Of a stretch of DNA of 37,234 bases, positions 1 to 37,234 are shown one piece after another. The DNA comes from Bacteroidota bacterium. Lineage in GTDB: Bacteria; Bacteroidota; Bacteroidia; Bacteroidales; Prolixibacteraceae. Position 1 is the stretch's first letter. The number at the start of each line of letters is the position of its first letter. The stretch is from the NCBI GenBank assembly GCA_030698405.1, contig JAUYMU010000040.1, forward strand, positions 1-37,234. The letters run 5' to 3'. The position numbers and the translations under genes are program-made. Under the pieces are notes generated by a model. It was given only the letters and a program-made list of their open reading frames with translations. It searched no databases and was not told the origin of the DNA.

Positions 1-359
1 AAATAGAGGAAAAAGATACCCTTTGAATCGGCTGTTGTTAAACATTGATTATGTAAATATTTTTATCAACATATATTTTTTTACCATTCGACAGTCAAAT
101 CGGCTAGTTCGCATTAAAAACATAACCATTCGTGAAAATAACATTGCAATAAAAAACTTTCAGTTTATATTATTTCAATATTTGTTAAGTAGTGAAATTT
201 GGAAATTTGTAGGATTTTACTTATATAGTTATGGTAATTTGGCAACCAACCGAATATTGCTAAAATCTGTTTCCCAACATTTTAATTTCTGAATAAAATG
301 TACTTACTTAGCAGCACAGTACAGGACAATGAAAAATCTTTAACTCAAATTATAAAAAA
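1..359. other. AT-rich upstream region of fucI, no gene recognised
   Basis: This stretch is very AT-rich. The only open frame (23-292, plus strand) encodes a low-complexity, phenylalanine/asparagine/isoleucine-rich peptide with no recognisable motif, and I treat it as noise. The fucI promoter is probably here, but I found no exact TAnnTTTG element with a good -33 partner. The window edge may cut a longer regulatory region. Confidence 0.5.
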
Positions 360-2147
360 ATGACTCAAAACAGCAGATTGATTGGTCGTTTGCCCAAAGT
401 TGGCATCCGGCCGGTGATTGACGGAAGAGAAATGGGCGTGCGTGAATCGCTCGAAGTACAGACCATGAACATGGCCAAAGCTGCCGCGAAGTTTATCGAA
501 GAAAACCTTCGGTTCCCAGGTGGCGAAAAAGTGGAATGTGTAATTGCCGATACCACCATTGGCGGTGTTGCCGATGCTGCCATGTGTGCCGATAAATTTG
601 AAAAAGAAGGCGTTGGCGTTTCGCTGACAGTTACCCCCTGCTGGTGCTACGGAACCGAAGTAATGGACACCACTCCAATGTTGCCAAAAGCTGTTTGGGG
701 ATTCAACGGAACCGAACGTCCGGGTGCTGTTTACCTTGCGGCTGCGCTGGCAGGCTATTCGCAGAAGGGTCTTCCCGCATTCGGAATCTATGGCCGCGAT
801 GTTCAGGACTCGGGCGATACCAGTATTCCTGCCGATGTTCAGGAAAAATTGCTGCGTTTCGTGAAGGCTGCATTGGCTTCGGCACAAATGAAAGGCAAGT
901 CGTATTTATCCATCGGCTATTCTTCGATGGGCATTGCCGGTTCGATGGTCGATCCTGATTTCTTTCAGGAATACCTTGGAATCCGCACCGAATTTGTTGA
1001 ATCGGTTGAGTTTTTACGCCGGATTGAACAGGGCATTTTCGATCAGGAAGAATATGCCAAAGCGCTGGCATGGACCAAAGCCAACTGCATGGAAGGCGAT
1101 GACCCCAACCGTGCAGAAAAACAATCGTCGCGCGGGCGGAAAGACTGGGAATGGGAAATTGTAGTAAAAATGACCCTGATTGCCCGCGATTTGATGATCG
1201 GAAACCCAAAACTAAAAGCAATGGGTTTTGGTGAAGAATCGAAAGGGCGAAATGCCATTTTGGGCGGTTTCCAGGGGCAACGTCAATGGACTGATTATTA
1301 TCCGAATGCTGATTTTACGGAAGCCATCCTGAATTCATCGTTCGACTGGAACGGAATTCGTCAGGCTTTTGTATTTGCCACCGAAAATGACAGCCTGAAC
1401 GGCGCGTCCATGTTGTTTGGACATTTGCTGACCAACACTTCCCAGATTTTCTCTGACGTTCGTACTTACTGGAGTCCCGATGCAGTTAAACGTGTAACCG
1501 GCAAAGAATTAACAGGAACTGCAGCAAATGGAATTATCCATCTGATCAACTCCGGCTCAACAACTTTGGATGCCACCGCTCAGCAAAAAGATGCTGATGG
1601 AAACCCTGCAATGAAAGCTTTCTGGGAAATTTCGGAAGAAGAAGCTTCGGCCTGCCTCGAAAACACCCGCTGGTGCCCGGCCGATCTGGGTTATTTCCGC
1701 GGAGGTGGTTATTCGTCGCAGTTCAAAACTTCAGGAGAAATGCCGGTTACCATGTCGCGCATTAACCTTGTAAAAGGTATTGGCCCTGTTTTGCAAATTG
1801 CCGAAGGCTGGACCGTTGAATTGCCGGATGATGTGCACCAGGTGTTGGACAAACGCACCAATCCAACCTGGCCAACAACATGGTTTGTACCACGTTTGGC
1901 CAACAACGACGCCTTTAAAGATGTTTACAGCGTGATGGCCAACTGGGGCGCCAACCACGGAGCAATTTCGTACGGTCACATCGGAGCCGACCTGATTACA
2001 CTGGCATCGATTCTTCGGATTCCGGTAAACATGCACAATGTAAGCGACGACCAGATTTTCAGGCCAAGTGCATGGTCGGCTTTCGGAACCGACAAAGAAA
2101 GCGCCGATTACCGCGCCTGCGCAACCTACGGACCGCTGTATAAATAG
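360..2147 (+). CDS. fucI: L-fucose isomerase
   Basis: The enzyme interconverts L-fucose and L-fuculose (and D-arabinose/D-ribulose) in the cytoplasm, the first step of fucose catabolism. The 595-residue product matches the usual length (about 590) and follows E. coli FucI almost end to end. Near the N-terminus it has [11 protein letters not shown] and GVRESLE, later TPCWCYG and [18 protein letters not shown], and at the C-terminus CATYGPLYK. The metal and catalytic residues known for the family fall at Glu342 (in ATENDSLNG), Asp366 (in SDVRTYWSP) and His533 (in NWGANHG). The ATG at 360 is the only sensible start, because the conserved region begins about 14 residues in. No fuculokinase, aldolase or permease gene is in the window, so the rest of the pathway must lie upstream or elsewhere. 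The following gene is a GntR regulator that may control it. Confidence 0.96.
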
Positions 2148-2167
2148 TATCGAAGCGATATCCTTTG

Positions 2168-2187
2168 CCGTTCACTTCAGTGAACGG
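2168..2187. repeat. Perfect 8-bp inverted repeat after fucI
   Basis: The arms CCGTTCAC and GTGAACGG are separated by TTCA. No T-tract follows, so this is not a clear terminator. It lies 20 nt after the fucI stop and about 90 nt before the GntR gene, where it could be an operator for that regulator or a 3'-end stabilising hairpin. Confidence 0.4.
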
Positions 2188-2228
2188 ACACAATGCAATA
2201 TTTGCTAACTTCGCAACATAAAATGATT

Positions 2229-2263
2229 AAAAGCCTGGATTGACTGTTCAATTCAGGCTTTTT
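2229..2263 (+). terminator. Intrinsic terminator between fucI and the GntR gene
   Basis: The left arm (2229-2243) and right arm (2248-2262) form a stem of about 15 bp with one G-T wobble, a CTGT loop and a run of T at the end. The structure ends only 13 nt before the ATG of the next gene on the same strand. It therefore either ends the fucI transcript or acts as an attenuator inside the leader of the regulator. Confidence 0.65.
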
Positions 2264-2276
2264 CAAAATAAAGCCA

Positions 2277-3272
2277 ATGGAAAAATTTGATTTTAAACTC
2301 GATGAAGGTTCGTCGCAAACCAAGTTGCAGCAACTGATTCATGCCGTAAGCGAAGCAATAAATCTTGGTATCCTGAAAGAAGGCGATTTCCTTCCATCTG
2401 TTAACCAACTAAACAAAGACGCAGGCATTTCGCGCGACACCATATTCAAAGCCTATTCGATTTTAAAGCAGCGAAGCATCATTTCCTCCACTCCCACCAA
2501 AGGTTATTTTGTGACCTCCGAATCGTACAGAGTATTTGTTTTGCTCGACGATTTCAGCGGTTTTAAAGAACAACTGTACAAATCGTTCAGGGCAAACCTT
2601 CCCGATAATTATACGGTTGACCTGCTTTTTCACCATTACAATCCTGAAGTTTTTAATCAACTCATATTGAATAGCCTCGGTCGTTACAGTGTGTATATCG
2701 TCATGAATATCGACAATAAAAACCTGGAAGAGGTTGTCAGGAAAATTGATCCGAAAAAGCTGCTCATTCTTGATATGGGAAGTGATCCGAAAAATGAAAT
2801 CTCTTATCTGACGCAGGATTTCAATCAGGCAGTGTACGATTGTTTAAATTCAGGACTTGAACTTATTAAGAAATACCAGGAATTTATACTCGTTTTTCCA
2901 CAAAATACACCGCATCCGGTTGAAACCATCGATGCCTTTAACCGGTTTTGTGAAACGAACCATTTAAATCACGCAGTTTTAGATCAGATTGAAAACCGGG
3001 AAGTTCAGCCCGGTCAGGCTTACCTGGTGATCAAGGATTCCGATCTGGTTAAAATAGTAAAAGACTGCAAGAAAAACGGATACAAAATAGGTTCAGAGGT
3101 TGGAATTGTGTCATACAATGATTCGCCGATGAAAGAAATTGTGGGCGCAGGCATCACCGTCATTTCAACTGATTTTGTACGGATGGGTAAAGATTGTGCC
3201 AATTTTATCGTCAGTAAAGAAAAACTGACTGAAGTAATTCCAACCAACTTAATTGTGAGGGGCTCATTGTAA
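2277..3272 (+). CDS. GntR-family transcriptional regulator with substrate-binding-like domain (possible fucose regulator)
   Basis: The N-terminal 75 residues are a GntR winged helix. The recognition region reads LPSVNQLNKDAGISRDTIFKAY, followed by the wing with TKGYFV. From about residue 80 to 331 the sequence (starting YRVFVLLDDFSGFKEQLYKSF) looks like a LacI/periplasmic-binding-protein type effector domain, not the FadR or UTRA type. This architecture is common in Bacteroidota sugar regulators. The FucR repressor of the Bacteroides fucose operon is a GntR protein next to fucI, so a role in fucose sensing is likely. That is inferred from position only, and I do not assign the symbol. The ATG at 2277 is the natural start, only 13 nt after a terminator-like hairpin. 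Confidence 0.85.
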   Translation: MEKFDFKLDEGSSQTKLQQLIHAVSEAINLGILKEGDFLPSVNQLNKDAGISRDTIFKAYSILKQRSIISSTPTKGYFVTSESYRVFVLLDDFSGFKEQLYKSFRANLPDNYTVDLLFHHYNPEVFNQLILNSLGRYSVYIVMNIDNKNLEEVVRKIDPKKLLILDMGSDPKNEISYLTQDFNQAVYDCLNSGLELIKKYQEFILVFPQNTPHPVETIDAFNRFCETNHLNHAVLDQIENREVQPGQAYLVIKDSDLVKIVKDCKKNGYKIGSEVGIVSYNDSPMKEIVGAGITVISTDFVRMGKDCANFIVSKEKLTEVIPTNLIVRGSL

Positions 3273-3297
3273 AACACTGAGGTGTGAATGATGTAAC

Positions 3298-3311
3298 AAT
3301 TTGTGCAAATT
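3298..3311. promoter_or_regulatory. Small palindrome downstream of the GntR gene
   Basis: AATTTG and CAAATT flank a TG dinucleotide in the 184-nt gap before the next gene. It could be an operator, but the arms are only 6 bp and AT-rich, so chance is possible. Confidence 0.2.
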
Positions 3312-3456
3312 CTGCAACATTGCCGCAATTGGCTGCACTACTTTTATACGATTAAGATTCATCTCTTAAACTGTCGTTATTGCACAAAGTTTTATTTGTG
3401 ATCCAATACGGCAATAGAAATGAATATATAATCGTTCTTATAAAAAATACACAATC

Positions 3457-4035
3457 ATGAAAACACTTACAATTATTGGCCTGTTGGCACTATTAGCGTT
3501 TACAGGTAACGCACAGGGAGTTTTTGACGCAGGTTTAAAAGCGGGTATTAATACTTCAAAAATTTCGACATCCAAGGATAATTATACCCCGGAAACAATT
3601 AACAACTACTTGTTTGGCGCTTTTATGCGCATTAATATGGGACGTATTTACATTCAGCCGGAAGCCTATTTTAATTCAAAGGGCGGCGAGTACATTGACG
3701 AATTTAACGCTTCAACCATTAATTCATTCAATCTAAAAACCGTTGACGTTCCGGCATTGCTCGGATTTAAGATCATCGATCAGAAAGCATTTAACCTGCG
3801 CGTGATGGCAGGTCCGGTTTTCTCATTTGTGACCGACAAAAGCGCCAAAGGTCAATTTGCCGAAGACAAACTAAAAGACAATTTCTTCGGATGGCAGTAT
3901 GGGGCAGGTGTCGATTTTTTGTTTCTGACACTCGATGTCAGAAAGGAAACTTACAGCGATGACATCTATGCTTCGCCTGATTTCAATACGAAAAACGGAA
4001 ATTTTGTCGTAAGCCTGGGTATAAAGTTGTTTTAA
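3457..4035 (+). CDS. Outer-membrane beta-barrel protein (PorT/OMP_b-brl type)
   Basis: The 192-residue product starts with a classic signal peptide (MKTLTIIGLLALLAFTGNAQ, probable cleavage after Ala19). Alternating hydrophobic/polar strands follow, beginning FDAGLKAGINTSKIST, and the chain ends in a terminal phenylalanine (VSLGIKLF), as expected for an outer-membrane barrel. Features such as GFKIIDQKAFNLRVMAGP and the GAGVDFLFLTLDVR strand resemble the small eight-stranded porin-family proteins that are abundant in Bacteroidota. The exact function is unknown. It stands alone, 24 nt before the next gene on the same strand, so the two may be co-transcribed. Confidence 0.75.
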   Translation: MKTLTIIGLLALLAFTGNAQGVFDAGLKAGINTSKISTSKDNYTPETINNYLFGAFMRINMGRIYIQPEAYFNSKGGEYIDEFNASTINSFNLKTVDVPALLGFKIIDQKAFNLRVMAGPVFSFVTDKSAKGQFAEDKLKDNFFGWQYGAGVDFLFLTLDVRKETYSDDIYASPDFNTKNGNFVVSLGIKLF

Positions 4036-4059
4036 TCTTCAGATTCTTATCTTTACCGT

Positions 4060-4605
4060 ATGAAACGGTTAATTTTATTAATGATTTCCTTTTGTGCAGC
4101 GCTTTTTGTTTCTGCACAGGAGGAAATTTTTTCAGATAGTATTTCAGTTGAACGTGGTCAAATCAAAGTCAGGCAGCCAATTATGGAGCGGACTTTGAAC
4201 TTTGACGAAAACGCTTTCCCCATCGAATTTGATTTACTGGATGCCTCAATATTTAACCAGCCTCTCCTACCCGATTACAACAAAAACCTCGATTTTATCA
4301 AGTATTTGAAACCATCAAAGACAACCGGTTTTTCTCAATATACTGAAAGGTTTTCTTTCAATCCGGTTTTCCCTTACGGACATGTTTTTAACCAAAGCAG
4401 CTACCAGTTGAACAACCGACTCTCTATTGGCGGAAACAGTTTTGGCGCGCGGTCGGCTTTTGAACCACCAAAACTGAACTCCTCGATTCAGGATATGAGT
4501 ATCAAAGGCGCCAGCATGTTCCTTCAGTACAAAGTAAACGACCGGTTTAAAGTACAAACCCGGGTAAGCATCTCCAATCGCCCTTCTACGCCGTGGGAGC
4601 CCTGA
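4060..4605 (+). CDS. Secreted protein of unknown function, possibly frameshifted at the C-terminus
   Basis: I do not recognise a named family. The 181-residue product begins with a signal peptide (MKRLILLMISFCAALFVSAQ). An aromatic-rich body follows, with FSFNPVFPYGHVFNQSSYQLNNRLSIGG and a stretch around residues 145-170 (MSIKGASMFLQYKVNDRFKVQTR) that looks like outer-membrane or periplasmic beta structure. The frame stops abruptly after SNRPSTPWEP. In another frame, sequence from about 4580 stays open to 4655 and reads FYAVGALIRGSISPELSFLN, which looks protein-like. A single-base indel near 4578-4585 could therefore have truncated the protein. This part is inference. Confidence 0.6.
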   Translation: MKRLILLMISFCAALFVSAQEEIFSDSISVERGQIKVRQPIMERTLNFDENAFPIEFDLLDASIFNQPLLPDYNKNLDFIKYLKPSKTTGFSQYTERFSFNPVFPYGHVFNQSSYQLNNRLSIGGNSFGARSAFEPPKLNSSIQDMSIKGASMFLQYKVNDRFKVQTRVSISNRPSTPWEP

Positions 4606-4669
4606 TCCGGGGTTCCATTTCTCCGGAATTATCTTTTCTGAATCACGCCGGATGAATCAACATTTCGAC

Positions 4670-4677
4670 TAAATTTG
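4670..4677 (+). promoter_or_regulatory. Candidate -7 promoter element (TAAATTTG) for the YkgJ-arfB-GNAT operon
   Basis: This is an exact match to the Bacteroidota -7 consensus TAnnTTTG, placed 24 nt before the ATG at 4702. It implies a leader of about 20 nt and excludes the upstream TTG at 4675 as the start codon. I see no good -33 TTTG partner. Confidence 0.4.
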
Positions 4678-4701
4678 GAACCCTTTACACGGATAAATTC
4701 T

Positions 4702-5271
4702 ATGTTGGATAAAATCAAAAAAATTGAGCGGGTTTTTAAACAATTGGACAAGGAAACTGAAAGATTTGGCAAACAAACGAATCTTAAGTGTCTCACGAAT
4801 TGCAACTTGTGCTGCCTGAAAAAGGATCTGGAAGCCAATGTGCTCGAATTTCTTCCGCTTGCCTATTATTTGTATCAAAATAACCTTCACGAAGCAGCTT
4901 TGGATTTGATAGCTACCAATCCTGAACATTGCATTAATCTGGCCATTAGTCAGGTTCCGGGGCAAACTGCTGGTTGTTCGAATTACGACCACCGCGGCAT
5001 GGTTTGCAGGCTTTTTGGTTTTTCAGGAATAAAGGATAAAAACTCGAAACTGGCGATTTACACCTGTTCTCACATGAAGAACGAATATCCGCTGGAATTT
5101 AAAAATGCCATGGAACGCATCAATTCAGGCATGGAAATTCCGATGGTTACCGATTTTTATTATCAGATATACTTCCTCGACAGCCACATGGCCAACGATT
5201 ACAATCCAATCAATGTGAGTATCCGAAAAGCCATTGAAAAAGTGGCCTATTATTTTGAGAACATGTCATAA
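4702..5271 (+). CDS. YkgJ-family cysteine cluster protein (putative metal-chelating)
   Basis: The product has 189 residues from the ATG at 4702. The longer frame would need a TTG at 4675, which overlaps a promoter element. The family signature is a cluster of cysteines thought to bind Zn or an Fe-S centre. Here it is Cys30, Cys34, Cys37 and Cys38 (CLTNCNLCC), with further cysteines at 77, 92, 102 and 122 in GCSNYDHRGMVCRLFGF and YTCSHM. YkgJ proteins have no firmly established reaction; roles in metal handling or protein modification have been suggested. The gene is followed after 10 nt by arfB and then a GNAT gene, all in the same direction, so it probably forms an operon with them. Confidence 0.8.
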   Translation: MLDKIKKIERVFKQLDKETERFGKQTNLKCLTNCNLCCLKKDLEANVLEFLPLAYYLYQNNLHEAALDLIATNPEHCINLAISQVPGQTAGCSNYDHRGMVCRLFGFSGIKDKNSKLAIYTCSHMKNEYPLEFKNAMERINSGMEIPMVTDFYYQIYFLDSHMANDYNPINVSIRKAIEKVAYYFENMS

Positions 5272-5281
5272 ATAAAAGCAG

Positions 5282-5698
5282 ATGTCAGAAGCAATTTTAA
5301 ATATTCCGGATCTATCAGCCGAATTTATTTTTCAGGCGTCGCGCAGCAGTGGCCCTGGTGGACAGAATGTTAACAAAGTAAATTCGAAAATCGAACTTCG
5401 TTTCAACATTCAAAATTCATCCATTTTAACCGACGATCAAAAGGAAATACTTTTAACAAAGCTTTCGACCAAAATCAGTTTGGATGGATTCCTGATTGTA
5501 ATTTCGCAACGCGACCGTTCGCAGCTGGTCAACAAGGAGGATGCCATCAGAAAATTATATGAGCTGATTGAAAAGGCTTTGCGTCCGGTTAAACGCCGCA
5601 AAAGTACCCGGCCAACCCGAAGTTCAGTAGAAAAAAGATTGACTGGGAAACGAATAAAAGCCGACATCAAACAAAACCGTCAAAAGCTGGATGATTAA
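5282..5698 (+). CDS. arfB: Alternative ribosome-rescue factor ArfB (peptidyl-tRNA hydrolase)
   Basis: ArfB releases stalled ribosomes on non-stop mRNAs by hydrolysing the peptidyl-tRNA ester. The 138-residue length is typical. The catalytic GGQ motif lies at residues 26-28 within SSGPGGQNVNKVNSK, near the N-terminus. The C-terminal 45 residues are strongly basic (RPVKRRKSTRPTRSSVEKRL and onwards), matching the tail that enters the empty mRNA channel. The short length and lack of release-factor domains distinguish it from RF1/RF2. It is the middle gene of a probable three-gene operon. Confidence 0.93.
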   Translation: MSEAILNIPDLSAEFIFQASRSSGPGGQNVNKVNSKIELRFNIQNSSILTDDQKEILLTKLSTKISLDGFLIVISQRDRSQLVNKEDAIRKLYELIEKALRPVKRRKSTRPTRSSVEKRLTGKRIKADIKQNRQKLDD

Positions 5699-5707
5699 GT
5701 TTCGCCG

Positions 5708-6253
5708 ATGATAAAGTTGATCCCCGCTTCCAATCCACTTGATTTAACAGAAGATCTAAAACAGATTTACTTCGATTCGTTTCCTCCTGATGAAAGAAGG
5801 GATTGGTCGGAAATAAAGGAATTGCTCCACCATTCCGGGTTCATCCTAAACAAGGTGCTTGAAGATCAGGAATTGGTTGGATTAATCACTGTCTGGAATA
5901 TACCAAACTTTGTATTTATTGAGCATTTCGCAATTCTGGAATCGAAACGCGGAAAAGGAATTGGCAGTCAGGCTTTAAAACAGGTGATTGCAGAAAACTT
6001 AAAGTCCATAATTGTTGAAGTGGAAGAGCCAATTACCGACGATGCCCGGCGTAGAATTGCTTTCTACGAGCGCGCAGGGTTTGCAGTTTGTGAAGGAATT
6101 TATTATCAGCCACCTTATTCTCCTGATAAAAACAAAGTTAAAATGCTGTTAATGAGTTTTCCTGAAAAGATTTTGCCGCCGGAATTTGAAGCAATTAAAA
6201 TGCAAATTTACCGGGAAGTTTATCAGCAGAAATATCCGGCAAAAAATAAATAA
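5708..6253 (+). CDS. GNAT-family N-acetyltransferase
   Basis: The 181-residue product has the GNAT fold signature: strand FIEHFAILESKRGKGIGSQAL supplies the acetyl-CoA pyrophosphate-binding loop (RGKGIGS), followed by IIVEVEEP and AFYERAGF, the usual beta5-alpha4 region. The substrate cannot be read from the sequence. The gene starts 9 nt after arfB and is probably co-transcribed. No terminator was seen before the next promoter region. Confidence 0.85.
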   Translation: MIKLIPASNPLDLTEDLKQIYFDSFPPDERRDWSEIKELLHHSGFILNKVLEDQELVGLITVWNIPNFVFIEHFAILESKRGKGIGSQALKQVIAENLKSIIVEVEEPITDDARRRIAFYERAGFAVCEGIYYQPPYSPDKNKVKMLLMSFPEKILPPEFEAIKMQIYREVYQQKYPAKNK

Positions 6254-6363
6254 TTTATAGTCATAAACCATCAGAAATCCTCAATTTCCAAATTTAATAC
6301 AATGTCGATTTTAACGGTTTTGCTTTCAGATGTTAACAAACAGGATGATTTTTTATAAGAATA

Positions 6364-6393
6364 TTTAAAATTTAATCATTTTTTATACCTTTG
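6364..6393 (+). promoter_or_regulatory. Candidate Bacteroidota promoter for the tandem Lrp genes
   Basis: TACCTTTG at 6386-6393 is an exact -7 element. TTTA at 6364-6367 is a one-mismatch -33 element with an 18-bp spacer. The expected start is about 35 nt before the ATG at 6432, and the surrounding 180 nt are AT-rich and gene-free. Confidence 0.55.
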
Positions 6394-6431
6394 ACTTTCA
6401 AATTTACAAACGACTGTTATAACCATACATT

Positions 6432-6911
6432 ATGAATGACTTGCATATTGAGCCACTGCCTAACATTGATGATCTGGACGAAAAGATCCTTAAACTGATC
6501 ACTAAAAACGCCAGAATTCCATTTCTTGAAGTAGCCCGCGAATGTGGAGTTTCCGGAGCTGCAATTCATCAACGCGTTCAACGTTTGCTAAACCTTGGAG
6601 TCGTTTCGGGAAGCGAATTTTTGGTAAACCCTCAAAAACTTGGCTATTTCACCTGCGCTTACATGGGCATCTACCTGGAAAAGGCAAAATACCACAAGAC
6701 TGTTGTTCAGGAACTGGTGAAAATACCTGAGATTGTTGAATGCCACTATACCACAGGCTCTTATGCGATTTTCATAAAAGTACAGACCAAGACTAACAAG
6801 CACCTGAAAAAATTAATTGACGAAGATTTACAGGAAATTGAAGGAATAGCCAGAACTGAGACCTTCATTTCGCTTGAAATGGAATTTAAACGTCAGGTAC
6901 CCATCAAATAA
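6432..6911 (+). CDS. Lrp/AsnC-family transcriptional regulator (first of a tandem pair)
   Basis: The 159-residue protein is the typical Lrp size. The helix-turn-helix occupies residues 12-60 (DDLDEKILKLITKNARIPFL, then AAIHQRVQRLLNLGVV), and an RAM/AsnC ligand-binding ferredoxin-like domain follows from about 75. The RAM-domain motif VECHYTTGSYAIFIKV is the usual dimer/effector region. Lrp proteins form octameric assemblies and respond to amino acids. The next gene, 23 nt downstream, is a close paralogue, with more than half of aligned positions identical by eye. The pair probably shares the promoter at 6364-6393. Confidence 0.92.
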   Translation: MNDLHIEPLPNIDDLDEKILKLITKNARIPFLEVARECGVSGAAIHQRVQRLLNLGVVSGSEFLVNPQKLGYFTCAYMGIYLEKAKYHKTVVQELVKIPEIVECHYTTGSYAIFIKVQTKTNKHLKKLIDEDLQEIEGIARTETFISLEMEFKRQVPIK

Positions 6912-6934
6912 ATTAATTCATTAAAAAATCTGCC

Positions 6935-7399
6935 ATGACGTTAAGACATCAACTGGACGATATAGACCTGAGAATTCTGGAAATCATTTCAAAAAATGCG
7001 CGCATTCCGTTTAAAGATGTTGCAGCAGATGTTGGCGTTTCGAGAGCTGCGGTTCACCAGCGCGTAAACCGCATGATTGAACTGGATGTAATTGTTGGCT
7101 CAGGCTATCACATCGACCCAAAAAAAATTGACTATAAAACCTGTACCTATATTGGCATTTTCCTCGAAAAAGGCAGTTTGTATTCAACGGTAACCGAACA
7201 GCTAAAAACTATTCCTGAAATCGTTGAATGCCACTACACTACCGGGCAGTACGCCATTTTTGCGAAAGTATATGCCAAAGACAATGAACACCTGAAAGAT
7301 ATTCTGAGTGATAAAATTCAGAAAATTGGTGGTATTGCCAGCACCGAAACTTTCATTTCGCTGGATGAAACATTTAAACGTGAAGTGCCTATTTTTTAA
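6935..7399 (+). CDS. Lrp/AsnC-family transcriptional regulator (second of a tandem pair)
   Basis: The 154-residue protein repeats the architecture of its neighbour: HTH with DDIDLRILEIISKNARIPF and AAVHQRVNRMIELDVI, then an AsnC ligand domain with VECHYTTGQYAIFAKV and TETFISLDETFKREVP. Differences cluster in the recognition helix (SRAAVHQRVNR versus SGAAIHQRVQR) and in the strand after it, so operator preference may differ. The stop codon overlaps that of the convergent BtuG-like gene in the palindrome TTAA at 7396-7399, with no terminator between them. Confidence 0.92.
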   Translation: MTLRHQLDDIDLRILEIISKNARIPFKDVAADVGVSRAAVHQRVNRMIELDVIVGSGYHIDPKKIDYKTCTYIGIFLEKGSLYSTVTEQLKTIPEIVECHYTTGQYAIFAKVYAKDNEHLKDILSDKIQKIGGIASTETFISLDETFKREVPIF

Positions 7400-8475
7400 T
7401 CGACCTTAAAGGCAAATCCACCGGGAGAAATTCCAACTTTAAATTCATCAATCAGTTTTCCTGAAGTGGAAAATCGCCTGACCAGACCATTCTGAGCATG
7501 ATCAATCGCATCGCCCACATAGATTTCAGAATTCGACGGGTCGATGGCCAAACTATAAAAACCACCATATAAATTGGTGTTTGCTGAAGTTATAAATGGT
7601 TGCTCCGGAAGTTTTTTATCCGAAGCAGCCATTTTCCATACATGCCGGTTCAGAAACAACAATGAATCTTTTCCGGCATTCAAACAAAGACTAAGCGGAT
7701 GTTCGCCCAAGGCAAACCTGAAAGTCCGCTCAATTTCACGCGTTTCGGCATCAATCTTCAACAAACCGGGTCTTTCATGGCCATACGGACTGCCCTCAAA
7801 TCCGCCATCAGTCAATACCCATATTTTGTTATCCTTGTCAATTACCAAACTATTTGGCTGTTTAAATACTTCAATTGAATCTACCAATTGATCTGTATTT
7901 GTGTCGATTACAAGTATTTTATTATCGTACGACCAACAATTGGTAAACACCAGGTTTTTATATTGAATCATCTTTTCGGCAGGATGCTGGTTAAATTCTG
8001 ATTTTGAATTGCTGACAGGAATCTCACCGGTTATCCGGAAAGTTGAAGGATCGAAAATGGTGATCTTTCGTGCATACAAATCGGTTATATATGCTTTTTG
8101 TGAACTGACAAAGTGAATGTATCTGGGAGAGCTTAGTCCGGTGATACTTCCCTTGTATTCGGCGGTTCTGCTATCAATCACATATATTTTACCTGAATTA
8201 TTCACCACAACAAAACCCAGATTGTTCCAAATGCTCATCGATTGCGCCACATCGCCCAAAGGAGCTCCGTTTCTAGCCTGAAATACATGATTTACAACCC
8301 TTTTTGTAACCGGGTCATAAAACGACAGCGAAGAGTTGCCGTACATGAAATTTCCCTGATTTACGATGTAAACACCCCGGTTGCCTGTAAAATCAAAAAA
8401 CACTGTATCAACAGGGCTTTCAGAACAGGCGAATAGTCCAAATACACCAATCAGTATGTAAAAAAGCTTCTTCAT
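7396..8475 (-). CDS. btuG: BtuG-like surface beta-propeller lipoprotein
   Basis: The 359-residue product begins MKKLFYILIGVFGLFACSES, a lipoprotein signal with lipobox LFAC and acylated Cys17. The longer frame from 8532 lies inside the preceding gene and lacks a signal. The body is a YncE/DUF5074-type seven-bladed propeller with repeated blades such as GKIYVIDSRTAEYKGSITGL, KITIFDPSTF, KILVIDTNTDQLVDSIEV and SEIYVGDAIDHAQNGLVRRF. In Bacteroides, BtuG of this type caps the BtuB channel and captures cobalamin with very high affinity. The start codon overlaps the stop of the receptor gene by ATGA, which fits translational coupling. The riboswitch upstream of the operon supports the B12 role. Assignment as BtuG is family knowledge plus context, not a sequence comparison. 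Confidence 0.82.
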   Translation of the reverse strand: MKKLFYILIGVFGLFACSESPVDTVFFDFTGNRGVYIVNQGNFMYGNSSLSFYDPVTKRVVNHVFQARNGAPLGDVAQSMSIWNNLGFVVVNNSGKIYVIDSRTAEYKGSITGLSSPRYIHFVSSQKAYITDLYARKITIFDPSTFRITGEIPVSNSKSEFNQHPAEKMIQYKNLVFTNCWSYDNKILVIDTNTDQLVDSIEVFKQPNSLVIDKDNKIWVLTDGGFEGSPYGHERPGLLKIDAETREIERTFRFALGEHPLSLCLNAGKDSLLFLNRHVWKMAASDKKLPEQPFITSANTNLYGGFYSLAIDPSNSEIYVGDAIDHAQNGLVRRFSTSGKLIDEFKVGISPGGFAFKVD

Positions 8476-10463
8476 TTTCTGATTTGAATTTGGACGGTTA
8501 TAGAATAATATCTTCCAGGCATTGGGCGCCATAAAACAGCCATGTAATCTTCGTTGGTCAGATTTTCCACATTGAGGGATAAATCGGCCTGCAAACGCTT
8601 CCAGTCAAACTTCTTTCCGGCGGTCAAATTGAGCAACCAATAGGGATTCAGCACCTTTTCATAGTCCGATTCCATGTTGTTGCTCGAAGTATATCGTTTT
8701 CCGGTAAAAGGTGCATTTATTTTCAGGTAATAATCCTTAAAATCAGCTTCAGCGAACATGTTTGCTTTGTGTTTTGGAATGTAAATCAGCTGCTTACCGC
8801 GTGATTCGTCAACTGAAGGAACCGCGTCAATATTCGAAGTGGCCGAATGCGAATAATTACCACGTACGCTGAACAGCATGGCGTTCGCAGTTTTTATTTG
8901 TCCTGAAACCTGAATTTCAGCGCCACGGGCAAAAACTTTCCGGAGGTTGTTGGCTTCCCAGAAATAAGCGCCACTGGCCGAAGGTTGCCATACAATCCAG
9001 TTATCAATTAACGAGGCATATCCGGTAACCTGCCCTGAGAAGGTTGCGCTTCCCTCCTGCCCTTTGTGCGCAAAAGCAAGATCGGCCGAGAAACCATCTT
9101 CAGGATTTAAGTTCGGATTGCCTCCGGGCAGCCAGTACAAATCATTCAGCCCGGGTTGGTGGTAATTGCGTGAAAGGTTGAGCTTAAAAGAGCTTAATTG
9201 TTTTTTATCCAGCCAATATTCAGTTCCAAACGAGGGAATAAAACCGATTAACCGGCCATCATACATTTCGCTCCTGAATAGAAAAGAAATTGCCCACTGC
9301 GGAAGTAGCATGATATGAGCCGAATTCAGCAATGAAAATGCAAGCTGATCCTGATCATAGCCGGTTTTCTGAGCGTGATCAAACACAGAAACAGTATTGT
9401 AGGTGGTATTCAAAGACCAGTTAAAATTTATGGTCTCCTTTGGTGTCCAGTCGTAGTTAAACTGGTTGGTAAAACTCTGCTCTTTACTCTGGCTATCAAA
9501 ATTCACAAAGTTCGCCTCAGTACTCGATCTGAAATAATTTAACCGGCTCATATTCAATCCTGCCATCCATTCTACCTTGCTTTTTTCTTTAATGTATTTC
9601 CAATTTAAAACTGTCCGTAAATTCTGATCTTTTTGTGTTTCTTTTCTGACATCTCCTTCAAACGACATCAGCTGCGGAAGGTTGCGATCGCTCTGATAAG
9701 CCCACAATTTGGCTGAAACCGATTGATTTTTAAACCGGGAATATACTTCCTGAAGCAAACCGTATTTGCTGTATTCCGCATTCTTCTGAACATCCTCGTG
9801 CATTGGCAAAACTCCGTAATTGAAATAAGGGAAATCATTTTTGCTACGATCGGAGAAAACCCGTGTTTTAAACTGAATTTTACCATTTCCAAATCCAAGA
9901 TTGAGATACTCTTTGTGGGTTGAAAAGCTTTCGATTGTTTGAACATACCGAACACTGAAACGATCTGTCCAGTCGGGTTTGTTGTTGATCAAAACACTGC
10001 CGCCCAAAGCACCTGGACCTGATTTTAACGAGCTTCCTCCATGTTGCAGGCTCAAATCGTCAATAAAATGAACCGGAAACAGTGAAAAATCGACATCACC
10101 GCGCATGGGAGAGTTGAGTTTCATTCCGTTCCAGTAAACCTGGGTGTGAGAAGGAGCTGTTCCACGAAACGAAGCAGTTGCAGTTGAACCTCTTCCGTAG
10201 GATTTTATAAAAACCGGTGAATAAGATGACAGCAGTTCTGAAATAGTTTGTGTTTTTAGCATTTGTAAAACCAAAGTATCGATATGGGTGGTCATGGTTC
10301 CGGCTTCTTCTATCATTTTCCTGCCAAAAACCGGCACTTCTTCAATTGAAATAGTATCAGTAAGCTTTTGAGCTTCAAGGTTTAAAGTTGTGAGCAATAG
10401 AAACAGAATGACAAAAACAGATTTGTCCAAAGACTTCCAGGTCGATCTTTTATCCTGATTCAC
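8472..10463 (-). CDS. btuB: TonB-dependent outer-membrane receptor, BtuB-like (cobalamin uptake)
   Basis: The 663-residue protein has a signal peptide ending LNLEAQ (about residue 32) and a TonB-box-like region (TISIEEVPVFG). A plug domain follows with LLSSYSPVFIKSYGRGSTAT and SFRGTAPSHTQVYWNGMKLN, up to about residue 150. Beta-barrel strands then run to the end (RYYSITVQIQIRK). Typical barrel signatures include the NPNLNPEDG loop and SLNVENLTNEDYM near the C-terminus. It lacks the carboxypeptidase-D-like N-terminal domain of SusC transporters, as expected for BtuB. It starts 4 nt after the upstream gene and overlaps the BtuG-like gene by 4 nt. The cobalamin riboswitch makes B12 or another corrinoid the likely substrate. 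Confidence 0.9.
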   Translation of the reverse strand: MNQDKRSTWKSLDKSVFVILFLLLTTLNLEAQKLTDTISIEEVPVFGRKMIEEAGTMTTHIDTLVLQMLKTQTISELLSSYSPVFIKSYGRGSTATASFRGTAPSHTQVYWNGMKLNSPMRGDVDFSLFPVHFIDDLSLQHGGSSLKSGPGALGGSVLINNKPDWTDRFSVRYVQTIESFSTHKEYLNLGFGNGKIQFKTRVFSDRSKNDFPYFNYGVLPMHEDVQKNAEYSKYGLLQEVYSRFKNQSVSAKLWAYQSDRNLPQLMSFEGDVRKETQKDQNLRTVLNWKYIKEKSKVEWMAGLNMSRLNYFRSSTEANFVNFDSQSKEQSFTNQFNYDWTPKETINFNWSLNTTYNTVSVFDHAQKTGYDQDQLAFSLLNSAHIMLLPQWAISFLFRSEMYDGRLIGFIPSFGTEYWLDKKQLSSFKLNLSRNYHQPGLNDLYWLPGGNPNLNPEDGFSADLAFAHKGQEGSATFSGQVTGYASLIDNWIVWQPSASGAYFWEANNLRKVFARGAEIQVSGQIKTANAMLFSVRGNYSHSATSNIDAVPSVDESRGKQLIYIPKHKANMFAEADFKDYYLKINAPFTGKRYTSSNNMESDYEKVLNPYWLLNLTAGKKFDWKRLQADLSLNVENLTNEDYMAVLWRPMPGRYYSITVQIQIRK

Positions 10464-10467
10464 GAAC

Positions 10468-12894
10468 TTACTGTTTGATTAATTTCTGCTGAAAAACCTG
10501 GCTTCCTGACTTAACTTTCAGAATATAAAAACCTGCCGGAATATGAGATAACTCAATTTTCGATTGAGAGTAAGGTTCAGAATAAACTATTTTTCCCTGC
10601 AAATCAACAATTTCAACCGATTGAACAGCAGAAGAACATTCTATCCGGAGCCAGTTTGAAAAAGGATTTGGATAAACTTTACAGGAAAGTCCATTTGAAA
10701 AATGGGTTTCATTTGCGGTGGTTGATTCTACAAATAACTTCGAGGCGTCCATGCCCGAAACAAACAGATACTCACCGGCTTTATCAAGACTTACAGCTAG
10801 TTTCCCGAATTCATCGGTTTTGTAAGTTGTACCGCTTTTGGTTGAATTTTGCAATTCTATTTGAACAGTCTGATAAGCCAAAACTTCGGACGAATTGATC
10901 GAAACCGTTCGGTTCTGATTCATGGAACAGAAATAGTTCATCAACTGAAGATCAACAGTCTGATTCAGTTTTAATGAATCGGAGCCTGTTGTTAAATGCG
11001 TTACTGACCATGGGATTTTGTTGTCGGCAATTTGATACACCAATATTTCATCGTTGTTGTTCACTTTTATTTTGTCCAGTCCGGTAACAAATGGCTGTTG
11101 ATTGAGCATTACCACCCATGTCTTGCGGTAAGAAGCAGAAGTACGCGATCCACCATATCCTGAATGATAAAGTGTTGATCCTTCCTCCATTTCAGGAATA
11201 CGCCATAAATAAAGCGCTGATCCACCTTCAGCATCATCCCGAAAGGCCCATACATTTTCCAATTCGGTATTCTTATAGATGGCTGCCAATGCATGTGCAA
11301 CTGAAACAAATGAAGTATCCGTTAATTGATAGGATTTTTGCGCTTTATCAACTTTCGATGTCAAATCAATGGTTTCGACCCAGATTGAATGCCGCGGGAC
11401 CAAAGTCTTTTCAGTAGTTTTAACTGAAATAAAAACCTTCTTCAATACTGATTCAGGAAGAATCTGTATTTGAACGGAATCACGAAGTGACTCAATTTCA
11501 ACAGATTCAAGATACAACCAGCATTTTCCGGTTTGTTTACCTTTGAGAAAATAAGTTCCGTCAACCTGAATAAGTTCTGCAACTGATTCATCGTCAATCC
11601 TCCATTTCGGGGTAATTCCGGTCAGAATATTCCCGTTTTGATCAGTTAATTTGCCCGTCAGTTCAAGTTTGTCATTCGCCTTTAAACTACTGGTTGAGAG
11701 TGTAATTAAGGCCTTCCCAGCCGAGAATATTTCCAATTCTTTTTCCGCATATATAACAGAATTTGAAGAAGATGAAGCACGAAGCTTTACTTTACCGTTT
11801 TTCAAAGCATTAAGCTTACCATTTAAAACTACCGCCAACTCTGTATTATTTACCGACCAATTAATGAGCGCATTTTCAGACTTAATTCCTGATTCGAATA
11901 CGATCGCATTGATATCGAGAGTTTCGCCCACTCTGATTTTTGGCGGAAGGTCCTGAATAACAACCATCGATCTCGAACCATTTACAGAGGCTGGTTCAAC
12001 ATCGCGGATACCGGTAACTTCAGTCGAAATTTCACCCAACCACCCGGCCAGCGCATTCATTCCGGTATAAATCCTAACAAAATGTATTTCATCGAGTTTT
12101 ACATGTTTCCCATCTTTGTCAACCGCCCAATCAATGTCAATGGCATCGCCACCACTTCCCTCAATTGCAATGGTATAAGGATTGTCCGGTAATTTTTCGC
12201 TGGCCGAAATAACCGGAGTATTGTCGGCATAGCCGAATGCCCTGCGGAAAGAATTCACCACTCCCGGATTCGACAAATCAATTTGACCTTTGAGCCGTGT
12301 ACCGCTCAGTGTATATCTGTCAGACGACACCTGAGGGAAAAAAACAGCATTGGGATAATAGCTTTGCCTGTGAAAACTATTTTCAGGAATTACTCCTGAT
12401 TTTTCCTGATTATCAGTCCAGTGTATATCGGCTGCTGTATTTAAACCGCTGTTTTGGTAAGTGATTTCATAGTTTGAAATGGTGGTGCTCCAATAATGAT
12501 CGCTTCCTGCAATTTCGTACCAGGTGTCATCTGGAAGCCCGTTTTTGTTTTCGTCTTTCATAACCTGAACAATTCCGGGTTCCGACCATGTTTGCGTTGG
12601 ATTTCCGAAGATTGTAAAGTCAACTCCGTATGGATTTTCCGGGTCATTTTTAATTCCAGAAACAAACCGGAGTGTAATTGATCCGCCAAATGCTCCGAGG
12701 CTCACCAAACCCCGATTTGTTCCAACAAGCGAAGTTGCAGCAGATGGAGTTCCAACAAAATCAGCATTGGTGTATTGACCGGGAGCCGGTAAATATTCAG
12801 CTATTCCAATTGCAAACTGCCCCTGAGCCTTCACAATTACCAACACCAGAATGCTGATTATAAATAATTTACGGAATTGAAGAATGTTGTTCAT
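10468..12894 (-). CDS. T9SS-secreted surface protein of the B12 operon, with Ig-like domain
   Basis: The 808-residue product has a signal peptide (ending VKAQGQ, about residue 26). A large N-terminal domain to about residue 300 contains an EF-hand-like DENKNGLPDD and WYEIAGSDHYW, and resembles the surface proteins found beside BtuB in many Bacteroidota B12 loci. A Big_2-type Ig domain follows at about 310-395. The last 75 residues form a type A T9SS sorting domain (KVYPNPFSNWLRIE, then IPAGFYILKVKSG and KLIKQ). It is the first gene after the riboswitch and lies 4 nt before btuB, so it should be repressed by B12 along with the receptor. Direct corrinoid binding is possible but not shown by any motif I can name. 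Confidence 0.8.
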   Translation of the reverse strand: MNNILQFRKLFIISILVLVIVKAQGQFAIGIAEYLPAPGQYTNADFVGTPSAATSLVGTNRGLVSLGAFGGSITLRFVSGIKNDPENPYGVDFTIFGNPTQTWSEPGIVQVMKDENKNGLPDDTWYEIAGSDHYWSTTISNYEITYQNSGLNTAADIHWTDNQEKSGVIPENSFHRQSYYPNAVFFPQVSSDRYTLSGTRLKGQIDLSNPGVVNSFRRAFGYADNTPVISASEKLPDNPYTIAIEGSGGDAIDIDWAVDKDGKHVKLDEIHFVRIYTGMNALAGWLGEISTEVTGIRDVEPASVNGSRSMVVIQDLPPKIRVGETLDINAIVFESGIKSENALINWSVNNTELAVVLNGKLNALKNGKVKLRASSSSNSVIYAEKELEIFSAGKALITLSTSSLKANDKLELTGKLTDQNGNILTGITPKWRIDDESVAELIQVDGTYFLKGKQTGKCWLYLESVEIESLRDSVQIQILPESVLKKVFISVKTTEKTLVPRHSIWVETIDLTSKVDKAQKSYQLTDTSFVSVAHALAAIYKNTELENVWAFRDDAEGGSALYLWRIPEMEEGSTLYHSGYGGSRTSASYRKTWVVMLNQQPFVTGLDKIKVNNNDEILVYQIADNKIPWSVTHLTTGSDSLKLNQTVDLQLMNYFCSMNQNRTVSINSSEVLAYQTVQIELQNSTKSGTTYKTDEFGKLAVSLDKAGEYLFVSGMDASKLFVESTTANETHFSNGLSCKVYPNPFSNWLRIECSSAVQSVEIVDLQGKIVYSEPYSQSKIELSHIPAGFYILKVKSGSQVFQQKLIKQ

Positions 12895-12899
12895 TTACA

Positions 12900-12929
12900 G
12901 CAAAATCTTAATTGATGATTGGATTTTGC
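12900..12929 (-). promoter_or_regulatory. Hairpin over the translation start of the B12 operon (candidate expression platform)
   Basis: Arms GCAAAATC and GATTTTGC (12900-12907 and 12922-12929) are an 8-bp perfect inverted repeat with a 14-nt loop, ending 5 nt before the ATG at 12894. It sits between the riboswitch aptamer and the gene, where a translational switch would act. No U-tract follows, which argues against transcription termination. Confidence 0.4.
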
Positions 12930-12995
12930 AGCTTTTCAGGATTGAAAATGAAAAGGATACGGTTTTTTGCTTTTTCTCCGAAAGCGTCAAAATCC

Positions 12996-13177
12996 AGGTT
13001 CGAACAGGCAGGTCTTCTGACTCATCCCCTTTTTAACTCCTTCCCGCCCAAATTGAAATGGACAGTGGTACTTTGTTAAAAAGTTATACAGGACTTACAG
13101 CAGCGGGAACTGCACAGGAATCACCCTTTTTACCGGATTCACCTGTTTCCCTTTTACATTCCGAAAATCGAAAACCT
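12996..13177 (-). ncRNA. Cobalamin (adenosylcobalamin-class) riboswitch
   Basis: Read on the minus strand, the region shows the conserved cobalamin aptamer pieces in order. First come the closing P1 arm AGGTTTTCGA and the box GGGAAACAGGTGAATCC. Then come the core TTCCCGCTGCTGTAAGTCC, CCACTGTCC, and finally GAAGACCTGCC (13007-13017 region) with the P1 partner TCGAACCT at 12996-13003. This is a well-known B12-sensing leader. In the bound state it represses the downstream uptake genes. It precedes the surface protein, BtuB and BtuG genes, which fits perfectly. A covariance-model search would give exact ends. Confidence 0.93.
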
Positions 13178-13186
13178 ATTCGCCGA

Positions 13187-13194
13187 CAAATGTA
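13187..13194 (-). promoter_or_regulatory. Candidate -7 promoter element of the riboswitch operon
   Basis: On the minus strand this reads TACATTTG, an exact TAnnTTTG. It lies about 10 nt before the 5' arm of riboswitch P1, so transcription would start right at the aptamer. No good -33 partner was found. Confidence 0.5.
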
Positions 13195-13236
13195 CACAAA
13201 AGTTCGAAACGGATGAATTAATCTGGTAAAAGTGGT

Positions 13237-13244
13237 TATTTTTG
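13237..13244 (+). promoter_or_regulatory. Candidate -7 promoter element for phoH
   Basis: TATTTTTG matches TAnnTTTG and sits 11 nt before the ATG at 13256 (26 nt before the alternative ATG at 13271). It is divergent from the riboswitch promoter. Confidence 0.4.
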
Positions 13245-13255
13245 CCATGCATTAA

Positions 13256-14275
13256 ATGCTGAAATCATCTATGTTTGAAAAACTAATTCATCTTGAAGGA
13301 ATTGATCCGCTGGAATTTTTCGGTGTGAACAACGCAAAAATGAACCTTATAAAATCCTTCTTTCCCAAATTGATAATTGTTTATCGGGGCAACGATGTGA
13401 TCCTCAAAGGTGATGATGAAGAGATTCTCCGATTCGAGAAAAAATTCCGGTTAATTCTTGATCATTACAATCAATTCAATGTTTTGCCTGATAACATTAT
13501 CAATCAGGTATTTATGAATGAAGATGGAAGCAATGATTCTTTCGAAGAAGAAAAAGACGCGCTTCTTTTCGGCATCAATGGAAAGGCAATCAGGGCAAGG
13601 ACACCAAACCAAAAGGTTTTAGTTGATGCATGTAAAACTTCTGATCTCATTTTCGCTATTGGTCCGGCCGGAACAGGAAAAACATACACGGCAATTGCTT
13701 TGGCTGTAAGAGCGTTGAAAAACAGAGAGATAAAGCGAATTATCCTTAGCCGGCCTGCAGTGGAAGCAGGAGAACGCCTTGGGTTTCTGCCCGGCGACCT
13801 GAAAGAAAAAATTGATCCGTATTTACAGCCATTGTATGATGCGCTTTTGGACATGATTCCGGCCAAAAAACTGGAAGAATTTATGAAGGATGGAATCATC
13901 CAGATTGCGCCACTGGCATTTATGCGCGGACGGACACTCAGCAACGCATTTGTAATTCTCGACGAAGCACAAAACACCACCGTCCTTCAGTTAAAAATGT
14001 TCCTCACCCGAATGGGGCTCAATACCAAATTTGTAGTTACCGGCGACGAAACACAAATCGACCTTCCGTTTCACAGCCCTTCAGGATTGATACTTGCAAA
14101 AAAAATACTGAAAAACATTCCCAATATTTCATTTGTTCAATTCGAAGTAAAAGACATAGTGCGCCACCGTTTGGTGCGCGATATCGTAATCGCTTACGAA
14201 AAACACCATGCACACGAAATTGCAAAAAGAGCCAAGCCTGAAAATCAAGAGAAAGACAAGGAACAAAAAAGTTGA
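13256..14275 (+). CDS. phoH: PhoH-family ATPase
   Basis: The 339-residue protein has the PhoH P-loop domain. Walker A is GPAGTGKT at residues 136-143. RIILSRPAVEAGERLGFLPGDLKEKIDPYL follows, then MRGRTLSNAFVILDEAQNTT with Walker B at about 233-240, and TGDETQIDLP as the sensor region. The N-terminal 110 residues are the small alpha/beta region usual in the family. PhoH proteins are ATPases implicated in RNA metabolism, and their cellular role is still unclear. If the promoter at 13237 is used, a start at 13271 (MFEKLIHLEG) would give a more normal leader than 13256. purC commonly lies next to phoH in related genomes; here two extra genes separate them. Confidence 0.92.
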   Translation: MLKSSMFEKLIHLEGIDPLEFFGVNNAKMNLIKSFFPKLIIVYRGNDVILKGDDEEILRFEKKFRLILDHYNQFNVLPDNIINQVFMNEDGSNDSFEEEKDALLFGINGKAIRARTPNQKVLVDACKTSDLIFAIGPAGTGKTYTAIALAVRALKNREIKRIILSRPAVEAGERLGFLPGDLKEKIDPYLQPLYDALLDMIPAKKLEEFMKDGIIQIAPLAFMRGRTLSNAFVILDEAQNTTVLQLKMFLTRMGLNTKFVVTGDETQIDLPFHSPSGLILAKKILKNIPNISFVQFEVKDIVRHRLVRDIVIAYEKHHAHEIAKRAKPENQEKDKEQKS

Positions 14276-14276
14276 T

Positions 14277-14284
14277 TACATTTG
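14277..14284 (+). promoter_or_regulatory. Candidate -7 promoter element just before the AAA ATPase gene
   Basis: TACATTTG is an exact TAnnTTTG lying 4 nt before the ATG at 14289. Use of it would give a leaderless mRNA for the accessory gene pair, separate from phoH. There is no clear -33 element, and chance occurrence in AT-rich DNA is possible. Confidence 0.3.
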
Positions 14285-14288
14285 AACT

Positions 14289-15284
14289 ATGAAGAATTTA
14301 ATTGATCACATATCTATTTCAAATTTCAAATCAATCAGGAATTTAAAACTAGATGGCCTAAGCAGGATTAATCTTTTCATCGGAAAACCCAACGTTGGAA
14401 AATCGAATATACTGGAGGCTGTGGGGGTATTTAGTTTGCCGTACTTAAAATATAATTCAAGTAAAAAACTGACTAATTTTATTCGCGCCGATTATTTAAA
14501 TGAACTCTTTTTTGATGGAAACACTGAAAATCAAATTATAATAAAGAATAACCTCGGAGAATTTGGGTTTTCATACAACTTAGTAGATAATATTTCCCCG
14601 CTGGATACAAACCTGAAAATTCAGGAAGTAAATGCTATCATTTCAATAGAAAAAGACCTAACTGTTACTATTCTTGGAAACGACATCGATAAAAACCCTT
14701 TCAAGTATTACAATTTCAAGACGAATCAAAAGCAAAAACGTAATAATCTGTCCAACTTATTACCTCCTGCTGGCACTAATCTGATGGAAATCGTTGAGAA
14801 TTTGCCAACACTAAAAAAAGACCTTATTCAATTGTTTAATGAATACAATTTGAGTCTGGTTTTTGATCGCGCCAGCCAGGAATTGAAAGTGATGAAAGAG
14901 AATAAGGAAAAAGAAATCTTTCTAATTCCTTATTCTTCTATCGCGGATACCCTTCAGCGGGTCATTTTTTATAAAACAGCCATTGCTTCCAATCAAAACT
15001 CAGTGTTAATTTTTGAAGAACCTGAAGCCCATGCTTTTCCGCCATATATCATACATATAACAAAGGAAATCATTGAAGCTAAATCAAATCAATTTATAAT
15101 TTCAACCCATAGTCCTTATATTTTAGATTACTTCCTGGAGAATGCAATAGATGAATTGTCAATATTCATGGTTGACTATAAAGACGGGGAAACGGTCGCC
15201 AATAAGCTTTCAAATGAAGACATGGAAGATATTCAACGTTACGGAATCGATTTGTTTACGAATTACGAAACTTTCATCAAATGA
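14289..15284 (+). CDS. AAA (OLD/AAA_15/AAA_21-like) ATPase of a two-gene accessory system
   Basis: The 331-residue protein is a RecF/SMC-like ATPase. The N-terminus ISISNFKSIRNLKLDGLSRI leads into Walker A GKPNVGKSN at residues 32-40. A signature-like stretch YSSIADTLQRVIFYKTAI lies at 215-232, Walker B with double Glu in VLIFEEPEAH at 239-247, and the H-loop ISTHSPYILD at 271-280. This is the core of OLD-family and PARIS AriA-type ATPases, but without a fused Toprim domain. The middle (about 55-210) is lysine- and asparagine-rich and not recognisable. The stop overlaps the start of the next gene by ATGA, so the two products are probably made together. The base composition is more AT-rich than phoH and purC on either side, which suggests acquisition. 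A defence role is inference. Confidence 0.8.
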   Translation: MKNLIDHISISNFKSIRNLKLDGLSRINLFIGKPNVGKSNILEAVGVFSLPYLKYNSSKKLTNFIRADYLNELFFDGNTENQIIIKNNLGEFGFSYNLVDNISPLDTNLKIQEVNAIISIEKDLTVTILGNDIDKNPFKYYNFKTNQKQKRNNLSNLLPPAGTNLMEIVENLPTLKKDLIQLFNEYNLSLVFDRASQELKVMKENKEKEIFLIPYSSIADTLQRVIFYKTAIASNQNSVLIFEEPEAHAFPPYIIHITKEIIEAKSNQFIISTHSPYILDYFLENAIDELSIFMVDYKDGETVANKLSNEDMEDIQRYGIDLFTNYETFIK

Positions 15285-15820
15285 AACTTGATTATCTGGT
15301 GATTCCGGAATGTTATGCGGATACTGCATTTATTGAAACAATTGTTCCTCCAGATAATCAGCGAGGCTACAACCATCAAATGGGATGCAATAAAGTAGCA
15401 AACAAGATGCAAAATGATTTAAAAGATGATTTTGCTTTGGGGATCATTGATAAAGATAAGCAGACGATTAAGTATTTAGACGAATTTAATCCAGTCGCAA
15501 ATAAAAAAAATTTATTCCTGTATAAACATCCGGACAAGCATCATTACATTATTCAGATTTCTCCGGCAATTGAACGGTTTATTTTAGAATCTTGCTCTGA
15601 AGTTGATATTGATTTAACTGAATATGGATTAGAAAATGATTTAGAAAAATTAAAACAAAAAACGAAGAAACAAACAAGCAAAAAAGACCCTCAGCTAATA
15701 AACCTATTTAAAGAATTAAAAAATCGTAATGCCTCTCAGATTGTTACCTTAACAAAATGGATTAACTATCTGAAATTAAATAATTTTCACTCACTAGCGG
15801 ATGAGATAAAACAACTTTAA
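15281..15820 (+). CDS. Small Toprim-like partner protein of the AAA ATPase
   Basis: I do not recognise a named family. The 179-residue product starts [20 protein letters not shown] and continues to [10 protein letters not shown]. The spacing of a hydrophobic strand ending in Glu10, then a strand ending in Asp57-Lys-Asp59, resembles the E...DxD metal-binding arrangement of Toprim nucleases such as those of OLD proteins. The C-terminal half (from about 95) is helical and charged, with a lysine-rich segment [14 protein letters not shown] at 123-136. Translational overlap with the ATPase gene (ATGA at 15281-15284) argues for a stoichiometric complex. By analogy with GajA, OLD and PARIS it could be a nuclease or toxin effector. 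It could equally be a non-catalytic partner, because no Toprim Gly after the Glu is seen. Confidence 0.65.
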
Positions 15821-15831
15821 TAATAAATAAA

Positions 15832-16779
15832 ATGAGCAAAGCATTAACACGTACCGATTTTAATTTTGCCGGACAGAAAAACGTTTATCACGGAAAAGTG
15901 AGGGATGTTTACAACATCAACGACGAATATCTTGTGATGGTAGTTACCGACCGTATTTCAGCCTTCGATGTTGTTCTACCGGAAGGAATCCCTTATAAGG
16001 GACAGGTATTGAATCAGATAGCCTCAAAATTTTTGGATGCGACAAGTGACATTGTTCCTAACTGGAAAGTCGCAACTCCCGATCCAAATGTAACCGTTGG
16101 CCATCATTGCGAACCATTCAAAGTGGAAATGGTAATCCGTGGTTATTTAACCGGACATGCATGGCGCGAGTATCGTAGTGGAAAAAGAGTTTTATGTGGA
16201 GTACCGATGCCCGACGGAATGGTTGAAAACCAGAAATTTCCGGAGCCAATTTTAACTCCTACTACCAAGGCATACGAAGGCCATGATGAAGATATTACGA
16301 GAGAAGAAATTATTGATCAGGCCATTGTGAGTAAAGAAGATTACGAAATGCTTGAAAAATATACACGGGAAGTATTTCGGCGAGGTACCGTAATTGCTGC
16401 CGAAAAAGGTTTAATCCTGGTAGATACCAAATATGAGTTTGGGAAAAAAGATGGAAAGATTTATTTGATCGACGAAATTCATACTCCTGATTCATCTCGA
16501 TACTTTTATGCAGAAGGTTACGAAGATCGCCTGGCCAAAGGTGAAAATCAAAAGCAACTTTCAAAAGAATTCGTGCGTCAATGGCTGATCGAGAACGGAT
16601 TTCAGGGCAAGGAAGGTCAGGTTGTTCCTGAAATGAGCGAATCATTTGTACAATCAGTATCAGAAAGGTATATTGAGCTTTTCGAGAGCATTACCGGCGA
16701 TTCATTTGTCAAATCTGATTTGGAAAATATTCAGGACAGAATTGAAAACAATATCAATTTATTCCTGAAAAGCTTATAA
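15832..16779 (+). CDS. purC: Phosphoribosylaminoimidazole-succinocarboxamide synthase
   Basis: PurC joins CAIR and aspartate with ATP to form SAICAR in de novo purine synthesis. The 315-residue product has the family features in order: KVRDVYNI near residue 25, [20 protein letters not shown], the CAIR/ATP-site stretch [20 protein letters not shown], then [14 protein letters not shown] and [13 protein letters not shown]. The length fits the long bacterial/fungal form. It begins 12 nt after the Toprim-like gene and is followed by a strong terminator. Confidence 0.96.
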
Positions 16780-16786
16780 AAAGCAG

Positions 16787-16826
16787 GAAGGCTGCCTCCG
16801 ATCGAAAAAGTGGCAGCCTTCTTTTT
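16787..16826 (+). terminator. Intrinsic terminator after purC
   Basis: Arms GAAGGCTGCC (16787-16796) and GGCAGCCTTC (16812-16821) form a perfect 10-bp GC-rich stem with a 15-nt loop, followed by five T. It lies 8 nt after the purC stop codon. Confidence 0.9.
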
Positions 16827-16950
16827 AAATTGCATTATCCTCGACTCTTACTTCATTTTTACCTCATCCCTCCACTTCGATCTTATTTTACTTTTCAAGG
16901 TGTATTTTCAGTTTTGGAAATATCTCCCAATAAAAACCCGACCTCAATAA

Positions 16951-17815
16951 AATTTAGAGTTTAGTGATCAGATCTTACGAAAGGTTATTTCTGATTTAAT
17001 TGCTGAAAAACCAGACATTGTTTTAGTTCCAGGCGATTTGACCAAAGATGGGGAACAAGTCAGCCATGAGACTTTGGCTACCATTCTAAAGCAATTGACT
17101 AATAAAGGCATAAAAGTATTTGTAATTCCCGGAAACCATGATATTAGGAATCCATATGCATTTTCATTTTCAGGGCTTGCCCCCGTCAACTCCATATTAC
17201 CTGAAGAATTTGCTTCAATCTATGGCAATTTTGGGTTTAATGGCTCCATCAGAGATGCAAATTCGCTGAGTTACATCAATAAAATAAGCGACAAATTATG
17301 GATCTTGGGAATTGATGCCTGTAAATATTTGGATAATACAACTGAACCTATCATCGGAGGAGCAATCAAACCTTTAACAATGAACTGGATAAAGGAAAAA
17401 ATGGGAGAAGCCCGTAATAAAAATGTGATGGTTTTAGCAATGATGCACCATGGAATAATGGAGCACTATCAGGGGCAAAACCTACTGGATCCGGGTTATG
17501 TGGTTGATGATTGGCAAAATAGCGCCACAGCATTAATGAATGCAGGAATTAAAGTTATGTTTACCGGCCACTATCATGCAAACGATATTACTGAATTTAC
17601 GGCAAATGGGAAAACCTTGCTGGATATCGAAACCGGTTCTCTCGTCTCATGGCCCAGTCCATACCGGTGATGAAAGCTTGAGTGCGGAAGAGATGGGAAA
17701 TATCGAAACATTTGCCAGTTACTCGCCTGATCTGGCAGTATTGAGAGGAGCTTTGTACAGTTTATGGACCGACTTGAACCCGAAGGACAATACTATCACT
17801 CTTAAAGTCAAATAA
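16951..17815 (+). pseudogene. Metallophosphoesterase pseudogene (truncated at the N-terminus, internal deletion with frameshift)
   Basis: The readable frame starts after a stop at 16948 with NLEFSDQILRKVISDLIAEK and then PDIVLVPGDLTKDGEQ. It carries the calcineurin-like motifs GD, GNHD (VIPGNHDIRN), MMHHG and GHYHAND, but the first motif (DxH) and the signal peptide are missing, so about 60-100 residues are lost. The frame stops at 17670 after SWPSPYR. From about 17650 another frame continues HTGDESLSAEEMGNIETFA and ends WTDLNPKDNTITLKVK at 17815, which is the C-terminal end of the same family. Intact relatives are longer (roughly 450 residues), so an internal segment is deleted as well. A TTG start at 17038 for the central part alone is unlikely to give an active enzyme. 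Confidence 0.8.
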
Positions 17816-17950
17816 AGTTAATCATAAACGTAACTCTTCAAAGCGGATACAATTTCAGGTTATAATGCAATGTCGTTTAGTTAAGAAATCTTCTGAAAGG
17901 CTTGATTTTATTGGTATTTTATAGAAAATAGTTCTTCGTTAGGGTCTTTA

Positions 17951-17981
17951 CTCACGGGGTGACTTGGAGTCACCCCGTGAG
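17951..17981. repeat. Perfect 14-bp inverted repeat (GC-rich hairpin)
   Basis: CTCACGGGGTGACT and its exact complement flank TGG. The sequence is far more GC-rich than its surroundings. A short direct repeat GTCGCAAT follows (about 17981-18000). It could be a REP-type element or a transcription end signal, although no T-tract follows. Confidence 0.6.
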
Positions 17982-18010
17982 TCGCAATGAAAGTCGCAAT
18001 AACCCAAAGC

Positions 18011-18044
18011 AAAAGGGAACCACCCTTTAGGATCATTCCCTTTT
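18011..18044. repeat. Terminator-like hairpin repeat, copy 1
   Basis: An outer stem AAAAGGGAA / TTCCCTTTT encloses a CC-TTTA-GG tip with C-A mismatches between. It is nearly identical to the copy at 18300-18334. It could end transcripts coming from purC or from the pseudogene. Confidence 0.6.
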
Positions 18045-18158
18045 CTTTAATAAGGTAATAAGGTTTAAATTCACATTTGCGAACCATTTCTACTAAGGTT
18101 GCTTTGACAAATAAGGTTTAAAAAAAATGAGTATTCCCGTACCAATAATAAAAAGAGC

Positions 18159-18299
18159 TTATTCCAGACAAAGTACAGTTCTAACTTTGGCAAGTTGAGA
18201 CGCAAATGACAAACAAGCTTTTATATCATTGGGTTCAAGTGCTGGATAGTCCTCAATTATTTCATTTTCACTCATACCAGAGGATAAATGACCTAAAAC
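18159..18299 (-). pseudogene. DUF433 antitoxin-like gene remnant
   Basis: Read on the minus strand, the sequence VLGHLSSGMSENEIIEDYPA followed by LEPNDIKACLSFASQ matches the C-terminal half of DUF433 proteins, whose hallmark is GMSxxEIxxDYPxLxxxDIxAxLxFA. These are usually antitoxins paired with a PIN-like DUF5615 toxin. The frame ends normally (VRTVLCLE, stop at 18159-18161). Upstream of the Val codon it runs straight into the repeat at 18300-18334, so the N-terminal half is gone. No toxin partner is recognisable downstream. Confidence 0.65.
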
Positions 18300-18334
18300 A
18301 AAAGGGAACCACCCTTTCGGATGATTCCCTTTTT
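18300..18334. terminator. Terminator-like hairpin repeat, copy 2 (end of ppdK transcript)
   Basis: The stem AAAAGGGAA / TTCCCTTTT, with inner CA/TG and CC/GG pairs and a TTTC tip, has T-tracts on both strands. It can therefore act as a terminator for ppdK on the minus strand, about 78 nt beyond its stop. Two inner positions differ from copy 1. It abuts the broken end of the DUF433 remnant. Confidence 0.65.
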
Positions 18335-18411
18335 ATGAATAAATGGATTTTAACACGAATGCATTACATTGAATAACAATTGTAAATTGTAAATATTAAA
18401 ATCGTAAATAA

Positions 18412-21135
18412 TTACTTACTGTGTCTGATATTCGCCTGAGCTGCAGCCAAACGTGCAATCGGCACGCGGTAAGGCGAACAGCTAACGTAGTTCATTCCCA
18501 ATTTGTCGCAGAATTCAACAGAACTTGGTTCGCCGCCATGTTCGCCGCAAATACCAATTTTCATGTCCGGTTTGGTCATTCTTCCACGGTTTACACCAAT
18601 TTCCATCAAAAGCCCAACACCGTTTTGATCCAGCACCTGGAACGGATCTTGTTTCAGGATACCACGGTTAAGGTAATCTGGCAGGAATTTGCCGGCATCG
18701 TCGCGCGAGTAACCCAAAGTCATTTGGGTTAAATCGTTGGTTCCGAATGAGAAGAAATCGGCTTCGGCGGCAATGTGGTCGGCTGTTAAGGCAGCACGTG
18801 GAATTTCGATCATGGTACCTACCTGGTAGTCGATACGGTCGCCCACTTCAGCAAATACCTTTTCGGCAACACTGCGGATGATCTCAGTCTGGTTTTTTAA
18901 CTCGGCAACTGTACCAACCAACGGAACCATGATTTCAGGACGTGCGTCAATACCTTTTGCTTTCAGGTTCATGGCAGCTTCGATGATCGCGCGGGCCTGC
19001 ATGGCTGTAATTTCAGGATAAGTAATGCCCAAACGGCAGCCACGGTGACCCAACATTGGGTTAAACTCGTGCAGCGATTCCACTTTTTGTTTTACCTGTT
19101 CAACCGAAATACCCATTTCTTTGGCCATAACAAGCTGGTTGGCTTCTTCGTGAGGAACAAATTCGTGCAATGGCGGATCGAGCAAACGAATGGTCACACC
19201 GTAACCGGCCATCGCTTCAAAAATACCTTCGAAGTCGCTACGCTGCATAGGCAACAGTTTTTCGAGCGCTTTTTCGCGTCCGGCAACATCGTCGGCCAAA
19301 ATCATTTCGCGCATTGCTTTGATGCGGTCGCCTTCGAAGAACATGTGTTCTGTACGGGTCAGACCGATTCCCTGAGCTCCGAAATTGCGGGCAATCTGTG
19401 CATCTTTTGGTGTATCTGCATTGGTACGAATCGACATCCGTTTGTATTTATCGGCAATTTCCATCAATTCGCCAAAGTATCCGCTCAATTCAGGATCGAT
19501 GGTAGCAATTTTGCCTTCATAAACTTCGCCGGATGTCCCGTTCAGCGAGATGAAATCACCCTCCTGAAATATTTTTCCGCCCACAGTCATCGTGCGTAAC
19601 TTGTAATCAATCTGAAGAGCACCTGCACCCGAAACGCAGCATTTACCCATTCCACGAGCCACGACAGCAGCGTGCGAAGTCATACCGCCACGGGCGGTTA
19701 AAATACCTTTGGCAACGTTCATTCCGCGAAGGTCTTCAGGAGAAGTTTCAATACGCACCAGAACTACGTTTTTGCCTTGTGCCACCCATTCTTCGGCCTC
19801 GTCGGCAAAGAAAACAATCTGGCCGGTTGCTGCACCCGGAGAGGCAGGTAAACCTTTTGCCAAAACTTTGGCCGCTTTAATCGCTTTTTTATCGAAAACA
19901 GGGTGTAAAAGTTCGTCTAATTTTATGGGTTCAACGCGGAGCAAGGCAGTTTTTTCGTCGAGTAAACCTTCTTTCAGCATGTCGATGGCAATTTGCACCA
20001 TTGCAGCGCCGGTACGTTTTCCGTTGCGGGTTTGCAGCATCCACATTTTACCTTCCTGAATGGTGAACTCCATATCCTGCATGTCCCTGAAGTAAGTATC
20101 AAGTTTTTTCTGAATGGTGAACAATTCATGGTACATCTGCGGCATTGCTTCTTCGAGCGAAGGATAATTGGCGGCACGATCTTCTTCAGTAACACCGGCC
20201 AATACAGCCCAGCGTTTTGAACCTTCCAGGGTAATTTGCTGCGGGGTACGAATACCGGCTACAACATCTTCGCCCTGTGCATTGATCAGGTATTCACCGT
20301 TGAAAATATTTTCTCCGGTTCCGGCATCACGGCTAAAGCAAACGCCTGTTCCTGATGAAAGTCCCATATTACCGAATACCATTGCCTGCACATTAACGGC
20401 TGTTCCCCATTCTTCAGGAATCTGATTTAGCTGGCGGTAATAAATGGCGCGGTCGTTCATCCAGCTGTTGAATACGGCGCTAACTGCGCCCCAAAGCTGT
20501 TCGTATGAATCTTCAGGAAAATCGTGACCTGTTTTAATTTTAACCGCTGCCTTGAATTTTGTTACCAATTCTTTCAGTGCATCAACGGAAAGTTCGTTGT
20601 CGTTGATAACACCTTCTGCATGTTTTACTTCTTCCAGAATTTCTTCAAACGGGTCGATGTCGGTTTTTGATGTTGGTTTTAAGTCGAGAACAACATCTCC
20701 GTACATTTGGATAAAACGGCGGTAGCTATCCCAAACAAAACGTGGGTTTCCGGTTTTTTTTGCCATTCCTTCCACAACGGTCTCGTTCAATCCGAGGTTC
20801 AGGATGGTATCCATCATACCAGGCATTGAAGCGCGTGCACCTGAACGTACCGAAACCAATAGCGGATTTGAAGCATCACCGAATTTTCCGCCGGTTTGAC
20901 TTTCCACCTGAGCGATGGCTGCTTCAACTTCATCCTTAAGGAGTTCTATCACTTTTTCACGACCCAGTTTATTGTAAATGGCACATACTTCAGTAGTGAT
21001 GGTAAATCCAGGAGGAACTGGAACGCCGATAAGGTTCATTTCGGCAAGGTTTGCACCTTTACCACCAAGCAGGTTTTTCATGTCAGCTTTACCTTCAGCT
21101 GCACCATTTCCAAACGTGTAAACGTACTTTGTCAT
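18412..21135 (-). CDS. ppdK: Pyruvate, phosphate dikinase
   Basis: The enzyme interconverts pyruvate, ATP and phosphate with PEP, AMP and PPi in the cytoplasm. The 907-residue product has the N-terminal nucleotide-binding domain ([28 protein letters not shown], then [22 protein letters not shown]). The central phosphohistidine domain reads [20 protein letters not shown] with the catalytic His at residue 488. The C-terminal TIM-barrel domain has [17 protein letters not shown] and [12 protein letters not shown] with the catalytic Cys. The length is that of the Bacteroidota/protist form, slightly longer than the 874-residue clostridial enzyme. The gene stands alone, with the repeat hairpin at 18300 as probable terminator. 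Confidence 0.97.
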
Positions 21136-21362
21136 AGATTTAAAATTTATAAATTATTGATATTAAATTTGATAGTTGTAATTGAATGAAAAATAGACAG
21201 TTCTGCTTGTTGAAACTTTTTTAGTCATTTATTTTTTTATTTTGTTGAACCTCCCACGCAAACGAATAAGTTTTTAAATTGTTTTGCATCGCAGACGATT
21301 GCAAATATATACATTCATTGATTGAAGCAAAAATACTTAACAAACTTTAATTCATTAAAATC

Positions 21363-21417
21363 TTAACAATCCTTAACGATCGTTCATAGAAGTTAACTGA
21401 TTGCCACACTATATTTG
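21363..21417 (+). promoter_or_regulatory. Promoter of small RNA 1 with four 10-bp-phased direct repeats
   Basis: TTAAC at 21363, TTAAC at 21373, TTCAT at 21383 and TTAAC at 21393 are spaced exactly 10 bp. A 12-bp spacer follows, then the exact -7 element TATATTTG at 21410-21417. The last repeat takes the place of the -33 element, which is how OmpR/PhoB-type activators work. The layout is identical, base for base in spacing, to that at 21555-21609. Confidence 0.7.
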
Positions 21418-21420
21418 TAT

Positions 21421-21513
21421 CGTAGTTAAAGATAAGCAATAGAGCATTAGTTTTTTTCATAGAAATAGGTTTGGTTAGGTAAGAAAAGGATGGTTGGGGC
21501 CATCCTTTTTTTT
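21421..21513 (+). ncRNA. Small RNA candidate 1 (about 93 nt)
   Basis: Transcription is predicted from about 21421, just after TATATTTG. It would end at the intrinsic terminator GGATGG-TTGGGG-CCATCC followed by eight T (21488-21513). No ATG-initiated frame of note lies inside. The body shares with candidate 2 the blocks GCAATAG, a T-run leading into TTTCATAGAAA, and a GTTTGGTT...GTAAGAAAAGG segment directly before the terminator stem. The flanking genes are both on the opposite strand, so this is not the leader of either. I cannot match it to a named RNA family. Confidence 0.65.
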
Positions 21514-21554
21514 GTGCTTTTTTTTACTGAATTTCAATTTTAAAAAAGTTAGAA

Positions 21555-21609
21555 TTAAGAATATTTAACGTTGGTTCAGATGCGTTAACTTTATTCAGTA
21601 CTATCTTTG
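21555..21609 (+). promoter_or_regulatory. Promoter of small RNA 2 with four 10-bp-phased direct repeats
   Basis: TTAAG at 21555, TTAAC at 21565, TTCAG at 21575 and TTAAC at 21585 are phased every 10 bp. After a 12-bp spacer comes TATCTTTG at 21602-21609. The third repeat is degenerate (TTCA) in both promoters. Total length from first repeat to the end of the -7 element is 55 bp in both. Confidence 0.7.
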
Positions 21610-21612
21610 ACT

Positions 21613-21702
21613 CATGCAATAGGAGTAAGGGTTACATTTTTTTTTCATAGAAAAAGTTTGGTTTTGTAAGAAAAGGGGTGAAGAGATTCATCCCTTTTTT
21701 TT
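21613..21702 (+). ncRNA. Small RNA candidate 2 (about 90 nt)
   Basis: Predicted from just after TATCTTTG to the T-tract of an intrinsic terminator with stem GGGGTG / CATCCC (21675-21694) and eight T. It is a paralogue of candidate 1: the T-run, CATAGAAA, GTTTGGTTTTGTAAGAAAAGG order is kept, while the terminator loop and the 5' end differ. A local stem TTTTTC-ATA-GAAAAA is possible in the middle. It ends 16 nt before the permease gene that converges on it. Confidence 0.65.
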
Positions 21703-21718
21703 CATTTCATAAGCGTGT

Positions 21719-23233
21719 CTATTGCCGTAGTTTACTTTTCCTGATTCCGTAAGCGAAATATATTGCGATCCCCAAAGCCATCCAAACAATTAACCGCAAC
21801 CATGTATCCAAGGGCAGTGAAAGCATTTGCAGAACACAAATTCCTGCGCCCAAAAGCGGTACAAACGGCGAAAATGGAGTTTTGAAAGTTCTTTTAATAT
21901 CGGGTCGTTTTACTCTGAGAATAACAATACCAACACATACAATTGCAAATGCAAGCAATGTTCCGATTGAAACCAGTTCGCCAAGAATATTGATTGGAAG
22001 AACTCCGGCCAAAACAAATGCAACTGAACCGGTAATGATCGTGCTTGCAAAAGGTGTTTTAAAGCGGGGATGAACCTTCGAGAAAATAGGTGGCAACAAT
22101 CCGTCTTTCGACATTGCAAAGAAAATACGGGGCTGTCCCATCAATAAAACCAGTATAACTGAACTTAAACCTGCAATTGCGGCTATTTTAATTATTGGCC
22201 GTAACCAGAACAAGCCTTTGCCCATTGCATCAACTCCCACGGCTATAGGGTCTGACACATTCAGAAATGAGTAACTTACAATGCCTGTCAATACGATGGC
22301 CATCAGTATGTACAAAACTGTTGAAATACCCAGAGATCCCAGAATACCGATTGGCAAATCTCGTTGCGGATTTTTTGATTCCTGTGCAGCCGTCGAAACT
22401 GCATCAAAACCGATGTAGGCAAAGAAAATAACTGCTGCCCCTCTGAAAATGCCGCTCCAACCGTAATGTCCCCATTCGCCTGTGTTTTCAGGAATGAAAG
22501 GGTGCCAGTTGGCTTTGGTCACGAAAAACGCGCCAATGGCAATGAACAGGAGAATGATAGACACTTTAATGATGACCATCAGGTTGTTGAACCTGGTCGA
22601 TTCGCGGATCCCGACAAGCAGCAAAATGGTGACTGCGGCTACGATGAACATGGCTGGCAAATTTAAAATGGCCGATAGATGTGGAAGGTTTTCGGTGAAA
22701 ATTCCTGAATCCGCAAGATTTTTTGTCAGTTCAGGAGTCAGGGTTTTCCAGCCAATCTGCGGAATATCGACCAAAACTGTTCCAAATGCTGCTGTAAACT
22801 GAGCAGGAATAAAGATGCCGAAATCTTTCAGAAAGCTTACCACATAACCCGACCATCCGACAGCAACGGTGGAGGCTGCAAACAGGTATTCCAGAATTAA
22901 GTCCCAGCCAATAATCCAGGCAATAAATTCGCCCATGGTTGCATAAGCGTAGGTATATGCACTTCCTGAAATTGGGATCATCGAAGCGAACTCTGCATAG
23001 CACAAACCTGCCAGAAGGCATGCAAATCCTGAAATAAGAAACGAAATGACGATTGCCGGACCTGCATACTGCGCTGCCGCCTGACCGGTAAGAACAAATA
23101 TTCCGGCGCCAATAACTGCCCCAACGCCAAGCGTGGTCAGGTTGGTGGCGCTTAACGTCCTTCTTAATCCCTGGTCAGATTTTGACTCGCTAAGTAGTTG
23201 TGAAATTGGTTTTGTGGCAAATAATTTCGACAT
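21719..23233 (-). CDS. Amino-acid permease, APC superfamily (cationic amino-acid transporter-like)
   Basis: The product has 504 residues from the ATG at 23233. The longer frame to 23284 would start upstream of the predicted promoter. It begins with a cytoplasmic stretch ending SDQGLRRTLSATNLTTLGVG, then the APC signature GAVIGAGIFVLTGQAAAQYAGPA, FLISGFACLLAGLCYAEFAS and PISGSAYTYAYATMGEFIAW. About twelve membrane segments follow, including VIFFAYIGFDAVSTAAQESK NP, a hallmark of the CAT/YfnA branch. It is expected to import amino acids across the inner membrane; the substrate is not certain. A well-formed promoter and a 13-bp inverted repeat lie directly before the start. Confidence 0.9.
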   Translation of the reverse strand: MSKLFATKPISQLLSESKSDQGLRRTLSATNLTTLGVGAVIGAGIFVLTGQAAAQYAGPAIVISFLISGFACLLAGLCYAEFASMIPISGSAYTYAYATMGEFIAWIIGWDLILEYLFAASTVAVGWSGYVVSFLKDFGIFIPAQFTAAFGTVLVDIPQIGWKTLTPELTKNLADSGIFTENLPHLSAILNLPAMFIVAAVTILLLVGIRESTRFNNLMVIIKVSIILLFIAIGAFFVTKANWHPFIPENTGEWGHYGWSGIFRGAAVIFFAYIGFDAVSTAAQESKNPQRDLPIGILGSLGISTVLYILMAIVLTGIVSYSFLNVSDPIAVGVDAMGKGLFWLRPIIKIAAIAGLSSVILVLLMGQPRIFFAMSKDGLLPPIFSKVHPRFKTPFASTIITGSVAFVLAGVLPINILGELVSIGTLLAFAIVCVGIVILRVKRPDIKRTFKTPFSPFVPLLGAGICVLQMLSLPLDTWLRLIVWMALGIAIYFAYGIRKSKLRQ

Positions 23234-23269
23234 AAAAACTATTTTTAAGGAGTTCCAAAAATAGTTTTT
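23234..23269. repeat. 13-bp perfect inverted repeat over the permease -7 element
   Basis: The arms AAAAACTATTTTT and AAAAATAGTTTTT are separated by 10 nt (23247-23256). The distal arm covers the -7 element and the proximal arm touches the start codon. The predicted transcript starts inside it, so it is more likely a DNA operator than an RNA hairpin. Confidence 0.5.
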
Positions 23270-23285
23270 TTGACGAATAAACAAA
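23256..23285 (-). promoter_or_regulatory. Bacteroidota promoter of the permease gene
   Basis: On the minus strand it has -33 TTTG (23285-23282), an 18-bp spacer and -7 TATTTTTG (23263-23256). Both elements are exact, and the predicted leader is about 19 nt. Confidence 0.65.
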
Positions 23286-23341
23286 TATTCAATCGCAATT
23301 GTCTATTCTGCTCCGCTTAATACAATTGAAAGGATAATTTT

Positions 23342-23797
23342 TCAGAAACGATCCGTCAGTAATTCGCAAACTTTGGCCAGAAACTCGCTGTCGTCAGGAG
23401 TAAAAGGGGCGGAAGAGTGGCTGTCGATATCCAGTTCGGCCACAAACTTTCCGTCTTTCAAAACGGGAACAACAATTTCCGATTGAACATCGAGGCCGCA
23501 AGAAATGTAATTTTCAACCTCCGTCACATCCTGAACCACCATTGTCCGGCCACTTTCGGCTACCTGTCCGCAAATGCCCTTTCCAACTGCGATATGTGTG
23601 TGCTGGGTTGGTTTTCCCACATACGGTCCTAAAACAAGTTCGTTCTTTTCCTGATCAAGAATATAGAAACCCACCCAATCGTAATGGTAAACTTCCTGTT
23701 TTAGCAGTTCGCAGATTCGGAGCAGTAAATCTTCAGGATTGATTTTAACCAATGTCGCTATTTTCTGAAATACTTCTGTGAAATTTGTTGATGTCAT
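23342..23797 (-). CDS. GAF-domain protein, free methionine-R-sulfoxide reductase-like
   Basis: The 151-residue protein is a single GAF domain of the fRMsr (YebR/MsrC) type, which reduces free L-methionine-(R)-sulfoxide. It has WVGFYILDQEKNELVLGPYV, GKGICGQVAESGRTMVVQDV, YISCGLDVQSEIVVPV and AELDIDSHSSAPFT. The reactive cysteines expected in GxCG and xxACD are present as Cys76 and Cys100. The position equivalent to Cys84 of E. coli fRMsr is His66, so one recycling cysteine is missing. The gene follows pyrI by 7 nt and is probably transcribed with pyrBI. Confidence 0.85.
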   Translation of the reverse strand: MTSTNFTEVFQKIATLVKINPEDLLLRICELLKQEVYHYDWVGFYILDQEKNELVLGPYVGKPTQHTHIAVGKGICGQVAESGRTMVVQDVTEVENYISCGLDVQSEIVVPVLKDGKFVAELDIDSHSSAPFTPDDSEFLAKVCELLTDRF

Positions 23798-23804
23798 TCT
23801 TCTG

Positions 23805-24275
23805 TTATTTTATCACCATTTGGTGTTCGTGTGTAATTTTCTCGCAGTATTTGCACTTCAGGTCGAGTGGTTTTTTCGAGATTACATTGAAATAGGTGGT
23901 AATTTCTTCGTTGTTGGTAATGCACTTCGGATTAAAACATTTCACGATCCCAATTACTTTGTCAGGAACTTCTACTACCCGCTTCTCAACTACTTCGTAG
24001 TCGCGGATAATGTTTAGCTTGGCATTTCTGGCAATCAGCGAAATTTTGTTGATTTCGTCGTCTTCAAAAAACACGTCCGAAACTTTGATAATGGCTTTGC
24101 TGCCCATTTTTTCGCTTTCGAAATTGAACCCAAATGTAATTTGCGATTTTACTTTTTGCAGCCCAAGGATAGAGATTACCTTAAACAGGTTTTCTGAAGG
24201 AATGTGATCGATTACTGTGCCATTGTTGATTGCACTAACTTTCAGTTTGAGTTTCTTTTTAAAACTGTCAGGCAT
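23805..24275 (-). CDS. pyrI: Aspartate carbamoyltransferase regulatory subunit
   Basis: PyrI binds ATP/CTP and gives allosteric control to the PyrB catalytic trimers. The 156-residue product has the nucleotide-binding N-terminal domain (LKVSAINNGTVIDHIPSEN) and a C-terminal zinc domain with the expected four cysteines: Cys113, Cys118, Cys141 and Cys144 (CFNPKC and CKYC). It lies 8 nt after pyrB. Confidence 0.95.
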   Translation of the reverse strand: MPDSFKKKLKLKVSAINNGTVIDHIPSENLFKVISILGLQKVKSQITFGFNFESEKMGSKAIIKVSDVFFEDDEINKISLIARNAKLNIIRDYEVVEKRVVEVPDKVIGIVKCFNPKCITNNEEITTYFNVISKKPLDLKCKYCEKITHEHQMVIK

Positions 24276-24283
24276 AGTTGTAT

Positions 24284-25195
24284 TTATTTAAGGTTGAGAA
24301 TGTGTGAAATAATTGCCTGACGGGTATAAACACCGTTTTTGGCCTGTGTGAAATAGTATGCTTTTTCGTTTTTATCAACATCGGGATGAATTTCGTTGAT
24401 TCTTGGAAGGGGGTGAAGTATGCGCATGTTGGATTTTGTATCTTTCAACATGTTGTTTTTCAGGATATACACATTTTTTACTTTTTCGTATTCAATCGGA
24501 TCCATAAACCGTTCCTTCTGAACCCGGGTCATGTAAATAATGTCCGCATGGTTGATGTTGTCGTTGATTTCGGTATGCTCGAAAAACCGTATTCCCTTTT
24601 CTTTCAGAAATAACTTGTATTCTTCGGGCATTGCCAGTTCTTCAGGAGCAATAAAATTGAAAATCGGCTTTTCGAATTCCGACAGCGCCATAAGCAATGA
24701 ATGAACGGTGCGTCCGTATTTCAGGTCGCCGATCATGAAAATATTAATATTGTCGAGCGTTCCCTGTGTTTTCAGGATTGAATACATGTCGAGCAGGGTT
24801 TGGGTAGGATGCTGGTTGGCTCCGTCGCCGGCGTTGATAACCGGAACATCCGCCACCTCGGCCGCATACCTTGCACTGCCTTCCAAATGATGGCGCATCA
24901 CAATCAGATCGACGTAATTGCTTACCATTCGGATCGTATCGTGCAATGTTTCACCTTTCGAAACACTGGACGAACCGGCATCAGAAAATCCGATAATGCG
25001 GCCTCCCAGCCGGTTGATAGCGGTTTCGAAACTCAAACGGGTTCGGGTAGAAGGTTCAAAAAACAAAGAAGCGACCACCTTGCCTTCAAGTAGTCTCTGG
25101 TTTGGATTTTTTTCAAAATCGGCTGCGAGTTCCAAAATGCGCAGATAATCTTCTTTTGAATAATCAGTAATCGAAATTAAGTCTTTCTTCTTCAT
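24284..25195 (-). CDS. pyrB: Aspartate carbamoyltransferase catalytic subunit
   Basis: PyrB makes N-carbamoyl-aspartate from carbamoyl phosphate and aspartate, the first committed step of pyrimidine synthesis. The 303-residue product shows the carbamoyl-phosphate loop [13 protein letters not shown] (STRTR at 49-53), [16 protein letters not shown], and the aspartate-side HPLPRINEI near the C-terminus. It is followed by pyrI and preceded by a leader with an intrinsic terminator 33 nt before the ATG, so expression is probably controlled by attenuation. Confidence 0.97.
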
Positions 25196-25409
25196 TTTGT
25201 TTATTGATTTTTAAGTGTGTATGAAGCAAAAAAAAACCAACAGAAATAGCTTCTCTGTTGGTTTTTACCGGAATGGGAAATTCCTTGGATAATAAGAAAT
25301 GTGTCAAATCGTTTGACTGATGAAAACAATTCAGGGAAACAGAAAATACTTTTTCGGGGCGAATAATCTCACCGAAGAAGTGATAATATTGTTTTATCAG
25401 GTGTTTCAT
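25164..25409 (-). CDS. Candidate pyrBI leader peptide ORF
   Basis: This 81-codon frame starts at the ATG at 25409, right after a TAnnTTTG element. It runs without a stop through the attenuator hairpin and ends inside pyrB, out of frame. The peptide has no recognisable domain. In E. coli the short pyrL frame also spans the attenuator, and a ribosome on it prevents termination when UTP is low. The long overlap and lack of an intermediate stop fit that logic, but the predicted leader before the ATG is only a few nucleotides. It could also be a chance frame. Confidence 0.35.
25228..25266 (-). terminator. Intrinsic terminator in the pyrBI leader (attenuator candidate)
   Basis: The arms at 25232-25244 and 25254-25266 form a perfect 13-bp stem with a 9-nt loop. 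On the minus strand it ends in nine T. The pyrB start follows 33 nt later with no promoter-like element between, so pyrBI transcripts must read through it. Confidence 0.8.
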
Positions 25410-25416
25410 TAAAATC

Positions 25417-25424
25417 CAAAATTA
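25417..25424 (-). promoter_or_regulatory. Candidate -7 element of the pyrBI transcript
   Basis: On the minus strand it reads TAATTTTG, an exact TAnnTTTG, about 150 nt before the attenuator and just before the leader ORF. No clear -33 element is seen. Confidence 0.4.
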
Positions 25425-25495
25425 ACTTGTTTTTATAAGTTATTCGCATGTGGCATTCAATTGTTATGAAAAGGTTATTAACAACCAACTTCTTA

Positions 25496-26095
25496 TTAAA
25501 TGCAGACAACCTTAACACCTTCAATCTTTTGCAAAGTATCTTCAATCCGGTTTAATTCGCTGATTCTGATATGTGTTTTGATTTTGCATTTCAGATCGAA
25601 CAGTGGATCAATTTGCGGAAGCTTTTCATCCTTGAAAATTTTCATTACTTCGTTCATCGCTCCGTAATTAAAATCTACCAACAACCATTCCTCAACCAGT
25701 TTCTCAACAATTTCCGCCTGATTGATTGCATCCAAAGCCGCACTTCGGTATGCATTGATTAATCCGCTAACACCCAATAGTGTTCCTCCGAAATACCTGA
25801 CAACCACAATCAGTATGTTTGTAAGCTCGAAACTCTGGATTTGTCCTAAAATGGGTTTGCCCGCAGTGGAGGAAGGTTCACCGTCGTCGTTGGCCCTGAA
25901 ATGCAAATGGTCAGCGCCCAATCTCCACGCATAACAATGGTGTCGGGCTGAATGGTGTTCCTTCTTTATAGACTGCACAATGTCTTTGATTTCGTCTTCT
26001 GAATTTACCGGAAATGCAAATGAAATGAACTTGCTTCCTTTGTCCTTAAACAATCCTTCGGAAGGTCTTTCTATTGTTTTATAAGTATCTTCCAT
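25496..26095 (-). CDS. YigZ/IMPACT-family protein
   Basis: The 199-residue protein has the UPF0029/IMPACT N-terminal domain (KDKGSKFISFAFPVNSEDEI, then HHCYAWRLG, DDGEPSSTAGKPIL, and VVRYFGGTLLGVSGLINAYR). A small C-terminal ferredoxin-like DUF1949 domain follows. The GEPSxTAGxPIL and RYFGGxxLGxxGL motifs are diagnostic. Its biochemical role is unknown in bacteria; eukaryotic IMPACT binds GCN1. It lies 69 nt after dnaA, beyond a terminator. Confidence 0.9.
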   Translation of the reverse strand: MEDTYKTIERPSEGLFKDKGSKFISFAFPVNSEDEIKDIVQSIKKEHHSARHHCYAWRLGADHLHFRANDDGEPSSTAGKPILGQIQSFELTNILIVVVRYFGGTLLGVSGLINAYRSAALDAINQAEIVEKLVEEWLLVDFNYGAMNEVMKIFKDEKLPQIDPLFDLKCKIKTHIRISELNRIEDTLQKIEGVKVVCI

Positions 26096-26130
26096 CAGTA
26101 GATCATTGTGACCGGATTAGCTGACAACTA

Positions 26131-26157
26131 AAAAGCAGATCGAAGTGACCTGCTTTT
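26131..26157 (-). terminator. Intrinsic terminator after dnaA
   Basis: AAAAGCAG and CTGCTTTT (26131-26138 and 26150-26157) flank an 11-nt loop. On the minus strand five T end the structure, 8 nt beyond the dnaA stop codon. Confidence 0.65.
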
Positions 26158-26164
26158 AAAGAAT

Positions 26165-27595
26165 TTATAGTTTTAATTTCCGTTCAATTTCGTCCACACA
26201 AAGCTTGAAATTCTTGTCGGTTTCTTTCAGATTGTTCACTGTTTTACAGGCATGTAGCACTGTTGCGTGATCTTTGTTGCCGATTTGCGAACCGATGGAA
26301 GCAAGCGACGATTTTGTCATGTTTTTCGAGAAATACATGGCGAGTTGCCTGGCCTGAACGACTTCGCGTTTGCGGGTTTTCGCCTGAAGCGAGTCAACGG
26401 GCATGTTGAAATAGTCGCACACAACTTTAGTAATGTAATCAATCGACAATTCTCTCTTCGAATTTTTCACCAGTTTATTGATCATTTCGCTGGCAAGCTC
26501 GATGGTGATTTCCTTTTTGTTGAGTGTTGACTGTGCAAGCAATGAAACCAAAGCTCCTTCCAATTCCCTGATGTTGTTGCTGATGTGTGATGCAATGTAT
26601 TCCAGAACTTCATTTGATATTTCAATTCCGTCTTTATAAATTTTTCGTTTCAGAATATCCATTCTGGTTTCGAAACTGGGTTGCTGCAAATCTGCTGTTA
26701 AACCCCATTTAAATCTTGAAAGAAGTCGCTGTTCGAGTCCTTTGAGTTCAATCGGTGGTTTATCAGAAGTTAAAATCAACTGCTTGCCGCTTTGGTGCAA
26801 ATGATTGAAAATATGAAAGAATGTTTCCTGAGTTTTTTCTTTTCCGGCAAATTCATGAACATCGTCCAGAATCAGCACATCTATCATCTGATAGAAATTC
26901 AGGAAATCGTTTCGGTTGTTGTTTCGTGTAGCTTCTGTAAACTGTGTTTGAAATTTATTGGCATTCACATAAAGCACCACTTTATCCGGATGGCTTTCTT
27001 TTACCTCAATACCAATTGCATGGGCCAAATGGGTTTTTCCAAGCCCCGAATTGCCATAGATCATCAGCGGATTAAAGGCAGTTCCACCGGGATTTTGCGA
27101 AACAGCATAACCTGCGCTGCGTGCCAACCGGTTGCATTCGCCTTCAACAAAATTGTCGAAAGTATTATCGAGCCGTAATTGCGGATCGATCTGTATTTTT
27201 TGAATTCCCGGAATAATAAAAGGATTCCTGATCGATTGCTTTCCGTCGTTTTTAAGCGGAATGCTCATCGGTTTATTCTGAATTTTGCTGTTATTGCTCG
27301 TAGGATATTTAACAGTGTATGGCTGAGAATTGCTTTGGTTGTTTCCCATAACCACCACGTATTCAAGTTTGGCTCCCTGTCCAACTTCTTTGCGCAATGT
27401 TTTCCGTAATAAATCAATGTACTGTTCTTCCAGATATTCATAAAAAAACGGACTTGGTACCTGAATTGTTAGAACTTCCTCATCCAGATTCACTGGAACG
27501 ATTGGCTCAAACCAAGTTTTAAAACTAATGCCAGGAACATTGTCTCGTATGACTGACAGACAACGATCCCAAACCAAACGATGATCATTAATCAT
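26165..27595 (-). CDS. dnaA: Chromosomal replication initiator protein DnaA
   Basis: DnaA binds DnaA boxes and melts oriC. The ATG at 27595 (MINDHRLVWDRCLSVIRD) gives 476 residues and fits family N-termini; the longer frame needs a TTG at 27625. Domain I contains ISFKTWFEPIVPV. A poorly conserved linker follows. The AAA+ domain III has Walker A GNSGLGKTHLAHAIG, Walker B VLILDDVHEF and the RLLSRFKWGL sensor region. Domain IV ends with the DnaA-box-binding signature IGNKDHATVLHACKTV. No oriC-like cluster of DnaA boxes was seen around the gene. Confidence 0.97.
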   Translation of the reverse strand: MINDHRLVWDRCLSVIRDNVPGISFKTWFEPIVPVNLDEEVLTIQVPSPFFYEYLEEQYIDLLRKTLRKEVGQGAKLEYVVVMGNNQSNSQPYTVKYPTSNNSKIQNKPMSIPLKNDGKQSIRNPFIIPGIQKIQIDPQLRLDNTFDNFVEGECNRLARSAGYAVSQNPGGTAFNPLMIYGNSGLGKTHLAHAIGIEVKESHPDKVVLYVNANKFQTQFTEATRNNNRNDFLNFYQMIDVLILDDVHEFAGKEKTQETFFHIFNHLHQSGKQLILTSDKPPIELKGLEQRLLSRFKWGLTADLQQPSFETRMDILKRKIYKDGIEISNEVLEYIASHISNNIRELEGALVSLLAQSTLNKKEITIELASEMINKLVKNSKRELSIDYITKVVCDYFNMPVDSLQAKTRKREVVQARQLAMYFSKNMTKSSLASIGSQIGNKDHATVLHACKTVNNLKETDKNFKLCVDEIERKLKL

Positions 27596-27892
27596 TTTGG
27601 AGCCGGATATTAAAAGATTTGACAAAACTGTATTTCCTAGATTTATTTCCCTGAAACAAATTTTGTGAAAAAAAAGGTATAAAAAAAATGGTTTTGCTAT
27701 TGACTTTTACAAAAAAAAGATAACTACTTTATAAGTCAGGCATTTAAAAAACAAAAAAAAATTAATATTTCTGTAATAATATTAAATACCTGATATACAA
27801 CACTTTGATTAAATAATATTTGTATAATCCTGCCAGTAAAGGATTGTGGGATTATTTACAATAATATTAATTATATTTTAGTAGATAATTGG
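27596..27892. other. AT-rich gap upstream of dnaA, no gene
   Basis: This stretch of about 300 nt has A/T runs and a weak 6-bp hairpin near 27829-27848 that might end the MCE gene transcript on the minus strand. A single near-match to a DnaA box (TTATTTACA) is not enough for an origin. Confidence 0.4.
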
Positions 27893-29146
27893 TTAATTTT
27901 TCAGCGCTTTTTCCAATTTTATCTTTCTTCCATTTTTAAATGCCACCAAATTTGCATTCGGAAAATTAATTCTGGCAGCATCTAATAATTTGGAAATTTC
28001 TTCAAAACTAGTCGATTTCCCAGCCATGTAATTATAGGTTTCGCTTAGCTTTATTTCTTCAATCGTACCAAGCCCTTTAAAAAAAGCAGATTCGGTTGAT
28101 AGTCGGGCAGGACTCGAAATCAGAAATACCTTGAAAATCACCTTGTCTTTCTCGCTGGACTGGCCGGGTTTTGCAGTAATATAAACATCCTTACCAATGT
28201 TGAAGGCTGAAAAATGTACGTATCGTTTTGGATTGTTCCGGATATCTTTTAGCAACATGTCCAGACTTCCGGTCAGATTATTCAGATTTTGGTACAAAAC
28301 CGGATCGTTTAACAAAAGTCCTGCAGAACTTTCTGTTGTATTCAGTTTTTGAATAATAGCATTTATACCGGCCACAGATGAACTGATTTCTTCAAATACC
28401 GGACTAATATTCAATTTGGCAAGTGAATCGGATAGTGATGAAAGATTATTGATGATGTTTTCAATTTTTCCAGAGTTCTTGTTTATCTTACCGGTAATGC
28501 TGTCGAGATTTTCAACTATCGAATTGATTCTGCCGCTGCCGATTATAACCTTCAATTCATTCGACGATGCTTCGATATTGGCAATTGTGCTGTTTATATT
28601 TTCGAAACTTTCAGCCAGATTTTCACGGGTGCGTTCGTTGAAAACGTAAGTTACCACAGTAATTGCCGAATCGAGGGATGCAATTAATTCCTCCGCTTTT
28701 TTCTTCAATGGCAATACCTGCATACTCACCTGTTCTTTTAAATCGCTTTCTGTATCACCGCGAATAGTATCGTATTCGTTGTAATATTGGGCAGCAGTAT
28801 GGACAATCTCAAGTTTAATCGATTTTGTCCCCATAATATCGCTCGAAACTATTTTTGCGGTTGAACCTTTGGCAATTTTAAAATCTCCCTGAAGCGAAAG
28901 GGTGGCGATTAACCTTCCTGAATAGTCGCTAAGAAATTTGATTTCTGAAACCTGACCAACCTTATACCCATTGATAGTAACCTCACCAGAAGGGAGTAAA
29001 CCATCAATTTTTTCATATATTACGTAGTAATTGGTATTTCTTTTCAGGATGTCAATTCCTTTTAAAAAGTTTATTCCCCAAACCATTATCGCCAAACATG
29101 CAATAACCAAAAAGCCCAGTTTGGAATATTTAGAAATTTTAGTCAT
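27893..29146 (-). CDS. MCE/MlaD-family lipid-transport protein with SPOR-like C-terminal domain
   Basis: The 417-residue protein has one N-terminal membrane anchor (LGFLVIACLAIMVWGINFL). An MCE domain at about 37-115 follows (YYVIYEKIDGLLPSGEVTING, VGQVSEIKFL, DIMGTKSIKLE). A long helical segment at about 150-310 is rich in Ser/Asn/Ile heptads (ENINSTIANIEASSNELK), as in tube-forming MCE proteins. The last 80 residues (KVFLISSPARL to KALKN) align with the C-terminus of the amidase encoded just upstream (FKGL near the start; NFPNANLVAFKNGRKIKL versus KFPQAFIVSFVNGQRVPL). This implies a shared SPOR-like, possibly peptidoglycan-associated domain. MCE proteins carry phospholipids between membranes. 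It is 101 nt after the amidase gene and probably co-transcribed. Confidence 0.85.
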   Translation of the reverse strand: MTKISKYSKLGFLVIACLAIMVWGINFLKGIDILKRNTNYYVIYEKIDGLLPSGEVTINGYKVGQVSEIKFLSDYSGRLIATLSLQGDFKIAKGSTAKIVSSDIMGTKSIKLEIVHTAAQYYNEYDTIRGDTESDLKEQVSMQVLPLKKKAEELIASLDSAITVVTYVFNERTRENLAESFENINSTIANIEASSNELKVIIGSGRINSIVENLDSITGKINKNSGKIENIINNLSSLSDSLAKLNISPVFEEISSSVAGINAIIQKLNTTESSAGLLLNDPVLYQNLNNLTGSLDMLLKDIRNNPKRYVHFSAFNIGKDVYITAKPGQSSEKDKVIFKVFLISSPARLSTESAFFKGLGTIEEIKLSETYNYMAGKSTSFEEISKLLDAARINFPNANLVAFKNGRKIKLEKALKN

Positions 29147-29247
29147 TTTTTAGTTGTTTCTGTTTTCTTGTACAAAGCTAAACAGCATTCATCAGTAAAA
29201 CAAATGAATTGTTTTAGAATCGGGTGTTGGGTTCCTGTTATTTCGAA

Positions 29248-30477
29248 TTAATTTAAGGGAACACGCTGGCCATTAACAAACGAAACGATAAATGCCTGTG
29301 GAAATTTCTGTTTGATTTGCTTTAATTCAACAGTTATTTTTTCGATGGTTTTTTCATTGCCAAAATAATACCGGTAATATTTATCTGTTTTCTCCCTTCT
29401 TACGTTTTTTAATCCCTTGAAATTTGAGGCAACCGGATCAATCGGCGTTGTATTTGCCCCAATCTGAACGCTGTAATAAATGCTGTTTTCTGTTGATTTT
29501 CCCTTTGCAGTTGTATCAGGAGTTATAATTGTTTTCTCTGTTTCCGGCTTATTTTTCTCTTCGGTAACTGCTTGTGCAGCAATTTCTGTCTTCTTTTTGT
29601 TCTCGGCCCGAACTTCTTGTTTTGGCGCTAATTCCTGTTTCTTTTCATTTTTGGCAACAATTTCAGGAGATTTTATATTTGAAGCTCCTGAAGTTTTATC
29701 CTTAAATTTTTTAAATGCTTCAAAAACTGAAAGTGCGATATTGCGTTGCCCTAATTCACTATTGAGGTAATTTGCCTCATTTAAATTGCTGAGAAATCCG
29801 GCTTCAACCAATACGCTTGGCATCGATGCCTGCCTGAGTACAAGAAATCCAGCCTGTTTTACTCCCCGGTTGGGCGAATTAATTCTCGAACTGAATTGTT
29901 GTTGAATCGCGTCGGCAACAATTAAGCTTTGATCCATGTATAAATCCTGAACCAATTCAAACATGATGTAAGATTCAGACAGGTTAGGATCAAAACCTTC
30001 GTAAGTGGTGGTGTAATCTTCTTCAAGTAAAATTACCGAGTTTTCTTTCTTGGCAACCTCAAGGTTATCGTTCGAGCGGTGGAGCCCTAAAACAAAAGTT
30101 TCAGTACCCCTGGTTGCAGGCGTTCCGCATGCATTGGCATGAAGCGAAATAAACAGATCGGCCTTGTTCTTATTGGCAATTCGCGATCGTTCAATCAATG
30201 GAACAAAAACATCGGTACTGCGGGTATAAACCACTTTGACGTCGGGGTGGTTCTCGTTAATCAGTTTCCCTAATTTAAGCCCGATTCCTAAAACGATGTC
30301 CTTTTCGCGGATGTTTTTATTTACAGCTCCCGGATCTTTTCCTCCATGCCCCGGATCGATTGCTACTACCAATTGTTTTGTATTTGTATTTACTGAAGTC
30401 ATGGAAAATGAATTTCCTGCAATAAAAAGACAGAATATTAACGCCAGTATAGGCTTCGAATAGTTTAGATTATTCAT
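29248..30477 (-). CDS. N-acetylmuramoyl-L-alanine amidase (Amidase_3) with SPOR-like C-terminus
   Basis: The enzyme cleaves the amide between MurNAc and the stem peptide, as in daughter-cell separation. I choose the ATG at 30477 (MNNLNYSKPIL, signal peptide to about residue 25), because the GTG at 30498 overlaps the -7 element. The catalytic zinc domain has DPGHGGKDPG with His44, Glu58 in REKDIVLG, LFISLHANACG, and VLVEAGFLSN. A charged linker rich in Lys, Glu and Ala follows (about 265-330). The final 75 residues (YYSVQIGANTTP to RVPLN) form a SPOR-like domain homologous to the C-terminus of the adjacent MCE protein. Export to the periplasm is expected. Confidence 0.9.
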   Translation of the reverse strand: MNNLNYSKPILALIFCLFIAGNSFSMTSVNTNTKQLVVAIDPGHGGKDPGAVNKNIREKDIVLGIGLKLGKLINENHPDVKVVYTRSTDVFVPLIERSRIANKNKADLFISLHANACGTPATRGTETFVLGLHRSNDNLEVAKKENSVILLEEDYTTTYEGFDPNLSESYIMFELVQDLYMDQSLIVADAIQQQFSSRINSPNRGVKQAGFLVLRQASMPSVLVEAGFLSNLNEANYLNSELGQRNIALSVFEAFKKFKDKTSGASNIKSPEIVAKNEKKQELAPKQEVRAENKKKTEIAAQAVTEEKNKPETEKTIITPDTTAKGKSTENSIYYSVQIGANTTPIDPVASNFKGLKNVRREKTDKYYRYYFGNEKTIEKITVELKQIKQKFPQAFIVSFVNGQRVPLN

Positions 30478-30497
30478 AATACGGATATATTTCTTCA

Positions 30498-30505
30498 CAA
30501 AAATA
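30498..30505 (-). promoter_or_regulatory. Candidate -7 element for the amidase-MCE operon
   Basis: On the minus strand it reads TATTTTTG, an exact TAnnTTTG. Its position implies a leader of about 17 nt to the ATG at 30477. Confidence 0.45.
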
Positions 30506-30557
30506 GAAATTTAAAATTATTTTACGTTTGTTCACGTTTAGGTATAGGCCTTATTTA

Positions 30558-30565
30558 TATTTTTG
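30558..30565 (+). promoter_or_regulatory. Candidate -7 element for the LptD-like gene
   Basis: TATTTTTG lies inside the 5' part of the longest frame (which opens at 30528). TTTA at 30537-30540 is a possible -33 element with a 17-bp spacer. It implies that translation begins downstream, near 30603. Confidence 0.45.
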
Positions 30566-30602
30566 CAAACCAATCAGCGCTTGTGCGCTTATTTTATACA
30601 CT

Positions 30603-33224
30603 GTGGTTTTGATTAAAAATCTTCTAACAAATATATTATTTTTAGTTGCCATCTCTTCCTTTGGTCAGCTAGTTCAGCAATCTGATACGATTCCTGATCC
30701 ATCGTTGATAATTCTGACTGATTCTACAATAATTACACCATTTAAAACTGCAAGTGATTCCACAGCCAAACCGGTACTTGAAGCAACAATTACATATTCA
30801 GCTATTGATTCGACCATCGCCGATTTTGAAAACCAGAAAGTTTTCATGTACAAAGGGGGAGTAGTTAATTATCAAAGTATTGAGCTTAAGGCTGATTACA
30901 TTATGCTGGACCTTGTTAATAAAGAAGTTTATGCTGAAGGTTTGCCCGACTCAACCGGGACAAAGGTTGGAAATCCGGTTTTTAAAGATGGGAATGAAGA
31001 GTTTGAATCGAAAACGCTGCGATACAACTTTGAAACTCAAAAGGGTTATATTACTGAAGTAAAGACTTCGCAGGGAGATGGTTTTGTGCACAGTGAGCTG
31101 ACAAAAAAAATTAGCAAAGATGAATTTATACTTCGGAAAGGAAAATATACAACCTGTGATGCCGAACATCCGCACTTTTATCTTCGCATGACCAAGGCAA
31201 AGGTAATTTCGAACGAGAAGATAATAACCGGTCCTGCCTATATGGTACTTGAAGATTTTCCGATTTACTTCCCGATGTTACCTTTTGGATATTTCCCGAA
31301 TTCAACTACCTATACTTCAGGAATACTGATACCAACTTATGGAGAAGAACAAGGCCGTGGCTTTTTCCTTCGCGAGGGTGGTTATTACTGGGCGGCCAAT
31401 GAGTTTTTTGACCTGTCAGTTCGTGGCGATATTTATTCAAAAGGATCGTGGGCCGGCAAGTTGCATACCAATTACAAAGTCAGATACAAATACAACGGAA
31501 GTTTGGATTTCAGTTATAACCTCAATAAATACTCGGAGGAACCACTGCCCGATGCAAAGACTACCAAGGGTTTTAGTTTAACATGGTCGCATTCTCAGGA
31601 TTCAAAGGCAAATCCGAACCGTACTTTTTCTGCCAATGTAAATTTATCAACCAGTTCGTTCGACAAGGAAAACTCACTTACAGTAAGGTCGTACCTGCAA
31701 ACCCAAAAATCGTCGAGTATTTCCTATTCGAAAAGGTTCGAAAACACTCCTTTCAACATGTCGATGAACTTGCGTCATTCCCAAAATTCGCGCGACACAA
31801 CCATTTCGTTAAGCTTGCCTGAAATGACAATGAATATGTCGAAAGTTAATCCGTTTAAGGTTAAGAGCAGGATAGGGCCAGTGAAGTGGTACGAAAAGAT
31901 CAGTTTCAGCTATTCCGGTAGTTTGAAAAATTCAATTACCTCTAAGGAAAAGGAAATACTCCAAAAATCGCTGATCCGCGACTGGCAAAACGGAATACGA
32001 CATTCGATCCCGATTTCACTGCCATCGTTTAATTTGATGAAGTACATAAATTTGAGCCCAAGTTTTAATTATTCTGAACGCTGGTACACCAACTATATTA
32101 ATAAAACGTACGATCCAACCTACAATAACCCAATTCCCGGAGGTTTGCAACATGTACTTGTTGATACAATTTATGCTTTCAGAAGAAATTATGAGTATTC
32201 ATACAGCCTGAGTTCTTCAACCAATATCTACGGGATGTATATTATGCGGAATCCAAATTCGAAAGTTAAAGCGATCAGGCATAAAATAACCCCGTCAGTA
32301 AGTTTTAGTTACACTCCTGATTTTGGACAGAAAAAATTCAGGTTTTGGGATTCCTATATAGATGCAAGCGGCAGACCCCAGTATTATTCACATTTTGAGA
32401 AGGGTGTATTTGGTTATACCGGAAGGGGCGAAAGCGGAGCGATGAGTTTCAGTTTAAGCCAGAACCTTGAAGCAAAGGTGCTCGAAGTAAATGATACTAC
32501 AAAAACAGATGACAACAAGCCGGTATTTAAAAAAGTGAAGATCATCGATAATCTGGGGATGAATGCATCTTATAATATGATTGCTGATTCGATGAAACTC
32601 ACTCCGATTTCCATCTCGGCGCGTACAACAATCAAGGGTGTAAGCGTAAATATGGGAGCGAATCTGAACCCGTACATGATAGATGCTGAAGGGAAAATTT
32701 ACGATGAATATGTATGGAACCACCTGGGAGGCCTTAATAAACTTGGAAGGTTGACCAATGCCAATTTATCGTTCGGGATGAATTTTGAATCGAAAAAGGG
32801 CAAAAAGGAAGCAGAGGAAAATAAAGAGTTAATTGATGAAGACAAGGCTCTTCCCGGATCTTACTCCCAATATGTGGATTTTAATATTCCATGGAGTTTT
32901 CGTTTCGATTACTCGTTTTATTACACCAATTCATTCAATCCGAAGGATGAAAATGCGAAAAAAATAATGCAAAGTTTAAATTTTGGCGGACGATTGAACT
33001 TAACCGAAAAATGGAACATGGATATGAATACCAATTTCGATATTCAGGCAATGAAATTCTCATTTACCACCGTTAATGTAAGCCGCACCCTGCATTGCTG
33101 GAGTATGTCGTTTAGCTTCGTTCCTTTTGGCGAGCGAAAAAGTTACAGCTTCAATCTTTCTGCAAGTTCTGCCATGCTACGCGACCTCAAAATCAGCAAA
33201 CAAAGTTCCTGGAGGGACAATTAA
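30603..33224 (+). CDS. lptD: LptD-like LPS-assembly outer-membrane protein
   Basis: LptD inserts lipopolysaccharide into the outer leaflet. The frame opens at an ATG at 30528, but that start gives no clear signal peptide and precedes a promoter element. A GTG at 30603 or TTG at 30609 gives the convincing signal LIKNLLTNILFLVAISSFGQ. The mature protein has an OstA/LptA-like beta-jellyroll segment (about 60-190; VFMYKGGVVNYQSIELKADY, then KGYITEVKTSQGDGF). A large barrel follows, with MLPFGYFPNSTTYTSGILIP near the junction, which is diagnostic for the family. The length (873 residues) is within the Bacteroidota range. It is divergent from the amidase gene and stands alone. Confidence 0.88.
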   Translation: MVLIKNLLTNILFLVAISSFGQLVQQSDTIPDPSLIILTDSTIITPFKTASDSTAKPVLEATITYSAIDSTIADFENQKVFMYKGGVVNYQSIELKADYIMLDLVNKEVYAEGLPDSTGTKVGNPVFKDGNEEFESKTLRYNFETQKGYITEVKTSQGDGFVHSELTKKISKDEFILRKGKYTTCDAEHPHFYLRMTKAKVISNEKIITGPAYMVLEDFPIYFPMLPFGYFPNSTTYTSGILIPTYGEEQGRGFFLREGGYYWAANEFFDLSVRGDIYSKGSWAGKLHTNYKVRYKYNGSLDFSYNLNKYSEEPLPDAKTTKGFSLTWSHSQDSKANPNRTFSANVNLSTSSFDKENSLTVRSYLQTQKSSSISYSKRFENTPFNMSMNLRHSQNSRDTTISLSLPEMTMNMSKVNPFKVKSRIGPVKWYEKISFSYSGSLKNSITSKEKEILQKSLIRDWQNGIRHSIPISLPSFNLMKYINLSPSFNYSERWYTNYINKTYDPTYNNPIPGGLQHVLVDTIYAFRRNYEYSYSLSSSTNIYGMYIMRNPNSKVKAIRHKITPSVSFSYTPDFGQKKFRFWDSYIDASGRPQYYSHFEKGVFGYTGRGESGAMSFSLSQNLEAKVLEVNDTTKTDDNKPVFKKVKIIDNLGMNASYNMIADSMKLTPISISARTTIKGVSVNMGANLNPYMIDAEGKIYDEYVWNHLGGLNKLGRLTNANLSFGMNFESKKGKKEAEENKELIDEDKALPGSYSQYVDFNIPWSFRFDYSFYYTNSFNPKDENAKKIMQSLNFGGRLNLTEKWNMDMNTNFDIQAMKFSFTTVNVSRTLHCWSMSFSFVPFGERKSYSFNLSASSAMLRDLKISKQSSWRDN

Positions 33225-33406
33225 TATATTCAAACCTTATTTACTTTTTCTAAACAATTCTAATTTTAACCTGTTTTTATTTCATGAAATATATTGAAAA
33301 CTGAATGTTTTGTGATATATTTATACAGTTCGTTTGTCAAATTAATTTATTTTTATTTTAGAAATATTTATGTTCCTTAAACAACCAAACAACTAACGAA
33401 TTTAAA

Positions 33407-34489
33407 ATGAAATTTCAGCAAAAAATACTGGTTATTGAAGATGATCAGGAATTGGGGAAAACCATTCAACACATTCTAAGTTTCAGCGGATACGATGTTT
33501 GTTATACAAATAATGGCGCTTCCGGAATTCAAAGAGCATTCGAATACAATCCTGATTTGATACTGTGCGATATTGGTATGGATCCAATTGATGGCTATCA
33601 GGTTTTTAAAGTGTTGGAAGAAAGCTCAATCCTTAATAGAACTCCTTTTATATTTTTGACGGGAAGTTCGGAATTAGACGATATTCGATTTGGAATGTCG
33701 CTTGGCGCTGATGATTATTTAGTAAAGCCGTTTCGCAACGACGATTTGATCAAGTCAATTGAAAAACGACTTGAAAAATTCAGGATGATAAGAGAGGAAG
33801 CAGATCGGGAATTTAACCGGTTATTCAATCTTTCTCCGATTGGACTTTTTTTATTCGATGGTACCAAAGTACTTCATGCAAATCCTGCATTTAGGAAGCT
33901 TGTAATTAATAATGGTGAGCAAGTGCTTGGAACCTTAATTGAAAACTTTATTGACAATCAGTCGATTCAAAAATTAAAGGCAAATGTTCAGGAATATCTT
34001 TCAGATAAAAGTGAAATTTTTAATGATGAAGTTACTGTAAAAACATACGATGGAGAAGAACTGCCAATCAACCTCGTTGTTTCAGAAATTAAAAAGTTTT
34101 CGGATCATAAACTATACATAGGTCTATTTACTTCACTGGCAAAGACTACTGTGTCAATCGGAACGTATGATTATGCAGATGAGGTGAATAATTTGCTCAA
34201 ACGTGAAAATGTAAGGATTTCTGAATCCTTGGGCGAAAAGATTACCAACATTTTTAAACAGAAAACACTAAACATCAAAAACCAAAACAATACATTTTTT
34301 ACAAAAAGGGAAAATGAAGTGCTTTGTTTATCGATGGAAGGATTGCCGATAAAAATTATTGCCGATAAACTTTCCATTTCAGACCGTACCGTTGAAAAAT
34401 ACCGTACAAAGATGATGGAGAAATCCGGATCGAGCAATATGATTGAAGTAATTATATTCGCGCTAAAAAACAGGTTGATTGAAATTTAA
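33407..34489 (+). CDS. Response regulator with REC, PAS and LuxR-type HTH domains
   Basis: The 360-residue protein has an N-terminal receiver domain. The acidic pair is in VIEDDQ, the phosphorylation site is Asp55 (LILCDIGM), with Thr85 in FLTGSS and Lys107 in LVKPF. A PAS domain lies at about 137-235 (FNLSPIGLFLFDGTKVLHAN). The C-terminal LuxR HTH is at about 295-360 (TKRENEVLCLSMEGLPIKII, then ISDRTVEKYRTKMMEKSG). The REC-PAS-HTH order suggests an added small-molecule or redox sensor. No histidine kinase is adjacent, so it is an orphan here. A bidirectional terminator follows. Confidence 0.92.
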   Translation: MKFQQKILVIEDDQELGKTIQHILSFSGYDVCYTNNGASGIQRAFEYNPDLILCDIGMDPIDGYQVFKVLEESSILNRTPFIFLTGSSELDDIRFGMSLGADDYLVKPFRNDDLIKSIEKRLEKFRMIREEADREFNRLFNLSPIGLFLFDGTKVLHANPAFRKLVINNGEQVLGTLIENFIDNQSIQKLKANVQEYLSDKSEIFNDEVTVKTYDGEELPINLVVSEIKKFSDHKLYIGLFTSLAKTTVSIGTYDYADEVNNLLKRENVRISESLGEKITNIFKQKTLNIKNQNNTFFTKRENEVLCLSMEGLPIKIIADKLSISDRTVEKYRTKMMEKSGSSNMIEVIIFALKNRLIEI

Positions 34490-34523
34490 CTTAATTCACG
34501 CGGTAGTTATTACGCAAAAATTA

Positions 34524-34557
34524 AAAAGGCAACACTCTGTAAAGAATGTTGCCTTTT
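34524..34557. terminator. Bidirectional terminator between the response regulator and the DUF3127 gene
   Basis: AAAAGGCAACA and TGTTGCCTTTT (34524-34534 and 34547-34557) form an 11-bp stem with T-tracts on both strands, between two convergent genes. Confidence 0.8.
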
Positions 34558-34561
34558 AAAT

Positions 34562-34936
34562 TTAGAACGGCAGATCGTTGCCGTTGTCATCACCTTGTTC
34601 CGGAGGAGGAATATCACCGGTAGAAAATTCAGGAGGATAGCTTTTTGACCCGGAAGCTGCAGGTGCAGATTCAATTTTCCATGCATTGATGTTATGAAAC
34701 CATTTCCCGTTAAAATCGCGCGATTCAACCGAGAAAAAAACTTCAACTTCTGCGCCTTCAGCAATTCCATCGAGCAAAGAGCTTTTGTCGCCAAATAGCG
34801 TAAAACACACCTTTTTGGGGAATTGCTCATTTGTTTCAATAACAAATTCCTGCTTTTTCCATTCTTTACCAGCTTTACTTACTCCTGATTCAGGTTTCAA
34901 AATCTGAATCACTGTTCCTTTTACTTGTATGCTCAT
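34562..34936 (-). CDS. DUF3127 protein (OB-fold-like, SSB-like acidic tail)
   Basis: The 124-residue product matches DUF3127 proteins of Bacteroidota: VKGTVIQILKPESGVSKAGK, WKKQEFVIET, KKVCFTLFGDKSSLL and FFSVESRDFNGKWFHNINAW. The pattern of strands is that of a single OB-fold. The last residues, DDNGNDLPF after a proline-rich linker, closely resemble the acidic C-terminal tip (DDDIPF) by which single-stranded-DNA-binding protein recruits repair enzymes. A DNA-related role is therefore plausible, but the family has no established function that I know of. Confidence 0.85.
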   Translation of the reverse strand: MSIQVKGTVIQILKPESGVSKAGKEWKKQEFVIETNEQFPKKVCFTLFGDKSSLLDGIAEGAEVEVFFSVESRDFNGKWFHNINAWKIESAPAASGSKSYPPEFSTGDIPPPEQGDDNGNDLPF

Positions 34937-34963
34937 TGTTTGTATGTTTAGCTTTTCAGTAAT

Positions 34964-35002
34964 AAAAAAAGCACTCTTGCAGACTTTTGCAAGAGTGCTT
35001 TT
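34964..35002 (-). terminator. Intrinsic terminator after the FKBP genes
   Basis: A perfect 15-bp stem (34967-34981 with 34988-35002) with a 6-nt loop is followed on the minus strand by a T-run. It is 16 nt beyond the stop codon of the lipoprotein isomerase gene. Confidence 0.85.
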
Positions 35003-35018
35003 CAGGTTGTGTTAAATA

Positions 35019-35729
35019 TTACATTTTAACAATTTCCAACAATTCAACTTCAAAAATAAGTGTTGAATTTGGTTTGATATCAGCGCCGGCTCCTCTTTCG
35101 CCATAGGCAAGGGCAGCAGGTATGAATAATTTCCATTTTGAACCAACAGGCATTAATTGCAATGCTTCTGTCCAGCCCGGAATTACATTTCCAACTGGGA
35201 ATACAGCAGGTTCGCCACGATCAACTGAACTGTCAAATACTTTACCGTCAATGGTTGTTCCATGATAATGGCATTTTACCTGATCTGCAGGAGTCGGTTT
35301 TGATCCAGTTCCAGCTGTAATGATTTCATACTGCAAACCACTTGGAAGAGTTACAACACCTGATTTACTTGCATTGGCAGCAAGAAATTCTTCACCTGCT
35401 TTAATGTTTTTATCAGCTTCTGCCTTCGCAATTTCAGTGAAATAAGTCTGAATGATTCCATTTGCATTGTCAGCTTTGATCTGAACTGAATCACCTAAAA
35501 ATGCTTTCTGGAAGGCAGCAATTATAATTTTCTTGTCAAGCTGATCCACTCCAGGTGCATCTTTCATCTGTTGCTTGTTGTTTTCGCCAATAAGTACACC
35601 CAATGCATAACTTACCGAATCGTTGTTGTTGGCAAGCTTGGTGTCACCTTTAATTCCCGAATTCTGACATCCGGCTACTCCTACAGACAATACAAGTGCA
35701 GAAGCATAAATAAATACTCTTAATTTCAT
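35019..35729 (-). CDS. FKBP-type peptidyl-prolyl isomerase, lipoprotein
   Basis: The 236-residue protein begins MKLRVFIYASALVLSVGVAGCQ, with lipobox VAGC and acylated Cys21, so it is anchored in an outer-envelope membrane. The N-terminal part (about 35-125) is the helical FKBP_N dimerisation domain (VSYALGVLIGENNKQQMK). The C-terminal FKBP domain has VKCHYHGTTIDGKVFDSSVD, GWTEALQLMPVGSKWKLFIP and FEVELLEI. It would assist folding of secreted proteins. It is 23 nt after a paralogue that lacks the signal peptide. Confidence 0.93.
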   Translation of the reverse strand: MKLRVFIYASALVLSVGVAGCQNSGIKGDTKLANNNDSVSYALGVLIGENNKQQMKDAPGVDQLDKKIIIAAFQKAFLGDSVQIKADNANGIIQTYFTEIAKAEADKNIKAGEEFLAANASKSGVVTLPSGLQYEIITAGTGSKPTPADQVKCHYHGTTIDGKVFDSSVDRGEPAVFPVGNVIPGWTEALQLMPVGSKWKLFIPAALAYGERGAGADIKPNSTLIFEVELLEIVKM

Positions 35730-35752
35730 GTTCTTTTTTTTATATTTAATAA

Positions 35753-36364
35753 TTAAACAATTTCCAATAATTCCACATCAAAAATCAAGGTTGCATTTGG
35801 TCCGATCAATCCACCGGCACCTTGCTCTGCATAAGCCAGTTCAGAAGGAATGTAGAGCTGCCATTTTGAGCCAACCGGCATTAACTGAAGCGCTTCGACC
35901 CATCCCTGAATAACTCCGTTTACAGGAAAAACTGCCGGCTGCCTACGTTCAACTGAACTGTCGAATACGGTTCCATCGAGCAATGTTCCATGATAATGGC
36001 ATTTCACTTCATCATCAATTGTCGGAAAGCCACCATATCCTTCTTTCAGTATTTTGTACTGCAAGCCAGACTCAGTTTCAAATACCCCTTTGTTCTCAAT
36101 ATTTTTCGAAAGGAACATATATCCTTCTTCCAGGTTTTTCAGAGCTTCAGAATCGTTATTGGCTGTCATAAATTCCTGCAATATCAAACTGGCTTCATCC
36201 ATTGGTATTTTAGGCTTGTTTCCGGCAAAAGTATCCTGAAGTCCTGCCAAAAATTGCAGGGCGTCAATATTTTTTACTCCGGATTGCAATAAGTTTGATG
36301 ATATAGATAAACCCAATGCGTAGGAGAACTCTTCCAACTTGCCTTCGAACTGATTATCAGCCAT
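35753..36364 (-). CDS. FKBP-type peptidyl-prolyl isomerase, no signal peptide
   Basis: The 203-residue protein has the same two-part layout as its neighbour: FKBP_N (FSYALGLSISSNLLQSGVKN) and FKBP (VKCHYHGTLLDGTVFDSSVE, GWVEALQLMPVGSKWQLYIP, LIFDVELLEIV). The N-terminus MADNQFEGKLEEF has no signal or lipobox, so it should be cytoplasmic. The C-terminal domains of the pair are close paralogues, consistent with tandem duplication followed by change of compartment. Confidence 0.92.
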   Translation of the reverse strand: MADNQFEGKLEEFSYALGLSISSNLLQSGVKNIDALQFLAGLQDTFAGNKPKIPMDEASLILQEFMTANNDSEALKNLEEGYMFLSKNIENKGVFETESGLQYKILKEGYGGFPTIDDEVKCHYHGTLLDGTVFDSSVERRQPAVFPVNGVIQGWVEALQLMPVGSKWQLYIPSELAYAEQGAGGLIGPNATLIFDVELLEIV

Positions 36365-36423
36365 TATTTTCCTTTGATTTTCAGGCTACGAATATAGAGT
36401 AATTTTTATTACCATAGAATAGC

Positions 36424-37092
36424 TTAAAAGGTCTTTTTCCCTCTCAAAATTTCTTTTTTACCAGTCGGGCCGGGAATTCGTTCCATTGAGAAACCGGTAG
36501 CAGCCAATGACCGTCGTACCGCACCTTTTGCGCAGTAAGTAACTAAAATTCCATCGGCCTTTACTGTAGCAGCAACTTTGTGCAAAACCTGTTCAGTCCA
36601 CATTTCGGGTTGCTTCCCGGGAGCAAAGGCATCGTAATAAACCAGATCGAATTGAGGCGTTTCATCAAACTGAAAAGTCAAAAGGTCAGCTTGATTTTTT
36701 TTAAATTTGAATCTTGCCTGAATTTCAATTGTTTCATCCCATTCAGATTTGTGTATCGTGTTGAATATGTGTGAGTGTTCAGGAAAAATTTCAGTCGGAT
36801 AATTTAAAATTGAGTATTCTGATTCAGTCAAAGGATACTTTTCCAGGCAACAGTAATTCACCGAAATATTTCTCTTTAGCGCATAACAATAGGTAAGATA
36901 GGCATTGAGTCCGGTTCCAAAACCAATTTCAAGTACTGAAATTTCATTTTTTGTTGTTTGCAGCAGTCCCTGTTCAATGTAAATATGCAACGATTCCTGA
37001 ATGGCTCCATGAACCGAATGATAGTGCTCGTCCATTTCAGGAATAAAAATGGTGTGAGAGCCATCTTCAGTTGTCATTAATAATCGTTCCAT
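36424..37092 (-). CDS. mnmD: tRNA (5-methylaminomethyl-2-thiouridylate)-methyltransferase MnmD
   Basis: MnmD (DUF752) performs the last methylation in mnm5s2U34 synthesis at the tRNA wobble position. The product has 222 residues from the ATG at 37092 (MERLLMTTEDGSHTIFIPEM), with an alternative ATG at 37101. Key features are EHYHSVHGAIQES, the SAM-binding motif VLEIGFGTGLNAYL, LVYYDAFAPGKQPEMW, LVTYCAKGAVRRSLAATGF and ERIPGPTGKKEILRG. It lacks the fused MnmC oxidase domain found in E. coli, as expected for Bacteroidota. Confidence 0.93.
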   Translation of the reverse strand: MERLLMTTEDGSHTIFIPEMDEHYHSVHGAIQESLHIYIEQGLLQTTKNEISVLEIGFGTGLNAYLTYCYALKRNISVNYCCLEKYPLTESEYSILNYPTEIFPEHSHIFNTIHKSEWDETIEIQARFKFKKNQADLLTFQFDETPQFDLVYYDAFAPGKQPEMWTEQVLHKVAATVKADGILVTYCAKGAVRRSLAATGFSMERIPGPTGKKEILRGKKTF

Positions 37093-37156
37093 AACTAACA
37101 TTTCGGAGGAGCTAAATGCTTGATAATCAGTATTTGCATATTATTATTAAATAACG

Positions 37157-37175
37157 TTAAATATCTGATATTTAA
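37157..37175. repeat. 9-bp palindrome near the window end
   Basis: TTAAATATC and GATATTTAA flank a single T. It sits between mnmD and a plus-strand promoter and could be an operator. Confidence 0.35.
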
Positions 37176-37196
37176 TGAATTAAATTTACTAAAAAG

Positions 37197-37227
37197 TTGC
37201 ATATTTCGACATAAGTCACTATATTTG
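37197..37227 (+). promoter_or_regulatory. Promoter for a gene beyond the window end
   Basis: TTGC at 37197-37200 is followed by a 19-bp spacer and TATATTTG at 37220-37227, a good Bacteroidota promoter pointing out of the window. Confidence 0.5.
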
Positions 37228-37234
37228 AAGTGAT

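Follow-up and report, generated by a model that had tools for sequence, protein, structure and literature searches.

The window, a stretch of 37,234 nucleotides from a member of the Prolixibacteraceae, contains two tandem units that we interpret as the genes of twin FopS-like small RNAs (sRNAs), which would act in trans, be activated by the response regulator RprY and silence the start-codon regions of mRNAs. For this explanation as a whole, we estimate a probability of about 0.65. From the sequence we can read the two units and how they are conserved, the operator and its link to rprXY, an ortholog of RprY and the FopS-like core; we infer the binding of RprY, the direction of control, the signal, the targets and the repression.

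Unit 1 starts with a predicted RprY operator (21363..21397, + strand) made up of TTAAC at 21363, TTAAC at 21373, TTCATA at 21383 and TTAAC at 21393, which is followed by the -7 promoter box TATATTTG (21410..21417, +) of the form TAnnTTTG, kept in the aligned units. The corresponding predicted operator of unit 2 (21555..21589, +) consists of TTAAG at 21555, TTAAC at 21565, TTCAGA at 21575 and TTAAC at 21585 and precedes the -7 box TATCTTTG (21602..21609, +). A direct reading gives the same 10-bp pitch, the same gap of 12 bp between the last half-site and the -7 box, and promoter blocks of 55 bp for both units (21363-21417 and 21555-21609). The initial annotation had described the tandem units in exactly these terms, including a third repeat degenerate to TTCA in both; its four TTAAC-like repeats per unit are present as well, except that the first half-site of unit 2 reads TTAAG and not TTAAC. 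Operators of the OmpR/PhoB type are direct repeats with a pitch of about 10-11 bp, and both arrays have this layout. Allowing up to two mismatches, the four-repeat pattern matched the window four times, representing the two sites on both strands, compared to a mean of 0.06 and a maximum of 1 in 100 dinucleotide shuffles of the window. When the whole genome was searched for the array together with the -7 box at the same tolerance, as had been proposed for defining a regulon, units 1 and 2 were recovered with 0 mismatches and one further place with 2, and the reversed control pattern gave 0 matches in this genome. The full array is present in the window's genome at these two sRNA genes only.

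The first predicted sRNA of about 90 nt extends over 21424..21513 (+), its 5' end being estimated from the -7 box and its leader being divergent in the relatives. It contains a FopS-like core (21450..21513, +) with a U-rich CAUAG seed and a terminator hairpin, which forms part of our covariance model R2 and shows pair changes; the intrinsic terminator (21481..21512, +) was detected by a terminator scan. The second predicted sRNA of about 86 nt (21616..21701, +, 5' end likewise estimated) carries a core at 21638..21701 (+) with the seed variant AGTTTGGTTTTGT, which scores 75.5 bits with R2, a model that includes this very sequence. Reading the sequence directly, we found the TTTTTTCATAG core followed by a terminator hairpin in each short RNA. 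An intrinsic terminator had been claimed for each unit, which holds for unit 1 by the scan and for unit 2 by folding (21668-21701, +), the latter hairpin being absent from the list of the scan. The lengths agree with the roughly 90 nt of non-coding sequence proposed for each unit, and the seven open reading frames of at least 20 codons across 21400-21705 encode just 20-37 amino acids. Because the frames are this short and the lengths of leader and core vary, we dropped a reading as small peptides. The neighbouring genes are located on the other strand, as annotated, and code for a divergent pyruvate phosphate dikinase (18412..21135, -), the start of which is present in 21 of the 23 fetched loci of relatives (own locus included), and, as context, a convergent amino-acid permease (21719..23284, -). 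With short frames and metabolic genes on either side, the conserved part was not seen to fall into a known protein or mobile-element family, the finding named beforehand as speaking against regulatory RNAs. Elsewhere in the window, a cobalamin riboswitch was recorded at 12990-13194 (-, 96.4 bits).

A 381-bp stretch of the locus had matches in 24 of 41 genomes searched, including 21 of the 23 of the genus (own genome counted). Using the core TTTTTTCATA[AG], 43 distinct units were found in 22 genomes, with one to three units per genome; they remained from 46 printed units after removing a spurious second match at locus L010 and two paralogs of the own genome on contigs C40 and C96, and the column counts of the unit alignment refer to 44 rows, including the spurious L010 row. 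The alignments A1 and A2 comprise 38 and 41 of the 43 units, near-identical rows having been left out. Type A seeds, as in unit 1, occur in 27 units and type B seeds, as in unit 2, in 16, and both types are present in 15 of the 22 genomes. The spacing TTAAC-10-TTAAC-20-TTAAC-17-TAnnTTTG is fixed throughout the 43 units; the half-sites at -47, -37 and -17 helped in choosing the -7 box, and the degenerate third half-site at -27, which did not, is kept as TTnA. The distance from the box to the core ranges from 22 to 39 nt. The consensus structure of the units consists of the terminator stem alone, in which 5 of 12 pairs have changed on both sides and 97.6% of the cells are paired. Its covariation score is 0.275, compared to 0.165 in shuffled and no more than 0.144 in slid versions. 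Pair types in this stem were not more numerous than in shuffles. When single sequences are folded, the seed is partly paired, to a greater extent in unit 2 than in unit 1. Conservation of the paralogs, two-sided stem changes and FopS-like sequence fit the proposal of paralogous regulatory RNAs. The start of a ClpB-like gene was seen in 11 of the 23 fetched loci (L013, L015, L017, L019, L020, L022, L023, L024, L027, L028 and L037).

Although an Rfam search at curated cut-offs, as suggested by the initial annotation, gave nothing at the twin locus, a permissive search revealed a match of RF04319 (FopS) over the full length of unit 1 (37.7 bits); no other place in the whole genome matches FopS better (E 1.2e-3). 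Unit 2 scored 23.8 bits, which is non-significant by itself (E 0.19 in 421 bases). Because both scores are below the Rfam gathering score of 56 bits, the units were not filed as FopS members. Both show the FopS layout of a single-stranded 5' seed followed by a terminator hairpin, and the covariance model proposed for further searches, built as R2 from 41 aligned units taken from the genus and a further genome of the family, recovers canonical FopS: at E <=1e-3 it matched 51 of 247 genomes in the order, counting the window's own, and 14 of 20 matched loci scanned exceed the FopS cut-off. These 20 came from one set among 29 new R2 loci, of which another three were scanned in a second set and six were left out. 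Among 20 other loci, which carry the array or have a similar layout, no FopS match exceeded the cut-off, and six of ten sources scanned permissively scored 33-39 bits with FopS, two of the six (L114 and L016) being one and the same stretch. Because of the permissive FopS matches and the recovery of canonical FopS loci by R2, the twin RNAs are, as judged by sequence, distant relatives of FopS beyond the reach of Rfam's cut-off.

Two weaker paralogs in the own genome, those on C40 and C96, were detected by R2 (E 2e-3 and 6e-3) and carry two half-sites in the same register with almost no leader. The six weaker extra matches of another model, R1, in the own genome were not convincing (best one a 27-bp partial match, E 0.03), and a match to unit 2 on contig C75 was rejected for want of a CATAG core. 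Weak FopS-like stretches of the own genome (C73:33641-33730, loci L065 and L067, and C83:8382-8412, locus L069; E 0.1-0.9) combine repeats resembling GGTTTAGTTAGG with a hairpin of the terminator type. The twin RNAs share with FopS, as described in the accessible part of PMC11697453, the U-rich CAUAG seed, the terminator hairpin, the multicopy arrangement and the TAnnTTTG promoter. They differ by their scores below the cut-off and by a leader of about 20-30 nt ahead of the core, which makes them longer than the approximately 65-70 nt given for FopS there, and by the full array, which was found in none of 14 canonical FopS loci examined. FopS has been published as partly similar to GibS (RF04182; PMC7366714), according to the same excerpt of PMC11697453, whereas unit 1 reached just 19.1 bits (E 2.5) with the GibS model; GibS is described with a PM2 promoter in the available text of PMC7366714, in which no matching motif was found. 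At locus L110, a canonical FopS RNA (1501-1570) is closely followed, in the same orientation, by a TPP riboswitch (1647-1748).

An exact scan for the array plus -7 box in public genomes, with one genome per species, yielded at least 115 stretches, all of which were analysed; the pattern fixes the letters of the array by construction, and the resulting counts are not prevalences. Among the stretches listed are representatives of Prolixibacteraceae, Draconibacterium, Maribellus, Marinifilum, Labilibaculum, Ancylomarina and Sunxiuqinia, and also of Pedobacter, Mucilaginibacter and a Chryseobacterium MAG. The matches listed contain 131 array sites from related genomes, 21 of which are units of the window's own genus. 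A CATAG-type core lies downstream of 84 sites, 43 sit no more than 200 bp away from a divergently transcribed RprX-like kinase gene (six of them also with a core), and 10 have neither. Among these listed matches, 33 of the 43 kinase loci have the array 41-43 bp from the start of the kinase gene, and the array is found at 43 of 54 kinase homologs versus 10 of 634 other open reading frames (Fisher p 3.5e-48, a value that ignores relatedness). A homolog of the response regulator is present in 37 of the listed kinase-array loci, and none was detected at E 1e-50 in the other six. The kinases contain HisKA and HATPase_c domains and the regulators Response_reg and Trans_reg_C, the latter judged from two examples. 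The pairing of array and kinase includes four loci of Pedobacter, Mucilaginibacter and Chryseobacterium, whose regulators are 39-44% identical to that of L147; this regulator scores 368.6 with the NCBIfam RprY model (NF051850, cut-off 370) and a Pedobacter regulator 236. Over 39 regulators, the stretch which presumably holds the recognition helix is 86-91% conserved, as are parts of the receiver domain. A phylum-wide pattern search matched 2 of 395 genomes, one being the window's own; the set searched included just five other genomes of its order.

Several further features were noted around listed arrays. A second sRNA-like type without a U-run, consisting of a ATTTTAGGGTT-type sequence and a GAGAGA/TCTCTC hairpin, lies downstream of the array and head-to-head with an RprX-like kinase gene (L117, L118, L132, L139, L163, L186, L188, L198, L199, L212 and L223). 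Secreted-looking proteins are encoded after the array and divergently from the kinase at L119, L147, L177 and L194, three of them sharing a 'DTTF'-like stretch. Locus L131, filed as Bacteroides fragilis, has an array near an RprY-like regulator gene and possibly comes from a misnamed assembly.

The regulator of the own genome scores 390.4 with NF051850, above the cut-off of 370, and its gene adjoins a kinase gene (HisKA and HATPase_c; locus L258), as known for RprXY. We assign this kinase as RprX by gene position; the NCBIfam matches shown for the kinase of L147 include no RprX model. Within the genus, GTTAA-N5-GTTAA, in which GTTAA is the half-site read on the other strand, occurs at a constant position ahead of the -7 box in all 15 readable rprX promoters; these derive from 19 genomes with an RprY match, three of which were left out and one of which has a contig ending before the kinase start. 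Among other genomes of the order, L262 carries the GTTAA pair and L259 four GTTAA at 10-bp pitch, and L275 and L277 have no 10-bp GTTAA pair at rprX. The array is thus most probably an operator for RprY, a response regulator of the OmpR/PhoB type, as far as comparison of sequences can tell. The initial annotation had placed a regulator of this type over the RNAs; comparative support now allows it to be named as RprY, which would bind and activate. The role of stress-response silencers suggested there for the twin RNAs is likewise presumptive.

The nqrA gene is reportedly a published target of RprY in P. gingivalis. The accessible part of PMC5706477 describes binding of P. gingivalis RprY to its own promoter and to stress genes, among them clpB, dnaK and groES, in line with the rprXY promoter being a predicted target here, and rprX and rprY are listed as essential in Bacteroides fragilis in the available text of PMC4072883. 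The excerpts and listings of the RprY literature covered contain neither a DNA motif nor a link between RprY and sRNAs; those on P. gingivalis RprY offer no motif matching the array, and both the sRNA targets and the operator of 10-bp pitch are absent from this part of the literature on RprXY.

We examined 18 further genomes picked from those matched by R2, each of which has a single RprY match (17 above the cut-off). In three of them, G256, G182 and G190, the 140 bp ahead of rprX contain two GTTAA at 10-bp spacing. The sRNAs of the first two carry the array, and that of G190 has, by eye, an array with a non-standard -7 box head-to-head with the kinase gene. At the one FopS-type locus examined in each of the other 15 genomes, 12 of which scored above the FopS cut-off, the full array was absent, and no such pair precedes rprX over the same distance in any of these 15 genomes. 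The proposed link between RprY and the sRNAs is therefore lineage-specific, and control by RprY does not extend to FopS in general. This joint change of operator and target favours RprY as the protein that reads the array, and it also shows that control by RprY cannot be transferred to the gut FopS. In 6 of 15 canonical FopS units (at L085, L087, L094, L100 with two units, and L104), GTTAA-N28-GTTAA starts 103-104 bp before the core, with TTTTCAC inside in five of the six and no occurrence expected from shuffles; the regulator that controls FopS in these lineages may bind there. The authors of the FopS study state that the transcriptional regulator of FopS is unknown (PMC11697453, accessible part).

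Potential targets of the seed UUUUUUCAUAG, which is antisense to CTATGAAAAAA, were sought in a sample of 400 kb of the own genome with 294 genes, 88 of which were classed by a crude rule as starting like a signal peptide. Compared to shuffled seeds, the unit 1 seed pairs better by 1.5 kcal/mol with the start regions of the 88 genes and worse by 0.5 with their inner regions (p 5.5e-6), and its pairing with start regions is better for these genes than for the others (p 1.1e-4). The unit 2 seed showed weaker effects, with p 0.015 for start versus inner regions and 0.0073 versus other genes, and an antisense control gave p 0.052, which is borderline, 0.86 and 0.16 in its three tests. The real seed outperformed every one of the 30 shuffles in 5.1% of the start regions versus 4.4% of inner regions, and just 10 of the 294 genes begin with ATGAAAAAA. 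A search with the 28-nt seed complement returned the gene itself and two paralogs, three matches compared to two for the reversed control. These effects are small and at most suggestive of pairing of the seed with start codons of genes for exported proteins. Canonical FopS represses SusC-type mRNAs at the start codon, binds RbpB and responds to bile salts, according to the accessible part of PMC11697453; the window's genome encodes one RRM_1 protein.

Combining these lines of evidence, we propose that the twin genes code for paralogous trans-acting sRNAs, distant relatives of FopS, and that an operator of four YTTAAC half-sites at 10-bp pitch, the third being degenerate, would be read by RprY. 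Upon stimulation of RprX, phosphorylated RprY dimers would occupy the two half-site pairs on one face of the helix; taking the usual spacing of a -33 element relative to the -7 box, the inner pair would lie over the region of the would-be -33 element, and both RNAs would be switched on. RprY would also control its own rprXY operon via the shorter operator copy. The RNA seed 5'-UUUUUUCAUAG...GGUUUGGUU would pair around start codons, with a preference for those of exported proteins, and reduce translation, perhaps together with an RRM-type RNA-binding protein.

Repeated half-sites reaching up to -47 of the -7 box, as in these units, are the usual layout for activators of the OmpR/PhoB family, which argues against RprY binding the array as a repressor, with the sRNAs being made when RprXY is off. 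A protein bound at the last half-site, 12 bp from the -7 box, could nevertheless block the polymerase, and P. gingivalis RprY has been hypothesised to act as both activator and repressor (PMC3646045, accessible part); we regard repression as unlikely. Since the evidence for RprY is linkage and not binding, another regulator or a sigma factor might read the array and co-control rprXY and the sRNAs. The location of 43 of the 131 listed sites beside a kinase-regulator operon, including loci with diverged regulators, and the reported presence of RprY on its own promoter (PMC5706477, in the part available) speak for RprY itself and make such a factor rather improbable.

With similarly low probability, the chief role of the RNAs may be to sequester an RRM-type RNA-binding protein as decoys instead of pairing with mRNAs. 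FopS RNAs bind RbpB (PMC11697453, same excerpt), one RRM_1 protein is encoded here, tandem copies would increase the RNA dose, and the target evidence for pairing is weak; the two seed variants, in contrast, have been kept apart, with both types in 15 of 22 genomes. Chance repeats in AT-rich intergenic DNA from which no RNA is made are contradicted by the search with the 381-bp stretch and by the array sites in public genomes, and the conservation, the fixed spacing, the stem changes and the recurrence render this very improbable. RprY-activated, mRNA-silencing twin RNAs remain our preferred explanation.

OmrA and OmrB are controlled by OmpR. The twin genes resemble this enterobacterial system, which is named in the accessible part of PMC11697453, as a paralogous sRNA pair under a regulator of the OmpR family, here a predicted one. 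A broader scenario, which we put forward tentatively and are inclined to doubt, is that the module of RprXY and sRNA, often arranged head-to-head, is old in the Bacteroidales, and that the main job of RprY there would be to drive FopS-like RNAs that shut down the synthesis of envelope proteins, as the Bacteroidota counterpart of OmpR-OmrA/B; the canonical gut FopS would then be a branch re-wired to another regulator. FopS-like RNAs are extended by the twin locus outside the Bacteroidaceae and to loci that Rfam's cut-off does not recognise. The main gain is the operator assignment, by which the little-understood regulator RprY obtains a likely binding site and a likely output. With a candidate operator of 35 bp and a small predicted output, consisting of two sRNA genes with the full array, two weaker paralogs and rprXY, the question of what RprY does in these bacteria becomes testable.
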